A stretch of 64,000 bases of DNA from positions 1-64,000 of the forward strand of contig JAJXTV010000020.1 of assembly GCA_021783515.1 (NCBI GenBank), read 5' to 3'. This document shows, piece after piece, positions 1 through 64,000 of the stretch (within the stretch, counting starts at the first letter, position 1; every line of letters starts with the position of its first letter). This stretch comes from Nitrospirota bacterium. GTDB taxonomy: Bacteria; Nitrospirota; Thermodesulfovibrionia; Thermodesulfovibrionales; UBA6898. The position numbers and the translations under genes are program-made. The notes under the pieces are model-generated. The model saw only the letters and a list, made by a program, of their open reading frames with translations. It searched no databases and was not told the origin of the DNA.

Positions 1-28
1 AAAAAAAAGGCCCCGGAAGGGGCCTTTT
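1..28 (-). terminator. Rho-independent terminator
   Basis: An 8-bp GC-rich stem (positions 7-14 with 19-26) closes a GGAA loop. Read on the minus strand it is followed by a run of eight T. It lies 18 bases past the stop codon of the minus-strand gene ending at 46 and should end its transcript. Confidence 0.85.
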
Positions 29-45
29 CCCTGGCTAGGGAGGAC

Positions 46-426
46 TCAGCTTTTTTTGTCGCCGGGACTCTCCCCGCCTTCGTCCTTCTTTGCCGCTTCG
101 GGACCCTTCTTCTTGCCGGCGAGATACGATTCGCTCGGCCTCCATCCGAAGGATGCGGCCCTCTGGGTCGGCGCCATCGCAACGGTTGCGACCTTCTGGA
201 GGATCACTTTCACGAGCATCGCAATTCCGATGAAGGGCAAAAACGCCGCATAAAGCAGTCCGAGGACAGGACCAAGGACGATAATGCCGGTCGCCGGGAG
301 CCTATAGTATGCCGTGTTCCCTTTGCCCGGAAGTACGCCTTCGGTGCTGATGTCGATCCGCTCGCCCGTCGAGAAGTTCCAGTATGTTCCTTTTCCGACC
401 TTTGCTCCTGCGTTGTGCTTTAACAT
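46..426 (-). CDS. Small membrane protein of unknown function
   Basis: This 126-residue protein has a soluble N-terminus of about 40 residues, one long hydrophobic stretch (about residues 45-80) and a Lys/Glu-rich tail. No catalytic motif is visible and no family was recognised. The hydrophobic stretch has the pattern GPxLGxxYxxxLPxI. The same pattern occurs in the N-terminal membrane segment of the 13-haem cytochrome encoded at 37165-38928 (GPILGMFYICLLPLI there). AAAAGGAGGACAAGAAA precedes the ATG, a strong ribosome binding site. The promoter region also resembles that of the cytochrome gene. I infer a membrane anchor or accessory protein of the same respiratory system. That the gene is real is well supported; the function is not. 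Confidence 0.8.
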   Translation of the reverse strand: MLKHNAGAKVGKGTYWNFSTGERIDISTEGVLPGKGNTAYYRLPATGIIVLGPVLGLLYAAFLPFIGIAMLVKVILQKVATVAMAPTQRAASFGWRPSESYLAGKKKGPEAAKKDEGGESPGDKKS

Positions 427-468
427 TTTCTTGTCCTCCTTTTTCCTTTTTTCCCTTGTTCTGATTCC

Positions 469-535
469 AGATTACTCTTCCCCCGGTTTCCGGACAATTG
501 GAAGAATGTCCTAATGCAGGGATGCATTGTTCCTA
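469..535 (-). promoter_or_regulatory. Candidate activator-dependent promoter (copy A)
   Basis: On the minus strand: TAGGA, 17 bases, TAGGA, 7 bases, CCAATTGTCC. The TTGTCC end serves as a -35 element, followed by a 17-base spacer and TAATCT as a weak -10. The predicted start near 462 leaves a leader of about 36 bases. The same order and spacing recur at 39109-39176. The poor -10 suggests that an activator bound to the TAGGA repeats is required. Confidence 0.5.
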
Positions 536-540
536 GGAGA

Positions 541-1018
541 GCGGGTAATGTGACCGTGAAAGGAGAGCTAAGCGCCCGAGAAAGACGGATCACCCGGGGC
601 AAGTGCATGCTAAGGAGGGCGGGCATACAGTAAAACGCCTTAGAATCAACAAGATCCACGGACGTTTCATGCCAGATGGCGTCAGCTTACGGTTTCGGCG
701 CTGTAGCGGGCGATCAGGCCGGTCCGCACGGCGCGGCGGTAGGTCCGATATCCGGGCGAAGAAACATTTCCGATGCAGGGGCAGGAAGGCTGCAGGCCGC
801 AAGCCTGCACGGGGGGGAATACCCTGCCGCGCCTCAACCGGTAGCGGTCGACGCGGTGCGGGCCGGGCGTGTCCCCAACTTAACGCCAGGGGATGGTGAG
901 GGTTTACTTATCGTATCTGCCTCCAGGCCGTCAGAAAGGAAGGTGCCCGCATTGCAAAAAGGCACCGCACCGTTTTATCATTTAGCAGTACATCTTGCGT
1001 TATCGTGAAAGGGAAGGT
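541..1018. other. Gene-poor intergenic region
   Basis: No convincing gene was found here. The open frames are Arg-rich and overlap each other on both strands, as expected of random GC-rich sequence. The clearest structure is a perfect 7-bp hairpin at 791-809 (TGCAGGC, 5-base loop, GCCTGCA), not followed by a T-run. I looked for tmRNA, RNase P RNA and SRP RNA hallmarks and did not see them. Confidence 0.5.
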
Positions 1019-1447
1019 ATGAGAAAGACAGCGCTTGTCCTACTGCTCATTTTTTTGACGGTCCCCCTGTCGTGCGGGAAGAAAGAGGTGAAACCGGTCT
1101 CGCAGGATTCGAAGACGGCGGAAGAGGCATTTGCCCTCGCGGAACATATACGGGACTCCTTTATGAAGAACGACCGCGACGCCCTTCTCAAAGACACGAC
1201 CGAGAGCGGCTTCAAGGACATCTTCGCCGGAGGGAAATCCTATGGAAGCGTCGAACTCGAGTTCACCCCGAGGTGGGTCGAGATCGACCAGGCAAAGGTG
1301 ACGCTCAACATCACATGGAAGAGCACGTGGACCGTTTCGGGCAGGCATGACGAAGACCGCGGCATGGCCGTCTTCGTCATGGAAGGAAAGCCGCTGAAGC
1401 TCACCCGGGTCGAGAGGTCGAACCCTTTTAACGTGCCGGGGCAGTAA
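1019..1447 (+). CDS. Putative lipoprotein
   Basis: This 142-residue protein starts with a lipoprotein signal: MRK, a hydrophobic core and the lipobox VPLSC (Cys at residue 20). The mature part is a small alpha/beta domain. It contains a helix with 'AEHIRDSFMKNDRDALLKDT' character and later strands ending at TRVER. This layout resembles NTF2/SnoaL-like lipoproteins, but the match is not firm. I chose the ATG at 1019 over a TTG at 995 because it starts directly at the signal peptide and follows GGGAAGG. The gene stands alone. Confidence 0.75.
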   Translation: MRKTALVLLLIFLTVPLSCGKKEVKPVSQDSKTAEEAFALAEHIRDSFMKNDRDALLKDTTESGFKDIFAGGKSYGSVELEFTPRWVEIDQAKVTLNITWKSTWTVSGRHDEDRGMAVFVMEGKPLKLTRVERSNPFNVPGQ

Positions 1448-1637
1448 TCCACTCCTTGCGTACTGCCGGGGAGAATGGCCCGAAAAGCCTTCTGTAGCGG
1501 TTCCTTACCGCATCGGAAGCTGCGTCGCAGGGCCTAAGGGGGACACACTGTTTAGTGAGGGCCCCCTTTTCTCGACGCCACGCTGCGTCAATTCTATCGC
1601 CTCAGGAAGGATTTGAGGGACGCCCTCCCGCCACATG

Positions 1638-1850
1638 TCAGTGACAGGAGCTACAGGTGCCCTTGCTGCAGGAACTGCAGCCGGAAGCGGATCCGGCATG
1701 GGGCTTTTCCACCCCGCTCATCCCGAAGGTCGACATCTTCTTCCTCACGTCTGCCGATGAACATTTCGGGCAGTCCACCGCCTTCTTGCCGAAGACGAGC
1801 TCCTCGAACTCCTCTCCGCATTTGTTGCATTGATATTCGTATATCGGCAT
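1638..1850 (-). CDS. FmdB-type zinc ribbon protein
   Basis: This is a 70-residue putative regulatory or metal-binding protein. It opens with MPIYEYQC and has two CxxC knuckles (CNKC and CPKC), the FmdB/CxxC_CxxC_SSSS signature. The tail is Ser/Cys-rich (CSSCSKGTCSSCH) and may bind metal as well. I set the start at the canonical MPIYEYQC; an extra nine in-frame residues upstream do not belong to the family. It is the last gene of the minus-strand run and follows transaldolase by 53 bases. The molecular role of the family is still unclear. Confidence 0.9.
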   Translation of the reverse strand: MPIYEYQCNKCGEEFEELVFGKKAVDCPKCSSADVRKKMSTFGMSGVEKPHAGSASGCSSCSKGTCSSCH

Positions 1851-1903
1851 TATTCTCTGTCCTTTTATCTCATTCACAAAAAAGGCGGGTCCTCGCCCTC
1901 CAA

Positions 1904-2554
1904 TTATTTCTTCTTGGGCACCTTCTCCCAGTCTTTCAGGAATTTCGCAAGGCCGATATCCGTGAGGGGATGCTTGATCAGCTGCGCGATGACCGCATAG
2001 GGAATGGTGGCGATATGGGCGCCCATCCTGGCCGCCTCGATCACATGCAGCGGATTGCGCACGCTCGCCACGATTATCTCGGTCTCCAAGAGGTAGTTGT
2101 CGTAGATCTCGACGATCTCCTCTACCAGCGCCATCCCGTCATGGCTGATGTCGTCGAGCCTGCCGACAAAGGGGCTCACGAAGGACGCGCCCGCCTTTGC
2201 CGCAAGCAGCGCCTGGGGCGAGGAGAATACAAGCGTGACGTTTGTCCTTATGCCGAGGCCGGAGAGCTTTCTGACCGCCTTCAGCCCCTCCTCGATCATC
2301 GGTATCTTGACGACGATATTCTTATGGATCGCGGCGAGCGACTTCGCCTCCTTGAGCATCACCTCTGCGGTCGTGCCGACCACCTCGGCGTTGACCGGCC
2401 CCTTGACGACGCTGCAGATCTCCTTCAGCACCTTGACGGGGTCTTTGCCCTCTTTTGCCATCAGGGAAGGGTTGGTCGTGACGCCGTCGACGACGCCGAG
2501 CTCATTGGCCTTCCGGATCTCTTCGATGTTTGCCGTGTCGATAAAAAATTTCAT
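1904..2554 (-). CDS. tal: Transaldolase, short (TalC/FSA-type)
   Basis: A cytoplasmic class I aldolase-fold enzyme of 216 residues, the usual length of the short transaldolase/fructose-6-phosphate aldolase family. It opens with [13 protein letters not shown] and contains the Schiff-base lysine in NIVVKIPM (about residue 84), plus the family strands TTNPSL and TNVTLVFS. The C-terminal SVRNPLHV and [11 protein letters not shown] motifs also fit. It would exchange dihydroxyacetone groups in the non-oxidative pentose phosphate pathway. An AAAGGGG ribosome site precedes the ATG and it has its own promoter (2586-2594). Transaldolase is more likely than true FSA activity, which sequence reading cannot settle. 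Confidence 0.93.
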
Positions 2555-2585
2555 GGTTTCCCCTTTGTCGATGAAATGTTTTCTT

Positions 2586-2594
2586 ATTATAACA
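2586..2594 (-). promoter_or_regulatory. Extended -10 promoter of tal
   Basis: The minus strand reads TGTTATAAT, an extended -10 element (TGn plus a perfect TATAAT), about 32 bases before the tal start. No good -35 is present, as is usual for extended -10 promoters. Confidence 0.6.
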
Positions 2595-2628
2595 GAAACG
2601 GCCTTGGCCGGTAGGATTCCCGGCAGGG

Positions 2629-3849
2629 CTAAAACAGCGTCGGCTCGGACTCTGCGTCCTTTTCTTTCCGTGGCTGCTTTTCAGGCCGGTAACAGTATGC
2701 CTCCTCGATCAGCTCGATAAGATGGAGCACCGGCCTGTCCGTGACCGTCCTGCTCAGCTGAAGAACGCAGCCCGGGCAGGAAGTGACCACCGCGTCCGCG
2801 GCCGACGCGGATATCCTCTCCGTCCGCTTCTGAAGAAGGCCGGCCGAGATCTCCTTGAAGGACATGCAATAAAGTCCCCCGAACCCGCAGCAGCCCTGGT
2901 CCTCTCCCCCGACAAGATCGAGTCCGGCCTTCCGTATGATCTCGCGCGGCTCCTGCTTTACCCCGAGCCCGTAGGAAAGGTGGCAGGGGTCGTGATAGAA
3001 GGAGGTCCTGTAAATCTTATCCATTCCTTTAAGCTTGTCGGCGAAAAAGGTCGAGACGTCCATTACCCTGTCCAACCCCTTGCCGATCATCTTCGGGTAT
3101 TCGGTCTTAAGCGAAAGCGCGCAGGTCGGGCAGAGGCTGAGGATCGCCTCGACCTTGAGCCTGCTGAAGACGCGGTAGTTTTTTTCCGCCAGTTCCTCCG
3201 CCTCTTTTTCGAGGCCGAGCGCCCGGAGGGGGGCGCCGCAGCAGGTCTCTCCATGGGGCAGGACCACCTCGTAGCCAAACTTCCGGAGCACGTTGATCAG
3301 GGATTCGCCCATATGAGGGAACACGTAGTTGATGCTGCAGCCGACGAAGACCGCCACCCTTCCCTTCTTCTTATGGACCCGGAAGACCTGCTCCGATCTT
3401 CTCAGGGGAACCTCGGGCAGTTCAGGGCTGAAAGGAATGATCCCCCGTTTGGCCAGAAACGGAAGCAGAAGGCGTTCCCCCATCCGGAGCATCCTGAAGG
3501 CGACGTCCGGCCGTCGCGAAGACCAGCGCGCAAGCGGCCTCAGAAGCCTTCTCTTCTTGTCGGTCGGGCTCAGCAGCGCCCTGCCCTGGCAGATCGCCTC
3601 GGGGATGTCGACGCCGAGGGGGCAGGCCCCCGCGCAGGCGCCGCAGAGGATGCAGCTGAAGATCCTTTCGTTCAGCAGACGGGAAGGCTTGACCGCTCCG
3701 GTCAGGAGGCCCCGCAGGAGCACGAGACGACCGCGGGTACCCATCGGCTCAAGCGGGTCTCCCAGGAAAGTCGGGCAGTTCGCCTTGCAACTGCCGCAGC
3801 GGACGCACTTCGAAAGGTCTTCCAGAAGCGCGGTCTTGTCTTCGGCCAT
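2629..3849 (-). CDS. Glycolate/lactate oxidase-type Fe-S subunit
   Basis: This 406-residue protein resembles GlcF and the LutA/CCG family. Two [4Fe-4S] ferredoxin motifs lie near the N-terminus ([12 protein letters not shown], and [12 protein letters not shown] about 50 residues later). Two cysteine-rich CCG domains follow (GETCCGAP and DQGCCGFGG, with HDPCHL between them and SCPGC after). It would pass electrons from an FAD subunit oxidising a 2-hydroxyacid to the quinone pool or a cytochrome. No FAD partner is in the window. I chose ATG 3849; an in-frame TTG at 3858 is also possible. It follows larE by 21 bases. Confidence 0.88.
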
Positions 3850-3870
3850 CGGCGTCAATACCCGAAAAAA

Positions 3871-4713
3871 TCAGGCCCCTGAGCTTTTGCGTCCATGATC
3901 ATCCAGCACCCTGTTCATACTGCCGCTTCTGAAGCCTTCCATGTCCATCGAGACGAACCGGTATCCGAGGGCCCTCAGAGCGGCGGCGATCTTGAGACGG
4001 ACAGGAGGCGACATGAGGGCCTCCATCTCTTTTTCTGCCGCCTCGATCCGCGCGGAGTCCCCGTGGTCTCTCACTCTTATCTCGTCCACTCCGAGCGACC
4101 TGATGAACTCCTCGGCCCTTTCGACACGGAGGAGCGCTCCGGCCGTGATCCTCCGGCCGTAGGGGAACCTCGAAGACAGACAGGGGGAAGAAGGCCTGTC
4201 CCATGTGCTCAACCCGAGCTCCCGCGAGAGCTCCCGTATCTCCTCCTTGGAAAGCCCGCATTCGGCCAGAGGGCTCCGCACACCGTGCAGGGCGGCGGCC
4301 TTTCTGCCCGGCCGGTAATCCCCGAGATCGTCCGCATTGGAGCCGTCGAAGACGAACCGCAGCCCTTTCTCCGCGGCGATCTCCTTCAATCTCCCGAAGA
4401 GCTCGTCTCTGCAATGGTAACAGCGCTCCGGGCCGTTTTCCGCGAAGGAATCGTTCGCAAGCGGGGCGGTCTGAATAACGAGGTGGTCGGCGCCGATCTC
4501 CCGGACGAGCGCGGCACAATTTTCCCGGTCTCGCCCCGGAATCGTCTCGGATACGGCGGTAACGGCGAGCACGCTCGCCCCCGAGGTAATCGCCGCCTTC
4601 AGAAGAAAGCTGCTGTCGACCCCGCCCGAGAAGGCGAGCACGCCGCTTTTCGCCTCCCGGAGCCTCTCGAGAAGAAGGGCATATTTTTCGGACGTGAGAA
4701 GTGACTGCTCCAT
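3871..4713 (-). CDS. larE: LarE-type ATP-dependent sulfur transferase
   Basis: This 280-residue PP-loop enzyme carries the pyrophosphatase motif SGGVDSS at residues 29-35. It has the LarE-specific RCYHCR at 97-102, and Cys178 in PCLSSRFPYG, equivalent to the sacrificial cysteine of Lactiplantibacillus LarE. LarE donates sulfur to make the nickel-pincer cofactor of lactate racemase and its relatives. It is complete, starts with ATG and is five bases behind the RNase G gene. No larA, larB or larC is seen here, so its client enzyme lies elsewhere or it serves another thiolation. The extra cysteines (98, 101) hint at a cluster-dependent variant; this is inference. Confidence 0.88.
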   Translation of the reverse strand: MEQSLLTSEKYALLLERLREAKSGVLAFSGGVDSSFLLKAAITSGASVLAVTAVSETIPGRDRENCAALVREIGADHLVIQTAPLANDSFAENGPERCYHCRDELFGRLKEIAAEKGLRFVFDGSNADDLGDYRPGRKAAALHGVRSPLAECGLSKEEIRELSRELGLSTWDRPSSPCLSSRFPYGRRITAGALLRVERAEEFIRSLGVDEIRVRDHGDSARIEAAEKEMEALMSPPVRLKIAAALRALGYRFVSMDMEGFRSGSMNRVLDDHGRKSSGA

Positions 4714-4718
4714 GCCGC

Positions 4719-6227
4719 CTACAGCGCGCCTACTTCGTAATTCTCCTGGTGCATCTTGTTGTCGGCGCGGACGATCACCTTGACGCCGTACTTGCTTTCG
4801 ACGTCCTCGATGCCGAGCATCTCCTCGTCGGAGAGCATCTCCGCGACAGCCGGATGGGCCGTGATGATGATCTTTTCGCTCCCGTGGCGGGCGAGTTTTT
4901 TGATCGTCCGCAGGATTTCGAAGCAGAGGGTGTCGGGGGATTTGACGAACCCCTTGCCCTCGCAGTACGGGCAGGTGGTGCTGAGCGTCCTGCCGAGGCT
5001 TTCGCGGACGCGCTTCCTCGTCATCTGGATGAGGCCGAGCTCCGAGATATGGAAGATCGTGTTTTTCGCCCTGTCCCTCTTCATCGCTTCGGTGAAGGCG
5101 TTGAAGAGCTTGTCCCTGTTTTCGGGCTTGTCCATGTCGATGAAATCGATGATGATGATCCCGCCCAGGTTCCGGAGCCGTATCTGGTAGGCGATCTCCT
5201 TCACCGCTTCGAGGTTGGTCTTAAGGATCGTGTCCTCGAGCCCCTCCTTGCCGACGAACTTCCCGGTGTTGACGTCGATGACGGTCATCGCCTCGGTCTG
5301 GTCGACGACGATGTAGCCCCCGGATTTCAGCCAGACCCTCCTGCCGATCGCCCGCGCGATGTCGAGCTCTATGCCAAAGGCGTCGAAGAGAGGCTCGGTC
5401 TCCTCGTAGAGCTCTATCTTATCGAGGAGCTTCGGGAAGTAGGTCTTGACGAATTCGATGATCCGGTTGTACTCCTCAAGCGAATCGATGATCAGACGCT
5501 CGACGTCCTGGCTCATGAGGTCCCGTACCGATCTGACGACCAGATCGAGGTCGCTGTACAGGAGCCCCCGCGCGGGCACCCGGTCCTTCTTCTCGGCAAG
5601 GTTTTCCCACAGTAGCAGAAGGAACTGGAGGTCCTTGCTGATGTCTTCTTCGGTCGAGTCTTCGCTCGCGGTCCTGATGATCAGGCCGTAGCCCGGCGGC
5701 TTGATCCTCTCGACGATCTCCTTCAGCCGGTTTCTCTCGTCCTCGTCCGATATTCTCCGGGAGATCCCGATATGCTCGACGTTCGGCATGAGCACCAGGT
5801 ATCTGCCCGGCAGGGTGATGTAGGAGGTCACCCTCGCGCCCTTCGATCCGATCGGGTCTTTCGATACCTGAACGAGAAGCTCCTGCCCTTCCTGGATGAT
5901 CTCTTCGATCGTCATCTCGGACCGGCACTTCCGGGGGATCACCCCGACGGAGCTCTCACCCTTCTCTTCTTCTTCAAAAAGCGGCGCATACTCGTCCGTG
6001 TCCGCCTTGATGTCCGCGACGTAGAGAAAGGCCGCTTTTTCGAGGCCGACGTCGACGAAGGCCGACTGCATACCCGGGAGTATCTTTACGATCTTCCCTT
6101 TGTAGATGTTCCCGACGAGACTCGCATCACGCTTGCGCTCGACATAAAACTCGACGACCTGGCCGCCCTCAAGCAGGGCGACGCGCGTCTCGCCTCTCGT
6201 CACGTTGGTCAGGATTTCGCTGCCCAT
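4719..6227 (-). CDS. rng: Ribonuclease G/E family
   Basis: A single-strand endoribonuclease of 502 residues, the RNase G length, without the long RNase E tail. An S1 domain occupies about residues 25-130 (GNIYKGKIVKILPGMQSAFVDVG, of which the first part is strongly conserved). The DNase I-like site has VIDVNTG near residue 318 and IDFIDM about 45 residues later, giving the two metal-binding aspartates. CPYCEG is the zinc-link. It matures rRNA and degrades mRNA. I chose the start MGSEILTNVT because AGAGGAT precedes it. It overlaps the upstream radical SAM gene by 19 bases, a pairing common in many bacteria. Confidence 0.96.
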   Translation of the reverse strand: MGSEILTNVTRGETRVALLEGGQVVEFYVERKRDASLVGNIYKGKIVKILPGMQSAFVDVGLEKAAFLYVADIKADTDEYAPLFEEEEKGESSVGVIPRKCRSEMTIEEIIQEGQELLVQVSKDPIGSKGARVTSYITLPGRYLVLMPNVEHIGISRRISDEDERNRLKEIVERIKPPGYGLIIRTASEDSTEEDISKDLQFLLLLWENLAEKKDRVPARGLLYSDLDLVVRSVRDLMSQDVERLIIDSLEEYNRIIEFVKTYFPKLLDKIELYEETEPLFDAFGIELDIARAIGRRVWLKSGGYIVVDQTEAMTVIDVNTGKFVGKEGLEDTILKTNLEAVKEIAYQIRLRNLGGIIIIDFIDMDKPENRDKLFNAFTEAMKRDRAKNTIFHISELGLIQMTRKRVRESLGRTLSTTCPYCEGKGFVKSPDTLCFEILRTIKKLARHGSEKIIITAHPAVAEMLSDEEMLGIEDVESKYGVKVIVRADNKMHQENYEVGAL

Positions 6228-8716
6228 ATCCTCTTTTCGTCCTCCAGCGGCTCTACCCACTCCCCGTTCCAGCCGAACATGGCCGCCCTGGTGATATCAA
6301 GCTCTTCAGCCGGCAGACCGAAGACCAGCGGGAGCAACTCGGTCAGCCTCACCTTCACTTCCCCGAGATCCCGGAGCGTAAGCCTGACGGTGTCCGCGTC
6401 CGGCCTTGCGATATCCTCCACCATCTTCCTGATGTCGACGGGGCCGCCTTTCCGTTCGATGACCATCCCATCCTGTTCGGAAAATCCGGCGGCGAGATCC
6501 CTTCCGGAGCGTATCTCGTAGATATATCTTACTATAAAACTGTTGAGTGATTTCTCCCGGCCGTAAAAGGGGACGAGTTTGGCGACACGGATACCCTCCG
6601 GCAGCGTGTCGTTGAGCGCCTCCAGCCCGCCTTCCTTGTCAAAGGGCGGGGTCAGTTCCAGGTCGAGATATTCCTTGAGCCCTGAGATGCCGACGCCGAG
6701 CGCCGGTCCGAAGGATACCTTCGGAGAGGGATGAAAACCGGTCGAATACCGCAGCGGAAAGCCGGCCCTTCTCATCGCCCTCATCATGGAGGTCATCAGC
6801 TCCAGGTGAGAAAGGTACCGCGCCTTTCCGGTCTTCGAGTACTGCATCCGCACCTTCATGCCTAAGTCGGGCCGCGAGGAAGCGGTCCTTGCGTCGTCGC
6901 CCGCCGGCGACCGGCCGGCTTCTTCCCCGTTTCCCGAGCCGGCACGACGCGTCTCCTCGGCCTCTTCTTCGTTCCTGCATTTAAGGCCGCAGCCGTGGCA
7001 GCTCTTCCTGCAGTCCGAAGTGAAATCGCCCGAAAGGGCATTGTGGTATTCCCTGACGAGGTATTCCTTCGTCACCCCGGTACGGACGTTGTCCCACGGC
7101 AGGACGGCATCCAGCGCATATGTCCTGCCGGCGACCGCCGTCCCCTCGACCCCGGAGACCTCCATCGCCTTCTTCCACTTTTCGAAATCGAAGACCTCGG
7201 TCCATGCGTCGAGCCTGCAGCCCTGCCGCCAGGCCGCCTCGACCAGCCGGGAGACGGATTCATCGCCCCGGGCGAGCACCGCCTCGAGAAGGGACATCTC
7301 TTCGTTGTGGCCCTTGTATTTGACCCCCCTCCGCAGAAAGGACTTCTTCAGAAAGCCGTTCTTCTCCCGCAGGACCTCGATCGGGGACTGACCGTACCAC
7401 TGAAAAGGGGTATGCGGCTTCGGGACGAACGAGGAGACGCCCACGCTGATAGTGACGTGCCTGCCAGTCAGCTTTTTCGATGTCCTGATGGCCTGCAGCA
7501 CCATCTCGGGGATCGCCTCGATGTCTTCCCCGGTTTCGGTCGGCAGCCCGGTCATGAAGTAGAGCTTCAGGTTATGCCATCCCTCTCTGAAGAGGGTTTC
7601 AAGGGCCTTCTGGTACGTTTCTTCTGTGAAATCCTTGTTGATCACGGACCTCAGCCTGTCCGTCGCCGCTTCCGGGGCGATCGTGAACCCGGTCTTGCGC
7701 ACCGCCCGGATCTCCCGGAGCATGCCGGAGTTGACCGAAGCGACCCGCAGGGAGGGCAGCGACATCGATATTCTCTTTCCGCCGAACCTCCTGTTAAATT
7801 CCTTCATCAGGTAGGGAAGACAGGAGTAATCGCCGGAACTGAGCGAGGTGAAGGAGACGTCCTCGTAGCCGGTGTTCTTCAGACACTCTTCGGCCAGGGA
7901 GAGGACCTTCTCCGGGGACCGTTCGCGCACGGGCCGGTAGGCCATCCCGGCCTGGCAGAACCTGCATCCCATCGAGCATCCCCGTGCGATCTCGATATTC
8001 ACCCTGTCGTGGACGATCCCTGTGAAGGGAAGCACCGGCTTGACCGGAAAGGGGGCGTCTTCGAGAGAGGGGATAATTCTTCTCGTCACCTTCACGTGCG
8101 GGCCGAGGAGCGGAACGAAAACGCCCTCTAAGGCGGCAAGCGCCTTCAGGAGGTCCGCTCTGTCGTTCGATCCGCCTTCCTTCCAGGCATGGAACGCCGC
8201 AAGGATTTCCCCCGCGGCCTCTTCGGCATCTCCGATGAAAAACGCGTCGATGAAGGGCGACATCGGAGCAGGGTTGAGCGTACAGGGCCCGCCGGCGATC
8301 ACGAGCGGAACGTCCCGGCGGTCAAGACGATCCGCAGAGCGGAGCGGAATTCCACCCAGATGAAGCATGTTCAGGACCGTCGTGTAGGAGAGCTCGTACT
8401 GAAGGCTGAAGCCTACGAGGTCGAAATCCCTCAGGGGAGTGCCGGATTCGAGGGACGCGAGGGGCGCGCCTTTTTCCCTCAGCGCCTGCTCAAGGTCGGT
8501 CCAGGGGGAAAAGACCCTTTCGGCCGAGGCAAACGGCAGGGCGTTGATGATTTCGTAGAGGATCCTGAGCCCCAGATGGGACATGCCGATCTCGTAGATG
8601 TCGGGAAAGGCGAGCGCAGCCCTGACGGGGGCCTTCTTGTGGACGGAGTTCAGTTCTCCGTTGATATATCTGCTTGGCTTTTGAAAAGACAAAAGGTTCA
8701 CCTTTAAACATACCAC
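6209..8716 (-). CDS. Radical SAM protein with C-terminal DUF2344 domain
   Basis: This 835-residue protein fuses three parts. The first is an N-terminal B12-binding-like region (DIYEIGMSHLGLRIL). Next is a radical SAM core with the cluster cysteines C247, C251 and C254 (ARGCSMGCRFCQAG, CX3CX2C) and a CHGCGLKC motif. A C-terminal DUF2344 domain opens with KARYLSHLELM. It matches the TIGR03960/TIGR03936 families usually encoded beside rng and ribosomal genes; their substrate is unknown and RNA modification is a reasonable guess. The annotated GTG at 8716 is not certain. A GTG at 8701 would start at VNLLSFQKPSRYI, closer to the family's usual N-terminus. Confidence 0.9.
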   Translation of the reverse strand: MVCLKVNLLSFQKPSRYINGELNSVHKKAPVRAALAFPDIYEIGMSHLGLRILYEIINALPFASAERVFSPWTDLEQALREKGAPLASLESGTPLRDFDLVGFSLQYELSYTTVLNMLHLGGIPLRSADRLDRRDVPLVIAGGPCTLNPAPMSPFIDAFFIGDAEEAAGEILAAFHAWKEGGSNDRADLLKALAALEGVFVPLLGPHVKVTRRIIPSLEDAPFPVKPVLPFTGIVHDRVNIEIARGCSMGCRFCQAGMAYRPVRERSPEKVLSLAEECLKNTGYEDVSFTSLSSGDYSCLPYLMKEFNRRFGGKRISMSLPSLRVASVNSGMLREIRAVRKTGFTIAPEAATDRLRSVINKDFTEETYQKALETLFREGWHNLKLYFMTGLPTETGEDIEAIPEMVLQAIRTSKKLTGRHVTISVGVSSFVPKPHTPFQWYGQSPIEVLREKNGFLKKSFLRRGVKYKGHNEEMSLLEAVLARGDESVSRLVEAAWRQGCRLDAWTEVFDFEKWKKAMEVSGVEGTAVAGRTYALDAVLPWDNVRTGVTKEYLVREYHNALSGDFTSDCRKSCHGCGLKCRNEEEAEETRRAGSGNGEEAGRSPAGDDARTASSRPDLGMKVRMQYSKTGKARYLSHLELMTSMMRAMRRAGFPLRYSTGFHPSPKVSFGPALGVGISGLKEYLDLELTPPFDKEGGLEALNDTLPEGIRVAKLVPFYGREKSLNSFIVRYIYEIRSGRDLAAGFSEQDGMVIERKGGPVDIRKMVEDIARPDADTVRLTLRDLGEVKVRLTELLPLVFGLPAEELDITRAAMFGWNGEWVEPLEDEKRIWAAKS

Positions 8717-8792
8717 CGCCGCAGAGACTTTGGCAAGCAGCAGAGGAGCGGCCTGCTTGACTTAGGTCCGGAGTTCGCGCTTAAATACAAAG

Positions 8793-9560
8793 GTGAAAAC
8801 CTTCAGATATGCATCCGCAGTCCTCGCTGTCCTTCTGCTCTTCTCCTGTGCGGGGAAGCCGACGGTGAAGCCCGACGAGGGATTCAACGCCGAGAGACTC
8901 TTTGCGAAGGCGAACAAGCTGCTCGACGACAAGGATTACACCGAGGCGCGGGCGATCCTTCTGGAGATTCGCAACCGGGACCTGTCGAAAAAATTCGCCC
9001 CCCTGGCCCAACTCAGGCTTGCCGACTCGTATGTGAAGGAAGACGATACGGAAAAGGCGGTCGCGGAGTACCGCAGGTTCCTCGATATGTACCCCGACCA
9101 CCGCCATGCCGCTTACGCCCAGTACCAGATCGCGATGATCTACTTCAACCAGATAGAGAGCCCCGAGAGGGGTTACAGCGGCGCGGCCGCCGCGCTTGCA
9201 GAGTTCCAAAAACTGAAGCGTGACTTCCCCCGGAACCCTTACAAGGACCTGATCGATATCAGGATGGAAAAATGCCGCAACGTGATGGGGGATTACGAAT
9301 TCATGGTCGGCGAATTCTATATGCACAAGGAGTCGTATCATGCGGCTATCGAGCGGTTCGAGGGGCTGTTGAAGAACTTCCCTGACTATAAGAAGCCCGA
9401 GAAGGTCCTGTGGAACCTCGCCCTTTCCTACCGGAAGATCGGGGAGAAGGAAAAATCCCGCGAATACCTGAACCGTTTGGTCGAAAAGTTTCCTGCCAGC
9501 GCCTTTGCCTCAGCCGCCAGAAAAGAGCTTTCCTCACTTCAGGCGGGAAGCGGCAAGTAA
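8793..9560 (+). CDS. BamD-like TPR lipoprotein
   Basis: The 255 residues begin with a lipoprotein signal ending in LLFSC (Cys at 19). Tetratricopeptide-type helical repeats follow: KDYTEARAILLEI, DDTEKAVAEYRRFLDMYPDH, ESYHAAIERFEGLLKNFPDY and KSREYLNRLVEKFPAS. Length and arrangement match BamD (YfiO), the essential lipoprotein of the outer-membrane beta-barrel assembly machine. A YbgF/CpoB-like role is the main alternative. The start is GTG with AAAGG almost touching it, so translation initiation may be weak. It is transcribed divergently from the radical SAM gene. Confidence 0.82.
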   Translation: MKTFRYASAVLAVLLLFSCAGKPTVKPDEGFNAERLFAKANKLLDDKDYTEARAILLEIRNRDLSKKFAPLAQLRLADSYVKEDDTEKAVAEYRRFLDMYPDHRHAAYAQYQIAMIYFNQIESPERGYSGAAAALAEFQKLKRDFPRNPYKDLIDIRMEKCRNVMGDYEFMVGEFYMHKESYHAAIERFEGLLKNFPDYKKPEKVLWNLALSYRKIGEKEKSREYLNRLVEKFPASAFASAARKELSSLQAGSGK

Positions 9561-9575
9561 GCCGGCGTCCCCCTC

Positions 9576-10211
9576 GTGCGTTACTATCCGGTATTCCTGG
9601 ACCTCAAAGACAAGAGGGCGGTCGTTGTCGGGGGGGGGAAGGTCGCAGAGAGAAAGATATCGGGGCTTCTCAGGGCCGGCGCGGCCGTTACGGTCATCTC
9701 TCCCTCCCTCACGTCCGGCCTTCAGAAGACGCTGTCGAGAAAGAAAATCACCTACCGGGGCAGGCCATATCGGCGGGGCGACCTCAAAGGGGCGTTCCTT
9801 GTCGTCGCGGCGACCGACTCGCCCGAGACGAACAGGAGGGTCTCGAAAGACGCTCCCGGCCTCGTCAACGTGGTGGACGTACCTTCGGAATGCAATTTTA
9901 TCGCGCCTTCGGTCGTTCGGAGGGGGCCTCTTTTGCTGGCGATATCGACGAGCGGGACGAGTCCGGCCTTTGCACGGACGCTGAGAAGAGAACTCGAGAA
10001 GGAATACGGCCCCGAGTTCACGGAATACCTGGGGTTCGTGAAAAAGGTGAGGGCGAAGGCGATGACCGCTATCCCGGAGAAGGACCGGCGGGAGGCCTTT
10101 CTGAAAGGGCTGGCGTCGGAGCAGATACTGAAGTCGCTCAGATCCAGGGGGCTGCAGACGGTGAAGGAAACCGTTTTGGGCAGGATGAAGAGACTGACCG
10201 CTTCCCGCTGA
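9576..10211 (+). CDS. Precorrin-2 dehydrogenase / sirohydrochlorin ferrochelatase
   Basis: This 211-residue protein matches the N-terminal half of CysG, or free-standing SirC/Met8. The NAD-binding GxGxxx motif is in [12 protein letters not shown]. The conserved region [29 protein letters not shown], read in pieces, contains the catalytic aspartate (VVDVP) and the phosphate-binding STSGTSPA. It would oxidise precorrin-2 to sirohydrochlorin for siroheme, and perhaps for B12 or haem d1. It starts with GTG 15 bases after the BamD-like gene. The other tetrapyrrole genes (hemA, hemC) lie about 4 kb downstream on the opposite strand. Confidence 0.92.
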
Positions 10212-10278
10212 CGCTTTCCGCTGTTTTCCGTTCCAGGCCGTATTGAAAAAAACCGCCGCATATGGTAACCTTGTTATC

Positions 10279-10307
10279 TTGACAGGCCGCATTTTGCGGG
10301 CTGTAAC
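10279..10307 (+). promoter_or_regulatory. rpsB operon promoter
   Basis: A perfect -35 (TTGACA, 10279-10284) is followed by a 17-base spacer and a -10 TGTAAC (10302-10307). The spacer and -10 carry an imperfect inverted repeat (ACAGGCCGCA / TGCGGGCTGT) that could be an operator or chance. Confidence 0.8.
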
Positions 10308-10323
10308 TACACACGCCGGCTAC

Positions 10324-10359
10324 GTCCTGCCGGATGGTCCCGAAAGGGTCCGACAGGAC
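10324..10359 (+). promoter_or_regulatory. rpsB leader hairpin
   Basis: The rpsB 5' leader folds into a layered hairpin. GTCCTG pairs with CAGGAC, CGGA with TCCG, and an inner CCC-GAAA-GGG stem carries a GNRA-type tetraloop. It ends about 30 bases before the rpsB start. In other bacteria S2 represses its own rpsB-tsf leader; a similar role here is inference. Confidence 0.55.
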
Positions 10360-10389
10360 AGGCGGAGGAAAAACCACAGGAGGCTCACA

Positions 10390-11154
10390 ATGGTAGTTTC
10401 AATGAAGGAATTGCTTGAGGCCGGAGTGCATTTCGGCCATCAGGTGAAGAGATGGAACCCGAAGATGAAGAAGTATATCTTCGGAGAAAGAAACGGCATC
10501 TACATTATCGATCTCCAGAAGACGCTGAAGGGCCTTGAAGAGGCTTATAACTTCGTCAGGGACGTCTCTTCCACGGGGGCAGAGGTGCTCTTCGTCGGCA
10601 CGAAAAAACAGGCCCAGGACGCGGTGGCCGAAGAGGCGAAGAAGGCCTCCGCCTTCTTTGTCAACCAGAGGTGGCTGGGCGGCATGCTGACGAACTTCAC
10701 CACCGTCAAGAAGAGCATCGAAAGGCTGAAGAAGATCGAGGCGATGCGGGAGGACGGCACGATGAGCCTTCTTCCGAAGAGGGAGGCCTCGGCGCTCGAA
10801 AAGGAACGGACGAAGCTCGATAAGAACCTTTCGGGAATCAAGGACATGAAAGGGCTTCCGGGGGCGATGTTCGTCATCGATCCCAAGAAAGAGCGGATCG
10901 CTATCGCAGAGGCGAGGAGACTGTCGATCCCGATCGTGGCGGTCGTCGACACAAACTGCGACCCCGATGAAATAGACTACGTCATACCCGGCAACGACGA
11001 CGCGATCCGGGCTATCAAGCTGCTGACCTCGAAGATCGCCAATGCGACCCTCGAAGGCAGGGCGGCGCTGACGAAGGAGATTGAGCAGGAGGCGGAGAAG
11101 GCGCAGGCCGAGGAGAAGATCCAGGGCGAGGCGGTCCAGGAGGTAACGGAATGA
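10390..11154 (+). CDS. rpsB: 30S ribosomal protein S2
   Basis: 254 residues with the S2 signatures [19 protein letters not shown] near the start and [14 protein letters not shown] in the middle, then [14 protein letters not shown]. It is a component of the small ribosomal subunit needed for S1 binding. The ATG at 10390 is fixed by CACAGGAGGCTCACA upstream; the open frame extends further 5' but that part is the leader. The C-terminus is Glu/Ala-rich. The stop codon overlaps the tsf start (ATGA), giving translational coupling. Confidence 0.98.
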
Positions 11155-11771
11155 CGACGATATCGGCTGATGCGGTAAAGGACCTCAGGGAAAAGACCGG
11201 CGCAGGGATGATGGAATGCAAGAAGGCGCTCGTCGAAAGCGGGGGCGACTTCGAGAAGGCGGTCGACCTTCTCAGGCAGAAAGGGCTTGCGACCGCCGCG
11301 AAGAAGGCGGGGCGCACGGCGACGGAAGGCATGATCGGCTCCTACATCCATATGGACAAGATCGGCGTCATGATAGAGGTGAACTGCGAGACGGACTTCG
11401 TAGCGAGGACGGACGACTTCAGGGAGATGGTCAAGGACGTGGCGATGCATATCGCGGCGGCCAACCCGACCTATCTTTCGAGGGAAGATGTGCCCGCCGA
11501 CGTTATCGATAGAGAAAAGGAGATTTACCGGGCGCAGGTGACGAACAAGCCGGCGCAGGTTGTCGAAAAGATCGTCGAGGGGAAACTCGAGAAGTTCTTC
11601 TCCGACACCTGCCTGCTCGAGCAGATCTTCGTGAAGGACCCCGATCAGAAGAAGAAGATCAAGGACCTCATCACCGAGAAGGTCGCGAAGCTCGGCGAAA
11701 ACCTCATCGTGAGAAGATTTGCGCGCTTCCAGCTCGGCGAGACGCAGCCGTCAGCTCCGAAGGCCTGCTGA
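11151..11771 (+). CDS. tsf: Elongation factor Ts
   Basis: A 206-residue short form of EF-Ts, the guanine nucleotide exchange factor for EF-Tu. The N-terminal UBA-like domain ([16 protein letters not shown]) is followed by the exchange core with [10 protein letters not shown]-type sequence ([13 protein letters not shown]). It lacks the second coiled domain of the E. coli protein, as is common in thermophiles and many anaerobes. The C-terminal [11 protein letters not shown]...GENLIVRRF part is complete. It overlaps rpsB by four bases. Confidence 0.98.
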
Positions 11772-13050
<1,279 letters not shown>

Positions 13051-13052
13051 TG

Positions 13053-13190
13053 ATGAACAGCAACTTTATGCTCAAGGTGGAAGACGCCAAGCTTCCCGAT
13101 ATCCAGAAAGCGCTTCAGCAGGCAGGCATCAAGGTCAGAAGCATCATCGAAGTCCACAAAGAGGAACAGAAAACAGAAGAAGCGAAATAA
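13053..13190 (+). CDS. Unrecognised 45-residue protein
   Basis: The protein is MNSNFMLKVEDAKLPDIQKA followed by LQQAGIKVRSIIEVHKEEQ and a short Lys/Glu tail. It looks like a single beta-alpha-beta fold. Three ATGs stand in a row (13047, 13050, 13053). GGAGG at 13041-13045 spaces best with the third, so I chose 13053. The gene follows frr immediately (an ATG overlaps the frr stop) and its TAA overlaps the ATG of the DksA-like gene (TAATG). Such double coupling in a ribosomal operon argues strongly for a real, translated gene. I do not recognise the family. Confidence 0.72.
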   Translation: MNSNFMLKVEDAKLPDIQKALQQAGIKVRSIIEVHKEEQKTEEAK

Positions 13191-13834
13191 TGGCTGCTCG
13201 TACGAAACAGAAGGCCCCGGCGAAGAAACCGACGGGGACCGTTCGTGCGGGGAAGGCAACCGCGGGAAGGACTGTCGGCGGCTCATCCGGAAAGAAGACA
13301 CTACGAGGCTCTAACGTGACGAAACCTACTACGAAGAAGACGACAGCGGCAGGCAAATCGGCGGGCAGGAAACCGACGGCGGGGAAAAAGACGCCCGCGG
13401 CGGCGAAATCCGCAAAGAAAGCGTCGCCGGCAGCAAAGACGAAGGGCGAGGGGGACAGGCTGCAGGAGCTCCGGAAGCTACTGATCGGGAAGAAGGAAGC
13501 GATCGTCCGCGAGGCGAAAAATGAGATCGCCAAGTACATCAGCGGCGAGAACCGGCAGCTGGTCGAGACGGCGCTCGACGAGGGAGACTGGGCGGTGGTC
13601 GACATTTCAGAGGATATCAACCTCCGGATGCTCGCGGCGCACCGCAGGTCGCTGCATGATATCGACGAATCACTGAGGAAGATCAAAGAGGGGTCATACG
13701 GCATCTGCGAGGAGTGCGGGGAAGAGATCGCGCAAAAGAGATTGCAGGTGCTTCCGACGGCTACGCTCTGTGTCACCTGTCAGGGGCTCAAGGAACGGCT
13801 CGAGGCTATCGAGAAGGAAGAGCCGGCGGTCTGA
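13190..13834 (+). CDS. DksA/TraR zinc-finger protein with H1-like N-terminus
   Basis: Two unlike parts make up its 214 residues. Residues 1-85 are a low-complexity tail rich in Lys, Ala, Thr, Gly and Pro (repeats of the AAKKPT / KKTTAAGKS kind) resembling histone H1 tails. Residues 90-210 form a DksA/TraR domain with a coiled coil (DRLQELRKLLIGKKEAIV) and a zinc finger, CEECG ... CVTCQ. The domain usually acts on RNA polymerase through the secondary channel. The coiled-coil tip lacks the DxxDxA motif of DksA. The tail suggests additional DNA or RNA binding. It is the last gene of the rpsB operon. Confidence 0.88.
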   Translation: MAARTKQKAPAKKPTGTVRAGKATAGRTVGGSSGKKTLRGSNVTKPTTKKTTAAGKSAGRKPTAGKKTPAAAKSAKKASPAAKTKGEGDRLQELRKLLIGKKEAIVREAKNEIAKYISGENRQLVETALDEGDWAVVDISEDINLRMLAAHRRSLHDIDESLRKIKEGSYGICEECGEEIAQKRLQVLPTATLCVTCQGLKERLEAIEKEEPAV

Positions 13835-13855
13835 GTCCGGCGGTTCCCTCCCCGC

Positions 13856-14824
13856 CTATGGAGGGTCGATCTGGTTGATGCATCTGCCGTAGACCTCGGC
13901 GAGTATCTTGTCCGCCCCGCGCGAAAGAAGGTCCCCGGCGAGACCGGTCCCGAGAGTTTCGGCGTCTTTCCTGTCGCCTTCCGCATGCGCCCTGACGATC
14001 CTGTCGCCCGAAACGCTGCCGACAAGCCCGTCGATGACGATCTTTCCTCCCTCTATCCGTGCATGCGCCGCGATCGGCACCTGACATCCCCCTTCGAGCC
14101 GTTTCAGACAGGCCCTTTCCGCCCTTACGCACACGGAGGTATCGGCATGGTTGAGAGGGGCGATAAGGTCATTTATGAACGCGTCTCCGGTTCTGCATTC
14201 TATCCCGACGGCGCCCTGGCCGATCGCCGGAAGACTCGTCCCCGGTGAAATCACCTCAGTGATGCGGTCCGCCCAGCCGAGTCTCTTGACGCCGGCTGCA
14301 GCGAGGATGATCGCGTCGAACTGCCCCTCGTCGAGTTTCCTCAATCTCGTATCAAGGTTGCCGCGAAGCTGAACGATCTTGAGGTCGGGCCGGAAGCTCA
14401 GGAGCTGGCAGGCCCTCCTGAGGCTGCTTGTGCCGACCGCAGCGCCGATCGGGAGGTCCGAGAAGCCTGCGATCCTGAACCGGCCGTCCTGCATCTGTGC
14501 GAGAAAGGCATCACGCGGGTCTTCCCGCTCGCAGATCACGGCGAGATGAAGCCCTTCCGGAAATTCAGTCGGCACGTCCTTCATGCTGTGGACCGCAAGG
14601 TCCGCTTCTCCCCGGAGGAGCGCCTCCTCGATCTCCTTCACGAAGAGCCCTTTGCCCCCCACCTGTGCAAGCGGGACGTCGAGGATCTTGTCCCCGGTCG
14701 TCTTGATCTTGTTCAGCTCCACTTCGAGGCCGGGATTCCTTTTTTGGAGCTGGGACTTAACCCATTCGGCCTGCCAGAGGGCAAGCTTGCTGCCGCGGGT
14801 GCCGATGATAACCTTATTTTTCAT
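13856..14824 (-). CDS. hemC: Porphobilinogen deaminase
   Basis: 322 residues of hydroxymethylbilane synthase, which joins four porphobilinogens in tetrapyrrole synthesis. The N-terminus IGTRGSKLALWQAEWV, the active-site aspartate in HSMKDVPTEF, the arginines in GTSSLRRACQL and LRGNLDTRLRKL, and the dipyrromethane cofactor cysteine in RLEGGCQVPIAAHA are all present. The C-terminal domain is complete. A GGAGGA lies about 12 bases upstream of the start. It follows hemA by 42 bases in the ccsA-hemA-hemC run. Confidence 0.98.
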   Translation of the reverse strand: MKNKVIIGTRGSKLALWQAEWVKSQLQKRNPGLEVELNKIKTTGDKILDVPLAQVGGKGLFVKEIEEALLRGEADLAVHSMKDVPTEFPEGLHLAVICEREDPRDAFLAQMQDGRFRIAGFSDLPIGAAVGTSSLRRACQLLSFRPDLKIVQLRGNLDTRLRKLDEGQFDAIILAAAGVKRLGWADRITEVISPGTSLPAIGQGAVGIECRTGDAFINDLIAPLNHADTSVCVRAERACLKRLEGGCQVPIAAHARIEGGKIVIDGLVGSVSGDRIVRAHAEGDRKDAETLGTGLAGDLLSRGADKILAEVYGRCINQIDPP

Positions 14825-14866
14825 GAGATATAAAAATCCTCCGGTCTGACGGACTTCAGGGGTCTG

Positions 14867-16135
14867 CTACTCCTCTTCCCCATTGATCCCGTAGAGTTTC
14901 TTGATCATCGCAATCAGCTCGTCGCGGTCTTCCGTGTCCTCTTTCAGCGCGACCGTCGGGGGATGGACAAGCTTGTTGATGATCGCAGTCGCCATATATT
15001 CCACCGCCTTCAGCTTTTCTTCGTCAAGGCCCGGCAGCCGGCCCTTCAGCTTTTCGATCTCTTCCGTCTTGATCTCCTCGGCCTTCTGCCTGAGGGCGAC
15101 GATCGTCGGGACCGACTGAAGAGAAGACATCCACCTGAGGAATTTATCCACTTCCTCGTCGATGATCTTTTCGGCCTTTTCGGCCTCCAACTTCCTGCCG
15201 TGTATATTCGTGTCGACCACCTCCTGCAGGTCGTCGACGTCGTAGAGGTATACATTGTCGAGCTTGTTGATCTCGGGATCGATATTTCTCGGCACCGAGA
15301 TGTCGATGATAAAGACCGGCCTGTGTTTCCGCTCCTTCATCACTTTATGCATCTGCTCCTTATTAAGGACGTATGTCGGAGCTCCGGTCGAGCAGATGAT
15401 GATATCGGCATGCACCAGCTCATGGAGGAAGTCTTCGAACTTCACCGGCCTGCCGTTGAATTCCTGCGCGAGCTCGCAGCCCCTCGCATATGTTCGGTTG
15501 ACGACCATGACGTCCTTTACGCCGTTGTTCATGAGGTGACGTGCCGCCAGCTCGGCCATCTCTCCGGCCCCCAGCAGCATGAAGGATTTGCCGGCGAGGT
15601 CGGTAAAGATCTTCCTGGCGAGCTCCACCGCGGCGAAACTGATCGATACCGCGTTTTCGGCGATCTTTGTTTCGGTCCTCACCCTCTTGGCGGTCGAAAT
15701 CGCCTTCTTCATCAGCTTGTTCAGCAGGACCCCGGTCGTCTTCTTGCCGAGTGCGAAGTCGAAGGCGTCCTTGATCTGTCCGAGGATCTGCGGCTCTCCC
15801 ACAACCATAGAATCGAGGCTCGAAGATACCCGAAAGACATGCCTCACCGCCTCCTCGCCGTTATGGACGAAGAGCGCTTTTTCAAACTCGGTCCTCGCCA
15901 GCCCGTGGAACGACGAGAGGAAGTCCTTGATATGGTCGGCCGCGGCCGGGGTGTTATGGACGCAGGTATAGAGCTCGACCCTGTTACAGGTCGACAGCAC
16001 CGCCGCCTCCCTCACCCCGGGCAGCTTCCTGAGCGCAAAGATCCCTTCTTCGAGTTTCGGCCCGTTAAACGCGAGCTTTTCCCTGATCTCGACGCTCGCG
16101 GTTTTATGGTTGACTCCTAATACGAGGACCTTCAT
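14867..16135 (-). CDS. hemA: Glutamyl-tRNA reductase
   Basis: 422 residues, full length for bacterial GluTR, which reduces Glu-tRNA to glutamate-1-semialdehyde in the first step of the C5 haem route. The catalytic cysteine is in LSTCNRVELYT. HVFRVSSSLDSMVVGEPQILGQ, read in parts, is the substrate-binding region. GAGEMAELAARHL is the NADPH site and DISVPRNIDP is also conserved. The C-terminal dimerisation helix is present. The start codon overlaps the ccsA stop. With ccsA and hemC it links haem synthesis to cytochrome c maturation. Confidence 0.98.
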   Translation of the reverse strand: MKVLVLGVNHKTASVEIREKLAFNGPKLEEGIFALRKLPGVREAAVLSTCNRVELYTCVHNTPAAADHIKDFLSSFHGLARTEFEKALFVHNGEEAVRHVFRVSSSLDSMVVGEPQILGQIKDAFDFALGKKTTGVLLNKLMKKAISTAKRVRTETKIAENAVSISFAAVELARKIFTDLAGKSFMLLGAGEMAELAARHLMNNGVKDVMVVNRTYARGCELAQEFNGRPVKFEDFLHELVHADIIICSTGAPTYVLNKEQMHKVMKERKHRPVFIIDISVPRNIDPEINKLDNVYLYDVDDLQEVVDTNIHGRKLEAEKAEKIIDEEVDKFLRWMSSLQSVPTIVALRQKAEEIKTEEIEKLKGRLPGLDEEKLKAVEYMATAIINKLVHPPTVALKEDTEDRDELIAMIKKLYGINGEEE

Positions 16136-16953
16136 CAGAATATGTGCTTGCTCTTAAGAATGAAGTTTACTCCGAAGAAGGTGAAAAGAACGACGAGAAA
16201 GCCGAGGATCGAAAGGATCGCGGCGCGCTTTCCCCTCCAGCCGCCGATAAGCCTCACATGGAGGACGACGGCGTAGATGAACCAGGTGATCAGCGACCAG
16301 ACCTCTTTCGGGTCCCATCTCCAGTAGCTGCCCCACGCGCTTTCGGCCCAGAGTGCCCCGGTGATGATCGCAAGGGTCAGAAGCGGGAACCCGATCGTGA
16401 TCAGACGGTAATTTATCTCATCGAGGATCTGGAGGCTCGGCAGCCTCTGAAACAACCCTCCCAGGTGCTTCGATTTGACATAATGCTCCTGAAGGAGATA
16501 CATGATCCCGACACCGAAGGCCATCGCAAAAGCGGCGTCGCCGAGGAAAGCCAGCACCGTATGGACCCCGAGCCAGTAGCTCTGGAGCACCGGGGCCAGG
16601 GGCTCCATCTTGCGCGGCAGCATCGAGGACGAGAGCATCACGAGGAATACGATCGGCATGATAAACGACCCGAGAAGGCCGATCTTATAGCGGTATTCGA
16701 GAAACAGAAAGATCAGCACGATGCACCAGGCGAAGAACGAAGAAGCCTCATGCAGGTTCGCGATGGGGATATGCCCGGATATCACGTAGCGCGCAACGAC
16801 GTTGGAGGTATGAAGGAGAAAGCCGATGACCGCCAGCGCGATCATGATCCTCGAGCTCGTCTTTGTACTCTTAAAAAGCTCGAGCACGCTGACGATCGAA
16901 GCAGCGAAATAAAACGTGAGCGCGAATTCGAAAAGATAGATCTCTATTCCCAT
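16135..16953 (-). CDS. ccsA: Cytochrome c assembly protein CcsA/ResC type (HemX-like)
   Basis: An integral membrane protein of 272 residues with about eight hydrophobic segments. The haem-handling tryptophan-rich motif WGSYWRWDPKEVW lies near residue 215, with flanking histidines in segments such as LHEASSFF and LLHTSN. It belongs to the system II (CcsA/CcsB) haem-delivery family and to the related HemX proteins found beside hemA. The many CXXCH cytochromes of this window need such a machine. CcsB/ResB is not in the window. The ATG overlaps the stop of the 56-residue gene upstream. Confidence 0.93.
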   Translation of the reverse strand: MGIEIYLFEFALTFYFAASIVSVLELFKSTKTSSRIMIALAVIGFLLHTSNVVARYVISGHIPIANLHEASSFFAWCIVLIFLFLEYRYKIGLLGSFIMPIVFLVMLSSSMLPRKMEPLAPVLQSYWLGVHTVLAFLGDAAFAMAFGVGIMYLLQEHYVKSKHLGGLFQRLPSLQILDEINYRLITIGFPLLTLAIITGALWAESAWGSYWRWDPKEVWSLITWFIYAVVLHVRLIGGWRGKRAAILSILGFLVVLFTFFGVNFILKSKHIF

Positions 16954-17123
16954 CAGAAGCAGCCGAGCTGACAGTTCTTGATCCTGATACCGAGTTCATC
17001 GGCGGCAGCGCCGACCTCCTCGTAGGAAAAGCCGAGTTCTTCGGCCAGCTTCCTCGCAGCGGCGCAGGCGAGTTTCCCGTCCACCGTCTTCTTCAGCATC
17101 TCTTCCTTAAGCTCTTCTTTCAT
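16953..17123 (-). CDS. Conserved-looking 56-residue protein ending CQLGCF
   Basis: The protein begins MKEELKEEMLKKTVDGKLAC and continues as a small helical, helix-turn-helix-like domain (AARKLAEELGFSYEEVGAAA). It ends NCQLGCF, with three cysteines in all. Its stop codon overlaps the ccsA start (TGATG), so the two are translationally coupled. From memory, similar short proteins ending in CQLGCF occur in anaerobic delta-proteobacteria and Nitrospirota, but I cannot verify this here. The cysteines suggest a metal, haem or redox role beside the cytochrome assembly genes. This is inference only. Confidence 0.78.
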   Translation of the reverse strand: MKEELKEEMLKKTVDGKLACAAARKLAEELGFSYEEVGAAADELGIRIKNCQLGCF

Positions 17124-17240
17124 ATACCGACGTCAAGATTGATTGAAAAACACGGACTTCCGGCGCTTTGATCGCCGCCAGACCGAATGTAATTTTACTA
17201 TATCGGTGGCCAAAAACACAATTGAAGGGGCGGGATGCCG

Positions 17241-18257
17241 TCAGTAGCCGACCGGCCCGCCGGATTCGAACAGTGACTCTGCAATGCCGGCATCATCGAA
17301 ATCGATCGGCCGGGGCATCGAGACCGTTGTGGACTTTAAGACAGGAGAGAATCCTTCAGCGAGGCCGGGCCCTATCTCGACCGCCACCTCCCTGCCGGGC
17401 ATCCCGATATCGAAAAAGCCGCATCCGATCCTGCCGCCCAGCGGCAGATCGAAAGACCTCCCTGCAGGAACCCCGGATTTACGATGCGCCGTCACGTCTC
17501 TCACCCGCATGGCGACCGGCGTATCCGCGGCAGGCAGGTCCTCTTTCTTAATTTCCCAGTCGACGAATATTACGTTGGGGTCCACCGGCATGAGGATCAC
17601 CTCGCTCTCCCCGTATTCTTCAGGCAGTTTTCTCCGGGCAACAACCGGGAGCGACAGCGCGGCCTTCGGTCGTGAGGTCTTCTTCGCAGAAGCAGGGGCA
17701 GCCTTCTTTGCCGACTTCGCAACGGCCGGCGCAATAGCGGCGCCAGCGGGTTTTGTCTTGCCCCCGGAGGCCGTTTTCGCCCCCGTCTTCGGCGGGACCT
17801 TTTTCCCGGCAGAAGCGCGGACAGCCGGCTTACGGGCAGACGTGGCCGGTCCTTTGCCGGCACGATCACGAGCGACAGCCCGGGAGTCCTGCATTGCCGC
17901 CGATACCGGGGATGACATACGGGCCGCCTTCTGCGGCTCTTTTCCGGTCTTTTTCGGGGCGGCAGCAACAGCCGAGGTCTTTGCCGAAGGCAAAGATTTT
18001 CTCGCGGTCTTCGGCAGATCCTTCGCCGTTTTTGTTTTCGGGGATGTTATTTTTGTTTTTGCCCCGGATTTCGCAGGGGCCTTTGCCGCCGACTTCGTCG
18101 TCGTTTTCTTCACCGCGGCCGCCCGCGGAGTCCGAGTGATTTTCTTTTCTTCCTTCGCAGACGCCGTCTTTGACGACCCGGACTTTTTCACAGCCGGGCG
18201 CTCTTCTGCCGCATGTTGTTTCGCCGCGGCGATCTTTTTTGCTGCAGGCTTACCCAT
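17241..18257 (-). CDS. DUF4912 protein with long Lys/Ala/Pro-rich N-terminus
   Basis: In this 338-residue protein, residues 1-210 are low-complexity, rich in Lys, Ala, Ser, Thr and Pro, similar in composition to histone H1 tails. Residues 215-330 form a DUF4912 domain, recognised by the strand VILMPVDPNVIFVDWEI and by later MRVRDVT and EIGPG. DUF4912 proteins have no established function; some genomes place them with glycogen or polysaccharide genes. The basic tail suggests a nucleic-acid or polyanion partner. The gene lies 45 bases downstream of nothing on its own strand except polA, whose stop codon is at 18303 on the far side. It is a separate unit from the ccsA run. Confidence 0.8.
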   Translation of the reverse strand: MGKPAAKKIAAAKQHAAEERPAVKKSGSSKTASAKEEKKITRTPRAAAVKKTTTKSAAKAPAKSGAKTKITSPKTKTAKDLPKTARKSLPSAKTSAVAAAPKKTGKEPQKAARMSSPVSAAMQDSRAVARDRAGKGPATSARKPAVRASAGKKVPPKTGAKTASGGKTKPAGAAIAPAVAKSAKKAAPASAKKTSRPKAALSLPVVARRKLPEEYGESEVILMPVDPNVIFVDWEIKKEDLPAADTPVAMRVRDVTAHRKSGVPAGRSFDLPLGGRIGCGFFDIGMPGREVAVEIGPGLAEGFSPVLKSTTVSMPRPIDFDDAGIAESLFESGGPVGY

Positions 18258-18302
18258 AATATAGACGTTATTCTACCAGATAAGGAGGGCTCTAATACAC
18301 CC

Positions 18303-20942
18303 CTAATGCGCCTCGCCCCAATTCTTGCCGTGGCCTATCTCGACCTTCACCGGAACAGAGAGAGACACCGCTCCCTCCATCTCCTCCTTCACCAGGCCCT
18401 TCATTTTTTCGAGATCACCTTCGGGCATCTCGAAGAGGAGCTCGTCGTGGACCTGCAGGATCATCCTGGCCCCGAGAGATTCCCTCTTCAGCCTCGCGGA
18501 GATATTGATCATCGCCAGCTTTATGATGTCGGCGGCGGTGCCCTGGATCGGCGAGTTTACCGCAAGCCTTTCGGCCAGCTGCCTCGTGTTCCTGTTATGG
18601 CTCATCATCTCCGGCACCGGCCTCCTCCTGCCGAAAAGGGTAGTGACATGGCCGCTTGCGGCCGCCCCGGCAATGACCCTGTCGGCATATTCCCTCACCC
18701 CCGGATGGCGGTCGAAGTACCGGGAGATGTATTTCTTTGCGTCCTCTCTGCCTATGTTCAGAGTCTCCGAAAGGCCGAAGGCAGATATGCCGTAGATTAC
18801 TCCGAAGTTGACGGTCTTGGCCGTCCTCCGCATCTCCGCCGTCACCCTGTCGAGGGGGACTCCGAAGAGCTCGGCTGCGGTCCTCGAGTGGATGTCCAGG
18901 TCCCCCTTGAACGCGGCGATCAGGCCCTCGTCCCCGCTGAGGTGGGCGAGCACCCGGAGCTCCACCTGGGAGTAGTCGGCAGACAGCAGAAGGTTCCCCT
19001 CTCCGGCGATAAAGGCCTGGCGTATCCTTTTCCCCCATTCGCCGCGTATCGGGATGTTCTGGAGATTGGGCTCGCTGCTGCTGAGTCTCCCGGTCGCGGT
19101 CGCGGTCTGATTGAAGGAGGTATGGAGGCGGCCGGTCTCCGGGTTCACGAGTCCCGGCAGAACATCAAGGTAGGTCGTCTTCAGCTTGGCCAGGCTGCGG
19201 TAATGAAGGACCTCCTGAGGCAGCTCGTGAAATTCGGCCAGCTCCTCCAGCACGTCCATGCCGGTCGAATAACCGGTCTTCGTCTTTTTGGTCGGGCTGA
19301 GGCCAAGGGTCTGGAAGAGTATCCTGCTCAGCTGTTTGGGGGAGTTGATATTGAACTCCTCGCCGGAAAGAAAGAATATCCTCTGCTGGATGCTCTCTAT
19401 CTCTTTTTCCATCTCCCTGGACATCCCCTGCAATAAGCCTGAATCGATCCGTATCCCCGCTTCTTCGAGTTCGATCAGCACCCCTATCAGCGGCATCTCG
19501 ATGTCGAAGTAGACCTTTTCGAGCCCCTCGTCCCGGATCTTTTCGAAGAGGACCTCCTTCAGCTCATAGCTGAGCGCCGCGTTTTCGGCGGCATAGGCGG
19601 CCGCCTCTTCTATCTTGACCTCCGCGAACGACGCCCTCTTTTTCAGCACCTCCGGAAGGGATATCTTTCTCTTCGAGAGGTATTCGAAGGATACCTCTTC
19701 GAGACTGTGGGAGGCCTTGTTCGGATTCAGGAGCCAGGAGGCTATCATAGTGTCGTAAAGCCGCCCTCTCACCTCAATGCCTTCCCTGCCGACGAGCATC
19801 AAGCCGAATTTCAGGTTATGCCCGATCTTTGCAACATCCTCGTGGGAGAGCAGTTCGCCGACCTCGTGCAGGACCCGGTCCTTCTCCGGCCGGACCGCCG
19901 ATCCTTCCCCGGCATGTGCAACCGGGACATAGGAGGCCTTCCCCTTTTCTGCGCAGAGGGCGATCCCGACAATAGTAGCCGTAAGCGCATTCCCTCCCGC
20001 CGCTTCCGCATCGAAGGCGATTTCACCTTTCGCCTCTGCAAGGACCTCCTTCAGCCTCGCTATCGAGCCGATCGTCTCATACTCGTGCGCCGTCTCGACG
20101 GACGGGATCAGCTTCATCAGGCTCGTGAACTCGAACTCCCGGAAAAGAGGCAGGAGGGCAAGCCAGTCCGGCTCGCGGAGCCTGAATTCCTCAGGCTCGA
20201 CGTCGATAGGGACCGCAGTATCGATCGTCGCCAGCTTTCTGCTCAGCTGCACGATCTCCCTCGACGACGCCACCATCTGCCGCAATTTCTCCCTCTTGAT
20301 CCTCTCGGGGTGGTCGAGAAGCTCCTCGAGACTGCCGAAGACTGAAAGGAGATCTTTCGCCGTCTTCTCCCCCACGCCCTTGATACCCGGGATATTGTCC
20401 ACCGGGTCTCCCGTCAACGCCATGAATTCTGTCACCCTCTCCGGCCCTACGCCGAACTTCTCCCTGACATAGTCCGGGCCGAGCACACGGTCCTTCATCG
20501 GGTCGTAGATCCTGATGCGGTCGTCCACGAGCTGGAGCATGTCCTTGTCTGCCGTCACGATATAGACGTCATGTCCCTCCGCGGCCGCCTTCTTTGAGAT
20601 CGTGCCGATCAGGTCGTCCGCCTCGTACCCCGGCAGTTCGAAAATGCTGATATGGAAAGAGGAGATGATCTGCCTGATGGAGGGAAGCTGGGCGACAAGG
20701 TCGGACGGCGTCTCGGGCCGATGGGCCTTGTATTCCTCATACAGCCTGTGGCGTTCAGTCAGCGCGGGGGAGTCGAACGAGACGGCGACGCCGTCGGGTT
20801 TCTTCTCTCTGATGACCTTCAGCAGCATGTTCGTGAAGCCGTAAATCGCGTTCGTCGGAAAGCCCTTCGAGTTCGTGAGGCTCTTGATCGCGTAGAAGGC
20901 GCGGTAGACGTAGGAATTCCCGTCGATGAGATAGAGGTCCAT
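18303..20942 (-). CDS. polA: DNA polymerase I, proofreading site degraded
   Basis: 879 residues in three domains: a 5'-3' flap nuclease (MDLYLIDGNSYVYRAFYAI; GVGEKTAKDLL), a 3'-5' exonuclease-like domain and the polymerase. Polymerase motifs are intact: A (SADYSQVELR), B (KTVNFGVIYG) and C (QVHDELLFE). In the exonuclease domain, motif I keeps Asp and Glu (FDAEA). Motif II has Gly where E. coli has Asp424 (NLKFG for NLKYD), and motif III has Asn for Asp501 (YAAEN for YAAED). Proofreading is therefore probably lost or weak. The ATG lies only five bases behind a TATAAT, so the mRNA may be leaderless. Confidence 0.97.
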   Translation of the reverse strand: MDLYLIDGNSYVYRAFYAIKSLTNSKGFPTNAIYGFTNMLLKVIREKKPDGVAVSFDSPALTERHRLYEEYKAHRPETPSDLVAQLPSIRQIISSFHISIFELPGYEADDLIGTISKKAAAEGHDVYIVTADKDMLQLVDDRIRIYDPMKDRVLGPDYVREKFGVGPERVTEFMALTGDPVDNIPGIKGVGEKTAKDLLSVFGSLEELLDHPERIKREKLRQMVASSREIVQLSRKLATIDTAVPIDVEPEEFRLREPDWLALLPLFREFEFTSLMKLIPSVETAHEYETIGSIARLKEVLAEAKGEIAFDAEAAGGNALTATIVGIALCAEKGKASYVPVAHAGEGSAVRPEKDRVLHEVGELLSHEDVAKIGHNLKFGLMLVGREGIEVRGRLYDTMIASWLLNPNKASHSLEEVSFEYLSKRKISLPEVLKKRASFAEVKIEEAAAYAAENAALSYELKEVLFEKIRDEGLEKVYFDIEMPLIGVLIELEEAGIRIDSGLLQGMSREMEKEIESIQQRIFFLSGEEFNINSPKQLSRILFQTLGLSPTKKTKTGYSTGMDVLEELAEFHELPQEVLHYRSLAKLKTTYLDVLPGLVNPETGRLHTSFNQTATATGRLSSSEPNLQNIPIRGEWGKRIRQAFIAGEGNLLLSADYSQVELRVLAHLSGDEGLIAAFKGDLDIHSRTAAELFGVPLDRVTAEMRRTAKTVNFGVIYGISAFGLSETLNIGREDAKKYISRYFDRHPGVREYADRVIAGAAASGHVTTLFGRRRPVPEMMSHNRNTRQLAERLAVNSPIQGTAADIIKLAMINISARLKRESLGARMILQVHDELLFEMPEGDLEKMKGLVKEEMEGAVSLSVPVKVEIGHGKNWGEAH

Positions 20943-20947
20943 GGGAG

Positions 20948-20953
20948 ATTATA
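20948..20953 (-). promoter_or_regulatory. polA -10 element, leaderless arrangement
   Basis: The minus strand carries a perfect TATAAT whose end is five bases before the polA ATG. Transcription would begin at or within a base or two of the start codon. No Shine-Dalgarno sequence fits in the gap (CTCCC). Confidence 0.5.
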
Positions 20954-21063
20954 CCCCATCCGGCCGCCACTCGAAATAATCTGCCCATTTCTGTTATAGT
21001 TTTCTCACTGAATTCTTGTCCCATTCATCAGCGAAGAGGGCATATATAATGAAAGGAGAACGT

Positions 21064-21741
21064 ATGAATATCTTGATTTTTGGTCCAAACGGAAGCGGCA
21101 AGGGGACGCAGGGTGCGATTATCCAGAAGAAGTATGGGGTAACCCACGTGGAGTCCGGCGCGATCTTCAGGAAGAATATCAGCGGCGGCACCGAGCTCGG
21201 CAAGAAGGCAAAGGCGTTTATCGACAAGGGGGACCTCGTCCCTGACGACATCACGATCCCGATGATCCTCGACAGGCTGAAAGAGGACGACTGCAAAAAG
21301 GGCTGGCTCCTCGACGGCTTTCCCAGGAACGTGGTACAGGCCGAGACGCTCCACAAGGCCCTGAAGGACGCCAATATCAAACTCGACTATGTCATCGAGA
21401 TTGCGCTGGACCGCAAGACGGCGGCCGACAGGATCATGGGCAGGAGGCTCTGCGTCAACGACAACAACCATCCGAATCACATCCATATCGATGCGATCAA
21501 GCCGGTCGAAAAAGAAGGCAAGCTCGTCTGCAGGGTATGCGGAGGGGAACTGAAGACCAGGCCGGACGACCAGGACGCGGCAGCGATCAACAAGAGGCAC
21601 GACATCTATTACGACGACAAGACCGGCACAATGGCCGCGGTCAACTACTTCAAAAAGATCACCGGCCCTAAGGTGATCACCGTAGACGGCGCCCCGCCGA
21701 TCGGCGCGGTATCCGAGAAGCTGATGTCCCATCTCGCCTGA
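21064..21741 (+). CDS. adk: Adenylate kinase
   Basis: This 225-residue nucleoside monophosphate kinase interconverts ATP, ADP and AMP. The P-loop is FGPNGSGKGTQG, the AMP-binding part is ESGAIFRKNI, and LLDGFPRN carries the catalytic arginine. The LID (GRRLCVNDNNHPNH to CRVCGGEL) is long, with three cysteines and several histidines. It could hold a metal ion, although the spacing differs from the classical four-Cys LID. AAAGGAGAACGT fixes the ATG at 21064. It is divergent from polA and ends at a strong terminator. Confidence 0.95.
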   Translation: MNILIFGPNGSGKGTQGAIIQKKYGVTHVESGAIFRKNISGGTELGKKAKAFIDKGDLVPDDITIPMILDRLKEDDCKKGWLLDGFPRNVVQAETLHKALKDANIKLDYVIEIALDRKTAADRIMGRRLCVNDNNHPNHIHIDAIKPVEKEGKLVCRVCGGELKTRPDDQDAAAINKRHDIYYDDKTGTMAAVNYFKKITGPKVITVDGAPPIGAVSEKLMSHLA

Positions 21742-21760
21742 GGCAATAGCTTTTTTTCCG

Positions 21761-21795
21761 ACGGCCGGCCTGCGGCAAGAGCTGCGGCCGGCCGT
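21761..21795 (+). terminator. Terminator after adk
   Basis: A perfect 10-bp stem (ACGGCCGGCC with GGCCGGCCGT) and a 15-base loop follow adk by 19 bases, with TTGT behind it. It separates adk from mutL. The T-run is short, but the stem is very stable. Confidence 0.7.
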
Positions 21796-21816
21796 TTGTA
21801 GCTATGGGCACTCCCC

Positions 21817-21846
21817 TTGCGAAACCTTTCCCCTTCGCCTTACAAT
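21817..21846 (+). promoter_or_regulatory. mutL promoter, leaderless arrangement
   Basis: TTGCGA (21817-21822), an 18-base spacer and TACAAT (21841-21846) end five bases before the mutL ATG at 21852. No ribosome site is possible downstream of the expected transcription start. Confidence 0.5.
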
Positions 21847-21851
21847 GATGA

Positions 21852-23525
21852 ATGTCCCTGATAAAAATCCTCCCCATAGACATACGGAACAAGATCGCCG
21901 CCGGCGAGGTGGTCGAACGTCCCGCCTCGGTCGTCAAGGAGCTGATCGAAAACTCGATCGACGCCGGAAGCAGCGAGATCAGGGTCGACGTGCTCTACGG
22001 CGGCAAGAGGCTGATAAAGGTTGCCGACAACGGCTCGGGAATGAGCGAAGAGGATGCGGAGCTCTGCTTCGAGCGCCATGCCACGAGCAAGCTCGAAAAG
22101 GAAGACGACCTCTTCGACATCAGGACGCTCGGCTTCAGGGGAGAGGCGCTTCCCTCGATCGCCTCGGTCTCGAAGGTGAAGCTCCTGACCGGATCCGGAG
22201 ACGGCGGCACCGGCGTCATGATTGAACTTCACGGCGGACAGAGGAAGGAAAAGAGGGAGGCCCCCTGTTCCGGCACCTCAGTCGAGATCAGGGAGCTTTT
22301 CTTCAATACCCCCGCGCGGAAAAAGTTCCTGAAGTCGAACCAGACCGAGCTATTCCATATCATCGATACGGTGACGAAAGAGGCACTCTCGAATTACGGG
22401 GTCCATTTTGTCCTGACGACCGAAAATCGCGAGACGATGCTCCTTCCAAAGGCGTCCGGCTATAAAGAGCGTATCATGCAGATATACGGGGAAGAATTCA
22501 CCGCCGGCCTTGTCAAGGTCTCCGCGGAGTTCGGCGGGATGGAGATCGAGGCGTATGTATCGAAGACCGTCAATTTCAGAAACAGCAGGTCCCATCAGTT
22601 TCTCTTCATAAACGGACGGCCGATCAAGGACCAGTCCCTCTCCCATGCGGTTTATGCCGCCTACGAGGGGATACTTCCCTCCGACAAACACCCGATATTT
22701 TTCCTCTATCTGACCCTCGACCCGCGGACCGTCGACTTCAACGTCCACCCGGCAAAGCGCGAGGTGAGGTTCGGGGAGAAGGAGGCGGTCTACCGTTTTG
22801 TGCTCGGCAGCCTCAGGGATGTCGTAAGGGACGACAGGAAAGACTACGCGACCCCGTTTCATGAGCCGCGGGATGCCTGGATGCCGGGCCAGCCGGCCGG
22901 ATATGCCCCTTCACCTTTTTTCCCCGGGGGGGAGACGGTATCGGAGACGACCGAACTCGCCTACCGGCCGGAGCTTCCTTTTATCTATCTCGGAGACACC
23001 TTCATCGCCTATTCGGGCAGAGGAGGGCTGACGCTTATGGACCACCATGCCGCTCACGAGAGGGTGCTCTACGAGCGACTCCTCAGGAGAGTGGATCTGC
23101 AGCCGAGCCCCCTTCTCTTCCCGCGGCAGGTGAAGCTTTCCCACAAGGAATACCGGGCACTGCTCGACAACAGGAATATCCTGGAAGAGTTCTGCATAGA
23201 GATAGACGACTTCGGGCATGACACCGTGGTCGTCCGCATCGTTCCTGCCGACCTGGGAGACGCCGACCTCCGGGGGGTCCTGGCGGACGCAGCCTCTGCG
23301 CTTTTGGGCGAAGTACATCCCGGTGCTTCGCTGAAGGAATCGATCGCCGCCAGGATCGCCTGCCACGGTTCGGTCAGGGGCAGGGAGGTCCTGAACCGCG
23401 AGGAGTTCTCTCGCCTCCTGGCCGACCTCGGAGAGACCGAGCACCCCGACCAGTGCCCCCACGGAAGGCCGACGCGGCTCTTCTACTCCCTCGACGACCT
23501 GAAGAAGCTCTTCAAGAGAAAATGA
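21852..23525 (+). CDS. mutL: DNA mismatch repair protein MutL
   Basis: This 557-residue protein has an N-terminal GHKL ATPase (IRNKIAAGEVVERPASVVKE, the Asn in ELIENSIDAG, DNGSGM, RGEALPSI). Next come the transducer region (FNVHPAKREVRF) and a C-terminal dimerisation domain. The latter has DHHAAHERVLYE, the variant of DQHA(X)2E(X)4E that marks endonuclease-active MutL, with ACHGSVRG and CPHGRPT completing the metal site. It therefore nicks DNA itself and needs no MutH. The stop overlaps the miaA start (ATGA). MutS is not in the window. Confidence 0.97.
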   Translation: MSLIKILPIDIRNKIAAGEVVERPASVVKELIENSIDAGSSEIRVDVLYGGKRLIKVADNGSGMSEEDAELCFERHATSKLEKEDDLFDIRTLGFRGEALPSIASVSKVKLLTGSGDGGTGVMIELHGGQRKEKREAPCSGTSVEIRELFFNTPARKKFLKSNQTELFHIIDTVTKEALSNYGVHFVLTTENRETMLLPKASGYKERIMQIYGEEFTAGLVKVSAEFGGMEIEAYVSKTVNFRNSRSHQFLFINGRPIKDQSLSHAVYAAYEGILPSDKHPIFFLYLTLDPRTVDFNVHPAKREVRFGEKEAVYRFVLGSLRDVVRDDRKDYATPFHEPRDAWMPGQPAGYAPSPFFPGGETVSETTELAYRPELPFIYLGDTFIAYSGRGGLTLMDHHAAHERVLYERLLRRVDLQPSPLLFPRQVKLSHKEYRALLDNRNILEEFCIEIDDFGHDTVVVRIVPADLGDADLRGVLADAASALLGEVHPGASLKESIAARIACHGSVRGREVLNREEFSRLLADLGETEHPDQCPHGRPTRLFYSLDDLKKLFKRK

Positions 23526-24430
23526 AGAGGGTCATCATCCTCCTCGGGCCGACGGGCGTCGGCAAGACAGGCGCCTCGATCCTTCTCGCAAAAGAGCTCG
23601 ATACCGAGATCATCAGCGCGGACTCGATGCAGATATACCGCGGCATGGACATCGGAACCGCAAAGCCTTCCGCCGGGGAGCGGTCCGGCGTGGTCCATCA
23701 TATGATCGACATCGTCAATCCCTCGCGGTCTTTCAGCACAGGCCAGTTTATCGAGGCGATAACCGGCATGATCGATGACCTTCATGCAAGAGGCAAGGTC
23801 CCTCTCATCGTCGGAGGCACCGGACTCTACATCAAGGCGATCACGCGCGGCATATTCAGCGGTCCCTCCGCCGACTGGGCGCTTCGGGAAGAACTGATAG
23901 AGAAGGAGCGGGCGGAAAAGGGGGCGCTTTATTTGTACCTTTCGGAGATCGATCCCGATGCGGCGGCCAGGATAGATCCCCACGACACCCGGAGGATCAT
24001 ACGGGCGGTCGAGGTATGCCTGAAGAGCGGCGACAGGATCTCGGCCCTCCAGGAGAGGCTGACCAGCCCCCTGCCGTACGACTTTCTCAAGATCGGCCTT
24101 ACCCGTGAACGCAGCGAGCTGTATGGGATGATCGAGCGGCGGGTCGACGACATGATCGAGGCAGGGCTCGTGGAGGAGGTCGAGCGGCTCCTCCGTCAGT
24201 CGCCCGACAGGACGCCCCTTCAGGCGATAGGATACAAGGAGGTGGCAGCCTATCTTCGGGGAGAGATTTCACTCGCAGAGACGGTCTTGCTCATCAAGAG
24301 GAACACCAGAAGATATGCAAAGCGGCAGTTTACCTGGTTCGGAAAGGAAGAGGGAATACGGTGGGTGGATGTCACCGGGATATTCGAGAGCGCAGGGGTG
24401 TTTGCGAGGATCAAAGAACTGCTTGAATAA
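23522..24430 (+). CDS. miaA: tRNA dimethylallyltransferase
   Basis: A 302-residue enzyme that adds an isopentenyl group to A37 of tRNAs reading UNN codons. The P-loop GPTGVGKTGAS, the dimethylallyl-diphosphate/tRNA region ADSMQIYRGMDIGTAKPS, VGGTGLYIKA and the C-terminal RNTRRYAKRQFTWF are all present. The ATG at 23522 overlaps the mutL stop codon. The mutL-miaA-hfq order is the same as in enterobacteria and suggests one operon. Confidence 0.97.
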   Translation: MKRVIILLGPTGVGKTGASILLAKELDTEIISADSMQIYRGMDIGTAKPSAGERSGVVHHMIDIVNPSRSFSTGQFIEAITGMIDDLHARGKVPLIVGGTGLYIKAITRGIFSGPSADWALREELIEKERAEKGALYLYLSEIDPDAAARIDPHDTRRIIRAVEVCLKSGDRISALQERLTSPLPYDFLKIGLTRERSELYGMIERRVDDMIEAGLVEEVERLLRQSPDRTPLQAIGYKEVAAYLRGEISLAETVLLIKRNTRRYAKRQFTWFGKEEGIRWVDVTGIFESAGVFARIKELLE

Positions 24431-24501
24431 ATAAGAGAAATAATTTATGGTAAATGAAAACCATGAAAACCCAGCAAATACAAATAATAGGGGGATAGGG
24501 G

Positions 24502-24738
24502 ATGCCGAACAGCAAGAGCCAGAGTCTTCAGGACAATTATCTCAATCAGTTGAGAAAGGACAAGATGCCGGTCGTGATCTACCTGACAAACGGCGTTCGT
24601 CTGAAGGGCGTGATCAAGGCCTTCGATAACTTCGTCATCCTGATAAAAGAGACGACCCAGCAGCTTATTTATAAACACGCCGTTTCGACGATCGTTCCGG
24701 AGAGGGACCTGGACATCAGGTTTGAAAGCCAGCAGTAA
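24502..24738 (+). CDS. hfq: RNA chaperone Hfq
   Basis: 78 residues with the Sm1 part ([31 protein letters not shown], read in parts) and the Sm2 motif [10 protein letters not shown]. Residues for the proximal face (Gln at DNYLNQL, and KH of YKHA) are kept. The C-terminal tail is very short. Hfq forms hexamers that pair small RNAs with mRNAs. Its presence here implies base-pairing sRNA regulation in this organism. GGGGATAGGGG lies upstream of the ATG. The preceding 70 bases are AT-rich. Confidence 0.97.
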
Positions 24739-25129
24739 GCAGAGGAATCCGGTCCCGACGGTAGACGTCATCATCAGATACCAGGGCGGCATCCTCCTGA
24801 TACGACGAAAGAACCCGCCCCCCGGCTGGGCGATCCCCGGAGGGTTCGTCGACTACGGAGAGACTCTCGAGGCCGCGGCAGCAAGAGAGGCGAAGGAGGA
24901 AACCGGGCTTGACGTGAGGCTGGTCCGCCAGTTCCACTGTTATTCCGACCCCTCGCGGGACCCGCGGCAGCATACCATATCGACCGTTTTTGTCGCCGAG
25001 GCCTCGGGAGAAGCGGTTGCGGGAGACGACGCGGCCAAAGTCGGCGTTTTTACCGAAGCAGGTCTGCCGGACGATCTGGCATTCGACCATAAACAGATTC
25101 TCGAAGATTTCTTTACAGGGAGGTACTGA
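24722..25129 (+). CDS. NUDIX hydrolase
   Basis: 135 residues with a complete Nudix box ([20 protein letters not shown] with ETGL following), which places the catalytic glutamates in REAKEE. Such enzymes cleave nucleoside diphosphates linked to another group; ADP-ribose pyrophosphatase or oxidised-nucleotide clean-up is typical, but the substrate cannot be read from sequence. The start is TTG, 17 bases inside the end of hfq, so it depends on hfq translation. The sequence ends cleanly before the next gene (five-base gap). Confidence 0.9.
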
Positions 25130-25133
25130 ACAG

Positions 25134-25808
25134 ATGCTCAAGGCGATGCGCAAACACGCAAAATACTTTTACGTGCTCTTCTTCATCGTGATTCTCTCGT
25201 TCATCTTCTGGGGGGTCGGCACGGTGGATAAATCGGCCGACACCACTATCGTGGCCGAGATCGACGGCTATAAGATTTCGTCCCAGGAATACTGGAACTC
25301 CTACGAGAGGATGCTGAATTTTTACCGCGACGTCTACAAGGAGAAGTTCGACGAGGATATGCAGAAGAAACTCAACCTCAAGGAGCGGGTGCTGAACTCT
25401 CTTATCGATAACCGGGTGCTGGCGATCGCGGCAAGAAACAACGGCATCACCGTCTCGGACGAAGAGCTGAACGAGGCGATCAAGAACGAGCCGGCGTTCA
25501 TGAGAAACGGCTCTTTTGACAGCGAGGTCTACAACAACAGGTTGAGACTGAACCGGCTCACCCCGGAGACGTATGAGCCGGCAAAGAGACAGGAACTCAT
25601 CGCGGAAAAGATGAGACGGCTGATCGAGCTCTCGGTGCCGGTTCCTCAGGAACTGCCGGAGGCCATTTCGGCCGGGAAGGACGACCAGACCGCAAAGGCG
25701 CTCAGGGACACGATGCTGAACAACGCGAAGGGCAATGCGGTACAAGCATATATCGACGGGATGAAAAAGGGCCTTAAGATCAAGATCTATTCGGACCGCA
25801 TCGCATGA
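25134..25808 (+). CDS. SurA/PpiD N-terminal chaperone domain protein without PPIase
   Basis: The first 30 residues are a membrane anchor or signal (KYFYVLFFIVILSFIFWGVG). A SurA-N-type chaperone region follows (VAEIDGYKISSQEYWNSYER; LNSLIDNRVLAIAARNNGITVSDEEL), as in PpiD. The protein stops at 224 residues, with no parvulin isomerase domain, where PpiD would continue for about 400 more. A frameshift is unlikely because the next gene starts at the overlapping ATGA and is intact. The N-anchored, periplasmic-facing form would act as a holdase for secreted proteins. The start follows GGGAGG. Confidence 0.85.
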   Translation: MLKAMRKHAKYFYVLFFIVILSFIFWGVGTVDKSADTTIVAEIDGYKISSQEYWNSYERMLNFYRDVYKEKFDEDMQKKLNLKERVLNSLIDNRVLAIAARNNGITVSDEELNEAIKNEPAFMRNGSFDSEVYNNRLRLNRLTPETYEPAKRQELIAEKMRRLIELSVPVPQELPEAISAGKDDQTAKALRDTMLNNAKGNAVQAYIDGMKKGLKIKIYSDRIA

Positions 25809-26770
25809 CCGGGCCGGCCCCCGCGGACATCGGCTGGCTGAGGCGGACCGCCTCCTTCTTCCCCTCGCGGACCATCCTCACCGCGAACAATTTCCGGATC
25901 TTCGACCTGCTTGAGGGGAAGGGAAAGACGGCCGCAGGCGTCGCAAAGGCGATATCCGCAGACCGGAGGGCGTCGGAGTTGCTGCTCAACAGCCTTGCCG
26001 CGATCGGCCTTCTGAAGAAGACCGGGGAAACGTACCGAAACGCCCCCGTCGCCTCGCGATATCTCGTAAAGGGAAAGCCCGGTTATCAGGGGAATATCCT
26101 GAGGCATTACCATACTCTCTGGGAAAACTGGTCGGAACTCGATACCGTGGTGAAGACCGGCCGTCCCAACAGAAAAGGGCATGACCATGAGTCGTTTATC
26201 CTCGGCATGCACGACCTCGCCCTGCAGAAGGTGAAGAAGGTGATCGGCAGCCTCGACCTCAGGGGGGTTAAGACCGCGCTGGATCTCGGGGGCGGCCCCG
26301 GCACCTACTCGATGGGCTTTGCGAGGAAGAAGATATCGGCGACGCTCTTCGATTTCCCGGCGACCCTGAAGATCTCCAGGCGGCTGATCCGGGAGGCAGG
26401 ATTGGCGCAGGGGGTGAAGCTCCATCCCGGGGATTTCACGAAAGACCCCCTCGGCGGGCCCTACGACCTGATCTTCATCTCCCAGGTCTTTCATTCCTAC
26501 AGCCCCAAGCAGTGCGCCGGCATGCTCGCGAAATGCCGCTCCTCGCTCGGCAAGGGAGGGAGGGTCGTCATCCAGGAGTTTTACCTCGACGAAACGAAGA
26601 CGGCCCCGATGCAGGGCGCCCTTTTTGCGATCAACATGCTCGTCAATACCCCTGAGGGCAGGAGCTATACTCCGCAGGAGATGATCTCCTGGCTGAAGAA
26701 GACCGGATTCACCGATGTCCGGCAGCAGATGCTCGACGAGACCGTCCTGGTTACCGGCAGGAAGAGGTAA
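25805..26770 (+). CDS. SAM-dependent O-methyltransferase-like protein
   Basis: This 321-residue protein has a winged-helix dimerisation domain (residues 10-85, with LEGKGKTAAGVAKAI and LLLNSLAAIGLLKK) and a class I methyltransferase domain. Motif I is ALDLGGGPGTYS, followed by TLFDFPATL, then ISQVFHSYS and VVIQEFYLDE. This is the acetylserotonin/hydroxyneurosporene O-methyltransferase layout. In anaerobes similar proteins also act on tetrapyrroles or menaquinone-type rings. The substrate is unknown. The start overlaps the stop of the PpiD-like gene. Confidence 0.85.
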   Translation: MTGPAPADIGWLRRTASFFPSRTILTANNFRIFDLLEGKGKTAAGVAKAISADRRASELLLNSLAAIGLLKKTGETYRNAPVASRYLVKGKPGYQGNILRHYHTLWENWSELDTVVKTGRPNRKGHDHESFILGMHDLALQKVKKVIGSLDLRGVKTALDLGGGPGTYSMGFARKKISATLFDFPATLKISRRLIREAGLAQGVKLHPGDFTKDPLGGPYDLIFISQVFHSYSPKQCAGMLAKCRSSLGKGGRVVIQEFYLDETKTAPMQGALFAINMLVNTPEGRSYTPQEMISWLKKTGFTDVRQQMLDETVLVTGRKR

Positions 26771-26852
26771 TCCCTTCTCACTTCCTTCACACGGGTAGCC
26801 GTCGCGCGCTCAACGGTAAAAGCATCCTTATCTTTTTCCCCCCTTTCTTTTC

Positions 26853-26858
26853 TATAAT
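26853..26858 (+). promoter_or_regulatory. mnmG -10 element, near-leaderless arrangement
   Basis: A perfect TATAAT ends nine bases before the mnmG ATG and no purine-rich ribosome site lies between (AAACATCTT). Transcription would begin two or three bases before the start codon. The -35 region is T-rich without a clear hexamer. Confidence 0.5.
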
Positions 26859-26867
26859 AAACATCTT

Positions 26868-28739
26868 ATGGGCACGCTGAAAAAATATGACGTTTTGGTG
26901 ATCGGCGGGGGGCATGCCGGCTGCGAGGCGGCGCTCGCCTCTGCGCGCATGGGGTTGTCGACCTGCCTTTTCACGATGAACCTCGACACGATCGCCCAGA
27001 TGTCCTGCAACCCGGCGATCGGAGGCCTGGCGAAAGGCCATCTCGTCCGGGAGATCGACGCACTCGGAGGCGAGATGGCGAAGGTCACCGACAGGGCCGG
27101 GATACAGTTTCGGATGCTGAATAAGTCGAAGGGGCCCGCTGTCTGGTCCCTCAGGGCACAGGCGGACCGGGTGCTCTACCGGCTTGCAATGAGGAGCGTG
27201 ATAGAGGACCAAGAGAACCTCGACATCAAACAGGCGACGATTGAGGAGATACTCGCCGGGGGGGGCAACATAAAAGGGGTGCGGACCTCGCTCGGCGCCG
27301 TATACGAGGCGCTCTGCGTCATCGTGACGACCGGCACGTTCCTCAAGGGGCTGATGCATGTCGGCCAGGAGAGCTTCGAGGCGGGCCGTGCGGGAGAGTT
27401 CCCTTCGGTGGGACTCTCCGGCTCCCTTGCGGGGCTCGGGCTGAGGCTCGGCAGACTCAAGACCGGGACGCCCCCGCGTCTGGACGCAAGGACGATCGAC
27501 TTTTCGAAAACCGATCCGCAGCAGGGAGACGATCCCCCGGTGCCCTTCTCGTATTCCACCACTACGATCGAAAACCCCCAGCTCCCATGCTTTATCACCT
27601 ATACCAACAGCGAGACGCACCGGATAATCCGGGAGAACATCGGACTTTCGGCGATGTACAGCGGGAAGATCAAGGGCATCGGGCCGCGGTACTGCCCCTC
27701 GATCGAAGACAAGGTAGTCCGGTTCTTCGATCGGGACAGGCACCAGGTCTTCCTCGAGCCGGAGGGGCTCCGGACGAAGGAGTACTACGCCAACGGCATA
27801 TCGACGAGCCTTCCCTTCGAGGTGCAGGTCGACCTCGTCAGGACTATCCCCGGGCTCGAACAGGCGGAGATCATGAGGCCCGCGTATGCGATCGAATACG
27901 ATTTCGTCTTCCCGACCCAGCTCAGACACTCTCTCGAGACGAAGGCGACCGGAGGACTCTTCCTCGCCGGCCAGATCAACGGCACCTCGGGGTACGAAGA
28001 GGCGGCCGCCCAGGGGCTGATGGCGGGCATCAACGCTGCGCTGAAGATCAAGGGGCGGGGCCCGCTCGTGCTCGGGAGGCACGAGGCCTATATCGGCGTC
28101 CTGATCGACGATCTGGTGACGAAGGGGACGAACGAACCCTACCGGATGTTCACCTCCCGCGCAGAATACCGTCTGCTCCTGAGGCACGACAATGCGGACA
28201 TGAGGCTGATGGAAAAGGGCCGTGAGATCGGGCTCCTTGGCGGCGAGGCCTACTGCCGCTTCGTCGAAAAAAGAGAGAAGGTCGGGGCCGAGATGCGGAG
28301 GCTCCGCAGCAGCAGGCTCAAGCCGGAGGCGATCAACGGCGCGCTGCGGGACCTCGGGACCTCTCCGGTCAGCGAGGATATTTCACTGGAGCAGCTTCTG
28401 AAGAGGCCGGAAGTATCGTATGCGCTGATTCGCGGGCATGCCCCCTCCGTGGCCGAGCTCGGGCAGGAGATCGAGCAGCAGGTCGAGATACAGGTCAAAT
28501 ATGAAGGATATATCGCGAGGCAGGTCGAGATGGCGGAAAGGCTGAAGAAGCTCGAAGGCAAGCAGATCCCCGAAGACATCGACTACCGGGCGCTGCCCGG
28601 GATCTCGAAGGAGATCCTTTCGAAGCTGGAAGAGATCAGGCCCGCAAACATCGGACAGGCCGGCCGTATTCAGGGGATGACGCCAGCAGCGCTTTCGCTG
28701 ATCATGGTTGCGGTCGGGAAAAGGAAGAAAACCTCCTGA
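26868..28739 (+). CDS. mnmG: tRNA uridine-34 carboxymethylaminomethyl enzyme MnmG
   Basis: 623 residues of the FAD protein MnmG (GidA), which with MnmE modifies U34 of tRNAs. The FAD-binding GGGHAGCEAALASARMG, the PNPAIGG-type motif SCNPAIGGLAKGHL, the catalytic cysteine region CPSIEDK, and NGTSGYEEAAAQG are all seen. LIDDLVTKGTNEPYRMFTSRAEYR, read in parts, marks the tRNA-binding insertion. MnmE is encoded at 55087, outside this operon. The start codon is close to a TATAAT, with no leader. Confidence 0.97.
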   Translation: MGTLKKYDVLVIGGGHAGCEAALASARMGLSTCLFTMNLDTIAQMSCNPAIGGLAKGHLVREIDALGGEMAKVTDRAGIQFRMLNKSKGPAVWSLRAQADRVLYRLAMRSVIEDQENLDIKQATIEEILAGGGNIKGVRTSLGAVYEALCVIVTTGTFLKGLMHVGQESFEAGRAGEFPSVGLSGSLAGLGLRLGRLKTGTPPRLDARTIDFSKTDPQQGDDPPVPFSYSTTTIENPQLPCFITYTNSETHRIIRENIGLSAMYSGKIKGIGPRYCPSIEDKVVRFFDRDRHQVFLEPEGLRTKEYYANGISTSLPFEVQVDLVRTIPGLEQAEIMRPAYAIEYDFVFPTQLRHSLETKATGGLFLAGQINGTSGYEEAAAQGLMAGINAALKIKGRGPLVLGRHEAYIGVLIDDLVTKGTNEPYRMFTSRAEYRLLLRHDNADMRLMEKGREIGLLGGEAYCRFVEKREKVGAEMRRLRSSRLKPEAINGALRDLGTSPVSEDISLEQLLKRPEVSYALIRGHAPSVAELGQEIEQQVEIQVKYEGYIARQVEMAERLKKLEGKQIPEDIDYRALPGISKEILSKLEEIRPANIGQAGRIQGMTPAALSLIMVAVGKRKKTS

Positions 28740-28758
28740 GCGGGGGAGAAGATCGGAT

Positions 28759-30969
28759 ATGAGCGCACACGACAACGAATTTGACGGATTGCAAAGGGCC
28801 CTCGACCAGGCGGAACGCGAGGAGGACGCGGCAGGCGCTGCGGAGCATTGTTTCAGGCTCGGCTCGGCCTTTCTGGGGAAGTACGATTACGACAGGGCCC
28901 TTGTCTTTTTCCAGAAGGCCCTTCTCATTGCGGAGCGGACCGGAGATCCGGCCGCCATCGGACGCAACTATCACCAGATGGGCGTGGTGCACCAAAAGAG
29001 ATGCGAATACGATCTCGCGCTTGATTTCTTCCGCAAGGCGCTTGAGGTCGCCGAACGGACGGAGGACGCCCCCGGCATCTCCAGAAGCTGCAATCAGATC
29101 GGCATCGTGCACCAAAAGAGATGCGAATACGATCTCGCGCTTGATTTCTTCCGCAAGGCGCTCGAGATCGCCGAACGGACGGAGGACGAAGGGATGATCT
29201 CTGTCTGCTTCCAGAATATCGGGATCATCCATCAGAAAAGGGGAGAGTATCAGAGCGCACTCGCCTTTTCCGGGAGGGCCCTCCTGATCGAGGACAAGGG
29301 AAAAGACCCCCGGAGGGTCCTGCGGATACACGGCCAGCTCGGCCTGCTCTATAAACTAAAAGGCGCTTATGACAACGCCCTCGACCATACCCGCAAGGCG
29401 CTCGCGATAGCCGAGCGGATAGGCGATCTTGCGGCCGCGGCCACGGGATATAACCAGCTCGGCATGATCCACCGTCAGCGGGGCGACCATGACGGCGCGC
29501 ACAAAATGCATCTTAAGGCACTCGAGATCGCAGAGCGAATAGGGGACCTGATGGAGATTTCCCGGAGCTGCCACGAGATAGGGAGCGTCTACGAAAAAAA
29601 GGGCGACTACGACCGCGCTCTCGATTTCCATCAGAAGGCGCTCGGGATTGCCGAGAAGATCGGCGACCTGGAGGAGGTGGTCGCCGGCCTTTCTGCCATG
29701 GGGGTGGTCCATCAGAAACGGGGTGACTACGGGACGGCCCTCGATTATTCGCAGAAAGCGCTCGATATGGCCGAGAAGATCGGCGACGCGGCCGGGACCG
29801 CGACGAGCTGCTATCAGATCGGGGTGATCTATCAGAAAAGCGGAGATTACGACAGGGCCTTCGAGTTCCATCAGAAGGCGCTCGGGACCCGCGAGAAGAT
29901 AGGGGACGTCGCGGGGGTTTCGAAGAGCTACAACCAGATCGGCATCGTGCATGAAAAGAGGGGCGATTACGGCTGGGCGCTCGATTACCTCCAGCAGGCC
30001 CTCGAAATCGCCGAGCGGATCGGGGACGTCGACATGGTTTCTGTCTGCTGCCAGAATATCGGCATCGTGCACGAGAAGAAGGGGGATTACGACAAGGCGC
30101 TCGAATACGTCAGGAAGGCGCTCGGCAGGGGAGACGGACCTGAGGACTCCTACCGGGTGCTGCGGATATACGGCCAGATGGGCCTGCTCCATAAGCTCAA
30201 GGGAGAGCACGACAAGGCGCTCGAATCTACGCACAAGGCGCTCGGGGTGGCCGAGAAGATCGGGGATTTTGCCGGGGTCGCGATGAGCTACAATCAGATC
30301 GGCATGGTCCACGAGAACCGGGGAGACTACGGAAAAGCGCTCGAGTTCTACCAGAAGGCCCTCGAGATCAGCAGAAAGATAGGGGACGTGGCCGAGGTAT
30401 CGAGGAGCTATCACCAGATCGGGATCGTCTATCAGGACCGGGGCGATTACCACAACGCGCTCGAATATTTCCGGAACGCGCTCGAGATATGCGAGAGGAT
30501 CGGGGACATCGCCGGGATGTCGAAGGGCTATCACCAGATCGGGATGGTCCATGAAAACAAGGGGGACCACGAGAAGGCCCTCGACTATCACCGGAGGGCC
30601 TTTGCGATCGCGGAAAAGATCGGGGACGTGGCCGGGGTGTCGAAGAGCTATCACCAGATCGGGATCGTATACCAAAACAGCGGCGACTATGACCGGGCGC
30701 TCGAATACTACCAGAAGGCCCTCGACATCGCGAAAAAAGTCGGCGATATCGCGGGGGTCGGCAGCAGCATCGGCATGATCGGCAAGGTGATGCAGAGAAA
30801 GCGGCATTACAAGGATGCCTTCGTCGATTTTCTTATCGCGCTCGATATCTTCGAGAAGCTCGGCTCTCCGCACGCCAACACCGTCCACGGGTTCATCACC
30901 GAGCTGACGAAGGAGATGGGGGACGGAGACTTCAACAAGCTGCTCGAAGAACTGAAGGACAAGCCCTGA
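28759..30969 (+). CDS. Large tetratricopeptide-repeat protein
   Basis: Apart from about 35 N-terminal residues and a 25-residue C-cap, this 736-residue protein is made of 17 tandem 40-residue repeats. Their consensus is GDYDxALEYxQKALEIAEKIGD xxGVSxSYHQIGIVH. Units of 40 residues are typical of TPR_12/kinesin-light-chain-like solenoids. No signal peptide and no enzymatic or DNA-binding domain is visible, so it is probably a cytoplasmic scaffold. Units 4-5 and 11-12 share unusual features (SVCxQNIGI, then VLRIxGQxGLLxKLKG), showing a 7-unit (840-bp) duplication. Start chosen at the ATG MSAHDNEFD. Confidence 0.88.
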   Translation: MSAHDNEFDGLQRALDQAEREEDAAGAAEHCFRLGSAFLGKYDYDRALVFFQKALLIAERTGDPAAIGRNYHQMGVVHQKRCEYDLALDFFRKALEVAERTEDAPGISRSCNQIGIVHQKRCEYDLALDFFRKALEIAERTEDEGMISVCFQNIGIIHQKRGEYQSALAFSGRALLIEDKGKDPRRVLRIHGQLGLLYKLKGAYDNALDHTRKALAIAERIGDLAAAATGYNQLGMIHRQRGDHDGAHKMHLKALEIAERIGDLMEISRSCHEIGSVYEKKGDYDRALDFHQKALGIAEKIGDLEEVVAGLSAMGVVHQKRGDYGTALDYSQKALDMAEKIGDAAGTATSCYQIGVIYQKSGDYDRAFEFHQKALGTREKIGDVAGVSKSYNQIGIVHEKRGDYGWALDYLQQALEIAERIGDVDMVSVCCQNIGIVHEKKGDYDKALEYVRKALGRGDGPEDSYRVLRIYGQMGLLHKLKGEHDKALESTHKALGVAEKIGDFAGVAMSYNQIGMVHENRGDYGKALEFYQKALEISRKIGDVAEVSRSYHQIGIVYQDRGDYHNALEYFRNALEICERIGDIAGMSKGYHQIGMVHENKGDHEKALDYHRRAFAIAEKIGDVAGVSKSYHQIGIVYQNSGDYDRALEYYQKALDIAKKVGDIAGVGSSIGMIGKVMQRKRHYKDAFVDFLIALDIFEKLGSPHANTVHGFITELTKEMGDGDFNKLLEELKDKP
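28986..29193 (+). repeat. Recent 120-bp tandem duplication in the TPR gene
   Basis: Bases 28986-29073 and 29106-29193 are almost identical at DNA level, including synonymous positions, at a spacing of exactly 120 bp. They encode TPR units 2 and 3 (both with HQKRCEYDLALDFFRKAL). Other units differ much more, so this pair was duplicated or converted recently. Confidence 0.85.
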
Positions 30970-31106
30970 GCCGGCCTCGCTTTTTTTCTCCCTTTTGTAA
31001 CTTTGTCGCAGACGGCAGCCGAGTCGTCTGATATTGTTCCGGCAATCGGCCGGCGGAAAGATGACGCCGTCCCTGCATGCCGGGGGGGAGTGAGTTCCTT
31101 AACCCC

Positions 31107-33761
31107 CTATTCCCCCGCGTATGCCGCAGCCTGGCCGTAGACGGACGGGCACTCCCCGGCAGAGACGTTCTTCAGGATGCGCGTAAGGGCAGCCTCCACC
31201 TTCTCCCGGAGCGGCGGCCTCAGGTTCCTGACATGCTGGAAGGTGTTGAGGAGCCGGCCGGTCGTCACCGGGTTGATCGGCGCCAACTCGATGATCGTAT
31301 CGGCGGTCCATTCGATCCCCTCATCGGTCCAGACCATCTTGTTGTTCGCCGCCATCGGCAGAAAGAGCGCCCTGCACCATGTCGGCTGGGTGACGTCGAA
31401 CCCCGGGCGCCTCTTTTCGGCCTCGATCATTCCGAAGACGTCTTCCCGCGTCCCGCTTGCGATGATCCTGAGATAGTTTGCGTATCCGCTCAGATGTCCG
31501 TGCCACTTCTCGTACACCTCTTCAAGCACCCTTTTCCGGGACGGGGACGAACTGCGGTTTAGCGCCAGCAGCGCGGAATATCGGTCTGTCGCGGTCGTGG
31601 CGGCGGAAAAGTGGTCGAGGATTACCCTGTGGCTGTCTGCCGTATCGTCGATCGCGATCAGGTCCAGGAGGACATGCTTCAGCATGCGGTCCTCGATCCC
31701 CTCCTTCGAAAACTCCTTCCCCTCGGAGTACGTATCGACGGCGTGGAAAAGGCCGGTGAGTCGGTCCCGATACCGGCGGTTGGCAGCCAGCGTCAGCTTA
31801 TCTTTCGCCTCCACCAGCTCGCGATACCAGGTGATATATTCGCGGTCGAGAGGCTGTTCCTCGATCCTCAGAAAATAGGCCTTGAGGGAGGAAGAGATCC
31901 CGTCGTCCCCGAGGATCTTGCCGAAGAGCTCCAGCCAGCCTTCGCCCACCGCGGCGTCGGGCTCGTGCAGAAGCCTCACTCGCTCGATGTCGGTGAGCTG
32001 CCGGAAGGCGTCGACCCTGCTGTAGGCGTTCGGGTCGAGAAGGGCCTGGCGGCCAAGGAGCGCCTCGTCTCCGTCGCCGTAGCGGAAAGTCCCGTAAAAG
32101 GAGTAGTCGCGGTTCATCGATGCGAACGCAGGCGCCCCGGACAAGCCGTCAAACACCACCTCCCCCTCTTCCTGCCTGAGTTCGAACACCTTCTCCGTGC
32201 CTTCTATCTCCCGCCCCTCATGATCGACCAGCGCAAGGGCGATCGGCAGATGGAAGGGGCGTTCGCCGGGGCCGAGTTCCTGACGGAACCGGATACGGTA
32301 GGCGCCTCTGGCCGGCTCGTACCGCGTGACCGCGGAAACCTTCGGGTAGCCTATCCGGTAAAGCCACTCCGTTTTGAACTGGTCGAGCTGTCTTTGGGAG
32401 ACCTCTTCGAAGCAGGCGAAGAACTGGTCGGTGTTGGCGTTTCCGTTATGGTAGCGGGAAAAGTAGAGCGACTTGCCGGCGTCGAACTTCTCCGGTCCGA
32501 GCACCAGCCTCAGCATCCGGATAACCTCCGCCGCCTTCACATAAGTGACGCCGTCGATCAGCTCGTCAGGGTCATTGAACCCCTCCCGCACAATCCTTCC
32601 GGCGTGGCCGGCGTCTTCGATCGCAAGCGGGCCGAGGAGGGGGTTGCGGATGCTGTCGACCTGACTGAGGCGGATGAAGGCAGGGTCGAAGAGGTCGGCC
32701 ATGAACTGCCTTTCGACGTCGACGGTGTACGCCTCGTTCAGCCATACGTCGAACGGCGTTTCCATCGTGGTCTCGCTTCCGCACTGGTTATGCTCGAATT
32801 CGTGGACGATCACCGCGTGGGAGTAAAGAAGCGCGGAATCGAGGGTATGCTCCGTTATAAGGGCCGCGTCCGTTACGATCGTGGTATTGCCCACGTTTTC
32901 CATCCCCCCGAAATTCGATTTGTTCATGCAGATCGTCCGGTATGTCTCGCCCGTGTATTCGTAGCCCTGTGTCCTTTCGATCCAGAGGACCGACTCCTTC
33001 AGGATCTCCATGGGGATGCGGACATCGTCCGCGGCCCCCGGAGGGACGAGGTATTCAAGACGGACCGTTCGGCCGGAGGGGAACGTTACCTGGTCGGCGA
33101 GAGTGTCCCATGTCCCTACGCAGGCCAGAAAGAGGTAGGGCGCCATCGGCACCGGATTTTCGTACGTGATCATCTGGCGCGACGGGTCGCCCGGCTTCAG
33201 TACGGCCCTGCCGCCGGGGTTTGCCGTCCGGCTGATGTTGCCGTTGCTGATCAGATGCGTATATGCGGCGGCGGCCTCGATCGTCGTCGTCATCGTGCAC
33301 TTCGCCCTGCAGTCGTCGATGACCGGCATGATCCGCTGGAACCCCCATTGCTGGCACTGCGACATGTACTGCTGCGGCGCTCCGGCCGGCGTGCAATCCC
33401 GGTAGATCCCCTCCAGAATATGGTCCGAAGGATAACAGCGGGTGACGGTCCTGACGAAGAAGGTCTCTCCTTTTTCAACGCTGCGCGGGAGGCGGACGAC
33501 GAGTTTGTTCTGCTCCTGCCGGTATTCGTGCCCTATCTCCTGCCCCTTTTCCGAGGGCCCCCCGCACCATTCCACGCTGACGATGTCGAGGCTGTTCGCA
33601 TCCAGCTCCAGCTCCTTTAGCCTTCTCTCCGCCGTCATCTCGATGCAGACGGCCGCTTCGACGGAGTCCTGGCCGAACTTGAGATAGATCGTCAGATGGT
33701 TGAGCCGAACCGGCAGTTCCCCGAAGTCTTCGCGCATATATTTATAACGGCGTTCATCCAT
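31107..33761 (-). CDS. M1-family zinc aminopeptidase
   Basis: 884 residues, about the length of PepN-type aminopeptidases. GGMEN (285-289) is the exopeptidase motif. HEFEH (320-324) plus Glu343, 18 residues later in NEAYT, forms the zinc site HExxH-X18-E. There is no signal peptide, so a cytoplasmic enzyme that trims N-terminal residues is expected. C-terminal regions (TDRYSALLALNRSSS; RNLRPPLREKVEAALT) correspond to the helical domain of the family. AGGGAGAG precedes the ATG. The neighbours are unrelated in function and the gene seems monocistronic. Confidence 0.92.
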   Translation of the reverse strand: MDERRYKYMREDFGELPVRLNHLTIYLKFGQDSVEAAVCIEMTAERRLKELELDANSLDIVSVEWCGGPSEKGQEIGHEYRQEQNKLVVRLPRSVEKGETFFVRTVTRCYPSDHILEGIYRDCTPAGAPQQYMSQCQQWGFQRIMPVIDDCRAKCTMTTTIEAAAAYTHLISNGNISRTANPGGRAVLKPGDPSRQMITYENPVPMAPYLFLACVGTWDTLADQVTFPSGRTVRLEYLVPPGAADDVRIPMEILKESVLWIERTQGYEYTGETYRTICMNKSNFGGMENVGNTTIVTDAALITEHTLDSALLYSHAVIVHEFEHNQCGSETTMETPFDVWLNEAYTVDVERQFMADLFDPAFIRLSQVDSIRNPLLGPLAIEDAGHAGRIVREGFNDPDELIDGVTYVKAAEVIRMLRLVLGPEKFDAGKSLYFSRYHNGNANTDQFFACFEEVSQRQLDQFKTEWLYRIGYPKVSAVTRYEPARGAYRIRFRQELGPGERPFHLPIALALVDHEGREIEGTEKVFELRQEEGEVVFDGLSGAPAFASMNRDYSFYGTFRYGDGDEALLGRQALLDPNAYSRVDAFRQLTDIERVRLLHEPDAAVGEGWLELFGKILGDDGISSSLKAYFLRIEEQPLDREYITWYRELVEAKDKLTLAANRRYRDRLTGLFHAVDTYSEGKEFSKEGIEDRMLKHVLLDLIAIDDTADSHRVILDHFSAATTATDRYSALLALNRSSSPSRKRVLEEVYEKWHGHLSGYANYLRIIASGTREDVFGMIEAEKRRPGFDVTQPTWCRALFLPMAANNKMVWTDEGIEWTADTIIELAPINPVTTGRLLNTFQHVRNLRPPLREKVEAALTRILKNVSAGECPSVYGQAAAYAGE

Positions 33762-33859
33762 TCATACTCTCCCTGTCGAATGTAGTGGTATCACTTAGCT
33801 TACGACTTTTTCGCGGCGTTGTCACGCTGCCGGCGGCCCCTTTCCCCCGGCCAGGCTGT

Positions 33860-33867
33860 GGTATACT
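33860..33867 (+). promoter_or_regulatory. Extended -10 promoter before the STN gene
   Basis: TGG directly before TATACT makes an extended -10 element. The expected start near 33875 leaves a leader of about 110 bases that contains the hairpin at 33903-33922. No -35 hexamer is clear. Confidence 0.4.
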
Positions 33868-33902
33868 GGAAAAGATCCGGCGATTCATCCCGGAGTGAAG
33901 CT

Positions 33903-33922
33903 CCCCGTGGCAAGCCGCGGGG
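33903..33922 (+). repeat. REP-like palindrome
   Basis: CCCCGTGGC and GCCGCGGGG form a 9-bp stem (one G-U pair) around a two-base loop. From memory, palindromes built on 'CCCCGTGGCAAGCCRCGGGG' are common dispersed repeats in many genomes. Only one copy is in this window, so repeat status cannot be shown here. Confidence 0.4.
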
Positions 33923-33987
33923 TATCCTGCAAAGAGTTCATGATACAGGCCGGGATTCGCGCGGGGATTGCCGGGGAGGGGAGAGCT

Positions 33988-34374
33988 ATGAAGACAAGGC
34001 TTATTGTACTGCTGCTGACGACACTTGTGGTTTCGACCGCCTTCGCCAAAAGCAAGATATTTACGAATAAAGATCTAGACCGGTATCAGAGCAGGGCTCT
34101 TCAGTCCAGCCTGAACGTAAAGTCCAGCAGAATCTCGATCGATTTTCACGACGCCAATGTCTATCAGGTCCTGCAGATGATCGCCGACGTCGCCAAGGGA
34201 AAAGACGGCGTCACGATCTTCGTTTCGCCGGAATTATCCGGGACGGTGACGATCAGTGCGACGAACCTCCCCTGGACCGAGATACTGAAAGAGATCGTCC
34301 AGAAGCACCATCTCAGCGTGCTCTCTCTGGGGAAAAAGACCCTTCTCATATATGAAAAAGGGGGAGGGGGATAA
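33988..34374 (+). CDS. Exported STN-domain (secretin N-terminal-like) protein
   Basis: This 128-residue protein has a clear signal peptide (MKTRLIVLLLTTLVVSTAFA) and a mature domain of about 105 residues. The segment ISIDFHDANVYQVLQMIADV followed by DGVTIFVSPELSGTVTI and NLPWTEILKEI is the 'secretin and TonB N-terminus' fold found in PilQ-like secretins. Here it stands alone, without a secretin barrel. It might be a periplasmic accessory of a type II/IV system or just a stray domain. GGGGAGGGGAGAG upstream supports the ATG at 33988. It converges with gdhA. Confidence 0.82.
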   Translation: MKTRLIVLLLTTLVVSTAFAKSKIFTNKDLDRYQSRALQSSLNVKSSRISIDFHDANVYQVLQMIADVAKGKDGVTIFVSPELSGTVTISATNLPWTEILKEIVQKHHLSVLSLGKKTLLIYEKGGGG

Positions 34375-34382
34375 GCCGACGG

Positions 34383-35654
34383 CTACAGGTTTCCCCTGAG
34401 CCGCTCAGCCTGGAGCACCCTCTTCACCCCGATCTGGTAGGCGGCCCTTCTCATGCGGCATTTTTCTTCATGGCATAGCCCGTAGACGTCGTTGAAGGCG
34501 CTGATCATCACGTTCTTCAGCCGCCGCACCACCTTGTCCTCCTCCCAGTATTCGCTGTTGAGGTTCTGACTCCACTCGAAATAACTCACGACGACCCCGC
34601 CGGCGTTGGCGAGCACGTCGGGGATAAGCATGATCTTCTTCTCGAAGAATATCTCGTCCGCCCCGATCGTCGTCGGGGCATTGGCAAGTTCCAGCACTAT
34701 CTTTGCCCTGACGTCTCTTGCGTTTTCCTCGTTCAGCTGGTCGGCGAGCGCGGCGGGGACCAGGATATCGCAGTCGCAGGCGAGCAGTTCCTCGTTGGTG
34801 ATGTTTGCGGCCCCGGGGAAATCCGCGACGCTTCCGGTCTTTGCCTTGTGCGCCATAAGACCGGGGATATTCAGGCCGGCCCTGCTCAGGATTCCTCCCT
34901 TCGAGTCGCTCACCGCAATCACCTTATAGCCCTTCTCATGGAGGATGCGGGCCGCGTTCTCGCCGACGTTCCCGAACCCCTGTACTGCCACGCCTTTCGG
35001 AAGCTCGCTGAGGCCGGCCTTCTTCAGGGCCTCCTCAAGCACATAGATCCCCCCGAGCGACGTCGAGTAGCTCCGCGCCCTGCTTCCGGCGAGTTCAAGC
35101 GGCTTCCCGGTGACGACCGCAGGGACATGCATGCCTTTGATCCTTTCATATTCATCGAGTATCCAGACCATGATCTTTTCGTCCGTATAGACGTCGGGCG
35201 CCGGGATGTCCTTGAACGGCCCGATATAGTCCGCGATCGCGCGGATATAGCCCCTGGTCACCTGTTCGAGCTCGTTTCTGCTGAGCTCCTTGGGGTTGAC
35301 GACGACGCCCCCCTTCGACCCGCCGAAGGGGATATTGGCCACCGAACACTTCAGCACCATGAGGAACGAGAGATCCTTGACATGGTCTATCGTGAGGTCG
35401 GGATGGAACCTGATCCCCCCCTTCGACGGTCCCCGCGCGTCGTTGTACTGCACCCTGTGACCGACGAACATCTTCGTCTTGCCCGAGTCCATCCTCGCCG
35501 GGAAGTGAACGGTAAAGGACCGCCGCGGCATGTCGAGAAGATCGAGTTCGTCGGAAGTCAGTTCGAGATCGGCATAAATCTCTCCCAGCTCACTCAGGCA
35601 GAGTTTGCAGAGGACCGTCTCGTCAACATGTATCCGCTCATGCTTTTTACTCAC
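34383..35654 (-). CDS. gdhA: Glutamate dehydrogenase (Glu/Leu/Phe/Val family)
   Basis: 423 residues, typical of hexameric GDH of the NAD-type found in anaerobes. The substrate lysines are in GPSKGGIRFHP and KCSVANIPFGGSKGGV, the catalytic aspartate in DIPAPDVYT, and the dinucleotide site is VAVQGFGNVGENAA. It links 2-oxoglutarate with glutamate. The start is GTG (MSKKHERI), supported by CAGGAGGATGA. It lies 51 bases after sdhD on the same strand and is probably co-transcribed with sdhCD. Confidence 0.95.
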   Translation of the reverse strand: MSKKHERIHVDETVLCKLCLSELGEIYADLELTSDELDLLDMPRRSFTVHFPARMDSGKTKMFVGHRVQYNDARGPSKGGIRFHPDLTIDHVKDLSFLMVLKCSVANIPFGGSKGGVVVNPKELSRNELEQVTRGYIRAIADYIGPFKDIPAPDVYTDEKIMVWILDEYERIKGMHVPAVVTGKPLELAGSRARSYSTSLGGIYVLEEALKKAGLSELPKGVAVQGFGNVGENAARILHEKGYKVIAVSDSKGGILSRAGLNIPGLMAHKAKTGSVADFPGAANITNEELLACDCDILVPAALADQLNEENARDVRAKIVLELANAPTTIGADEIFFEKKIMLIPDVLANAGGVVVSYFEWSQNLNSEYWEEDKVVRRLKNVMISAFNDVYGLCHEEKCRMRRAAYQIGVKRVLQAERLRGNL

Positions 35655-35705
35655 CGTATTTTCATCCTCCTGTTCATTCCAGTTCTTTTTTTTGCGTCGG
35701 TTCTT

Positions 35706-36032
35706 TCATCTCAGCGTGACGATGTAGATCCCCGCGAGCATCAGCATGCCCGCCGAAGCCAGCAGCAGAGTCCGCGACAATTTCAGCCATGCCGGTCCGC
35801 CCACATACTCCAGCGCGATACCCCAGAGTCCGTTGAACCCGTGAAAGATCGCCGACGAAAGGAAGGCCAGGTCGAAGGCCTTCCAGTACGGGCTCGAGAT
35901 CCTTTCCAGAACGAACTCCTCGGTGATCTGCCGGCTCCCGCTGAAGTGCATGACCGAAAAATGCACGATCAGCCCCGCAAACAGCAGCGTTCCGGTTATC
36001 CTCTGGAGGACCCATCCCTTTGCGCCCTTCAC
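35706..36032 (-). CDS. sdhD: Succinate dehydrogenase/fumarate reductase membrane anchor, D-type
   Basis: 108 residues with three hydrophobic segments. QRITGTLLFAGLIVHFSVMH carries the histidine expected to bind haem b, and FDLAFLSSAIFHGFNGLWGI a second histidine. This is the usual SdhC/SdhD arrangement. Together with the preceding gene it would anchor a succinate dehydrogenase and hand electrons to quinone. The catalytic subunits SdhA and SdhB are not encoded on either side. It overlaps the sdhC stop by four bases. Confidence 0.85.
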   Translation of the reverse strand: MKGAKGWVLQRITGTLLFAGLIVHFSVMHFSGSRQITEEFVLERISSPYWKAFDLAFLSSAIFHGFNGLWGIALEYVGGPAWLKLSRTLLLASAGMLMLAGIYIVTLR

Positions 36033-36373
36033 CGGACACCCCCCACGATCGACAGCGAGCCGAGGACGGACAGAGCCGCCCCGACGCCGAAGGCGGCCCA
36101 GAAGAGCGGCTTCTGAAGCCGTGTCGGCAGCCCCATGTCGATCAGGGTGAGCCGCAGTCCGTTGAGGCCGTGGCCGATCACAAGTCCGAGGAGGCCGGCT
36201 TCAAGGAATTTGAAGAAGGGTGTTCTCATCGTCTGCATGAGCGCCTCGTAACGGACGGGGTTCCGCAGCGAACTTAGCACATAAAGATGAAGAAAAATAT
36301 AGAGGGTCAGGAGGATGCCGGTGATCCTGTGGATGAACCAGGCAAAGGAGCCGGTCTGTGGTTTATATCGCAT
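36029..36373 (-). CDS. sdhC: Succinate dehydrogenase cytochrome b556 subunit
   Basis: 114 residues, three membrane segments. The family signature HRITGILLTLYIFLHLYVLS lies near the N-terminus and a conserved GLVIGHGLNGLRL around residue 70 holds the second histidine. It would coordinate haem b and form the quinone site with SdhD. GGAAAG upstream supports the ATG at 36373. The upstream 160 bases contain the terminator of the cytochrome operon, so sdhC starts a new unit. Confidence 0.9.
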   Translation of the reverse strand: MRYKPQTGSFAWFIHRITGILLTLYIFLHLYVLSSLRNPVRYEALMQTMRTPFFKFLEAGLLGLVIGHGLNGLRLTLIDMGLPTRLQKPLFWAAFGVGAALSVLGSLSIVGGVR

Positions 36374-36488
36374 GCTTGCGCTTTCCGGTTTTCACACATA
36401 ACAGTTTAATTTGAAACCGGACTATTTTCAACAGGCGGACCGGTGCAGCCGGGAAAGACCCTCACGGGGGATTTCAGATGAAAGAGGC

Positions 36489-36511
36489 GGGGGCGGCGGA
36501 GGGCCGCCCCC
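36489..36511 (-). terminator. Terminator after the cytochrome b/c operon
   Basis: A perfect 9-bp stem (GGGGGCGGC with GCCGCCCCC) around GGAGG lies 24 bases past the cytochrome b stop. On the minus strand it is followed by GCCTCTTTC, a weak pyrimidine tract. Confidence 0.6.
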
Positions 36512-36535
36512 GTCCTGAGTGTTGGTTCGGAGGAC

Positions 36536-37168
36536 TCAGTGTCCGTGCTCTTCTTCGAGTTCCTCATAGCCAGTGAACATCGCCTTGATATGCGCCGTAG
36601 CGGTATGTCCCAGCGTCGCAAGATAGATATGCACGAATATGAAGGACAAGAAAAAGAGGAACAGGAACACATGGACCGTGTCGACGATCTTTATCCCGCC
36701 GGCAAGGTTGATGAAATCCGCAAACCTCTTTGCGTCCCAGAGCAGCAGTCCCGAGACCAGCTGAAGCGGGATGAGCAGCAGCATGATCGCAAGATAGGCC
36801 ATCTGCTGCATCGGGTTGAACTTGTTGTCGGGCGTGCTGTGGTGCGGGTTCTGCTCCCCCATCAGGAGGCCGTACCCGTAATATCGCGCCTGTTTCAGGC
36901 TTCCCATGACGAACTTCTTCAGGTTCAGCGGCGGGATGTAGATCCGTATCTTGCCGGTGACGATGTAGTACACCAGCCAGATAAAGAAGTTGAAGATTAA
37001 CACGAACCCGAAGAAGTTGTGTATATCAACGGCTTCCCTGAATTTCATGAGCCCCAGTATTTCGCGGTAGCGAATCTGCAGGCCGGTCACGATCAGTACG
37101 ACAAAGCTGACCGCGTTGACCCAGTGCCAGATCCTGACAGGCAGCGGATGAAGATATATCCTTTTCAT
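36536..37168 (-). CDS. Membrane cytochrome b (b561/hydrogenase b-type)
   Basis: 210 residues, four hydrophobic segments. The N-terminus RIYLHPLPVRIWHWVNAVSF carries the two histidines typical of Ni/Fe-hydrogenase and thiosulfate-reductase cytochromes b. Later haem ligands are likely in AVDIHNFFGF and DTVHVFLFLFFLSFIFVHIY. The C-terminus is His/Glu-rich. It would exchange electrons between the quinone pool and the 13-haem cytochrome encoded immediately upstream (four-base ATGA overlap). The final electron partner is unknown. Confidence 0.9.
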   Translation of the reverse strand: MKRIYLHPLPVRIWHWVNAVSFVVLIVTGLQIRYREILGLMKFREAVDIHNFFGFVLIFNFFIWLVYYIVTGKIRIYIPPLNLKKFVMGSLKQARYYGYGLLMGEQNPHHSTPDNKFNPMQQMAYLAIMLLLIPLQLVSGLLLWDAKRFADFINLAGGIKIVDTVHVFLFLFFLSFIFVHIYLATLGHTATAHIKAMFTGYEELEEEHGH

Positions 37169-38928
37169 CTCTTGCCCTCCTTTCTCAGCTTGTTGAGCCT
37201 CTTGGCCTCACGTATCGGCGACGTAACCGCCCTCAGGGTGATATGGGCGATCGGCACCGCCATTCCGCCGAAGACCATCAGGATGCCGATCCAGTCGAGG
37301 ACCTTCAGCCTGGTGCTCCCGAGCACGTAGAACTGCTTCAGCGAAAGGAGCGAGAACATCGAGCCGAGCACCTCGGGCTTCGCCTTGTATCGCGTGAGTC
37401 TTCCGTCGGCTTTTACCACCGCGACCGTAACGCTCTTGAAAAAGTCGGATCCCTGACTGTGACAGTTTTCGCACTCCTTCACCGCATTTTTCTTTAAGGA
37501 AAGTTGATGCGCTTCCGCACCGGTGCTGACGTCCATCCGGCCGAAGAACGTCACCTTTGCGCCGGAGCCCTTTTCGTTCATCTGCCTGACGATGCTCCAG
37601 AGCTCTTCTGACTCTATGCCGTCGCCATGGGGGTCCAACTTCCCGGCCAGCCCTTCAGCCGTGGTCCCCATCAGTTTGGCCATCTGGTCCTCGGTAAACG
37701 GCTCACCCGTCTCCCGGTCGTACAGGCGAAGATATATGCCCTTCCCGGACCCCGGAGAATGGCAGGCGGCGCAGGCGACCGCGCTGAGGTGCAGGGCGGC
37801 GTTCGGCAGCCATTTCGTGTGTGCCGCTTCGGCATCCTTGTGGCACCCGAGACATGCGCCCTTGATCTTCTCCGTCATCGCCGTCACCTTCACCTCATGG
37901 GCGAAGTGGCAGGAGTAGCAAAGAGGCGCGTTGTGCGTTCCCTTTGCCTTCGCCATCCCGTGGACGCTCTTCGAATAGAGCTTGAAGATGTCCTCATGGC
38001 ATTTCCTGCAGGGGACGCCGCTTAAGGTCTCGTATGTTTCCTTCGGCCCCACCGAATGGAATCCGTGGCAGTCGGTGCAGACCGGGGCCTTGAGATTGCC
38101 TTCACTGATCATCTTTGAATGAATGCTCTCGCGGACTGCCTGGTACTTGTCGGGATGGCACCTCCTGCAGGCCTCGGAGACCGCAATCGAATGGGTCCTG
38201 CTGCTTGCAAACTCCTTGACCGGATGGGAGTTCCGCGAGTATTCGGAGTGGCAGTCGGAGCAGTCGTGTCCGTTGTGGACGGATGAGGCGAGCTTAGACG
38301 GATCGATATGCAGCGACAGCGTTTCCCCGTTTTTGTGCTTCTTGCTGATGTTCTGGCTGTGGCAGGTCAAACAGTACTGGTTGTTGCCGGCTGAGGCGGG
38401 TTTCCATTCTGCAATGCTCCTGATGGCGTGGGCTCCGTGACACCCCGTGCAAGGCGGACCGTTTGTTTTGTTCGTCAGAAAGGCGTGGTTCGGCTTTGCC
38501 CTGAGCTGAGCGTCTGAGTGGCATTTTCTGCATGCCGAGACCATTGCGAGCGCGAACGCCGCCCTGTCTTCATACATGCCCGAGTTGCCGGGGTGGGTAT
38601 TCGGAGATATCTTCCCGTGGCAGTCGGTGCAGCTGAGGAATCGGTGGACCGAGCTTTTTAAGTCGTTTCCGTTCACAAAGACGGACATCTTTTCCTTGTT
38701 CCGGAAGGTCTTCGTAAATTCCTGGGAGGAATGGCAGCCCATGCAGATAGCGGAGTTTTCGAGGATGTCGGTCTTCTTCGCCGTTGCGAGTTGAGGGAGC
38801 GCGATGAGAAGGGTCATGAGCGCTATGAGCGGCAGCAGGCAGATATAGAACATGCCGAGTATCGGGCCGAAGATGACGAGTCCGAGCGTGCCTTTTCCTG
38901 AGAGTTTCTCAGCTTTTTCTTCAGACAT
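37165..38928 (-). CDS. Membrane-anchored 13-haem cytochrome c
   Basis: 587 residues with thirteen CXXCH motifs (first CMGCH, last CENCH). They are spread over residues 60-500 and flanked by an N-terminal membrane helix (GPILGMFYICLLPLIALMTL) and a C-terminal one (VLDWIGILMVFGGMAVPIAH). Distal histidines are plentiful, as in bis-His multihaem proteins. A motif DPHGDGIESEELWSIV may be a calcium site. It probably shuttles electrons across the periplasm from the quinone-linked cytochrome b encoded next. The start is fixed by AAAAGGAGGTAGGAAAA. The membrane segment resembles that of the 126-residue protein at 46-426. Confidence 0.93.
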   Translation of the reverse strand: MSEEKAEKLSGKGTLGLVIFGPILGMFYICLLPLIALMTLLIALPQLATAKKTDILENSAICMGCHSSQEFTKTFRNKEKMSVFVNGNDLKSSVHRFLSCTDCHGKISPNTHPGNSGMYEDRAAFALAMVSACRKCHSDAQLRAKPNHAFLTNKTNGPPCTGCHGAHAIRSIAEWKPASAGNNQYCLTCHSQNISKKHKNGETLSLHIDPSKLASSVHNGHDCSDCHSEYSRNSHPVKEFASSRTHSIAVSEACRRCHPDKYQAVRESIHSKMISEGNLKAPVCTDCHGFHSVGPKETYETLSGVPCRKCHEDIFKLYSKSVHGMAKAKGTHNAPLCYSCHFAHEVKVTAMTEKIKGACLGCHKDAEAAHTKWLPNAALHLSAVACAACHSPGSGKGIYLRLYDRETGEPFTEDQMAKLMGTTAEGLAGKLDPHGDGIESEELWSIVRQMNEKGSGAKVTFFGRMDVSTGAEAHQLSLKKNAVKECENCHSQGSDFFKSVTVAVVKADGRLTRYKAKPEVLGSMFSLLSLKQFYVLGSTRLKVLDWIGILMVFGGMAVPIAHITLRAVTSPIREAKRLNKLRKEGKR

Positions 38929-39060
38929 TTTTCCTACCTCCTTTTCTTTGGATTTTTTGAGTCAGTCAGAAATATCTTCTCCTTTCACCTCCTTTCCTTC
39001 GGGACTGAAAGCCAGGCGGGCGGGAGATCCCTTCGCCTTAGCGGGGACTCCCAACACCTC

Positions 39061-39089
39061 CGGAACGTTCACAATCAGTAAACATTCCG
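39061..39089 (-). repeat. 29-base imperfect palindrome in the cytochrome leader
   Basis: The outer twelve pairs of this stretch match at ten positions (arms CGGAAcGTTcAC and GTaAACaTTCCG). It lies about 13-40 bases downstream of the predicted transcription start of the 13-haem cytochrome gene and could act as an mRNA hairpin or as an operator. It has no T-run on either strand. Confidence 0.5.
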
Positions 39090-39108
39090 CTGGCTCTTCT
39101 TAGTTATA

Positions 39109-39176
39109 ACCTTATCAGGAGATGCCTGCGAAGACAATTGGTAATAGTTCCTATTTGCGATGGGGGAAAAGTCCTA
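39109..39176 (-). promoter_or_regulatory. Candidate activator-dependent promoter (copy B)
   Basis: Minus strand: TAGGA, 18 bases, TAGGA, 7 bases, CCAATTGTCT, where TTGTCT acts as -35. A 17-base spacer and TAAGGT (weak -10) follow. The layout equals that at 469-535 within one base. It would serve the 13-haem cytochrome and cytochrome b genes with a leader of about 170 bases. Confidence 0.5.
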
Positions 39177-39240
39177 CCACTCAAAGGCCGCATGAACTCT
39201 GCCAGGTCCCGGAGATGGGATTCGGCTGGCTTCCCTGGGC

Positions 39241-39246
39241 TATAAT
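39241..39246 (+). promoter_or_regulatory. -10 element before the entericidin-like gene
   Basis: A perfect TATAAT lies 31 bases before the ATG at 39277. No convincing -35 is found 16-18 bases upstream, so the promoter may need an activator or a different sigma factor. Confidence 0.45.
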
Positions 39247-39276
39247 ACAGGGGCAGGAAAAAGAATAAGGAGGAAT

Positions 39277-39414
39277 ATGATGGTGAGACAGATAGCGTTT
39301 GCGATGGTGCTTATGTTTTGCATGGCCGTTGTGGCTGGATGCAATACAGTACAGGGCGTAGGCAAGGATATCCAGTCAGGCGGAAAGGCGATAGAACGGT
39401 CTTCGGGGAAATAG
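39277..39414 (+). CDS. Entericidin-like small lipoprotein
   Basis: 45 residues: a signal with lipobox VVAGC, then NTVQGVGKDIQSGGKAIERS. This is the entericidin A/B pattern (CNTxxGxGxDIxxxGxxI). These tiny lipoproteins sit in the cell envelope; EcnB of E. coli is linked to stationary-phase lysis, but the family's general role is unclear. AAGGAGGAAT in front of two consecutive ATGs supports expression. The gene is too short to stand out in a length-filtered search. Confidence 0.88.
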   Translation: MMVRQIAFAMVLMFCMAVVAGCNTVQGVGKDIQSGGKAIERSSGK

Positions 39415-39500
39415 CAACAGTCTCATAATTATATTTTCACATTGTGATGCCCGAGGACTTCAACCGGGCTCCATGCACTTCGATACGGGCTGAGTGAGAG

Positions 39501-40430
39501 TTACTCCGCAGTCCGTCTGAGTCTTGAAAGCAGGCGGTTGATCTGTGGGATCGCCGCAACCGCCGCCTTTTCCCCTTCGAGGATCGCTTCGCTTCTCTTG
39601 TCGAAATCGGCCGAGCCGATATATCCCACCTTCGGCCTGATGACTATATCGGCCCGCGTCAACTGAGCAGCGGCGAGTTTAGCATACATGATATTGATCG
39701 ACTGGAGGATCGTGTCGATAGTGCCTTCGGGCTGGCGGGTGTCGAGGTCGGCCGAGATGTCGACCGCGATCACGATGTCCGCGCCGTATCGTCTCGCGGC
39801 ATCGACCGCAACGGGGCTGACCACACCGCCGTCGACGTACATTACGTTTCCGATATCCTTCGGTCTGAAGACCCCGGGGATCGAGCAGCTGGCGCGCACC
39901 GCCGCACCGGTGTTTCCCCTGCCGAAAACGACCTCCTGGCCTGCCGGAACGCTTGTCGCAACCGCATAGAAGGGGGTCGCCATCTTCTCGATAGGGGTAT
40001 TTCTCACCATATGGTTGACGAACTCTTCGAGCTTGTCGCCCTTGATGAAGCCGTTGTCCGGGATCGTCATGTCGATAATATCGTTTTTGTCGATCGCGAG
40101 GGCGGTCTTCTGGAGCTGGAAGGCGTCGCGGCTGTAGGCGTAGAGGCTGCCGACGAGACTGCCTGCGCTCGTGCCGACGATCATGTCGATAGGCACCTTG
40201 TTAGTCTCCAGGACCTTCAGGACGCCGATATGGGCAAAGCCTCGCGATGCCCCCGCCCCGAGCACTACGGCGACCTTGAGGGGCTTTGCCGGGGACTTTA
40301 CCTGCTGATTGGCGCAGGAGCCGACGAAGATCGCCAGTACTGCCGCGATCAGCGCAAGCCTTCCGCGGAGTCCGGTAGCGACCGTCCTGTCTCTTCCCCC
40401 GGAATGGGATTTAATGTATTTCATGACCAT
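39501..40430 (-). CDS. Patatin-like phospholipase, lipoprotein form
   Basis: A 309-residue serine hydrolase. After a basic N-terminus and hydrophobic core ending in FVGSC (lipobox), the patatin domain has the oxyanion loop GAGASRGFAHIG, the nucleophile in GTSAGS and the catalytic aspartate in VDGG. This is the RssA/YchK type. Such enzymes cleave acyl esters of phospholipids; here the lipid anchor would place it at the envelope. Two ATGs (40430 and 40424) could start it. The first lies eight bases after a TATAAT. Confidence 0.9.
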   Translation of the reverse strand: MVMKYIKSHSGGRDRTVATGLRGRLALIAAVLAIFVGSCANQQVKSPAKPLKVAVVLGAGASRGFAHIGVLKVLETNKVPIDMIVGTSAGSLVGSLYAYSRDAFQLQKTALAIDKNDIIDMTIPDNGFIKGDKLEEFVNHMVRNTPIEKMATPFYAVATSVPAGQEVVFGRGNTGAAVRASCSIPGVFRPKDIGNVMYVDGGVVSPVAVDAARRYGADIVIAVDISADLDTRQPEGTIDTILQSINIMYAKLAAAQLTRADIVIRPKVGYIGSADFDKRSEAILEGEKAAVAAIPQINRLLSRLRRTAE

Positions 40431-40438
40431 AACGATAC

Positions 40439-40444
40439 ATTATA
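40439..40444 (-). promoter_or_regulatory. Patatin gene -10 element, near-leaderless arrangement
   Basis: Minus-strand TATAAT ends eight bases before the first ATG of the patatin gene. The intervening GTATCGTT offers no ribosome site. Confidence 0.45.
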
Positions 40445-40519
40445 CGCCGTATGCCGGTCAGTCATGCAATGGTATTTGATATAATTGGGCTGATGTTCCA
40501 TGAAATAATGAACAAATTA

Positions 40520-40525
40520 TATAAT
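40520..40525 (+). promoter_or_regulatory. DUF192 gene -10 element, near-leaderless arrangement
   Basis: TATAAT ends eight bases before the ATG at 40534, with TTCCAT 18 bases upstream as a weak -35. The gap TACACCAT has no purine-rich ribosome site. Confidence 0.45.
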
Positions 40526-40533
40526 TACACCAT

Positions 40534-41052
40534 ATGAAAATTCCCGGGATGAAGAAAGGGCCGCTTTTCACATCAGCAATGGTTGCGTTACTTGTCTTTT
40601 TCCATGTATATGGCTGCAAAGCAGAAATGCCTCATAATATCCATGCAATCCCGTCCAAGCCGTCCCGCGAGATCTGCTTTCATAAAGATGGCGAGTTGTC
40701 CTTTGTCGGTAAGAACGGACAGAGGATTGTGACCATTGACATCGAGATACCGAAAACAGACGAAGAGATATCTACGGGGCTGATGTTCAGGCATAAGATG
40801 GCTGAAACAGAAGGAATGTTATTCGGGCATGAAAAAATGCCGATACAATTTTACTGGATGAAAAATACCTATATCCCGCTCGACATGATCTTCGTGGATA
40901 AGACCCTGGAGATTGTCGGGATCAGGAAGACTGCAACGCCGCTCTCTGAAGAGCTGATCCCGGTCCCCGCAGATACACAATACACTATCGAAGTAAACGG
41001 CGGATTTTGTGACAGGCATGGTATCAGTGTGGGGGATAAGATAGTGAAGTAA
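40534..41052 (+). CDS. DUF192 lipoprotein
   Basis: 172 residues: a signal with a possible lipobox (FHVYGC), a linker, then a DUF192 beta-barrel. The family motifs are RHKMAETEGMLF, FYWMKNTYIPLDMIFVDKT and YTIEVNGGFCDRHGI. DUF192 proteins are common, usually exported, and have no proven biochemical role. The gene is clearly richer in A and T than its surroundings, with codon use to match, so it may be a later arrival. A TATAAT lies eight bases before the ATG. Confidence 0.88.
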   Translation: MKIPGMKKGPLFTSAMVALLVFFHVYGCKAEMPHNIHAIPSKPSREICFHKDGELSFVGKNGQRIVTIDIEIPKTDEEISTGLMFRHKMAETEGMLFGHEKMPIQFYWMKNTYIPLDMIFVDKTLEIVGIRKTATPLSEELIPVPADTQYTIEVNGGFCDRHGISVGDKIVK

Positions 41053-41092
41053 GTCCTTTATTTATAGCCACTTGCGTTTAACAACAAATATC

Positions 41093-41121
41093 TTGACAGG
41101 TTGTCGCGGCTTCATTAAAAT
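41093..41121 (+). promoter_or_regulatory. Promoter of the IPTL-CTERM gene
   Basis: TTGACA (41093-41098), a 17-base spacer and TAAAAT (41116-41121). The ribosome site CGGGAGGTAACG follows and the ATG is at 41150. Confidence 0.65.
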
Positions 41122-41149
41122 GGTATAAAATCGCGGGAGGTAACGTATC

Positions 41150-41464
41150 ATGAATATTAAAGTTGTCTTTTTCATCGCTCTTCTTTTTGTCGCGGCTCTT
41201 CCTTTTTATGCCTTCGCGCAGCCGGCGCCAACCGGCGCCTGCTGCGCTCCTGCGGGCGGCTGCACTTTGGCAACAAGCGAAGCGAGTTGTGAGACGGGAA
41301 CGCTGAACATATTTCAGGGATTAGGCACGGTCTGCGACCCGAACCCCTGTCCGCAGCCGCCTGTCGCGCCTGCCATGAACGAATGGGGCATGCTGGTTTT
41401 TATCGGCCTGGCGGGGATCGGCGCAGTCTATTTCCTGAGGAGACAGCGAAGAGAAGAAAGATAA
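41150..41464 (+). CDS. Small exported protein with IPTL-CTERM-like sorting signal
   Basis: 104 residues: signal peptide ending in YAFAQ, a Cys-rich core of about 45 residues (TGACCAPAGGC ... CDPNPCPQP), then the C-terminal signal PAMNEWGMLVFIGLAGIGAV followed by YFLRRQRREER. The tripartite C-terminus (short motif with EWGM, membrane helix, Arg cluster) is that of IPTL-CTERM proteins, which are processed at the cell surface by a sorting enzyme. No exosortase-like gene is in the window. A strong terminator follows. The Cys-rich core resembles repeats found in larger surface proteins of this type. Confidence 0.82.
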   Translation: MNIKVVFFIALLFVAALPFYAFAQPAPTGACCAPAGGCTLATSEASCETGTLNIFQGLGTVCDPNPCPQPPVAPAMNEWGMLVFIGLAGIGAVYFLRRQRREER

Positions 41465-41492
41465 GATAGATTGTAGAAGGCAATTTCTTCGG

Positions 41493-41522
41493 GGGCGGGA
41501 TCCGGCATCTCGCCCTTTTTTT
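41493..41522 (+). terminator. Rho-independent terminator
   Basis: GGGCGGGAT pairs with ATCTCGCCC (one G-U pair) around a five-base loop, followed by seven T. It ends the IPTL-CTERM gene's transcript, 28 bases past the stop. Confidence 0.9.
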
Positions 41523-41722
41523 GGGATGGTTCATCTTTCAAAATCTCCCGCTTAGGCGGCCCGTATATCGCCGAAGCAGAAAAATTCGCACCGAGCACCA
41601 CTTCCCCCGCCGCTATCGAAATCCTTGTGCGGGATATCGGGCCCGGCACAGGCAAATGAATGCATCATCGCATCGGGAAGGACGTGAGGGACGCTCTTCC
41701 CGGCCGAAGGCGGCAGGGGAGT

Positions 41723-41983
41723 TTATTCAAAAGGCAGCTTCCGCTGGGCGGTCTGTCCATAGATCTGCTTCCCCAGCTCTTCCTGCACGATCTCCCAGCC
41801 CTCTTCGGTATGGGGGATAACGCACCGTGAACAATCTTTCATTCCGGTCGGAAGGACGGTGAAGTCACCTGGACAGGAGAGCAGAAAGAGGGGGCAGTAG
41901 CAGAAAAGACAGGAGTGCCAGTCCTTCAGGTCGTGACAGGGCAAAAATTCACACTTGAGATTGATGAAGCGCTTATAGTTCAT
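41723..41983 (-). CDS. Cysteine-rich small-domain protein (PF04071-like)
   Basis: 86 residues with seven or more cysteines in the pattern CEFLPCH ... CLFCYCPLFLLSCPG ... GMKDCSRCVIPH. It matches from memory the 'cysteine-rich small domain' that in methanogens and clostridia occurs alone or joined to cobalamin-related enzymes. A metal- or cluster-binding role is likely. It is the last gene of the nrdJ run, ten bases behind its neighbour. Since NrdJ needs adenosylcobalamin, a link to cobalamin is attractive but unproven. Confidence 0.75.
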   Translation of the reverse strand: MNYKRFINLKCEFLPCHDLKDWHSCLFCYCPLFLLSCPGDFTVLPTGMKDCSRCVIPHTEEGWEIVQEELGKQIYGQTAQRKLPFE

Positions 41984-41993
41984 GCCGCCGGTA

Positions 41994-42407
41994 CTATGAA
42001 TTATCCAGCGCTTCTTCGGCAGTCTTTTCGGGGACCCCGGCGTATCGCAACACCCTGAACCGGAAATGGGAAGACCCCCTGTGGTCGTAAAGGTAGACGG
42101 TATCTCCCCTGACGTTGCCTATGAAATAGGCCGAACTTCCGCGTATATGCAGAATGAACGTCTTCTGGTTGATGAAGATCTCGATCGAAAAACCGGAACT
42201 CGACGTGAAACGGTAGCTGCATTCGTTCGCATAGCCCGGGACGTAATCCCGGTGCTGTGCGTCGAATTCCCGGAGAAACCCTTCCCTCCCGAGCTCTTCC
42301 ATGTCGATCTCCTTCTCTCCGGAGAGATCATACAGCGCCGCTGCCCGCTTGCCGGAGATAAGACGGCAGACGATATAGGCGACTCCGGCGTGGGTATAGG
42401 TGTCCAT
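41994..42407 (-). CDS. Uncharacterised protein, paralogue A in the nrdJ operon
   Basis: 137 residues, family not recognised. It starts MDTYTHAGVAYIVCRLISGK and ends with a conserved block around HIRGSSAYFIGNVRGDTVYL. The same two blocks occur in the gene upstream (42497-42877), so the two arose by duplication. The middle part differs. The secondary structure looks mixed alpha/beta with several short strands. I chose the ATG at 42407 because it aligns with the paralogue's start and has GGGAG upstream; an in-frame ATG 24 bases earlier exists. Cytoplasmic, no membrane segment. Confidence 0.75.
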   Translation of the reverse strand: MDTYTHAGVAYIVCRLISGKRAAALYDLSGEKEIDMEELGREGFLREFDAQHRDYVPGYANECSYRFTSSSGFSIEIFINQKTFILHIRGSSAYFIGNVRGDTVYLYDHRGSSHFRFRVLRYAGVPEKTAEEALDNS

Positions 42408-42496
42408 TATTTCATCTCCCAAGTATTCCATATCACCTCTCTCTGCGTATGGAAGTTCTCACCCGGGGGCCGCGGCTACGCCGTTCCCCCGGACGG

Positions 42497-42877
42497 TCAA
42501 CAATCGACGGCCTTCCCGATGATCCGGTAGTTGAAGTGGGCCGAGGCCTTCTGGTCGTAAAAGTAGACCGAATCGCCGCGCACGGTCCCGATGAAATGGG
42601 ACGAGCTGCCGCGGATATATCCGATAAAGGAATTTCCCTTCACGGCAAGATCGACGGAATCTCCGGTCCGGAACGAATACTGGAACCTGCCGATATTGGG
42701 GGAACTCGCCATATAGCTCCAGTTGACGTAGCTGAACTCCTTCAGCTGCTCTGCATCGGGAAGGCTATCGATCTCGATCTCCCGCGACCCCATATAGTCA
42801 TAGAGCGACAGGATCTTCTTTCCGGCAATCAGCCGGCCTACGATATAGGCTATGTACGCATGGATGTGCGATTGCAT
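42497..42877 (-). CDS. Uncharacterised protein, paralogue B in the nrdJ operon
   Basis: 126 residues. It opens with MQSHIHAYIAYIVGRLIAGK, followed by SLYDYMGSREIEIDSL, and the C-terminal block is YIRGSSSHFIGTVRGDSVYF followed by YDQKASAHFNYR. The pairwise pattern with paralogue A is AYIVxRLIxGK ... LYDxxGxxEI ... IRGSSxxFIGxVRGDxVYxYD ... SxHFxxR. Such spacing suggests a small beta-rich domain with a ligand pocket. It begins 12 bases after nrdJ and should be co-expressed with it. No family was recognised. Confidence 0.75.
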   Translation of the reverse strand: MQSHIHAYIAYIVGRLIAGKKILSLYDYMGSREIEIDSLPDAEQLKEFSYVNWSYMASSPNIGRFQYSFRTGDSVDLAVKGNSFIGYIRGSSSHFIGTVRGDSVYFYDQKASAHFNYRIIGKAVDC

Positions 42878-42889
42878 CGGGCAGTTACC

Positions 42890-45115
42890 TTATGCACATT
42901 TCGTAAATCCGCAGCTATGGCAGACTGCGCACCCTCCTTCATGTTCGACCGCACCTCCGCATTCCGGGCACTGCCCGATGCGCATTACTTCGGAGTGGCC
43001 GTTGCCGCCGTTGCCGTTGCCATTTTCTCCCCTCTGGAGGTACTTCTCGAGGGCCTTCCCGATCGCGTCGGAGCAGGAGAGGATCCTTCCGCCCTCCGCC
43101 CATGAGGGCTCGTGGCAGGAAATGCCCTTCAGCTGTTTCATGATTTCCTCGGGCTCGATGTTCGAGCGGAGCGCGAGGCTGACGAGCCTGCCGATCGCCT
43201 CTGCCTGACTACCCGCACAGCCCCCGGCCTTTCCCATGCTGGTGAAAAGCTCGAAGATGTTGCCGTGCTCGTCTTCGGTAATCGTCACGTAAAGATTCCC
43301 GCAGCCGGTTTTCATGAGGCGCACCTGGCCGGTGAGTACCTCAGGTCTCTTCCTCGGGACGATCTTCACCTGGACCGGCTCCGCCTCTTTCTTTGCGGTC
43401 TTTCCGGTAGAGAGGACCTGCTCCTCCCTTGAGCCGTCCCGGTAGACCGTAACCCCCTTGCAGTCGAGCGTGTAAGCGAACATATAGGCGTCTTCCACGT
43501 CCTTCGGGGAGGCGTCGTGGGGAAAGTTGACTGTCTTGGAGACCGCGTTGTCGACGTGCTTCTGGAAGGCCGCCTGCATCGCGATATGCTCCATCGGCGT
43601 GATATCGTGGGCGGTCACAAACAGCGCCTTTACGTCTTCCGGTATCTCGTCGAAATCATGGAGAGAACCCTTGTCGGCGATCCGCTCCATCAGTTCCCTC
43701 GACCAGAAGCCGCGCTCTTTTGCGGCCTTTTCGAAATACGGGTTCACCTCGAGGAGCTTCGTCCCTTCCATGACGTTCCGTACGAAGGAGACGGCGAAGA
43801 GCGGCTCGACCCCGGAGGAGCAGGCCGCGAGTATCGAAAGGGTACCGGTCGGGGCGATCGTCGTTACGGTGGCGTTTCTCAGGCTGACCTTCCCGTCGTA
43901 TATGCTGCCCGCGTAATTCGGGAAAACGCCCCTTTGTTCCGCAAGGGCGACAGAGGCGTTTCTGGCCTCCCTCTGGATGAACCCCATCACCTCTTCGGCA
44001 AGCCTGGTCGCCCCGTCGGAGTTGTAGGGGATGCCGAGCTGGATGAGCATGTCGGCCCAGCCCATCACACCGAGCCCTATCTTCCTGTTGGACTTGGTCA
44101 CCTCATCGATCTTTTCGATCGGGTATTTGTTGACGTCGATGACATTATCGAGAAAATGGACCGCCTGCCAGACGACCTTCTTCAGCTTCTGAAAGTCCGT
44201 CGCGCCTTCCCTGACCATATGCGCGAGGTTGATCGAGCCGAGATTGCAGGACTCGTAGGGAAGAAGCGGCTGCTCTCCGCAGGGGTTCGTCGATTCTATC
44301 CGTCCGATCTTCGGCGTGGGGTTCGATTTGTTGATCCTGTCGATGAAGACGATGCCGGGCTCGCCGTTTTTCCAGGCGTGCGAGACGATCGTATCGAAGA
44401 CCTCTTTTGCCCTCAGCCTGCGGACCACCTTCTTCGTCCTGGGGTTGACCAGGTCGTATTCTCCGTCTTCCTTCACCGCCTTCATGAACTCGTCGGTGAT
44501 CGCCACCGAGATGTTGAAATTATTGAAGCGGGAGTTGTTGTCCTTTGCGGTGATAAACGCAAGGATGTCGGGATGGTCGATCCGGAGTATGCCCATATTC
44601 GCCCCGCGCCGGGTCCCCCCCTGTTTTACCGCCTCGGTAGCGGTATCGAAGACGGTCATGAACGATATCGGGCCGGAAGAGATGCCCTTTGTGGAGCCGA
44701 CGATGTCCCCGCCCGGTCTCAGCCGGGAGAAACTGAAGCCGGTGCCGCCCCCGGACTTGTGGATGATCGCCGTGTTCTTGACGGCGTCGAATATGGAATC
44801 CATCGAATCCTCGACCGGCAGCACGAAGCATGCGGAGAGCTGGCCGAGCCTCCTCCCCGCGTTCATGAGCGTCGGGCTGTTGGGGAGGAAATCGAGAGAC
44901 GCGATCAGCGCAAAGAAGTCTCCTTCGAGGAGGGCGACTTCAGCCTCGGATTTCCCGTATTTCAAATCGGCGGACGCGATCGTCCTGGCGACCCGGCTGA
45001 AGAGGTCAGAGGGGGTTTCGACCACCTTTCCTTCCTCGTTTTTTTTCAGATATCTCTTTTCGAGGACCTTCAAAGAGTTCGGAGTCAGGCTGACTTTGGC
45101 GGACAGTGCTTCCAT
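42890..45115 (-). CDS. nrdJ: Class II (B12-dependent) ribonucleotide reductase
   Basis: 741 residues of the adenosylcobalamin-dependent reductase that makes deoxynucleotides without oxygen. It has the N-terminal catalytic barrel with SPTLMNAGRRLGQLSACFVL (active-site Cys), GGGTGFSFSRLRP, NPCGEQPLLPYESCNLGSIN (radical-site Cys and Glu) and APTGTLSILAACSSGVEP. A C-terminal region ends in a zinc-ribbon tail (CPECGG ... CHSCGFTKC). The ATP-cone found in some relatives is not evident. Transcription is controlled by a promoter carrying two NrdR boxes. It heads an operon with two unknown paralogues and a Cys-rich protein. Confidence 0.97.
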   Translation of the reverse strand: MEALSAKVSLTPNSLKVLEKRYLKKNEEGKVVETPSDLFSRVARTIASADLKYGKSEAEVALLEGDFFALIASLDFLPNSPTLMNAGRRLGQLSACFVLPVEDSMDSIFDAVKNTAIIHKSGGGTGFSFSRLRPGGDIVGSTKGISSGPISFMTVFDTATEAVKQGGTRRGANMGILRIDHPDILAFITAKDNNSRFNNFNISVAITDEFMKAVKEDGEYDLVNPRTKKVVRRLRAKEVFDTIVSHAWKNGEPGIVFIDRINKSNPTPKIGRIESTNPCGEQPLLPYESCNLGSINLAHMVREGATDFQKLKKVVWQAVHFLDNVIDVNKYPIEKIDEVTKSNRKIGLGVMGWADMLIQLGIPYNSDGATRLAEEVMGFIQREARNASVALAEQRGVFPNYAGSIYDGKVSLRNATVTTIAPTGTLSILAACSSGVEPLFAVSFVRNVMEGTKLLEVNPYFEKAAKERGFWSRELMERIADKGSLHDFDEIPEDVKALFVTAHDITPMEHIAMQAAFQKHVDNAVSKTVNFPHDASPKDVEDAYMFAYTLDCKGVTVYRDGSREEQVLSTGKTAKKEAEPVQVKIVPRKRPEVLTGQVRLMKTGCGNLYVTITEDEHGNIFELFTSMGKAGGCAGSQAEAIGRLVSLALRSNIEPEEIMKQLKGISCHEPSWAEGGRILSCSDAIGKALEKYLQRGENGNGNGGNGHSEVMRIGQCPECGGAVEHEGGCAVCHSCGFTKCA

Positions 45116-45170
45116 GATTTACCCCCCCATTTCGTATAAAAAAATCATTATTATTGATCCGGATGTTCTT

Positions 45171-45184
45171 ACTACAGTTAGTGT
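45171..45184 (-). promoter_or_regulatory. NrdR box 1
   Basis: ACTACAGTTAGTGT fits the NrdR consensus ACACWATATATWGTGT with the CTA-N4-TAG core and one clean half-site. Its centre is 32 bases from that of box 2, about three helical turns. It lies just downstream of the -10. Confidence 0.7.
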
Positions 45185-45194
45185 TTTCCTAAGA

Positions 45195-45223
45195 ATTAAA
45201 CCACAAGATATTGTGCGTGTCAA
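45195..45223 (-). promoter_or_regulatory. nrdJ promoter
   Basis: On the minus strand: TTGACA, a 17-base spacer and TTTAAT. The spacer contains NrdR box 2, and box 1 covers the expected transcription start. Binding of NrdR would block RNA polymerase directly. Confidence 0.85.
45201..45216 (-). promoter_or_regulatory. NrdR box 2
   Basis: CCACAAGATATTGTGC is a nearly perfect palindrome (CACAA-GATA-TTGTG) matching the NrdR consensus. It occupies the spacer of the nrdJ promoter. Confidence 0.8.
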
Positions 45224-45352
45224 GACAAAAATCGGAGAAATATCAAGCGTTTGATTTATAAGAATTTTTCTTGTGAATAGGCTGTTTGTAATTTGTCGAA
45301 CACTAATTTGGCACCTTTGTTATTATAATATATCTCTTGAGGGGTGCGCCAT

Positions 45353-46255
45353 TTGACAAAGATTACCGTCATCGTGATAAGTGTCCTCCTGGTATTTTCC
45401 GTCGCCACCTATTTCTTTGCCAGGGAGGTGATGGTAACGCAGCCGGGGATATGCAAATACTGCCACTTCATCGCACCTTTCTACAACAAATGGGAGCGGT
45501 CGACCCACAGGATGGTGCCCTGTCTGAAGTGTCACGATTACGGCCCCCTGAACGCCCTGTCGGGACAACTCCGCTTCATCGCCGGCACGTACAACCCGAG
45601 GCCTCTAACGAAAGTGCCGGATTCGAAATGTCTCCAGGCCGGCTGCCACCAGATGAGGCTGATAGAGTCGAAGGTGATCTTCACCCGATGGAACATCGCC
45701 TTCGACCATAAGCCGCATTTCACACAGCACAGGCGGGGGATAGGCCTCCACTGCAGGAGCTGCCATTCGGACATCGTGCAGGGGGAGCATATGAAGGTCT
45801 CGATAAACGTCTGTTTCCTCTGTCACCTGAACCTGCAGGATACCACGGAGCATAAGAAGCGCTGCACGGTCTGCCATAGCCAACTGAAGGTGAACGTGCA
45901 GTACAAGGGGGTCTCCTTCAGGCACGTCCAGCCTCTCGAAAAGGGCTACTTATGCATCAGCTGCCATACATCGGTCAAGATAGGGGAGGGCCGCGTCTCG
46001 AAGGAGAAGTGCTTCTTCTGCCATATCGACCGGACGGAGCGGTTCGATGAGTGGGAATTCATACACCAGCAGCATGTCACGAAGAAGCAGATCGCCTGTT
46101 TTTTCTGCCACGATTTCGTCGAGCACGGCAATATCAAACTCGAAAACGTGGAACGGGTGATCAGGGACAGGGCCCCCGAGAAGAAGGGCAGGGACGTGAA
46201 ATCGCCGGACAACTGCATGCTCGACCGGGGAATGCCCGCTGCGAGGATATCCTGA
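45353..46255 (+). CDS. NapC/NirT-like nine-haem cytochrome c
   Basis: 300 residues, one N-terminal membrane helix (ITVIVISVLLVFSVATYFF) followed by nine haem motifs: eight CXXCH and one CX4CH (CLQAGCH, third). The opening CKYCH ... CLKCH resembles NapC/NrfH quinol dehydrogenases, but there are more haems than the usual four or five. It would oxidise quinol and feed periplasmic reductases or the other cytochromes. I favour TTG at 45353, because GAGGGG at 45339-45344 spaces well with it; a GTG at 45344 lies inside that ribosome site. The last 25 residues carry no haem. Confidence 0.88.
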   Translation: MTKITVIVISVLLVFSVATYFFAREVMVTQPGICKYCHFIAPFYNKWERSTHRMVPCLKCHDYGPLNALSGQLRFIAGTYNPRPLTKVPDSKCLQAGCHQMRLIESKVIFTRWNIAFDHKPHFTQHRRGIGLHCRSCHSDIVQGEHMKVSINVCFLCHLNLQDTTEHKKRCTVCHSQLKVNVQYKGVSFRHVQPLEKGYLCISCHTSVKIGEGRVSKEKCFFCHIDRTERFDEWEFIHQQHVTKKQIACFFCHDFVEHGNIKLENVERVIRDRAPEKKGRDVKSPDNCMLDRGMPAARIS

Positions 46256-46264
46256 AGCGGCAGC

Positions 46265-46531
46265 TCAGTCGAAGAGGCCGGTAAGGGCGTTCGCCCTTTC
46301 CTCGATGGTCTTGGCGATGTTTTCCTGGTCTTCCCTGAATTTCTGCAGCTCATCGGCTATATTCAGGGAAGCGAGTATCGCCGCCTTCAGCGGGGAAATC
46401 CCCGGCGCCGAGTTGTAGACCTCTTTCATCTTTCCGTCGACGTAGGAGGCGAGTTTTTTGATATACTCCTCCGAGGCGTCCCCCTTGATGGTATATTTCT
46501 GGCCGAGTATCGTTACATCGGTGCTTCCCAT
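46265..46531 (-). CDS. zapA: Cell division protein ZapA
   Basis: 88 residues starting MGSTDVTILGQKYTIKGDAS, the ZapA N-terminal globular domain (VTILGQxYxI), then a helix with YIKKLASYVDGKM and the C-terminal coiled coil (AAILASLNIADELQKFREDQ). ZapA bundles FtsZ filaments at midcell. The start is the second ATG of the open frame, preceded by GAGGGGAC. It lies seven bases after the coiled-coil gene upstream. Confidence 0.92.
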   Translation of the reverse strand: MGSTDVTILGQKYTIKGDASEEYIKKLASYVDGKMKEVYNSAPGISPLKAAILASLNIADELQKFREDQENIAKTIEERANALTGLFD

Positions 46532-46538
46532 TGTCCCC

Positions 46539-46829
46539 TCAGATTTCGATCGAATCCAACTCATGCAGCAGCTCCTCGAGCTGGCTGCCGATCGAGTTTT
46601 TTTCGGATTTCATCGCCTCGATCTCCTGATTCCTGTCGTTCAGGAGCGCCTCCAGGTCCCTGATCTTTCTATCGAGGAGCGTCTTTTCCTCTTTCAGCGC
46701 CTTTACCCGTTCGACCGCTGCGGCGATCTTTTCTTCGAGATTCCTCAGTCTGTCCAATGGCAGGACCTCCCTCTGTATAGTGAAAGAATCGTTTCTCCCG
46801 TCATCAAAAAGGGTTATTCCCGATTCCAT
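46539..46829 (-). CDS. ZapB-like coiled-coil protein
   Basis: 96 residues. After about 25 residues the protein is one continuous coiled coil (LRNLEEKIAAAVERVKALKE ... LEELLHELDSIEI), with heptad Leu/Ile spacing. In E. coli, ZapB is such a coiled coil and acts with ZapA at the Z-ring. Its position directly upstream of zapA supports the same role. The N-terminus (MESGITLFDDGRNDSF) is not part of E. coli ZapB. Sequence identity cannot be judged for so repetitive a protein. Confidence 0.78.
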   Translation of the reverse strand: MESGITLFDDGRNDSFTIQREVLPLDRLRNLEEKIAAAVERVKALKEEKTLLDRKIRDLEALLNDRNQEIEAMKSEKNSIGSQLEELLHELDSIEI

Positions 46830-46888
46830 TTTCTTACCTTACCAGATGTAAACCTCTGCTGTCTATAGGCGGGCGAAACACGCGGGCT

Positions 46889-47419
46889 TCAGCGCTCTTT
46901 TCCCCTGGTGTCTACGTCCCCAAGCGCATTGTCGACCGATTCGGAGAGCCAGATCCGGACGATCACCTTGTCTCCTTTGATGCGGTAATCGGTGCGTATC
47001 ACGTCTTCCATGCCGTAGACAAAAGGCATATAGAGCGGTCTGACCTCGAAGCCGAGCGTTGCTCCCCCCGGGGCGACGAGCCTGGCGAGCTGGTACCTCT
47101 TGAAGGCATTGTCGCAATTGACGAACCTCTCCGCCTCGGCAAGCGCGTCTTTGGCCTGCACGCCCGTCTTCACCCGGTAACTGAAATCAGGGGCATAGGG
47201 CTCGAAGGTGTAGGGGTCTCCCTCCTTGTCGAGGATCGCGAGCGTCTCTAGGTCGTCGAAGTGGGTGCAGCCGTAAAGAATGAGCCTGAAATTGCCGGTC
47301 ACCTGCGTCTCATCGGCGGACCTCAGAGTGAGCCGGCTCCCGGTGGCGCAGGAGCTCGCGGCGAGCGAAAGCGCCGCTACGAGCAGGACGACCGGAAACA
47401 TCGGTCTTTTCTTCTTCAT
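46889..47419 (-). CDS. Putative lipoprotein, unknown function
   Basis: 176 residues starting MKKKRPMFPVVLLVAALSLA with lipobox AASSC. The mature part begins TGSRLTLRSADETQVTGNFR and looks like a beta-rich domain with two further cysteines (YGCTHF and VNCDNA), which may pair in the periplasm. No family was recognised. The gene follows hisB and the HAD gene on the same strand at a distance of 110 bases and precedes zapB; it probably has its own promoter. Expected location: outer membrane or inner-membrane periplasmic face. Confidence 0.8.
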   Translation of the reverse strand: MKKKRPMFPVVLLVAALSLAASSCATGSRLTLRSADETQVTGNFRLILYGCTHFDDLETLAILDKEGDPYTFEPYAPDFSYRVKTGVQAKDALAEAERFVNCDNAFKRYQLARLVAPGGATLGFEVRPLYMPFVYGMEDVIRTDYRIKGDKVIVRIWLSESVDNALGDVDTRGKER

Positions 47420-47529
47420 GCCTCATGCTACCACGATTTCGGGGCATCGGATAGAGGACGCTCCCTGATTGCCTGACGCTGCATACCGGCGGGCAGAGCA
47501 ATCTTGCGGCAGCTGATCACTGTCAGCCG

Positions 47530-48192
47530 CTAGGGCATCAGTTCCCTGAAGTCGGCGAGTTCCTGAAACTCGGCCGACCTTCCCCGCTCCGCCTTCGAGC
47601 TCGCGTAAGACTTGTAAAGGACGTGCCTGATCCCGAACCTCTTTGCGGTTCTAAGCACCGCCTTCGTGTCGTCGATGAAGAGGGATTTCTCCTTTTCGAA
47701 CCTGAGCCTCTTTTCGGCCCTTTCCCAGAATTCGATCATCTCCTTCGGGAAGCCTATCTCGAAGGAGGTGAGGGTCGCGTCGAAATATTTCCCGATCTCG
47801 GTCTTCTTCAGCTTGATGTCGAGCACCTTGTAGTGGGCGTTCGTCACGAGGAAGACCTTCTTCCTGCGGCGCCTCAGCATCCCGAGAAAATCCTCGACAT
47901 GGGGATGGACCTCGATCAGATGGTGAATCTGCTCCTTGAGGGCCGGGATGTCGAGCTCGACCTCCCGCGACCAGAAGTCGATGTCCGTCCAGTTCAGCGT
48001 CCCCTCGTGGGCATGATACTTTGCGAGCAGCTCCTCCTTCGCCCTGCCGAAGGAGATATTCTTCTTCTCGGCGTATTTTTCGGGAACGAGGTGCTCCCAG
48101 AAATAGTCGTCGAAATATTTGTCGAGCAGCGTCCCGTCCATGTCGAGAAGGACGAATTTGATCTCATCGAGGGGGATTGTCGTGTTCTGCAT
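47530..48192 (-). CDS. HAD-superfamily phosphatase
   Basis: A 220-residue HAD hydrolase: motif I LLDMDGTLL (nucleophile and acid aspartates), motif II VTNAH, the lysine in FPKEM (motif III) and motif IV LFIDDTKA. A helical cap sits between motifs I and II. It resembles YrfG-type GMP/IMP nucleotidases. It lies 27 bases after hisB, so an alternative role as histidinol-phosphate phosphatase for the his genes deserves thought; HisB here lacks a phosphatase domain. Sequence alone does not decide. Confidence 0.85.
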   Translation of the reverse strand: MQNTTIPLDEIKFVLLDMDGTLLDKYFDDYFWEHLVPEKYAEKKNISFGRAKEELLAKYHAHEGTLNWTDIDFWSREVELDIPALKEQIHHLIEVHPHVEDFLGMLRRRRKKVFLVTNAHYKVLDIKLKKTEIGKYFDATLTSFEIGFPKEMIEFWERAEKRLRFEKEKSLFIDDTKAVLRTAKRFGIRHVLYKSYASSKAERGRSAEFQELADFRELMP

Positions 48193-48219
48193 GGCGGACG
48201 GCAGCGGCAGGAGGATGCC

Positions 48220-48807
48220 TTACAGCTTCCCCTTCGTCGAAGGGACGCCTTTCACCCTCGGGTCGATCTCGGCCGCCTGGCGGAGCGCCCTGCCGAGCGC
48301 CTTGAAGACCGCCTCGATGATGTGATGGGTATTTCTGCCGTAGGCGACACCGACATGAAGCGTAATGCCGGCATGGCTGACAAAGGCCTGGAGAAAATCC
48401 TCGATCAGGTCCGGGTCGAAGGCCTTGAGCTTCGACTTCTTCGGGAACTCGACCCGGTAGACGAGATAGGGCCTGCCGCTGATATCGAGGCTGACCGAGG
48501 CGAGGCATTCGTCCATCGGGACCGAGGCCTCTCCGTACCGGCGTATCCCCTTCATCTGTCCGAGCGCCTGTTTGAAGGCCTTGCCGAGGACGATCCCGGT
48601 ATCTTCCACGGTATGGTGGTCGTCGATCTCGATATCGCCCTTCGCTTTTATCTTCAGGTCGAACAGTCCGTGCTTTGCCATCAGCGACAGCATATGGTCC
48701 AGAAAGGGGATCGAGGTGTCGATCCGGTAGGTTCCCGTTCCGTCGAGGCTGAGTTCGGTCTTGATATCGGTCTCCTTTGTCGTTCTGTCGACCTTCGATC
48801 TTCTCAT
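48220..48807 (-). CDS. hisB: Imidazoleglycerol-phosphate dehydratase
   Basis: 195 residues, the monofunctional dehydratase. Two repeats of the metal-binding motif are seen: [12 protein letters not shown] with [10 protein letters not shown], and [15 protein letters not shown] with [17 protein letters not shown]. It converts imidazoleglycerol phosphate to imidazoleacetol phosphate, the step just before HisC. The start overlaps the hisC stop by four bases. The N-terminal phosphatase domain of the enterobacterial fusion is absent. Confidence 0.97.
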
Positions 48808-49862
48808 GCGACCTCCTTTATCTGGCGCTCTTTGCTCATGATCACGGCAAGGGCCTTCAGGAACGCGGCGTTTTCACGGGGAGTCCCGACGGTCACCCTC
48901 AGGCACCCCTTGACGACGCCGTCGAGGTTCCTGACAAGGATCCCTTTCTTCAGAAGCGACCTGTATACCTTGTCGGCGTCCTTCACTGCGAAAAGGACAA
49001 AATTCGCCTCGGAGGGGTGCGGCCTGACGCCTTCGATCTTCTCCATCCCCTCAAAGAGGAGGTCTCTCCCGGAGACGATCGCCCTGAGCGAGGTCTGCAG
49101 TCCTCTCCGGTCCTTCAGCGCGGCCGCCGCGACCGCCTGGGAGAACGAATTTACGTTGAAGGGCAGCCGTACCTTATTGACTTCCGCAACGATGCCGGCC
49201 TCGGCCACCATGAAGCCGAGCCTGAGCGCCGCGAGCCCGATCTTGCTGAGCGTCCTCATGATCACCAGGTTTTCATAATCTTTCAACAGGGGAAGGAACC
49301 CCTCTTCGCTTGCAAAAGGCTGATAGGCCTCGTCGACGACGACGATGCCCCGGGACTGTTCGATGATCTTCAGGATCTTCCCTGCCGAGAAGCAGTTGCC
49401 GGTGGGATTGTTCGGGCTGCTGAGGAAAATCAGCTTCGGTTTCGTCTTTCTTACCGCCCGCAGCATCCTGTCTTCGTCGAGGTCGAATTCACCGTCAAGC
49501 GGTATCTCGACCGTCTCTTCTCCGAGGGCGCGTCCGATAATGCCGTACATCGAAAAGGTCGGCACCGGATAGAGGACCGGCCCGCCGAAGGTGGTGATCA
49601 GATAGTAGATCAGCTCATCCGAACCGTTGCCCTGAAGGATGTTGGCTTCCTTCACCCCGAAAGACCGGGAGAGAAGTCCCTTCAGCCGCGCAGCGTCGGG
49701 ATCCGGATATCTGTTCGTCAGAACGGTCTTAGCCGCCTTCAGGGCCGGCCCGAAGCCGTAAGGGCTTTCATTCGCGTCGAGTTTGATGCGGCAGGGGATC
49801 TCTTTGGCATCGTACGCCCTCAGACGCGAAACCTCTTTCTTTACGAGACGTTTAAGGTTCAT
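48804..49862 (-). CDS. hisC: Histidinol-phosphate aminotransferase
   Basis: 352 residues of the PLP-dependent class I/II aminotransferase. [36 protein letters not shown] and the PLP lysine in [18 protein letters not shown] are all present. It transaminates imidazoleacetol phosphate to histidinol phosphate. It heads the hisC-hisB-HAD run; other his genes are elsewhere. The ATG lies eight bases after a TGATATAAT element, so the mRNA would have little or no leader. Confidence 0.95.
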
Positions 49863-49870
49863 CGCGAAGC

Positions 49871-49879
49871 ATTATATCA
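49871..49879 (-). promoter_or_regulatory. hisC extended -10, near-leaderless arrangement
   Basis: Minus strand TGATATAAT (TGn plus perfect TATAAT) ends eight bases before the hisC ATG. The gap GCTTCGCG contains no ribosome site. Confidence 0.5.
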
Positions 49880-49931
49880 CAAAACCGGCAGGCCACCCCA
49901 AATTCTCCGCGAGGTTAGCGGGACGCAAAAA

Positions 49932-49951
49932 ATTGTTATAGATTGTTATAG
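49932..49951 (+). repeat. Tandem 10-base repeat before the ferredoxin gene
   Basis: ATTGTTATAG occurs twice in direct succession in an AT-rich stretch 45-64 bases before the ferredoxin ATG. TATAGA/TATAG inside it may be a -10, or the repeat may bind a regulator. Confidence 0.5.
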
Positions 49952-49995
49952 AATAAATAAAGAGATCAGAACTTTTGAGAAACGGAGGAAAGACG

Positions 49996-50187
49996 ATGAA
50001 GATACCGGTTGTGGATTATGAGGCATGCGAGGGCTGCGGCACCTGCGAGGCGATCTGCCCCGACGTCTTCAAGGTAAAGGAAGACGGCAAGGCGCACGTC
50101 GTGAGTACGAAGGGCTGCGAGACCTGCAACTGCCAGGAGGCGGTCGATTCCTGTCCGGTCGAATGCATCAAGATGGAAGAGCAATAA
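49996..50187 (+). CDS. Ferredoxin, single [4Fe-4S] type
   Basis: 63 residues starting MKIPVVDYEACEGCGTCEAI, with the cluster motif CEGCGTCEAICP near the start and the fourth ligand in the closing SCPVECIKM. Two more cysteines (GCETCNCQ) lie in between, where monocluster ferredoxins of sulfate reducers often carry a disulfide or a second cluster. It is a soluble low-potential electron carrier. The start at 49996 is supported by CGGAGGAAAGACG. The partner enzyme is unknown. Confidence 0.92.
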   Translation: MKIPVVDYEACEGCGTCEAICPDVFKVKEDGKAHVVSTKGCETCNCQEAVDSCPVECIKMEEQ

Positions 50188-50200
50188 GGATGGCGAAGGG

Positions 50201-50220
50201 GGCCTGCTGTCCGGCAGGCC
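50201..50220. terminator. Hairpin between convergent genes
   Basis: GGCCTGC and GCAGGCC form a perfect 7-bp stem around six bases, extended by GGGG/CCCC with one bulge. It stands between the ferredoxin stop and the stop of the convergent gene at 50238 and may serve both directions, although T-runs are poor. Confidence 0.5.
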
Positions 50221-50237
50221 ACCCCTGGGAAAGCGCC

Positions 50238-50894
50238 TTATGCTTCTTCGGCGGCCGGGCTCACGATGTGGTTCAGCCAGATAAGGTTGAAGACGTCCCC
50301 GTATTCCTTTAGGTAGTCCTTCATCCCGCCTTCCGGATTCACGTTTCGAACATACCTCTTGAACTGTTTGTCGACGCCGGCGAGGACCGCCTTCTTCCTG
50401 TCGGGGGAAAAGGGATAGACGCAGCCGCTCATCACGACTTTGTCGTCGAGCGTCAGGAGCCTCGCCGCGAAGATATCGCCCTTTTTCAGCCCTCTCGTGA
50501 GGCCCTTGTCCCTCAGCGAGAACTCCCCTCCGACCAGGAGGTCCTTGACCAGGACCCTCTTGTCCTTCGAGACCGCGGCGACCTCGTAGAGACTCAGCGA
50601 AGAGCCCTTGATCTTTTCGAGGACCGTCCGCTCCTCCTCCTTCAGGTCGCCGCTGTTCTTCATATAGATGTCGATGAAGGACTCCTTCTCCTCGTTGGCG
50701 CGGTAGTCGAAGAGGAGCCAGTCTTCGAAGTTGTGAAAGCCGAGTTCCAGCGCGGTGCCGCCCATGACCTCGTCCGGATGCTGCTCGTCCCAGAAATATT
50801 CGTAGGCCTTGTCGATCGCCTCGGCGTGGTTCATCCTCACGTAATGGATGATCGACTGAAAGAGCCTCGTTTTGATATCTTCTTCTTTGCCCAT
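50238..50894 (-). CDS. Uncharacterised protein, possibly related to SEC-C-associated domain
   Basis: 218 residues. The N-terminal half is helical and ends in HNFEDWLLFDYRANEEKESF. The second half is beta-rich: SLSLYEVAAVSKDKRVLVKD, LLVGGEFSLRDKGLTRGLKK and GDIFAARLLTLDDKVVMSG. From memory this order (WLLFDY, LYEV, valine-rich strand, GDIFAARL) resembles a domain found beside SEC-C metal motifs in many bacteria, but no SEC-C cysteine motif is present here. Cytoplasmic. Function unknown. Confidence 0.72.
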   Translation of the reverse strand: MGKEEDIKTRLFQSIIHYVRMNHAEAIDKAYEYFWDEQHPDEVMGGTALELGFHNFEDWLLFDYRANEEKESFIDIYMKNSGDLKEEERTVLEKIKGSSLSLYEVAAVSKDKRVLVKDLLVGGEFSLRDKGLTRGLKKGDIFAARLLTLDDKVVMSGCVYPFSPDRKKAVLAGVDKQFKRYVRNVNPEGGMKDYLKEYGDVFNLIWLNHIVSPAAEEA

Positions 50895-50956
50895 TGATCG
50901 TTCTCCTTATGAAATTGCACCTTCTGCGGCGGCTGCACAACGACGTCCCGGCTGTC

Positions 50957-51484
50957 TCACCAGTATCTCACCGGCCCGACGTCGATATGCACGAACTCCG
51001 GATACAGCCCGACCCCGCCGGAATCAAAGGACTTGGCGACGCCGGCGATCTTCTTCGTCCCGATACCGTCGACGGCGAAGTCGATGGCGAGCCCGCGCAT
51101 ATGATAGCTGTGGCTGGCGACATGTCTTCCCATATCCCGGAGATATTCGTTATATTCGGGGGAGCGGTATCCCGAGATGATCCTCAGCCGTTCGCCCGGG
51201 GCGATCCGGCTGCTGATCTCGCTCAGAAGGTCGAGGACGCCGACCGCGATCGTCTTGACCTTGTTCGTATAATGGCACCTCAGGAGATAATTGATCCTGT
51301 CGAGCGCCTCGTAGTCGTATCTGCCGGCGCTATAATAGCATATGTCGAGGCTCTCTTCGGTATGGATATTATAAAGATTGAGAGTGCGGTCGGGATTTGG
51401 GGCGGCGAATGCCCCCGCCGTGCCGAACTGAAATACTGCCGAGGCAGCAAGTACGGTCTTGAGAAAGCGTCTTCTCGAGATCAT
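50957..51484 (-). CDS. YcbK/DUF882-type M15 peptidase with Tat signal
   Basis: 175 residues. The N-terminus MISRRRFLKTVLAASAVF is a twin-arginine export signal. The mature domain is the DUF882/peptidase M15A fold: GYRSPEYNEYL, the zinc ligands in SHSYHMRGLAIDF (His ... Asp) and FVHIDVGPVRYW (last His). Relatives trim peptidoglycan cross-links or L,D-bonds. Cofactor-bearing or folded export through Tat is noteworthy for a zinc enzyme. It lies 62 bases upstream of the unknown gene at 50238-50894 on the same strand. Confidence 0.92.
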   Translation of the reverse strand: MISRRRFLKTVLAASAVFQFGTAGAFAAPNPDRTLNLYNIHTEESLDICYYSAGRYDYEALDRINYLLRCHYTNKVKTIAVGVLDLLSEISSRIAPGERLRIISGYRSPEYNEYLRDMGRHVASHSYHMRGLAIDFAVDGIGTKKIAGVAKSFDSGGVGLYPEFVHIDVGPVRYW

Positions 51485-51957
51485 GGATCTTTCCTCCCTT
51501 GGGTTTGCTTTCCCGCATTTCGCGGCCGGTCGTAATCAGGGCCGCAGCCGTCGGAGAAACAAAACGGCGTCGTCGCATGCGCATATCCGCTACCGGGCAA
51601 CGATATCCCAGAAAGACCTCCGAAGCCGGCAGGGACGCGACTCGCATTACAGCGGGGTTTTACCATCACGTTATTCCGTCGGTCCACTATATACATGAGG
51701 GATGCTGCCTGTTCATGCTCATTTGATGTCTATGCATGAATTGCCATATTGTAACCTTCCCGGCCGGTTTAACTCAACTCCGCTGTTGCAAAATCGGCAA
51801 CAGTCCTCGTTGCGTCCGGTTATTCTGCATCTCGCGGGACCCGGCATTGACAACAGCGGCGCCGATTGATTACAAACAATAAGAAAGGCGAAAACCCAGT
51901 GAAAGAGCGTGAGAAGGCGAAGGCCCGCCGCGTAATGTTTTCAGAGGCGCCAGAGAG
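51485..51957. other. Intergenic region without a recognisable gene
   Basis: These 473 bases separate divergent genes. Stable inverted repeats are present: GCGGCC/GGCCGC near 51522-51545 and a perfect 7-bp stem CTGTTGC / GCAACAG at 51783-51803. GC content falls around 51690-51780, where promoters would be expected. The open frames across it show no recognisable protein. Confidence 0.5.
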
Positions 51958-52662
51958 ATGCTGATCATAACCGGGACAGGCAGGTCCGGTACCGCTACGC
52001 TGGCGAGGATCTTCGGAGGGCATCACGAATTCAGGGTCAGGTATATTCTCGACAAGTACTTCCAGGGGGCCGACCCGGCAGTCGACCCGTTCGACGCGCT
52101 CGAGAAAAGGCTGGCGGCGATGCTCGATCTCCATCAGGGGATCGACAGGACGACCTTTATCGATTCCTCTAACCTCTATATCCATTTCATCGACGCGATA
52201 TATCTTCTGGACCCCTCCGCAAGATTCGCCCTGTCCGTAAGAAACGGGAAGGACTTCGTCAGGTCCGCCTTCAGCCGCGGGTGGCATGAGCAGAATATCT
52301 TCGGCACGGTCCCGCTGCGCGATGATCCATATTTCACGCGATGGGGCTCGATGTCTCCTCTTCAGAAAAACGCCTGGATCTGGACCTGGAGGAATAAAAA
52401 GGCGTTGAAGGGACTTGAGGGCATTCCTGCCGGGCAGAAGATGATTCTCAGGATCGAAGATATAAAAAAAGAAGAGACGCTCGGCAGGCTAGCGGCCTTC
52501 GCCGGGCTGCCGGTCCATCACAGGGAGCTTGCCGAAAAAGGGTGCAATGCAAACCCCTCCTTCAGCCTCCCTCCCAAGGAGGAATGGACCCGGCAGATGA
52601 ACGACGAGTTCGACGGGATCGCGGGGGAGATGATGAGGGTTTTGGGGTATGGCGGAGACTGA
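51958..52662 (+). CDS. Sulfotransferase-family protein
   Basis: 234 residues. The N-terminal loop LIITGTGRSGTATLARIFGG matches the 5'-phosphosulfate-binding P-loop of PAPS-dependent sulfotransferases. A second region, ARFALSVRNGKDFVRSAFSR, corresponds to the 3'-phosphate-binding part (V-R-N-P-x-D/R-x-xxS). The size is at the lower end of the family. The acceptor is unknown; polysaccharides or lipids are usual. No signal peptide. The start is an ATG after GAGAG. It stands alone, just upstream of rpmH. Confidence 0.8.
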   Translation: MLIITGTGRSGTATLARIFGGHHEFRVRYILDKYFQGADPAVDPFDALEKRLAAMLDLHQGIDRTTFIDSSNLYIHFIDAIYLLDPSARFALSVRNGKDFVRSAFSRGWHEQNIFGTVPLRDDPYFTRWGSMSPLQKNAWIWTWRNKKALKGLEGIPAGQKMILRIEDIKKEETLGRLAAFAGLPVHHRELAEKGCNANPSFSLPPKEEWTRQMNDEFDGIAGEMMRVLGYGGD

Positions 52663-52715
52663 AGGGCCATTATGTTGCCACGGGGCCGATGACCCCTCCC
52701 CCATCGCCCACTCGC

Positions 52716-52745
52716 TTGACATCTCCGTAAAGTACGGTTTATAAT
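52716..52745 (+). promoter_or_regulatory. rpmH operon promoter
   Basis: TTGACA (52716-52721), an 18-base spacer and TATAAT (52740-52745): both hexamers are perfect. It drives rpmH and probably rnpA-yidD-yidC. Confidence 0.85.
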
Positions 52746-52764
52746 TGGTGCTCAGGAAAAAACT

Positions 52765-52905
52765 ATGGGAACGTATACAACATTCCACCCACATAAGGCG
52801 AAGAAGAGAAGGACCCACGGATTCCTTGAGAGGATGAGCTCACCCGGCGGGCGCAACGTCATCAAGAGGAGAAGAAAAAAGGGACGGAAAAGACTGGCCG
52901 TTTAA
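52765..52905 (+). CDS. rpmH: 50S ribosomal protein L34
   Basis: 46 residues, [20 protein letters not shown] then [20 protein letters not shown] and RKRLAV. The strongly basic sequence, with the HGF(xxRMxTxxGRxVIxxRRxKGRxxLxV) pattern, identifies L34. The usual start is MKRTYQPS; here it is changed to MGTYTTFHP, which is seen in several phyla. A CAGGAAAAAAC ribosome site precedes the ATG. It heads the rpmH-rnpA-yidD-yidC-mnmE cluster. Confidence 0.97.
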
Positions 52906-52916
52906 CCTGCAGCAAG

Positions 52917-53273
52917 GTGTACTGTTCCCTTGTGAGAAAAGGGGACTTTAAACGGGTATTCGATTCCGGCCGCAAATTTTCTTCCAGGTATCTTGTGATT
53001 TATGCCTTGCCGAGCGGCCTCGACTTCAGCAGGCTCGGCCTCGCCGTCAGCAGGAAAATCGGAAACGCAGTGACCAGGAACAGGGTGAAACGGCGTCTGA
53101 GGGAATCGGTGAGGAAACGCTTGGCGGGAAGTTCTCTGAGGTGCGATATCGTCATCGTCGCGAGGAGCGCGGCCGCTGAAGCCGCATTTGCCGATCTCGA
53201 CCGGATGGTTGCGAAAACGTTTGCCGGACTTATAAATGAAAACAATACTGATAGCGATCGTACAATCATATAA
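52917..53273 (+). CDS. rnpA: Ribonuclease P protein component
   Basis: 118 residues of the basic protein that assists the RNase P RNA in tRNA 5' maturation. The RNR motif ([20 protein letters not shown]) is complete, preceded by [16 protein letters not shown]. The start is a GTG at 52917, 11 bases after rpmH; another GTG at 52932 would begin at VRKGDFK. The C-terminus overlaps yidD by 38 bases, a common feature of this cluster. Confidence 0.95.
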
Positions 53274-53445
53274 ATTCCTCATCTCCCCAATTCTGCCCGG
53301 AAGCTGCAGGTTCGTTCCGTCCTGCTCGGAATACTCGCTCGAAGCGCTCCAAAAGTACGGCGCGCTGAAGGGCTCCTGGTTGTCGGCGCGCAGGGTGGCC
53401 CGGTGCCATCCGTTTCACCCCGGCGGCTACGATCCGGTGAAATAG
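53236..53445 (+). CDS. yidD: Membrane protein insertion efficiency factor YidD
   Basis: 69 residues with the diagnostic pattern [20 protein letters not shown] followed by [20 protein letters not shown] and [17 protein letters not shown]. YidD is a small membrane-associated protein aiding insertion by YidC. It starts within rnpA and ends two bases before yidC. Confidence 0.97.
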
Positions 53446-53447
53446 TC

Positions 53448-55022
53448 ATGGAAAACAAGACCCTCCTCGCGATAGCCCTCTCGATGTTCGTGCTCATCGG
53501 GTTTCAGTTTCTTGTCGCAAAGCAGCAGCCCCCCGTCCAGCCGGCGAAGCCCGGGGCTACCGCTCCTGCTCCGAAGAAAGAGGAGGCTGCCAAGACGGCC
53601 GCCCCCGCTGCGGTAGAAGTGCCCCCCCAGACCGCTCCCGCCGAGGAAAAAGAGATACGGGTCGAAAACAGCCTCTTTTCGGCTGTTCTCAGCTCACGGG
53701 GGGGGACCGTAAAATTCTGGGAGCTAAAAAAATACAAGGACCAGAAGGGAAAAGACGTCGTCCTTCTTCCGAAAACCGGTCCTCTTCCCGCGCTCGGGAT
53801 CGGCGCCGACACCACATTCGACCTTTCGCGGGCAAACTTCACCGTTGTCGGAAACGATCTTACCCTGGACGGAAGCAACAAGTCGGGGACGATCGTCTTC
53901 GAATACGCCAAAGACGGCGTATCGGTCAGAAGGACGTACACGTTTTATGCGGACACCTACTCGTTCGACCTCGCGGATCAGGTCTCGGGAATGCCGTCGT
54001 ACTGGATAACCCTCGGGTCCGACTTCGGCGCATTCGAAAAAGAGGCGGGCTACGCCCACCTCGGTCCTGCGCTCCTGAAGGGCACCTCCCTCGAGGAGCT
54101 GAAGCCGAAAAAACTGACCGAGCCGAAGACCTTCAAGGACGACCTGAAATGGATCGCCCAGGAGGACAAGTATTTCTGTTCGGCGATCGTGCCAGCCGCA
54201 ATCGGGGAAGTCTTAGAGGCGAGGGCCTGGCTCTACGAGGGCTCGCCGGTGATAGCGTTTCAGGGGAAGCCGGGGGAAAACAAGTTCCATATATACGCCG
54301 GGCCGAAGGAAAACGACAGGCTCGAAAAACTCGGCTTCGGCCTACAGTATATCATCGATTTCGGCTTCTTCTCGATCATCGCGAGGCCGCTCTTCTGGAT
54401 ACTGAAGTTCTTCTACGCGTCCATCGGGAACTACGGCTGGTCGATCATCCTCCTTACGATCGTCGTGAGGACACCCTTCATCCCTCTGCTGAACAAGGGC
54501 CAGAGATCGATGAGGAAGCTTCAGGAGCTCCAGCCGAAGATGAACGAGATCAAGGAAAAGTACAAGAAAGACCCGCAGAAGATGCAGGCCGAGATGATGG
54601 AGCTTTACAAAAAATACAAGGTGAACCCTATGGGCGGCTGTCTGCCGATGCTCGTGCAGATCCCGTTCTTCTTCGCACTCTACAAGGTGCTCCTCGTCTC
54701 GATCGAGCTGAGGGGTGCGCCCTGGCTGCTCTGGATCACCGACCTGTCTGCGCCGGATACCCTCTTCGGCCATCTTGCCGGGTTTTCGCTGGGCGGTCCT
54801 CTTCCCTATCTGATGGGCATAACCATGCTGATCCAGCAGAAGATGACGCCCACCAGCGCTGACCCGAAACAGGCGAAAATGATGATGCTGATGCCTATCG
54901 TCTTCACCTTCATGTTCCTGAACTTCGCGTCCGGCCTCGTCCTGTACTGGCTCGTCAACAACCTCCTGAGCATCATCCAGCAGTTCTTCGTCAACAAGAA
55001 GCTCGCAAAGCAAAGCGCCTGA
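53448..55022 (+). CDS. yidC: Membrane protein insertase YidC
   Basis: 524 residues, the Gram-negative long form. It begins with an N-terminal membrane helix (LLAIALSMFVLIGFQFLVAK) and a Pro/Ala-rich linker. The large periplasmic domain (residues 75-320) and the conserved C-terminal insertase core with five helices follow. The core includes the GNYGWSIILLTIVVR segment with its conserved arginine, LQPKMNEIKEKYKKDPQKM, and GGCLPMLVQIPFFFALYKVL. It inserts and folds inner-membrane proteins. I chose ATG 53448. The jag gene that often follows is missing and mnmE comes next. Confidence 0.97.
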   Translation: MENKTLLAIALSMFVLIGFQFLVAKQQPPVQPAKPGATAPAPKKEEAAKTAAPAAVEVPPQTAPAEEKEIRVENSLFSAVLSSRGGTVKFWELKKYKDQKGKDVVLLPKTGPLPALGIGADTTFDLSRANFTVVGNDLTLDGSNKSGTIVFEYAKDGVSVRRTYTFYADTYSFDLADQVSGMPSYWITLGSDFGAFEKEAGYAHLGPALLKGTSLEELKPKKLTEPKTFKDDLKWIAQEDKYFCSAIVPAAIGEVLEARAWLYEGSPVIAFQGKPGENKFHIYAGPKENDRLEKLGFGLQYIIDFGFFSIIARPLFWILKFFYASIGNYGWSIILLTIVVRTPFIPLLNKGQRSMRKLQELQPKMNEIKEKYKKDPQKMQAEMMELYKKYKVNPMGGCLPMLVQIPFFFALYKVLLVSIELRGAPWLLWITDLSAPDTLFGHLAGFSLGGPLPYLMGITMLIQQKMTPTSADPKQAKMMMLMPIVFTFMFLNFASGLVLYWLVNNLLSIIQQFFVNKKLAKQSA

Positions 55023-55074
55023 GCAGGTCCTGTCCCCCTGCCTGGCCGAATCCGAATATCGGCATTCGATAAGG

Positions 55075-55080
55075 TAAACT
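55075..55080 (+). promoter_or_regulatory. mnmE -10 element, leaderless arrangement
   Basis: TAAACT ends six bases before the mnmE ATG, and the gap AATCCT has no ribosome site. The -35 is not clear. mnmE may also be read from the upstream rpmH promoter, in which case it would lack a ribosome site altogether. Confidence 0.35.
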
Positions 55081-55086
55081 AATCCT

Positions 55087-56469
55087 ATGAACCTTCCCGA
55101 CGACACGATCGCTGCGATCTCCACCCCCATCGGCCAGGGTGGCATCGGTATCGTGAGGCTCTCCGGCCCTGAGGCTGTCGCGATCGCGGGGAAGATATTT
55201 GCGCCGGCAGGGAAAAGAAAGCTCTCTTCGGCAAGGTCCTTTACTGTGCTGTACGGCCGCGTGGTCGATCCGGCCGGCAGGCAGGAGATCGACGAGGCGC
55301 TCGTCACGCTGATGAGGGGGCCCCGTTCCTACACAAGGGAAGACGTGGTCGAGATAAACTGCCACGGCGGAATGGTCGCCGTCCGCCGGGTTCTCGACAC
55401 CGCTCTTTCTGCGGGGGCAAGACTTGCGGAGCCGGGGGAGTTTACAAAGAGGGCGTTTCTGAACGGCAGGATAAGCCTCGCGCAGGCCGAGGCGGTGATG
55501 GACCTAATCTCGGCAAGGACCGAAGAAAGCATGAGGATCGCCGGGGAGCAGCTCCGGGGAAGGCTTTCCGGGGAGCTCGGCCGGCTGAGGGAGTCCCTCG
55601 TCGGGCTATGCGCGAACGTCGAGGCCCATATCGATTTCCCCGAGGAGGAGATCGAGCCGGAGACGATTGCGGAGATTGCCGTCCGCATCGCCGCGGTGAA
55701 AGCGGACCTCGAACGGCTGTCGAAGACGTTCGACGAGGCCCGGTTCTTCAGGGAGGGTCTCTCGGTGGCGATCGTCGGCAGACCGAATGTCGGCAAGTCC
55801 TCGCTTCTGAACGCGCTCCTGAAGAGAGACCGGGCGATCGTGACCGAGGTGCCCGGCACCACCAGAGACACAATCGAGGAGTACCTCAATATCGAGGGGC
55901 TCCCGGTAAGGATCGTCGATACCGCCGGCATCAGGCATACGGACGAGGCGGTCGAGCGGGAAGGGATCAGAAGGAGCCTCGATGCGCTCGATGCGGCCGA
56001 TTACGCGGTCGTCGTGCTCGACGGGAGCGAGCCGCTCAGGGAAGAGGACCTCGAGCTCCTGAAAAGGGTACGGGAAAGAACTGCGGTGATCGCGATCAAT
56101 AAGTCCGACCTGAAGCAGCGGATCTCCCGGGAGGAGCCGGTCTTTCAGGGGAAAGACCTGATCGGGATCTCGGCAGCGCGCGGGGAGGGGATCGAAGAGC
56201 TGAAATCCGTACTCCTGCAGGCGAACCTCCGGGACTGGAAAGAAGAGCGTGAAGGGCCGGTCGTCACAAACATTCGGCACAAACAGGCCCTCGACAAATC
56301 TGCAGCCGCCCTCGGACGCGCCGCGGGCGTGCTCGCATCCGCCGGCCACCTCGAACTCCTCGCGATCGAACTGAGGGAGGCCGCTGACAGCCTCGGAGAG
56401 ATTACCGGCGCAATCACGACGGACGAGATCCTGAACAGGATATTCGCCGATTTCTGTATAGGAAAATAG
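55087..56469 (+). CDS. mnmE: tRNA modification GTPase MnmE
   Basis: This 460-residue protein, partner of MnmG in U34 modification, has the N-terminal formyl-THF-binding domain (DTIAAISTPIGQGGIGIVRL; CHGGMVAVRRVL). A helical domain contains the G domain (GRPNVGKSSLLN about residue 230, VPGTTRDTIEEY, DTAGIRH, NKSD), and the C-terminal FCIGK carries the conserved cysteine. Intact in all motifs. Confidence 0.97.
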   Translation: MNLPDDTIAAISTPIGQGGIGIVRLSGPEAVAIAGKIFAPAGKRKLSSARSFTVLYGRVVDPAGRQEIDEALVTLMRGPRSYTREDVVEINCHGGMVAVRRVLDTALSAGARLAEPGEFTKRAFLNGRISLAQAEAVMDLISARTEESMRIAGEQLRGRLSGELGRLRESLVGLCANVEAHIDFPEEEIEPETIAEIAVRIAAVKADLERLSKTFDEARFFREGLSVAIVGRPNVGKSSLLNALLKRDRAIVTEVPGTTRDTIEEYLNIEGLPVRIVDTAGIRHTDEAVEREGIRRSLDALDAADYAVVVLDGSEPLREEDLELLKRVRERTAVIAINKSDLKQRISREEPVFQGKDLIGISAARGEGIEELKSVLLQANLRDWKEEREGPVVTNIRHKQALDKSAAALGRAAGVLASAGHLELLAIELREAADSLGEITGAITTDEILNRIFADFCIGK

Positions 56470-56661
56470 CAGAGAATTTTGTAGAATAAAGATGTAAACA
56501 GGAGTCATCTTGTCCGGAACGTCGCCGGTACCGCGGCGAATAGGGACCTCAACCCCTGTTTCTCCGTCAGGCGCTCCCGGCGGGGAGGTTTGACGGCAGC
56601 TCAATCAGGTCCGATTATTATGAAATGCATCACTGAAAGACAGAGGAAAGCATAGGGGGCC

Positions 56662-58317
56662 ATGCAGTCGAAAATCGTATATGTAATAGGCCATAAGAAT
56701 CCGGATTCCGACTCGGTCTGCTCGGCGATCGGGTATGCCCACTTCAAGAACCTGACCGACAAGAGGTTTATCTTCACGCCCGCGCGGGCAGGCAGGCTGA
56801 ACGAGGAGACGAGCTTCATCCTCGACCGGTTCGGCGTGCCGGTCCCCAACGAGGTCGAAAGCCTCGGCGCCACGGTGAGCGACCTCGTGCTGCAGCGGCC
56901 GATATCCGTCCATATCCGCGACTCGGTCCAGGCGCTTGCACTCCTGATGAGAGAGAAGAACGTGCGTGCGGTCCCTGTCGTGGACGATGCCGGCAGGTTC
57001 GCCGGGGTGGTCGGACTGAAAGACATCGCCCGCCACTACATGGAAAGCGTCGGGTTTACGGACATTACCGGCGCACCGATCAGCCTCGACATCTTCATTA
57101 AGACCCTCGACGGAAGGGTGATCAGCAACTCGCGAAAGGCCCGGACGCTCGCCGGAAAGATCTTTATCGCCTCGATGCAGAAAGGTACGATCCTCAACAG
57201 GGTCGGAGAGGGAGACATCGTGATCGTCGGGGACCAGCAGGACATCCAGACCGACCTGATACGGGCGGGATGCGCGGTCCTTGTCGTTACCGACGGCATG
57301 CCGGTCAGCAATGCGGTAATCGCCGCGGCGGAGGAGCGCGGGACCCTGCTCATCTCGTCTCCCCACCAGGCCTTCGCGACGGTGCAGCTGATGACGATGT
57401 CCGAGCCGGTCTCCTCGATCATGTGCGCGTCGAACCCCATGGTCGGCCTTTATACCTCGATTTCGGACCTCAGGAAAAGCATTCTTGAGTCCGAGTACCG
57501 CTCAGCCGTAGTCGTCGACAGCGACGAACGGCTGATCGGGTTCGTGACGAGGACGGACCTTCTGACCCCCGTCCGGAAGAAGGCGATCCTTGTCGACCAC
57601 AACGAGCTGTCGCAGGCGGTCGACAATATCGAGGAGGCCGAGATACTCGAGATCATCGACCATCACAGGGTCGGCGACATTTCTACCGTCGCCCCGATCT
57701 ATGTCTACAACGATCCGATCGGGAGCACCTGCACCGTCGTGGCCGGCATGATGTTTCTGCACGGGGTGCATATCCCGCCCGAGATCGCCGGGCTCCTTCT
57801 CTCCGGGATACTGTCGGACACGCTTATTCTCACCCTCTCGACGACGACCGGCAGGGACAGGACCGCGGCCGAACGCCTTGCCGAGATCGCCGGCGTGCCG
57901 CTCAAGGATTACGGGAAGGAGCTGCTGCGCGCCAGCATCAGCATAGAAGGAAAGACGGCGGCCGAGCTGATCGCCGCGGACTTCAAGGAATTTCTGATCG
58001 ACGGCAGGAGGTTCGGAATCAGCCAGATGATGGTGCTCGACTGCAAGGACATCGACCTCAGGGAAGAGGAGTTTCTGGCCGAACTGGAGCGTCTCCGGAC
58101 AACGAACAATTACGATCTGGCGGTGCTGCTCGTAACGAACCCCCTCAGCTCGAAGCAGGAGAGGGTGCTTCTGAAGGGCGAGACCTGGATCGTCGAGAAG
58201 GCCTTTCACGTGAAGGTCGAGGACGATACCTGCATCCTGCCCGAGGTGCTCTCCAGGAAAAAGGACTTCATCCCTGCGCTCGGCCGCGCGCTCAGCATGA
58301 GCAGGCACGGGGGATAG
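56662..58317 (+). CDS. ppaC: CBS-DRTGG-regulated manganese-dependent pyrophosphatase
   Basis: 551 residues, a family II inorganic pyrophosphatase. The DHH catalytic domain is split. Its start (IGHKNPDSDSVCSAIGYAHF) is followed by CBS 1 (RPISVHIRDSVQALALLMRE), a DRTGG domain (about residues 140-245) and CBS 2 (PVSSIMCASNPMVGLYTSIS). Then come the remaining DHH part (VDHNELSQAV, EIIDHHRVGD) and the DHHA2 domain. CBS pyrophosphatases are inhibited by AMP/ADP and activated by ATP or diadenosine polyphosphates. GGGGG precedes the ATG. Confidence 0.95.
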   Translation: MQSKIVYVIGHKNPDSDSVCSAIGYAHFKNLTDKRFIFTPARAGRLNEETSFILDRFGVPVPNEVESLGATVSDLVLQRPISVHIRDSVQALALLMREKNVRAVPVVDDAGRFAGVVGLKDIARHYMESVGFTDITGAPISLDIFIKTLDGRVISNSRKARTLAGKIFIASMQKGTILNRVGEGDIVIVGDQQDIQTDLIRAGCAVLVVTDGMPVSNAVIAAAEERGTLLISSPHQAFATVQLMTMSEPVSSIMCASNPMVGLYTSISDLRKSILESEYRSAVVVDSDERLIGFVTRTDLLTPVRKKAILVDHNELSQAVDNIEEAEILEIIDHHRVGDISTVAPIYVYNDPIGSTCTVVAGMMFLHGVHIPPEIAGLLLSGILSDTLILTLSTTTGRDRTAAERLAEIAGVPLKDYGKELLRASISIEGKTAAELIAADFKEFLIDGRRFGISQMMVLDCKDIDLREEEFLAELERLRTTNNYDLAVLLVTNPLSSKQERVLLKGETWIVEKAFHVKVEDDTCILPEVLSRKKDFIPALGRALSMSRHGG

Positions 58318-58393
58318 GCCCCCTTTCCGGATTGTATCCTTCGCCGCATGCTTGAAGGATGGCCAATGCGCTGGAGGGGGCAAAAAAGAAGAT

Positions 58394-60220
58394 TCAGCGG
58401 ATTCCTGTTGCAGTTTTTGCCGCCTGTGGTTGTCCGTCCGACCGGCATCTTCTAATCCTTCCGACATGATATCCGAGGAGTTGGAGAGGGATCAGCGTGA
58501 GGAAGGGAAGAAGCGCCGGGTGCGTGGACGGTACCACCAATACCTCGTCCGCCACCGTGCTCACCAATGCGGGCGAGTCGGTCACCGTCACTACCAGGCC
58601 GCCCATCTCTCTCACCCTTATTATTTCGTGCAGGATTTCGTCATCGAGACTTTCGATAGGGGATACAAATACTACGGGAACGCCTTCGCGGATTAGCGCG
58701 AGGGGCCCGAATTTCAACTCTCCCATCGGATACCCTTCCGCGTGGAAGGAGGAAAGTTCCATCATCTTCAGCGCGCCTTCCTTCGCAATGGGATAATTGA
58801 TGCCCCTGCCCAGATACACGAAATCCTTCGAATGCGCGAGCATCCGGGCGGCATCTCTCACCTTATCTTCGTTGGAGAGGACCCGTCTGATAAGACCCGG
58901 CAGGTTAAGGAGCAGGGATTTAAGCGTCTCGACTTCCACATCGAGCAGGGTGCCTTTTCTTTCTCCGAGGGCGATGCCCAGCAGACAAAGGGAAGCGAGT
59001 TGCGCCGAAAACGCCTTTGTCGATACCCCTCCCCTCTCACAGCCTGCGCGCGTATGAAGGACAGAATCGGCTTCCCGGGTGGAGGTGCTGCCGGCCGTAT
59101 TGCAGACAGCAAGGACGAACGCACCCTTCTTCCTGGCGTCGCGCTGCGCTGCAACAGTGTCTGCAGTCTCGCCGGACTGGCTGAGCGCCACAAAATAAGT
59201 GCCCTTGGTGATATTAGGCCTCATGTAGACGTACTCAGACGAAATATCGACGGTGACGGGGATATGAACAAACTTCTCGATCAGATACCGTCCCACGAGC
59301 CCCGCGTGATACGAAGAACCGCAGCCTACGATGTGCAATCTTCTGACGCACTGAAGATGACTCTTCAGACCGAGTTTCTCCAGCAGCCCGTCGGGGTCGT
59401 CGATCCATTCCGCGATGGTGTCCATGACTGCCTGGGGCTGCTCCTGCATCTCTTCGAGAAGCACGTCCCCATCCGCAGGCTTTTCGCCGGACGGGTAATC
59501 CGTTCTGACTTCCGTTTTATCCTCTTCGGGCGATATCATCGGGACGGGGCGGGCGTTCAATACCTCCATCCCGTACCGCCGGAGCCGGCATATCTTTCCA
59601 TCCTCCGGGAAGAGGAACTTTCTCGTGTAGGGGAAAACAGACAGCATGTCCGATCCGAAGAAGGCCTCATCATCCCCAAGGGCCGCGACAAGAGGGCTTC
59701 CATTTTTTACGAGATAGACGGTCTCGGGGGAGCTGTCGAAGAGAAATGCCAGGGCATAGCGCCCCTGCAGCATCGACACCGTCCTGCCAATCGCATCCCC
59801 CACCGCAACACCTCTAAGGAGCAACTCGGCGATAAGTGTTGAGATGTGTTCCGTATCCTCGAAGTGCAGCCCCGCATTTCCCTTGGCGGAAGGGCGTTTT
59901 CTCAGATTCGGGGCATCGAGAATCCCGGCGCATACGACCTGAATTCCTGCTTCGTGATGCACTGCGACGTCCGGCGAAAACGGCAAATCATCTGCCGACC
60001 AGCCGGTGTACCCGATCCCGACCCTTGCCTCCGGGAAGGGACGAGGAAGGATGCCATGGAGCTTCGCGGCCCCTCCCCAGGCTTTGCAGCTCTCCAGCCC
60101 CCTGCCATTTTGATAGGCGATGACGGTGCGCGAAAGCCCTTGGCACTGCAGTCTTTTTAACTCGTCCAGCAAGACCGGCAGGGCACATCTATGGCCGACA
60201 TATCCAGCTATTCCCCGCAT
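58394..60220 (-). CDS. GlmS paralogue with inactivated glutaminase domain
   Basis: 608 residues, alignable along its length with the GlmS at 60269-62098. The catalytic Cys at position 2 is Arg (MRGIAGYVG for MCGIVGYIG). Glutamine-binding HTRWATHG has become YTGWSADD, HNGII has become CAGIL, and SETDTE has become FEDTEH. The isomerase half keeps GCGSSYHAG, SQSGETADT and the EGALKMME glutamates, but the ring-opening histidine is Phe (KFGP for KHGS). It should still bind a sugar phosphate but should not use glutamine. It follows glmS by 48 bases with AGAGG upstream. A regulatory subunit or sensor is my inference. Confidence 0.88.
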   Translation of the reverse strand: MRGIAGYVGHRCALPVLLDELKRLQCQGLSRTVIAYQNGRGLESCKAWGGAAKLHGILPRPFPEARVGIGYTGWSADDLPFSPDVAVHHEAGIQVVCAGILDAPNLRKRPSAKGNAGLHFEDTEHISTLIAELLLRGVAVGDAIGRTVSMLQGRYALAFLFDSSPETVYLVKNGSPLVAALGDDEAFFGSDMLSVFPYTRKFLFPEDGKICRLRRYGMEVLNARPVPMISPEEDKTEVRTDYPSGEKPADGDVLLEEMQEQPQAVMDTIAEWIDDPDGLLEKLGLKSHLQCVRRLHIVGCGSSYHAGLVGRYLIEKFVHIPVTVDISSEYVYMRPNITKGTYFVALSQSGETADTVAAQRDARKKGAFVLAVCNTAGSTSTREADSVLHTRAGCERGGVSTKAFSAQLASLCLLGIALGERKGTLLDVEVETLKSLLLNLPGLIRRVLSNEDKVRDAARMLAHSKDFVYLGRGINYPIAKEGALKMMELSSFHAEGYPMGELKFGPLALIREGVPVVFVSPIESLDDEILHEIIRVREMGGLVVTVTDSPALVSTVADEVLVVPSTHPALLPFLTLIPLQLLGYHVGRIRRCRSDGQPQAAKTATGIR

Positions 60221-60268
60221 CGGGCAACCTCTAAAGGAACGGGCTGCAAAGGTTTTTTGCCATGCTGG

Positions 60269-62098
60269 TTACTCCACAGTGACGCTCTTTGCCAGGTTCC
60301 TCGGCCGGTCCACATCACACCCCTTCAGGACGGCAATATGGTACGCCAAAAGCTGAAGCGGTATTACCGTCACGAATGGAGAAAAGAGGGGATGAGTAGA
60401 AGGGACCACCAAGACGTCGTCAGCCTTGTGCGAAACCGCAGCGGGTTCGTCTGTGACTGCTATCACGCGGGCGCCCCGTGCTCTGACCTCCTCGATGTTC
60501 GAGAGGATCTTGTCGAAATGGCTGTTCACCGGGGCCACCGCCACCACCGGCATCCCTTCGTCGATAAGGGCGATGGAGCCGTGTTTCATTTCACCCGCGG
60601 GATATCCTTCCGCGTGGATATACGATATCTCCTTGAGCTTGAGGGCCCCTTCCAGGGCGATGGGATAATTGACCCCCCTGCCGAGATAAAGGATATCCCG
60701 CGTTTCCACGAGGGTCTCGGCAAGGGCCTTGATCTCCGCATTTTTCTTCATGGCCTTTTCAATCAGTTCCGGAACCTTAAAAAGCTGGGCCATCAATATC
60801 TTCAGCTCTCCGTTCATCAGACGTCCCCTTTTGGACGCCAGTCCCATGGCAAGAAGGCAGAGAGCAGCCATCTGGGAAGTAAACGCCTTGGTAGAAGCCA
60901 CGCCTATCTCCGGACCCGCCCTTGTGTAAAGTACAAGGTCGGCATCCCGCGCAGCAGTGCTTCCCACGACGTTACAGATCGTCAGCGCCCTGGCCTCCTT
61001 GTTTTTCGCCTCTCTCTGCGCCGCGAGCGTATCGGCTGTTTCCCCTGACTGCGTGATAGAGATAAACAGGGTGTCATGTTCGATAATAGGCTGCATATAT
61101 CGGTACTCCGATGCGATCTCGACAGATACCGGAATGCGCGCGAGTTCTTCGATCACGTATCTTCCTACTACGGCCGCGTGGTAAGACGTGCCGCAGGCCG
61201 CAATATGGATTCTTTGAAGGCCGAACGTTTTCTTCACGGTGAGCTTTAGATCTTCAATTAATTTTTCGGAACACTCGTTCCACTCGTTGAGCGTATCCTG
61301 CACCGCGCGCGGCTGTTCGTGGATCTCCTTGAGCATAAAATGGTCATAGCCGTCTTTTTCAGCCATGGCAGAAGTCCAGTCCACTTCCACGATGGACGGC
61401 TCCGGAACGGCCTGTTTTGGCTGCCCGAAGTATTTAATATCTATGTCTTTTGCAGAGAGCGCGCAAATCTGGCCGTCTTCAAGATAAAGGAACCTTTTTG
61501 TATGACTGAGAATCGCGGGGATATCGGAGGCAAAGAAGTATTCCCCTTCCCCGTATCCGATCACGAGCGGACTTCCCTTTTTGACTGCGTAAAGGGTCGT
61601 GGGATCGCTCTCGCTCAAGATCCCAAGCGCAAAGGATCCTCTCAGGGCCGAGATTGACTCCACAATAGATTCATACAGGGAAAGTCCTCTCTTCATGTTC
61701 CATGAAATCAGCTGCGGGACCGCTTCGGTATCGGTCTCTGAATAAAAGGTTTCTCCCTCCGCGATAAGCTTTGACCTGATCTCGCGATAGTTCTCGATGA
61801 TCCCGTTATGGACCACCGCAACTCCGCCAATGTAATGGGGATGGGCATTTACTTCGGAGGGCGCCCCGTGGGTGGCCCACCGCGTGTGTCCGATGCCGAC
61901 ATTTGCATGCTCATAGGGGAAAGGCACGATATGTTCCAGCTTCTTTATCCTCCCCGTTGTCTTGTATACCTCTATTCCCTTGCCGTTTTTATAGGCTATG
62001 CCCGAGGAGTCGTATCCCCGGTATTCCAGCCTCTTCAGGCCGTCGATCAAAATCGGCAGCGCATTTTGGTGACCTATGTATCCTACTATTCCGCACAT
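60269..62098 (-). CDS. glmS: Glucosamine-6-phosphate synthase
   Basis: 609 residues of the glutamine:fructose-6-phosphate aminotransferase, which begins amino-sugar synthesis for peptidoglycan and lipopolysaccharide. The glutaminase domain starts with the nucleophile (MCGIVGYIG), with HTRWATHG, HNGIIENY and SETDTE. The isomerase half has CGTSYHAA, TQSGETADT, KHGSIALI and the C-terminal LAKSVTVE. ATG 62098 is fixed by the Cys2 requirement and GAGGAGG; an open frame extends further upstream. A candidate sigma-54 promoter lies about 50 bases before it. Confidence 0.98.
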   Translation of the reverse strand: MCGIVGYIGHQNALPILIDGLKRLEYRGYDSSGIAYKNGKGIEVYKTTGRIKKLEHIVPFPYEHANVGIGHTRWATHGAPSEVNAHPHYIGGVAVVHNGIIENYREIRSKLIAEGETFYSETDTEAVPQLISWNMKRGLSLYESIVESISALRGSFALGILSESDPTTLYAVKKGSPLVIGYGEGEYFFASDIPAILSHTKRFLYLEDGQICALSAKDIDIKYFGQPKQAVPEPSIVEVDWTSAMAEKDGYDHFMLKEIHEQPRAVQDTLNEWNECSEKLIEDLKLTVKKTFGLQRIHIAACGTSYHAAVVGRYVIEELARIPVSVEIASEYRYMQPIIEHDTLFISITQSGETADTLAAQREAKNKEARALTICNVVGSTAARDADLVLYTRAGPEIGVASTKAFTSQMAALCLLAMGLASKRGRLMNGELKILMAQLFKVPELIEKAMKKNAEIKALAETLVETRDILYLGRGVNYPIALEGALKLKEISYIHAEGYPAGEMKHGSIALIDEGMPVVAVAPVNSHFDKILSNIEEVRARGARVIAVTDEPAAVSHKADDVLVVPSTHPLFSPFVTVIPLQLLAYHIAVLKGCDVDRPRNLAKSVTVE

Positions 62099-62159
62099 GG
62101 TGTGCCTCCTCTTCGCATCGGTATTTATGCCGGGTCTTTTTTCATCCGTAATGTTTCGT

Positions 62160-62175
62160 TGCAAAAAATGTACCC
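62160..62175 (-). promoter_or_regulatory. Candidate sigma-54 promoter of glmS
   Basis: Minus strand GGGTACATTTTTTGCA fits TGGCACGNNNNTTGCA: the GG and GC pairs are exactly ten bases apart, and AC and TTGCA match. Transcription would start near 62150, about 50 bases before the glmS ATG. An NtrC-type activator is encoded divergently 1.3 kb away. Confidence 0.6.
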
Positions 62176-62218
62176 GCGGGCCCAACTTCAAACCGAGAGC
62201 TGCCTCTAATATTTTCAC

Positions 62219-62247
62219 TTGACAATCGATTAAATAGATTTAATAAT
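62219..62247 (+). promoter_or_regulatory. Promoter reading toward the histidine kinase gene
   Basis: TTGACA (62219-62224), a 17-base spacer and AATAAT (62242-62247). A perfect palindrome, ATTAAA-TAGA-TTTAAT (62229-62244), fills the spacer and could be an operator. Confidence 0.6.
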
Positions 62248-62301
62248 GTGCTCATGAACGGAGAAGTCGGGCAGTCGTCCAACAAGTTCCTGCTTGACAC
62301 A

Positions 62302-62316
62302 GCGGATTGTATCCGC
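62302..62316. promoter_or_regulatory. Candidate activator-binding palindrome
   Basis: GCGGAT-TGT-ATCCGC is a perfect inverted repeat about 150 bases upstream of the predicted sigma-54 start of glmS, the usual distance for an NtrC-family activator site. It could equally be a hairpin in the RNA transcribed from the promoter at 62219. Confidence 0.45.
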
Positions 62317-62346
62317 CGGATCCAAACGAGCGAGGGCTCTCTGCGG

Positions 62347-62373
62347 AAGGGCAGCATCAAAGCTGCCTTTTCC
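62347..62373 (+). terminator. Terminator or attenuator before the histidine kinase gene
   Basis: GGCAGC pairs with GCTGCC around ATCAAA, the stem extends through AAG/TTT to nine pairs and TTTTCC follows. It lies between the promoter at 62219 and the kinase coding region, so it could attenuate the operon or end a short RNA. Confidence 0.6.
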
Positions 62374-62396
62374 TGAAACGAAATGAGTGTGACGAA

Positions 62397-63461
62397 GTGG
62401 AAGAAGGGTTCTCGTTCGAAGTGGATAAGAATTTACGCATCATTTCCTGGGGAGAAAAGCTTGGGCAGGTCATGGGGAAGTCTGCCCGGAGCGCCCTCGG
62501 CAAGGTCTACCACGAGGAATTACCAAGATTTCTGATAGAGGACAGCGACGCCCTGGCGTTGTCCGTGTCGGGAAACGAGCCGATCACCCTGAAGAAATAT
62601 TCTTTCACGTGTCCGCAAGACGGAATGACTGCGGACATACGGATCGAGCCGCGGGAAGAAGAGCCAGACGCAATGGGGAAAGACGAGGGGGGCGCGAAGG
62701 TGACCCTTTCCAATCTGACCTGCCCCGTATTACAAAGCATGAAGAATGCGCAGCGGTTCATCGGCCTCGGCAAGACGGCGTCCACGCTTGCGCACGGGGT
62801 GAGGAACCCGCTCAACGCGATGAGGGGGGCAGTCCTGTATCTCAGCGAAAAATATAAGGATGAGCGCACCCTTGGCGAGTTTGCGGCGATTATGGAAGAC
62901 GAGATAAAGAGGTTCGACGATTTTATTTCGCAGTTCCTCGCCACCTCCGCGGTTGAGGCCGAATCCTCCGTGACGGACATCAATTCGCTGCTGAAAAAAA
63001 TTGAAGTCCTGACATCCTACCAAACACACGTTCACCAGATACGAACGGTATACGAATACGGCGAGATCCCCCCTATCATGGCGAACGCTTTCCAACTGGA
63101 ACACGCGCTTCTCAACATCATCAACAATGCGATTGAGGTCATGCGCGGAGGGGGGAGACTCACGGTGAAAACCCGTCTTGAGCCCTCTTTCGGAGGATAT
63201 TACATCGCAATCGAGATTTCGGATACCGGGTCGAGAATATCGGGAGACGCTATGCTGCAGGATGCGCCGGAAGCACAGGCGGAAAACAGAGGAAAGGGAT
63301 TCGGGCTGCTTATTACACGCGAAATTCTAAAGGGTTATGGTGGATATCTTGATCTTAAAACCAGAAAGGGCAAAGGATCAGTGGCCCGGTTGTTTATCGC
63401 CGCCGACGATAAGGGGGACAAAAATGAACGGCAAGGGAGACATTCTCATAGTAGACGATGA
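62397..63461 (+). CDS. NtrB-like sensor histidine kinase
   Basis: This is a cytoplasmic kinase of about 354 residues, without membrane segments. A PAS-like sensor region (FEVDKNLRIISWGEKLGQVM) is followed by the H-box LAHGVRNPLNAMRGAV (phosphorylated His) and an ATPase domain: the N-box HALLNIINNAIEVM, DTGSRIS and GKGFGLLITREIL. The start is uncertain: no good ribosome site was found. I chose GTG 62397; TTG 62307 and GTG 62421 are alternatives. It overlaps the response regulator gene by 38 bases and lies divergent from glmS. Confidence 0.88.
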   Translation: MEEGFSFEVDKNLRIISWGEKLGQVMGKSARSALGKVYHEELPRFLIEDSDALALSVSGNEPITLKKYSFTCPQDGMTADIRIEPREEEPDAMGKDEGGAKVTLSNLTCPVLQSMKNAQRFIGLGKTASTLAHGVRNPLNAMRGAVLYLSEKYKDERTLGEFAAIMEDEIKRFDDFISQFLATSAVEAESSVTDINSLLKKIEVLTSYQTHVHQIRTVYEYGEIPPIMANAFQLEHALLNIINNAIEVMRGGGRLTVKTRLEPSFGGYYIAIEISDTGSRISGDAMLQDAPEAQAENRGKGFGLLITREILKGYGGYLDLKTRKGKGSVARLFIAADDKGDKNERQGRHSHSRR

Positions 63462-64000
63462 GCCGAATGCGCTGACGGTTCTCTCGGCCATACTGTCCGA
63501 GGAAGGATACAGCGTGCTGCATTCCGGAGACGTTGATACCGCGACGGAACTGATATATAACCATACCGTCGACGCCGTCATAACAGACATCAAGATGCCG
63601 GGGAAAGACGGGATGTTTTTTTTCGACTATGTGACTAAAAACCATCCCCGGGTCCCGGTTATATTTCTCACCGCCTACGGCACGGTCGAGTCTGCAGTGT
63701 CAGCCATGACGCGCGGCGCCTTCCACTATTTCGTGAAGCCGCCTGACTATCGGATCCTCAAGAGCGTTCTTGCACGGGCAGTGAAGCAGCATGCAGCAGG
63801 CGGAGAGGACGCCCCCCACGAGGCGGAGAGGACGTGCAGTGAATACCGCTCCGGCTTTTTCGGAAATACGCCGGAAATGCGTAAGGTATTCGATACTATC
63901 GAGGCGGTTAAGAGCTCTCGCAGCGATGTGATCATCTGCGGCGAGACCGGGACCGGCAAGGAACTGATCGCGCTGGCGCTGCAGGATGATGACGGGGATA
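63424..64000 (+). CDS. NtrC-family response regulator (cut by window end)
   Basis: Only the first 192 residues are in the window. The receiver domain has the acidic pocket DILIVDDEPNAL, the phospho-acceptor aspartate in VITDIKMPGKDG, FLTAYGT and the lysine in FVKPP. A linker leads to an AAA+ sigma-54 activation domain, whose Walker A GETGTGKELIALAL is visible just before the edge. It would activate sigma-54 promoters once phosphorylated by the kinase encoded upstream. The GAFTGA loop and DNA-binding domain lie beyond the window. Confidence 0.92.
   Translation, partial: MNGKGDILIVDDEPNALTVLSAILSEEGYSVLHSGDVDTATELIYNHTVDAVITDIKMPGKDGMFFFDYVTKNHPRVPVIFLTAYGTVESAVSAMTRGAFHYFVKPPDYRILKSVLARAVKQHAAGGEDAPHEAERTCSEYRSGFFGNTPEMRKVFDTIEAVKSSRSDVIICGETGTGKELIALALQDDDGD

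Follow-up and report, generated by a model that had tools for sequence, protein, structure and literature searches.

A catalytically degenerate GlmS paralogue beside an accessory GlmS in a Nitrospirota genome, a putative non-catalytic partner subunit

The GlmS2a-GlmS2b locus

The stretch of Nitrospirota DNA analysed here (64,000 nt, hereafter the window) encodes two adjoining GlmS proteins on its minus strand, which we denoted GlmS2a and GlmS2b. A third glmS, intact and located on contig C9, is the housekeeping copy of this genome. The features of the locus are as follows.

58394..60220, minus strand: degenerate GlmS paralogue (GlmS2b, pseudo-GlmS), 608 aa, an intact ORF with end-to-end GlmS homology and orthologues in G001, G002 and G004
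59504..60220, minus strand: former glutaminase (Ntn) domain of GlmS2b, residues 1-239, fold core retained and glutamine pocket erased
60215..60217, minus strand: codon 2, catalytic Cys1 replaced by Arg, as in 4/4 orthologues
58445..59488, minus strand: isomerase domain with two SIS subdomains, residues 245-592, strongly conserved (Pfam SIS, dN/dS, Foldseek)
58709..58711, minus strand: codon 504, His504 (normally supplied to the adjacent subunit's active site) replaced by Phe
58397..58444, minus strand: degenerate C-terminal loop, SDGQPQAAKTATGIR replacing DVDxPRNLAKSVTVE, frameshifted in three relatives
60221..60268, minus strand: 48-nt gap between GlmS2a and GlmS2b, carrying the ribosome-binding site
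60269..62098, minus strand: GlmS2a, an accessory GlmS in which every catalytic residue is present, lying upstream of GlmS2b in what appears to be one operon
62160..62175, minus strand: sigma-54-type -24/-12 element GGGTACATTTTTTGCA, 62-77 nt upstream of GlmS2a
62307..63461, plus strand: NtrB-like histidine kinase, divergent from GlmS2a, with an NtrC-like sigma-54 activator (GAFTGA motif) encoded after it on the contig

The GlmS2b ORF starts with ATG and runs for 608 codons on the minus strand without an internal stop. Residues 1-604 of E. coli GlmS (4AMV) aligned with it over its full length (E = 3e-94), and it passed the GlmS profile TIGR01135 with 452.2 bits against a cut-off of 418.05 (positions 3-605). 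Pfam recognized the SIS domains (4.6e-44) and left the glutaminase half unrecognised, and identity to GlmS2a was 45%. The ribosome-binding site reads AGAGG ~7 nt 5' of the ATG, and GGAGG in relatives. These results bear out an earlier sequence-only reading, which had described a full-length GlmS relative, open over 608 codons and with a good ribosome binding site. That reading had also placed the gene behind glmS; it does lie directly behind a GlmS, but this neighbour is the accessory GlmS2a and not the housekeeping enzyme. An assignment of GlmS2b to the SIS-type GlcN6P deaminases (NagB-II) was rejected on score (116.8 bits against a cut-off of 430). Rfam gave no riboswitch or ribozyme match within 50000-64000. 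On the other side of GlmS2b, the convergent neighbour (56662-58317, plus strand) encodes a CBS-DRTGG-type manganese-dependent inorganic pyrophosphatase, and the gene order on this side is not common to the relatives examined.

No match to the strict sigma-54 consensus string was found in the window. A looser -24/-12 score was devised after the NtrC-like neighbour had been seen, with the upstream regions of housekeeping glmS genes as the control. A sigma-54-type GG-N10-GC element was present no more than 150 nt from the start in 33/35 GlmS2 genes, 0/19 GlmS1 genes and 0/7 second genes, against a background of 6.7%. Across the Nitrospirota order, the accessory GlmS2 genes have in common this type of element and a divergent NtrB/NtrC-like pair, whereas housekeeping glmS lacks the element. 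This suggests that GlmS2a is a dedicated, inducible accessory GlcN6P synthase under predicted sigma-54 control. All six copies of the degenerate GlmS2b lie directly downstream of GlmS2a, and no promoter-like site of their own was found. From the spacing and this absence, we infer that GlmS2b would be expressed from the GlmS2a promoter, and the two genes probably form one operon. Genes encoding an UpxY antiterminator, a PseC-like aminotransferase and a polyprenyl glycosylphosphotransferase occur near GlmS2 in relatives, and the context as a whole points to GlcN6P being supplied inducibly for surface polysaccharide.

Residues lost and constraint retained in GlmS2b

Residue positions are given in E. 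coli GlmS numbering. The alignment with E. coli GlmS revealed nine changes in the glutaminase half (C1R, R26Q, Y28L, R73G, T76A, H77D, H86A, H97C, and N98A) and H504F in the isomerase half, while W74, G99, D123, S303, Q348, S349, T352, K485, and E488 were kept and a Lys aligned with K603. In the glutamine pocket and oxyanion hole (Arg73, Thr76, His77, Asn98, Gly99, Asp123), the window copy retains Gly99 and Asp123 only. The N-terminal nucleophile Cys1 is Arg in all four full-length degenerate orthologues, and the domain that would carry it is deleted in two further copies (G017 and G020). Among the catalytic isomerase residues of GlmS, which are Glu488, His504, and Lys603 (PMC9272926), Glu488 is kept, His504 is Phe and Lys603 has its aligned counterpart; the phosphate-binding residues are retained together with Lys485 and Glu488. 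The Cys-to-Arg change, the replacement of the glutamine-holding Arg and Asn, the His-to-Phe change and the preserved sugar-phosphate-binding motifs had all been noted in the sequence-only reading.

However, its description of a gene with only the catalytic residues lost was too mild. When positions invariant among 35 intact GlmS2 proteins were taken as the reference, the degenerate GlmS2b proteins had changed 24-27 of 57 in the glutaminase half (~45%), 17-19 of 81 in the isomerase half (~22%), and 9-12 of 13 in the C-terminal loop, the heavily altered part that couples the two GlmS domains. Because Cys1, Arg73, Asn98, and His504 are gone and the C-terminal loop is degenerate, GlmS2b is predicted to be incapable of glutamine hydrolysis and of glutamine-dependent GlcN6P synthesis by the known mechanism. 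Compared with GlmS as defined by TIGR01135, it thus shares the full-length two-domain build, the isomerase fold, the phosphate-binding motifs, Lys485 and Glu488, but lacks these four residues and a regular C-terminal loop.

An AlphaFold2 model of GlmS2b, built from a 10-sequence alignment (mean pLDDT 76.8, pTM 0.60), kept the Ntn core strands at pLDDT ~80-90, with values dropping under 50 in loops 76-90 and 110-120, which correspond to the lost glutamine loops; the C-terminal loop was also of low confidence. The isomerase half showed the GlmS fold with two SIS subdomains by both Pfam SIS and Foldseek, the latter superposing it on the GlmS isomerase domains 3tbf and 7dnr at 2.0-2.2 A over ~345 columns.

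Three genomes of the same genus (G001, G002, and G004; MAGs WY3.bin57, DBS2-1.bin90, and SKS1.bin124) carry a GlmS2b orthologue at 71-73% identity. C1R, H97C, N98A, and H504F are identical in 4/4 species of the genus, the GlmS2a-GlmS2b order is the same, and the frame is open across ~590 conserved codons in all four, with dS reaching 0.9. Pairwise dN/dS of GlmS2b was 0.09-0.14 in the isomerase half and 0.32-0.45, or ~threefold relaxed, in the glutaminase half, with the 95% CI below 1 for all pairs tested in both halves. GlmS2a in these genomes had dN/dS of ~0.03-0.06 (isomerase) and 0.08-0.18 (glutaminase), the isomerase-half value of GlmS2b being 2-3 times that of GlmS2a. Constraint on GlmS2b is relaxed yet real and is strongest in the isomerase half; the catalytic residues have been lost while selection keeps the protein.

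Since three relatives share the key changes beside the same glmS, GlmS2b is not a product of sequencing error, nor is it a dead gene. Sequencing error was ruled out by the same substitutions in independent MAGs at 71-73% identity, and a plain pseudogene was ruled out for the isomerase half by dN/dS, with the frame open in four species and both halves below 1. The sequence-only reading had judged the gene to be probably used and had proposed looking for the same Cys-to-Arg paralogue beside glmS in related genomes. The paralogue was found in three genus genomes under purifying selection on both halves (dN/dS < 1), which supports that judgement, and the contrary outcomes it had named, decay in relatives and sequencing error, were looked for in the relatives and not found.

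The last codons of GlmS2b differ within the genus. In the three relatives they are shifted by one base relative to the window copy, and the Lys603-bearing tail is replaced, whereas the tail of the window copy is diverged and still recognisable. The replacement is a new stretch of ~25 aa that is conserved among the three (L044 3930-4008, L045 9109-9190, L046 184-265). Because these relatives tolerate a frameshift there, the precise geometry of the C-terminal loop is not required in GlmS2b.

Origin of GlmS2b and loss of its glutaminase

A tree built from the isomerase domains, with column 504 excluded, resolved two clades, one of housekeeping GlmS1 proteins and one of GlmS2 proteins, the latter distributed throughout the order. 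GlmS2b formed a distinct subclade within the GlmS2 clade (support 100/100), and three of its members (G003, G040, and G173) have the full catalytic set. A recent tandem duplication of GlmS2a was rejected, since placing GlmS2b as its sister was excluded with AU p = 2.9e-15, and the simple tandem copy of glmS implied by the sequence-only reading is therefore wrong. GlmS2b instead appears to be a separate lineage that was ancestrally active. Because its clade holds intact members and the sister placement is rejected, a tandem of two active enzymes, such as G040 still has, probably preceded the loss of catalysis in the second gene. In the same genus, G003 (genome 83% complete) has an active-site-intact GlmS2b (L040 8802-10742), and GlmS2a was not found there; on this evidence GlmS2b was probably once a full enzyme.

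In G017 and G020, which belong to two other genera, GlmS2b lies directly behind GlmS2a and the glutaminase domain is physically deleted. G017 retains MCGSIGY alone before the linker and G020 begins at the last glutaminase strands, so that the breakpoints of the two deletions differ. Both proteins have H504Y and keep the C-terminal loop and Lys603; their genes retain RBS, start and frame, and the SIS half has a dN/dS of 0.18. With two SIS domains and no glutaminase, they resemble the SIS-only proteins NagB-II, GlmD, and FrlB. However, GlmS2b is far nearer to GlmS (452 bits against 117 for NagB-II) and arose by loss within GlmS.

Across 176 genomes of the order, the motif GE[LIM]K[FY]GP occurs in exactly six places, namely the four species of the genus, G017 and G020, and an aromatic residue at 504 in the GE-x-K-504-GP context is limited to these six GlmS2b proteins without a working glutaminase. 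One extra match in an even 396-genome sample of the phylum, a metallo-beta-lactamase-fold protein, is unrelated and was discarded as chance. The clade of the six aromatic-504 rows had support of 99/81, which favours a single origin; an alternative that groups the pseudo-GlmS proteins with G003, as in the species, was weakly rejected (p = 0.026), and another alternative to a single origin was not rejected (p = 0.086). The loss of glutamine hydrolysis and the loss of His504 thus appear to be coupled, in one or two events. It should be noted that the lone GlmS2 of G021 (L053, C64, 564-2390) has Cys1 replaced by Ser (MSGIVGY) with His504 intact, suggesting that loss of the nucleophile alone also happens independently.

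Candidate roles for GlmS2b

In human GFAT-1, the sugar bound by one monomer is reached by His577, the equivalent of His504, from the other (PMC7000685), and PDX1.2 (PMC6829848) and TSB-like (PMC12727527) are examples of pseudoenzyme subunits regulating a catalytic partner. Because His504 acts across the dimer interface, our preferred reading, to which we give an even chance, is that GlmS2b is a pseudoenzyme and putative partner subunit that pairs with GlmS2a and tunes its output. The sequence-only reading had hypothesised that the protein regulates GlmS as a partner or senses sugar phosphates, and three observations raise the plausibility of such a role: the apparent co-transcription, the action of His504 across subunits and the domain deletion that took place in parallel in other genera.

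In this reading GlmS2b would be co-expressed with the sigma-54-controlled GlmS2a, the pair probably serving inducible surface-polysaccharide synthesis, and the two would pair via the conserved isomerase-domain dimer interface. Since the sugar sites of known GlmS and GFAT enzymes take their catalytic His from the other subunit, such a heterodimer would have one site without it. Phe504 of GlmS2b would enter the sugar site of GlmS2a, which would lose its histidine, and His504 of GlmS2a would enter the GlmS2b site, where Lys485 and Glu488 are kept and the subunit's own glutaminase is absent. The simplest consequence would be a reduced or retuned output of GlmS2a, with GlmS2b acting as a brake, buffer or tuner, possibly in response to fructose-6-P or glucosamine-6-P, which the retained phosphate pocket could bind. 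Against this, His504 could also be lost in a protein working alone as a homodimer, the isomerase half evolves under 2-3 times the dN/dS of GlmS2a, and three relatives tolerate the C-terminal frameshift. A broader and only tentative proposal is that this Nitrospirota family has a two-gene GlmS, in which GlmS2a would carry the glutaminase and GlmS2b would be a sugar-binding subunit without glutamine use or the trans-acting His. Output would be set by the amount of heterodimer with one spoiled site, the glutaminase having been lost by point erosion and domain deletion.

It is possible, though unlikely, that GlmS2b instead works alone as a homodimeric SIS-domain protein, either a phosphosugar sensor or an isomerase on a new substrate that needs no ring-opening His, with the dead N-terminal domain as a structural leftover. 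The retained phosphate-binding motifs, Lys485 and Glu488 are consistent with this, as are the continued selection on the SIS half in the two genera without a glutaminase domain and the common occurrence of SIS-only sugar-phosphate proteins. However, GlmS2b lies directly downstream of GlmS2a in 6/6 cases with no promoter-like site of its own found, the Lys603-bearing loop is gone in three species, and the SIS deaminases and sensors are no closer to GlmS2b than GlmS is. Slow decay, in which a redundant tandem glmS loses constraint stepwise and residual selection acts only against misfolded or interfering protein, is improbable. The relaxed glutaminase half, the frameshifted tails and the domain deletions would fit it, but an isomerase dN/dS of ~0.1, a frame that stays open over this divergence in four species and the intact RBS, start and frame of the isomerase-only genes argue otherwise.

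Mitochondrial carbamoyl-phosphate synthetase 1 is a precedent for giving up glutamine, and an ammonia-dependent GlcN6P synthase would agree with a lost nucleophile beside a retained SIS half and with a His504 lent by GlmS2a in a heterodimer, but we consider this the least probable reading, since His504 is gone in 6/6 copies and Lys603 with the C-terminal loop in three, so that the isomerisation chemistry is compromised too; it would apply mainly to G017 and G020, because the isomerase-only proteins keep Lys603.

The preferred reading, a non-catalytic partner of GlmS2a, has parallels in other systems. PDX1.2 of plant vitamin B6 synthesis (PMC6829848) is a catalytically dead paralogue with induced expression that joins its active paralogue in one oligomer and alters the output, as GlmS2b may do; however, fold and pathway are unrelated, and the PDX1.2 heteromer is solved whereas that of GlmS2b is inferred only. 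TSB-like (PMC12727527) has lost key catalytic residues and kept the surface that regulates its partner, but it is a plant protein, its effect is activating, and its partner TSA is a different protein and no paralogue. EIIA-Ntr and GlmR (PMC5024086; PMC7525490) likewise exert protein-level control of GlmS tied to nitrogen, sigma-54 and cell-envelope supply, although these regulators are unrelated to GlmS and are no paralogues of it. In a literature search of limited extent, we found no description of a GlmS pseudoenzyme subunit.

If GlmS2b pairs with GlmS2a, the complex would be a natural mixed dimer in which the cross-subunit His is missing on one side only. It would offer a direct test of crosstalk between the two sugar sites and the glutaminase in an enzyme that has been studied in depth as a model for how ammonia is channelled from one active site to another. 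It would also represent a new way to dose the supply of amino sugars, all of which reach the cell wall and surface polysaccharides by way of GlmS. GlmR/YvcK, a UDP-GlcNAc-binding regulator that acts on GlmS in Bacillus subtilis, is encoded near GlmS2 in two genomes, G019 (L050 8087-9127) and G042 (L055 10706-11746).
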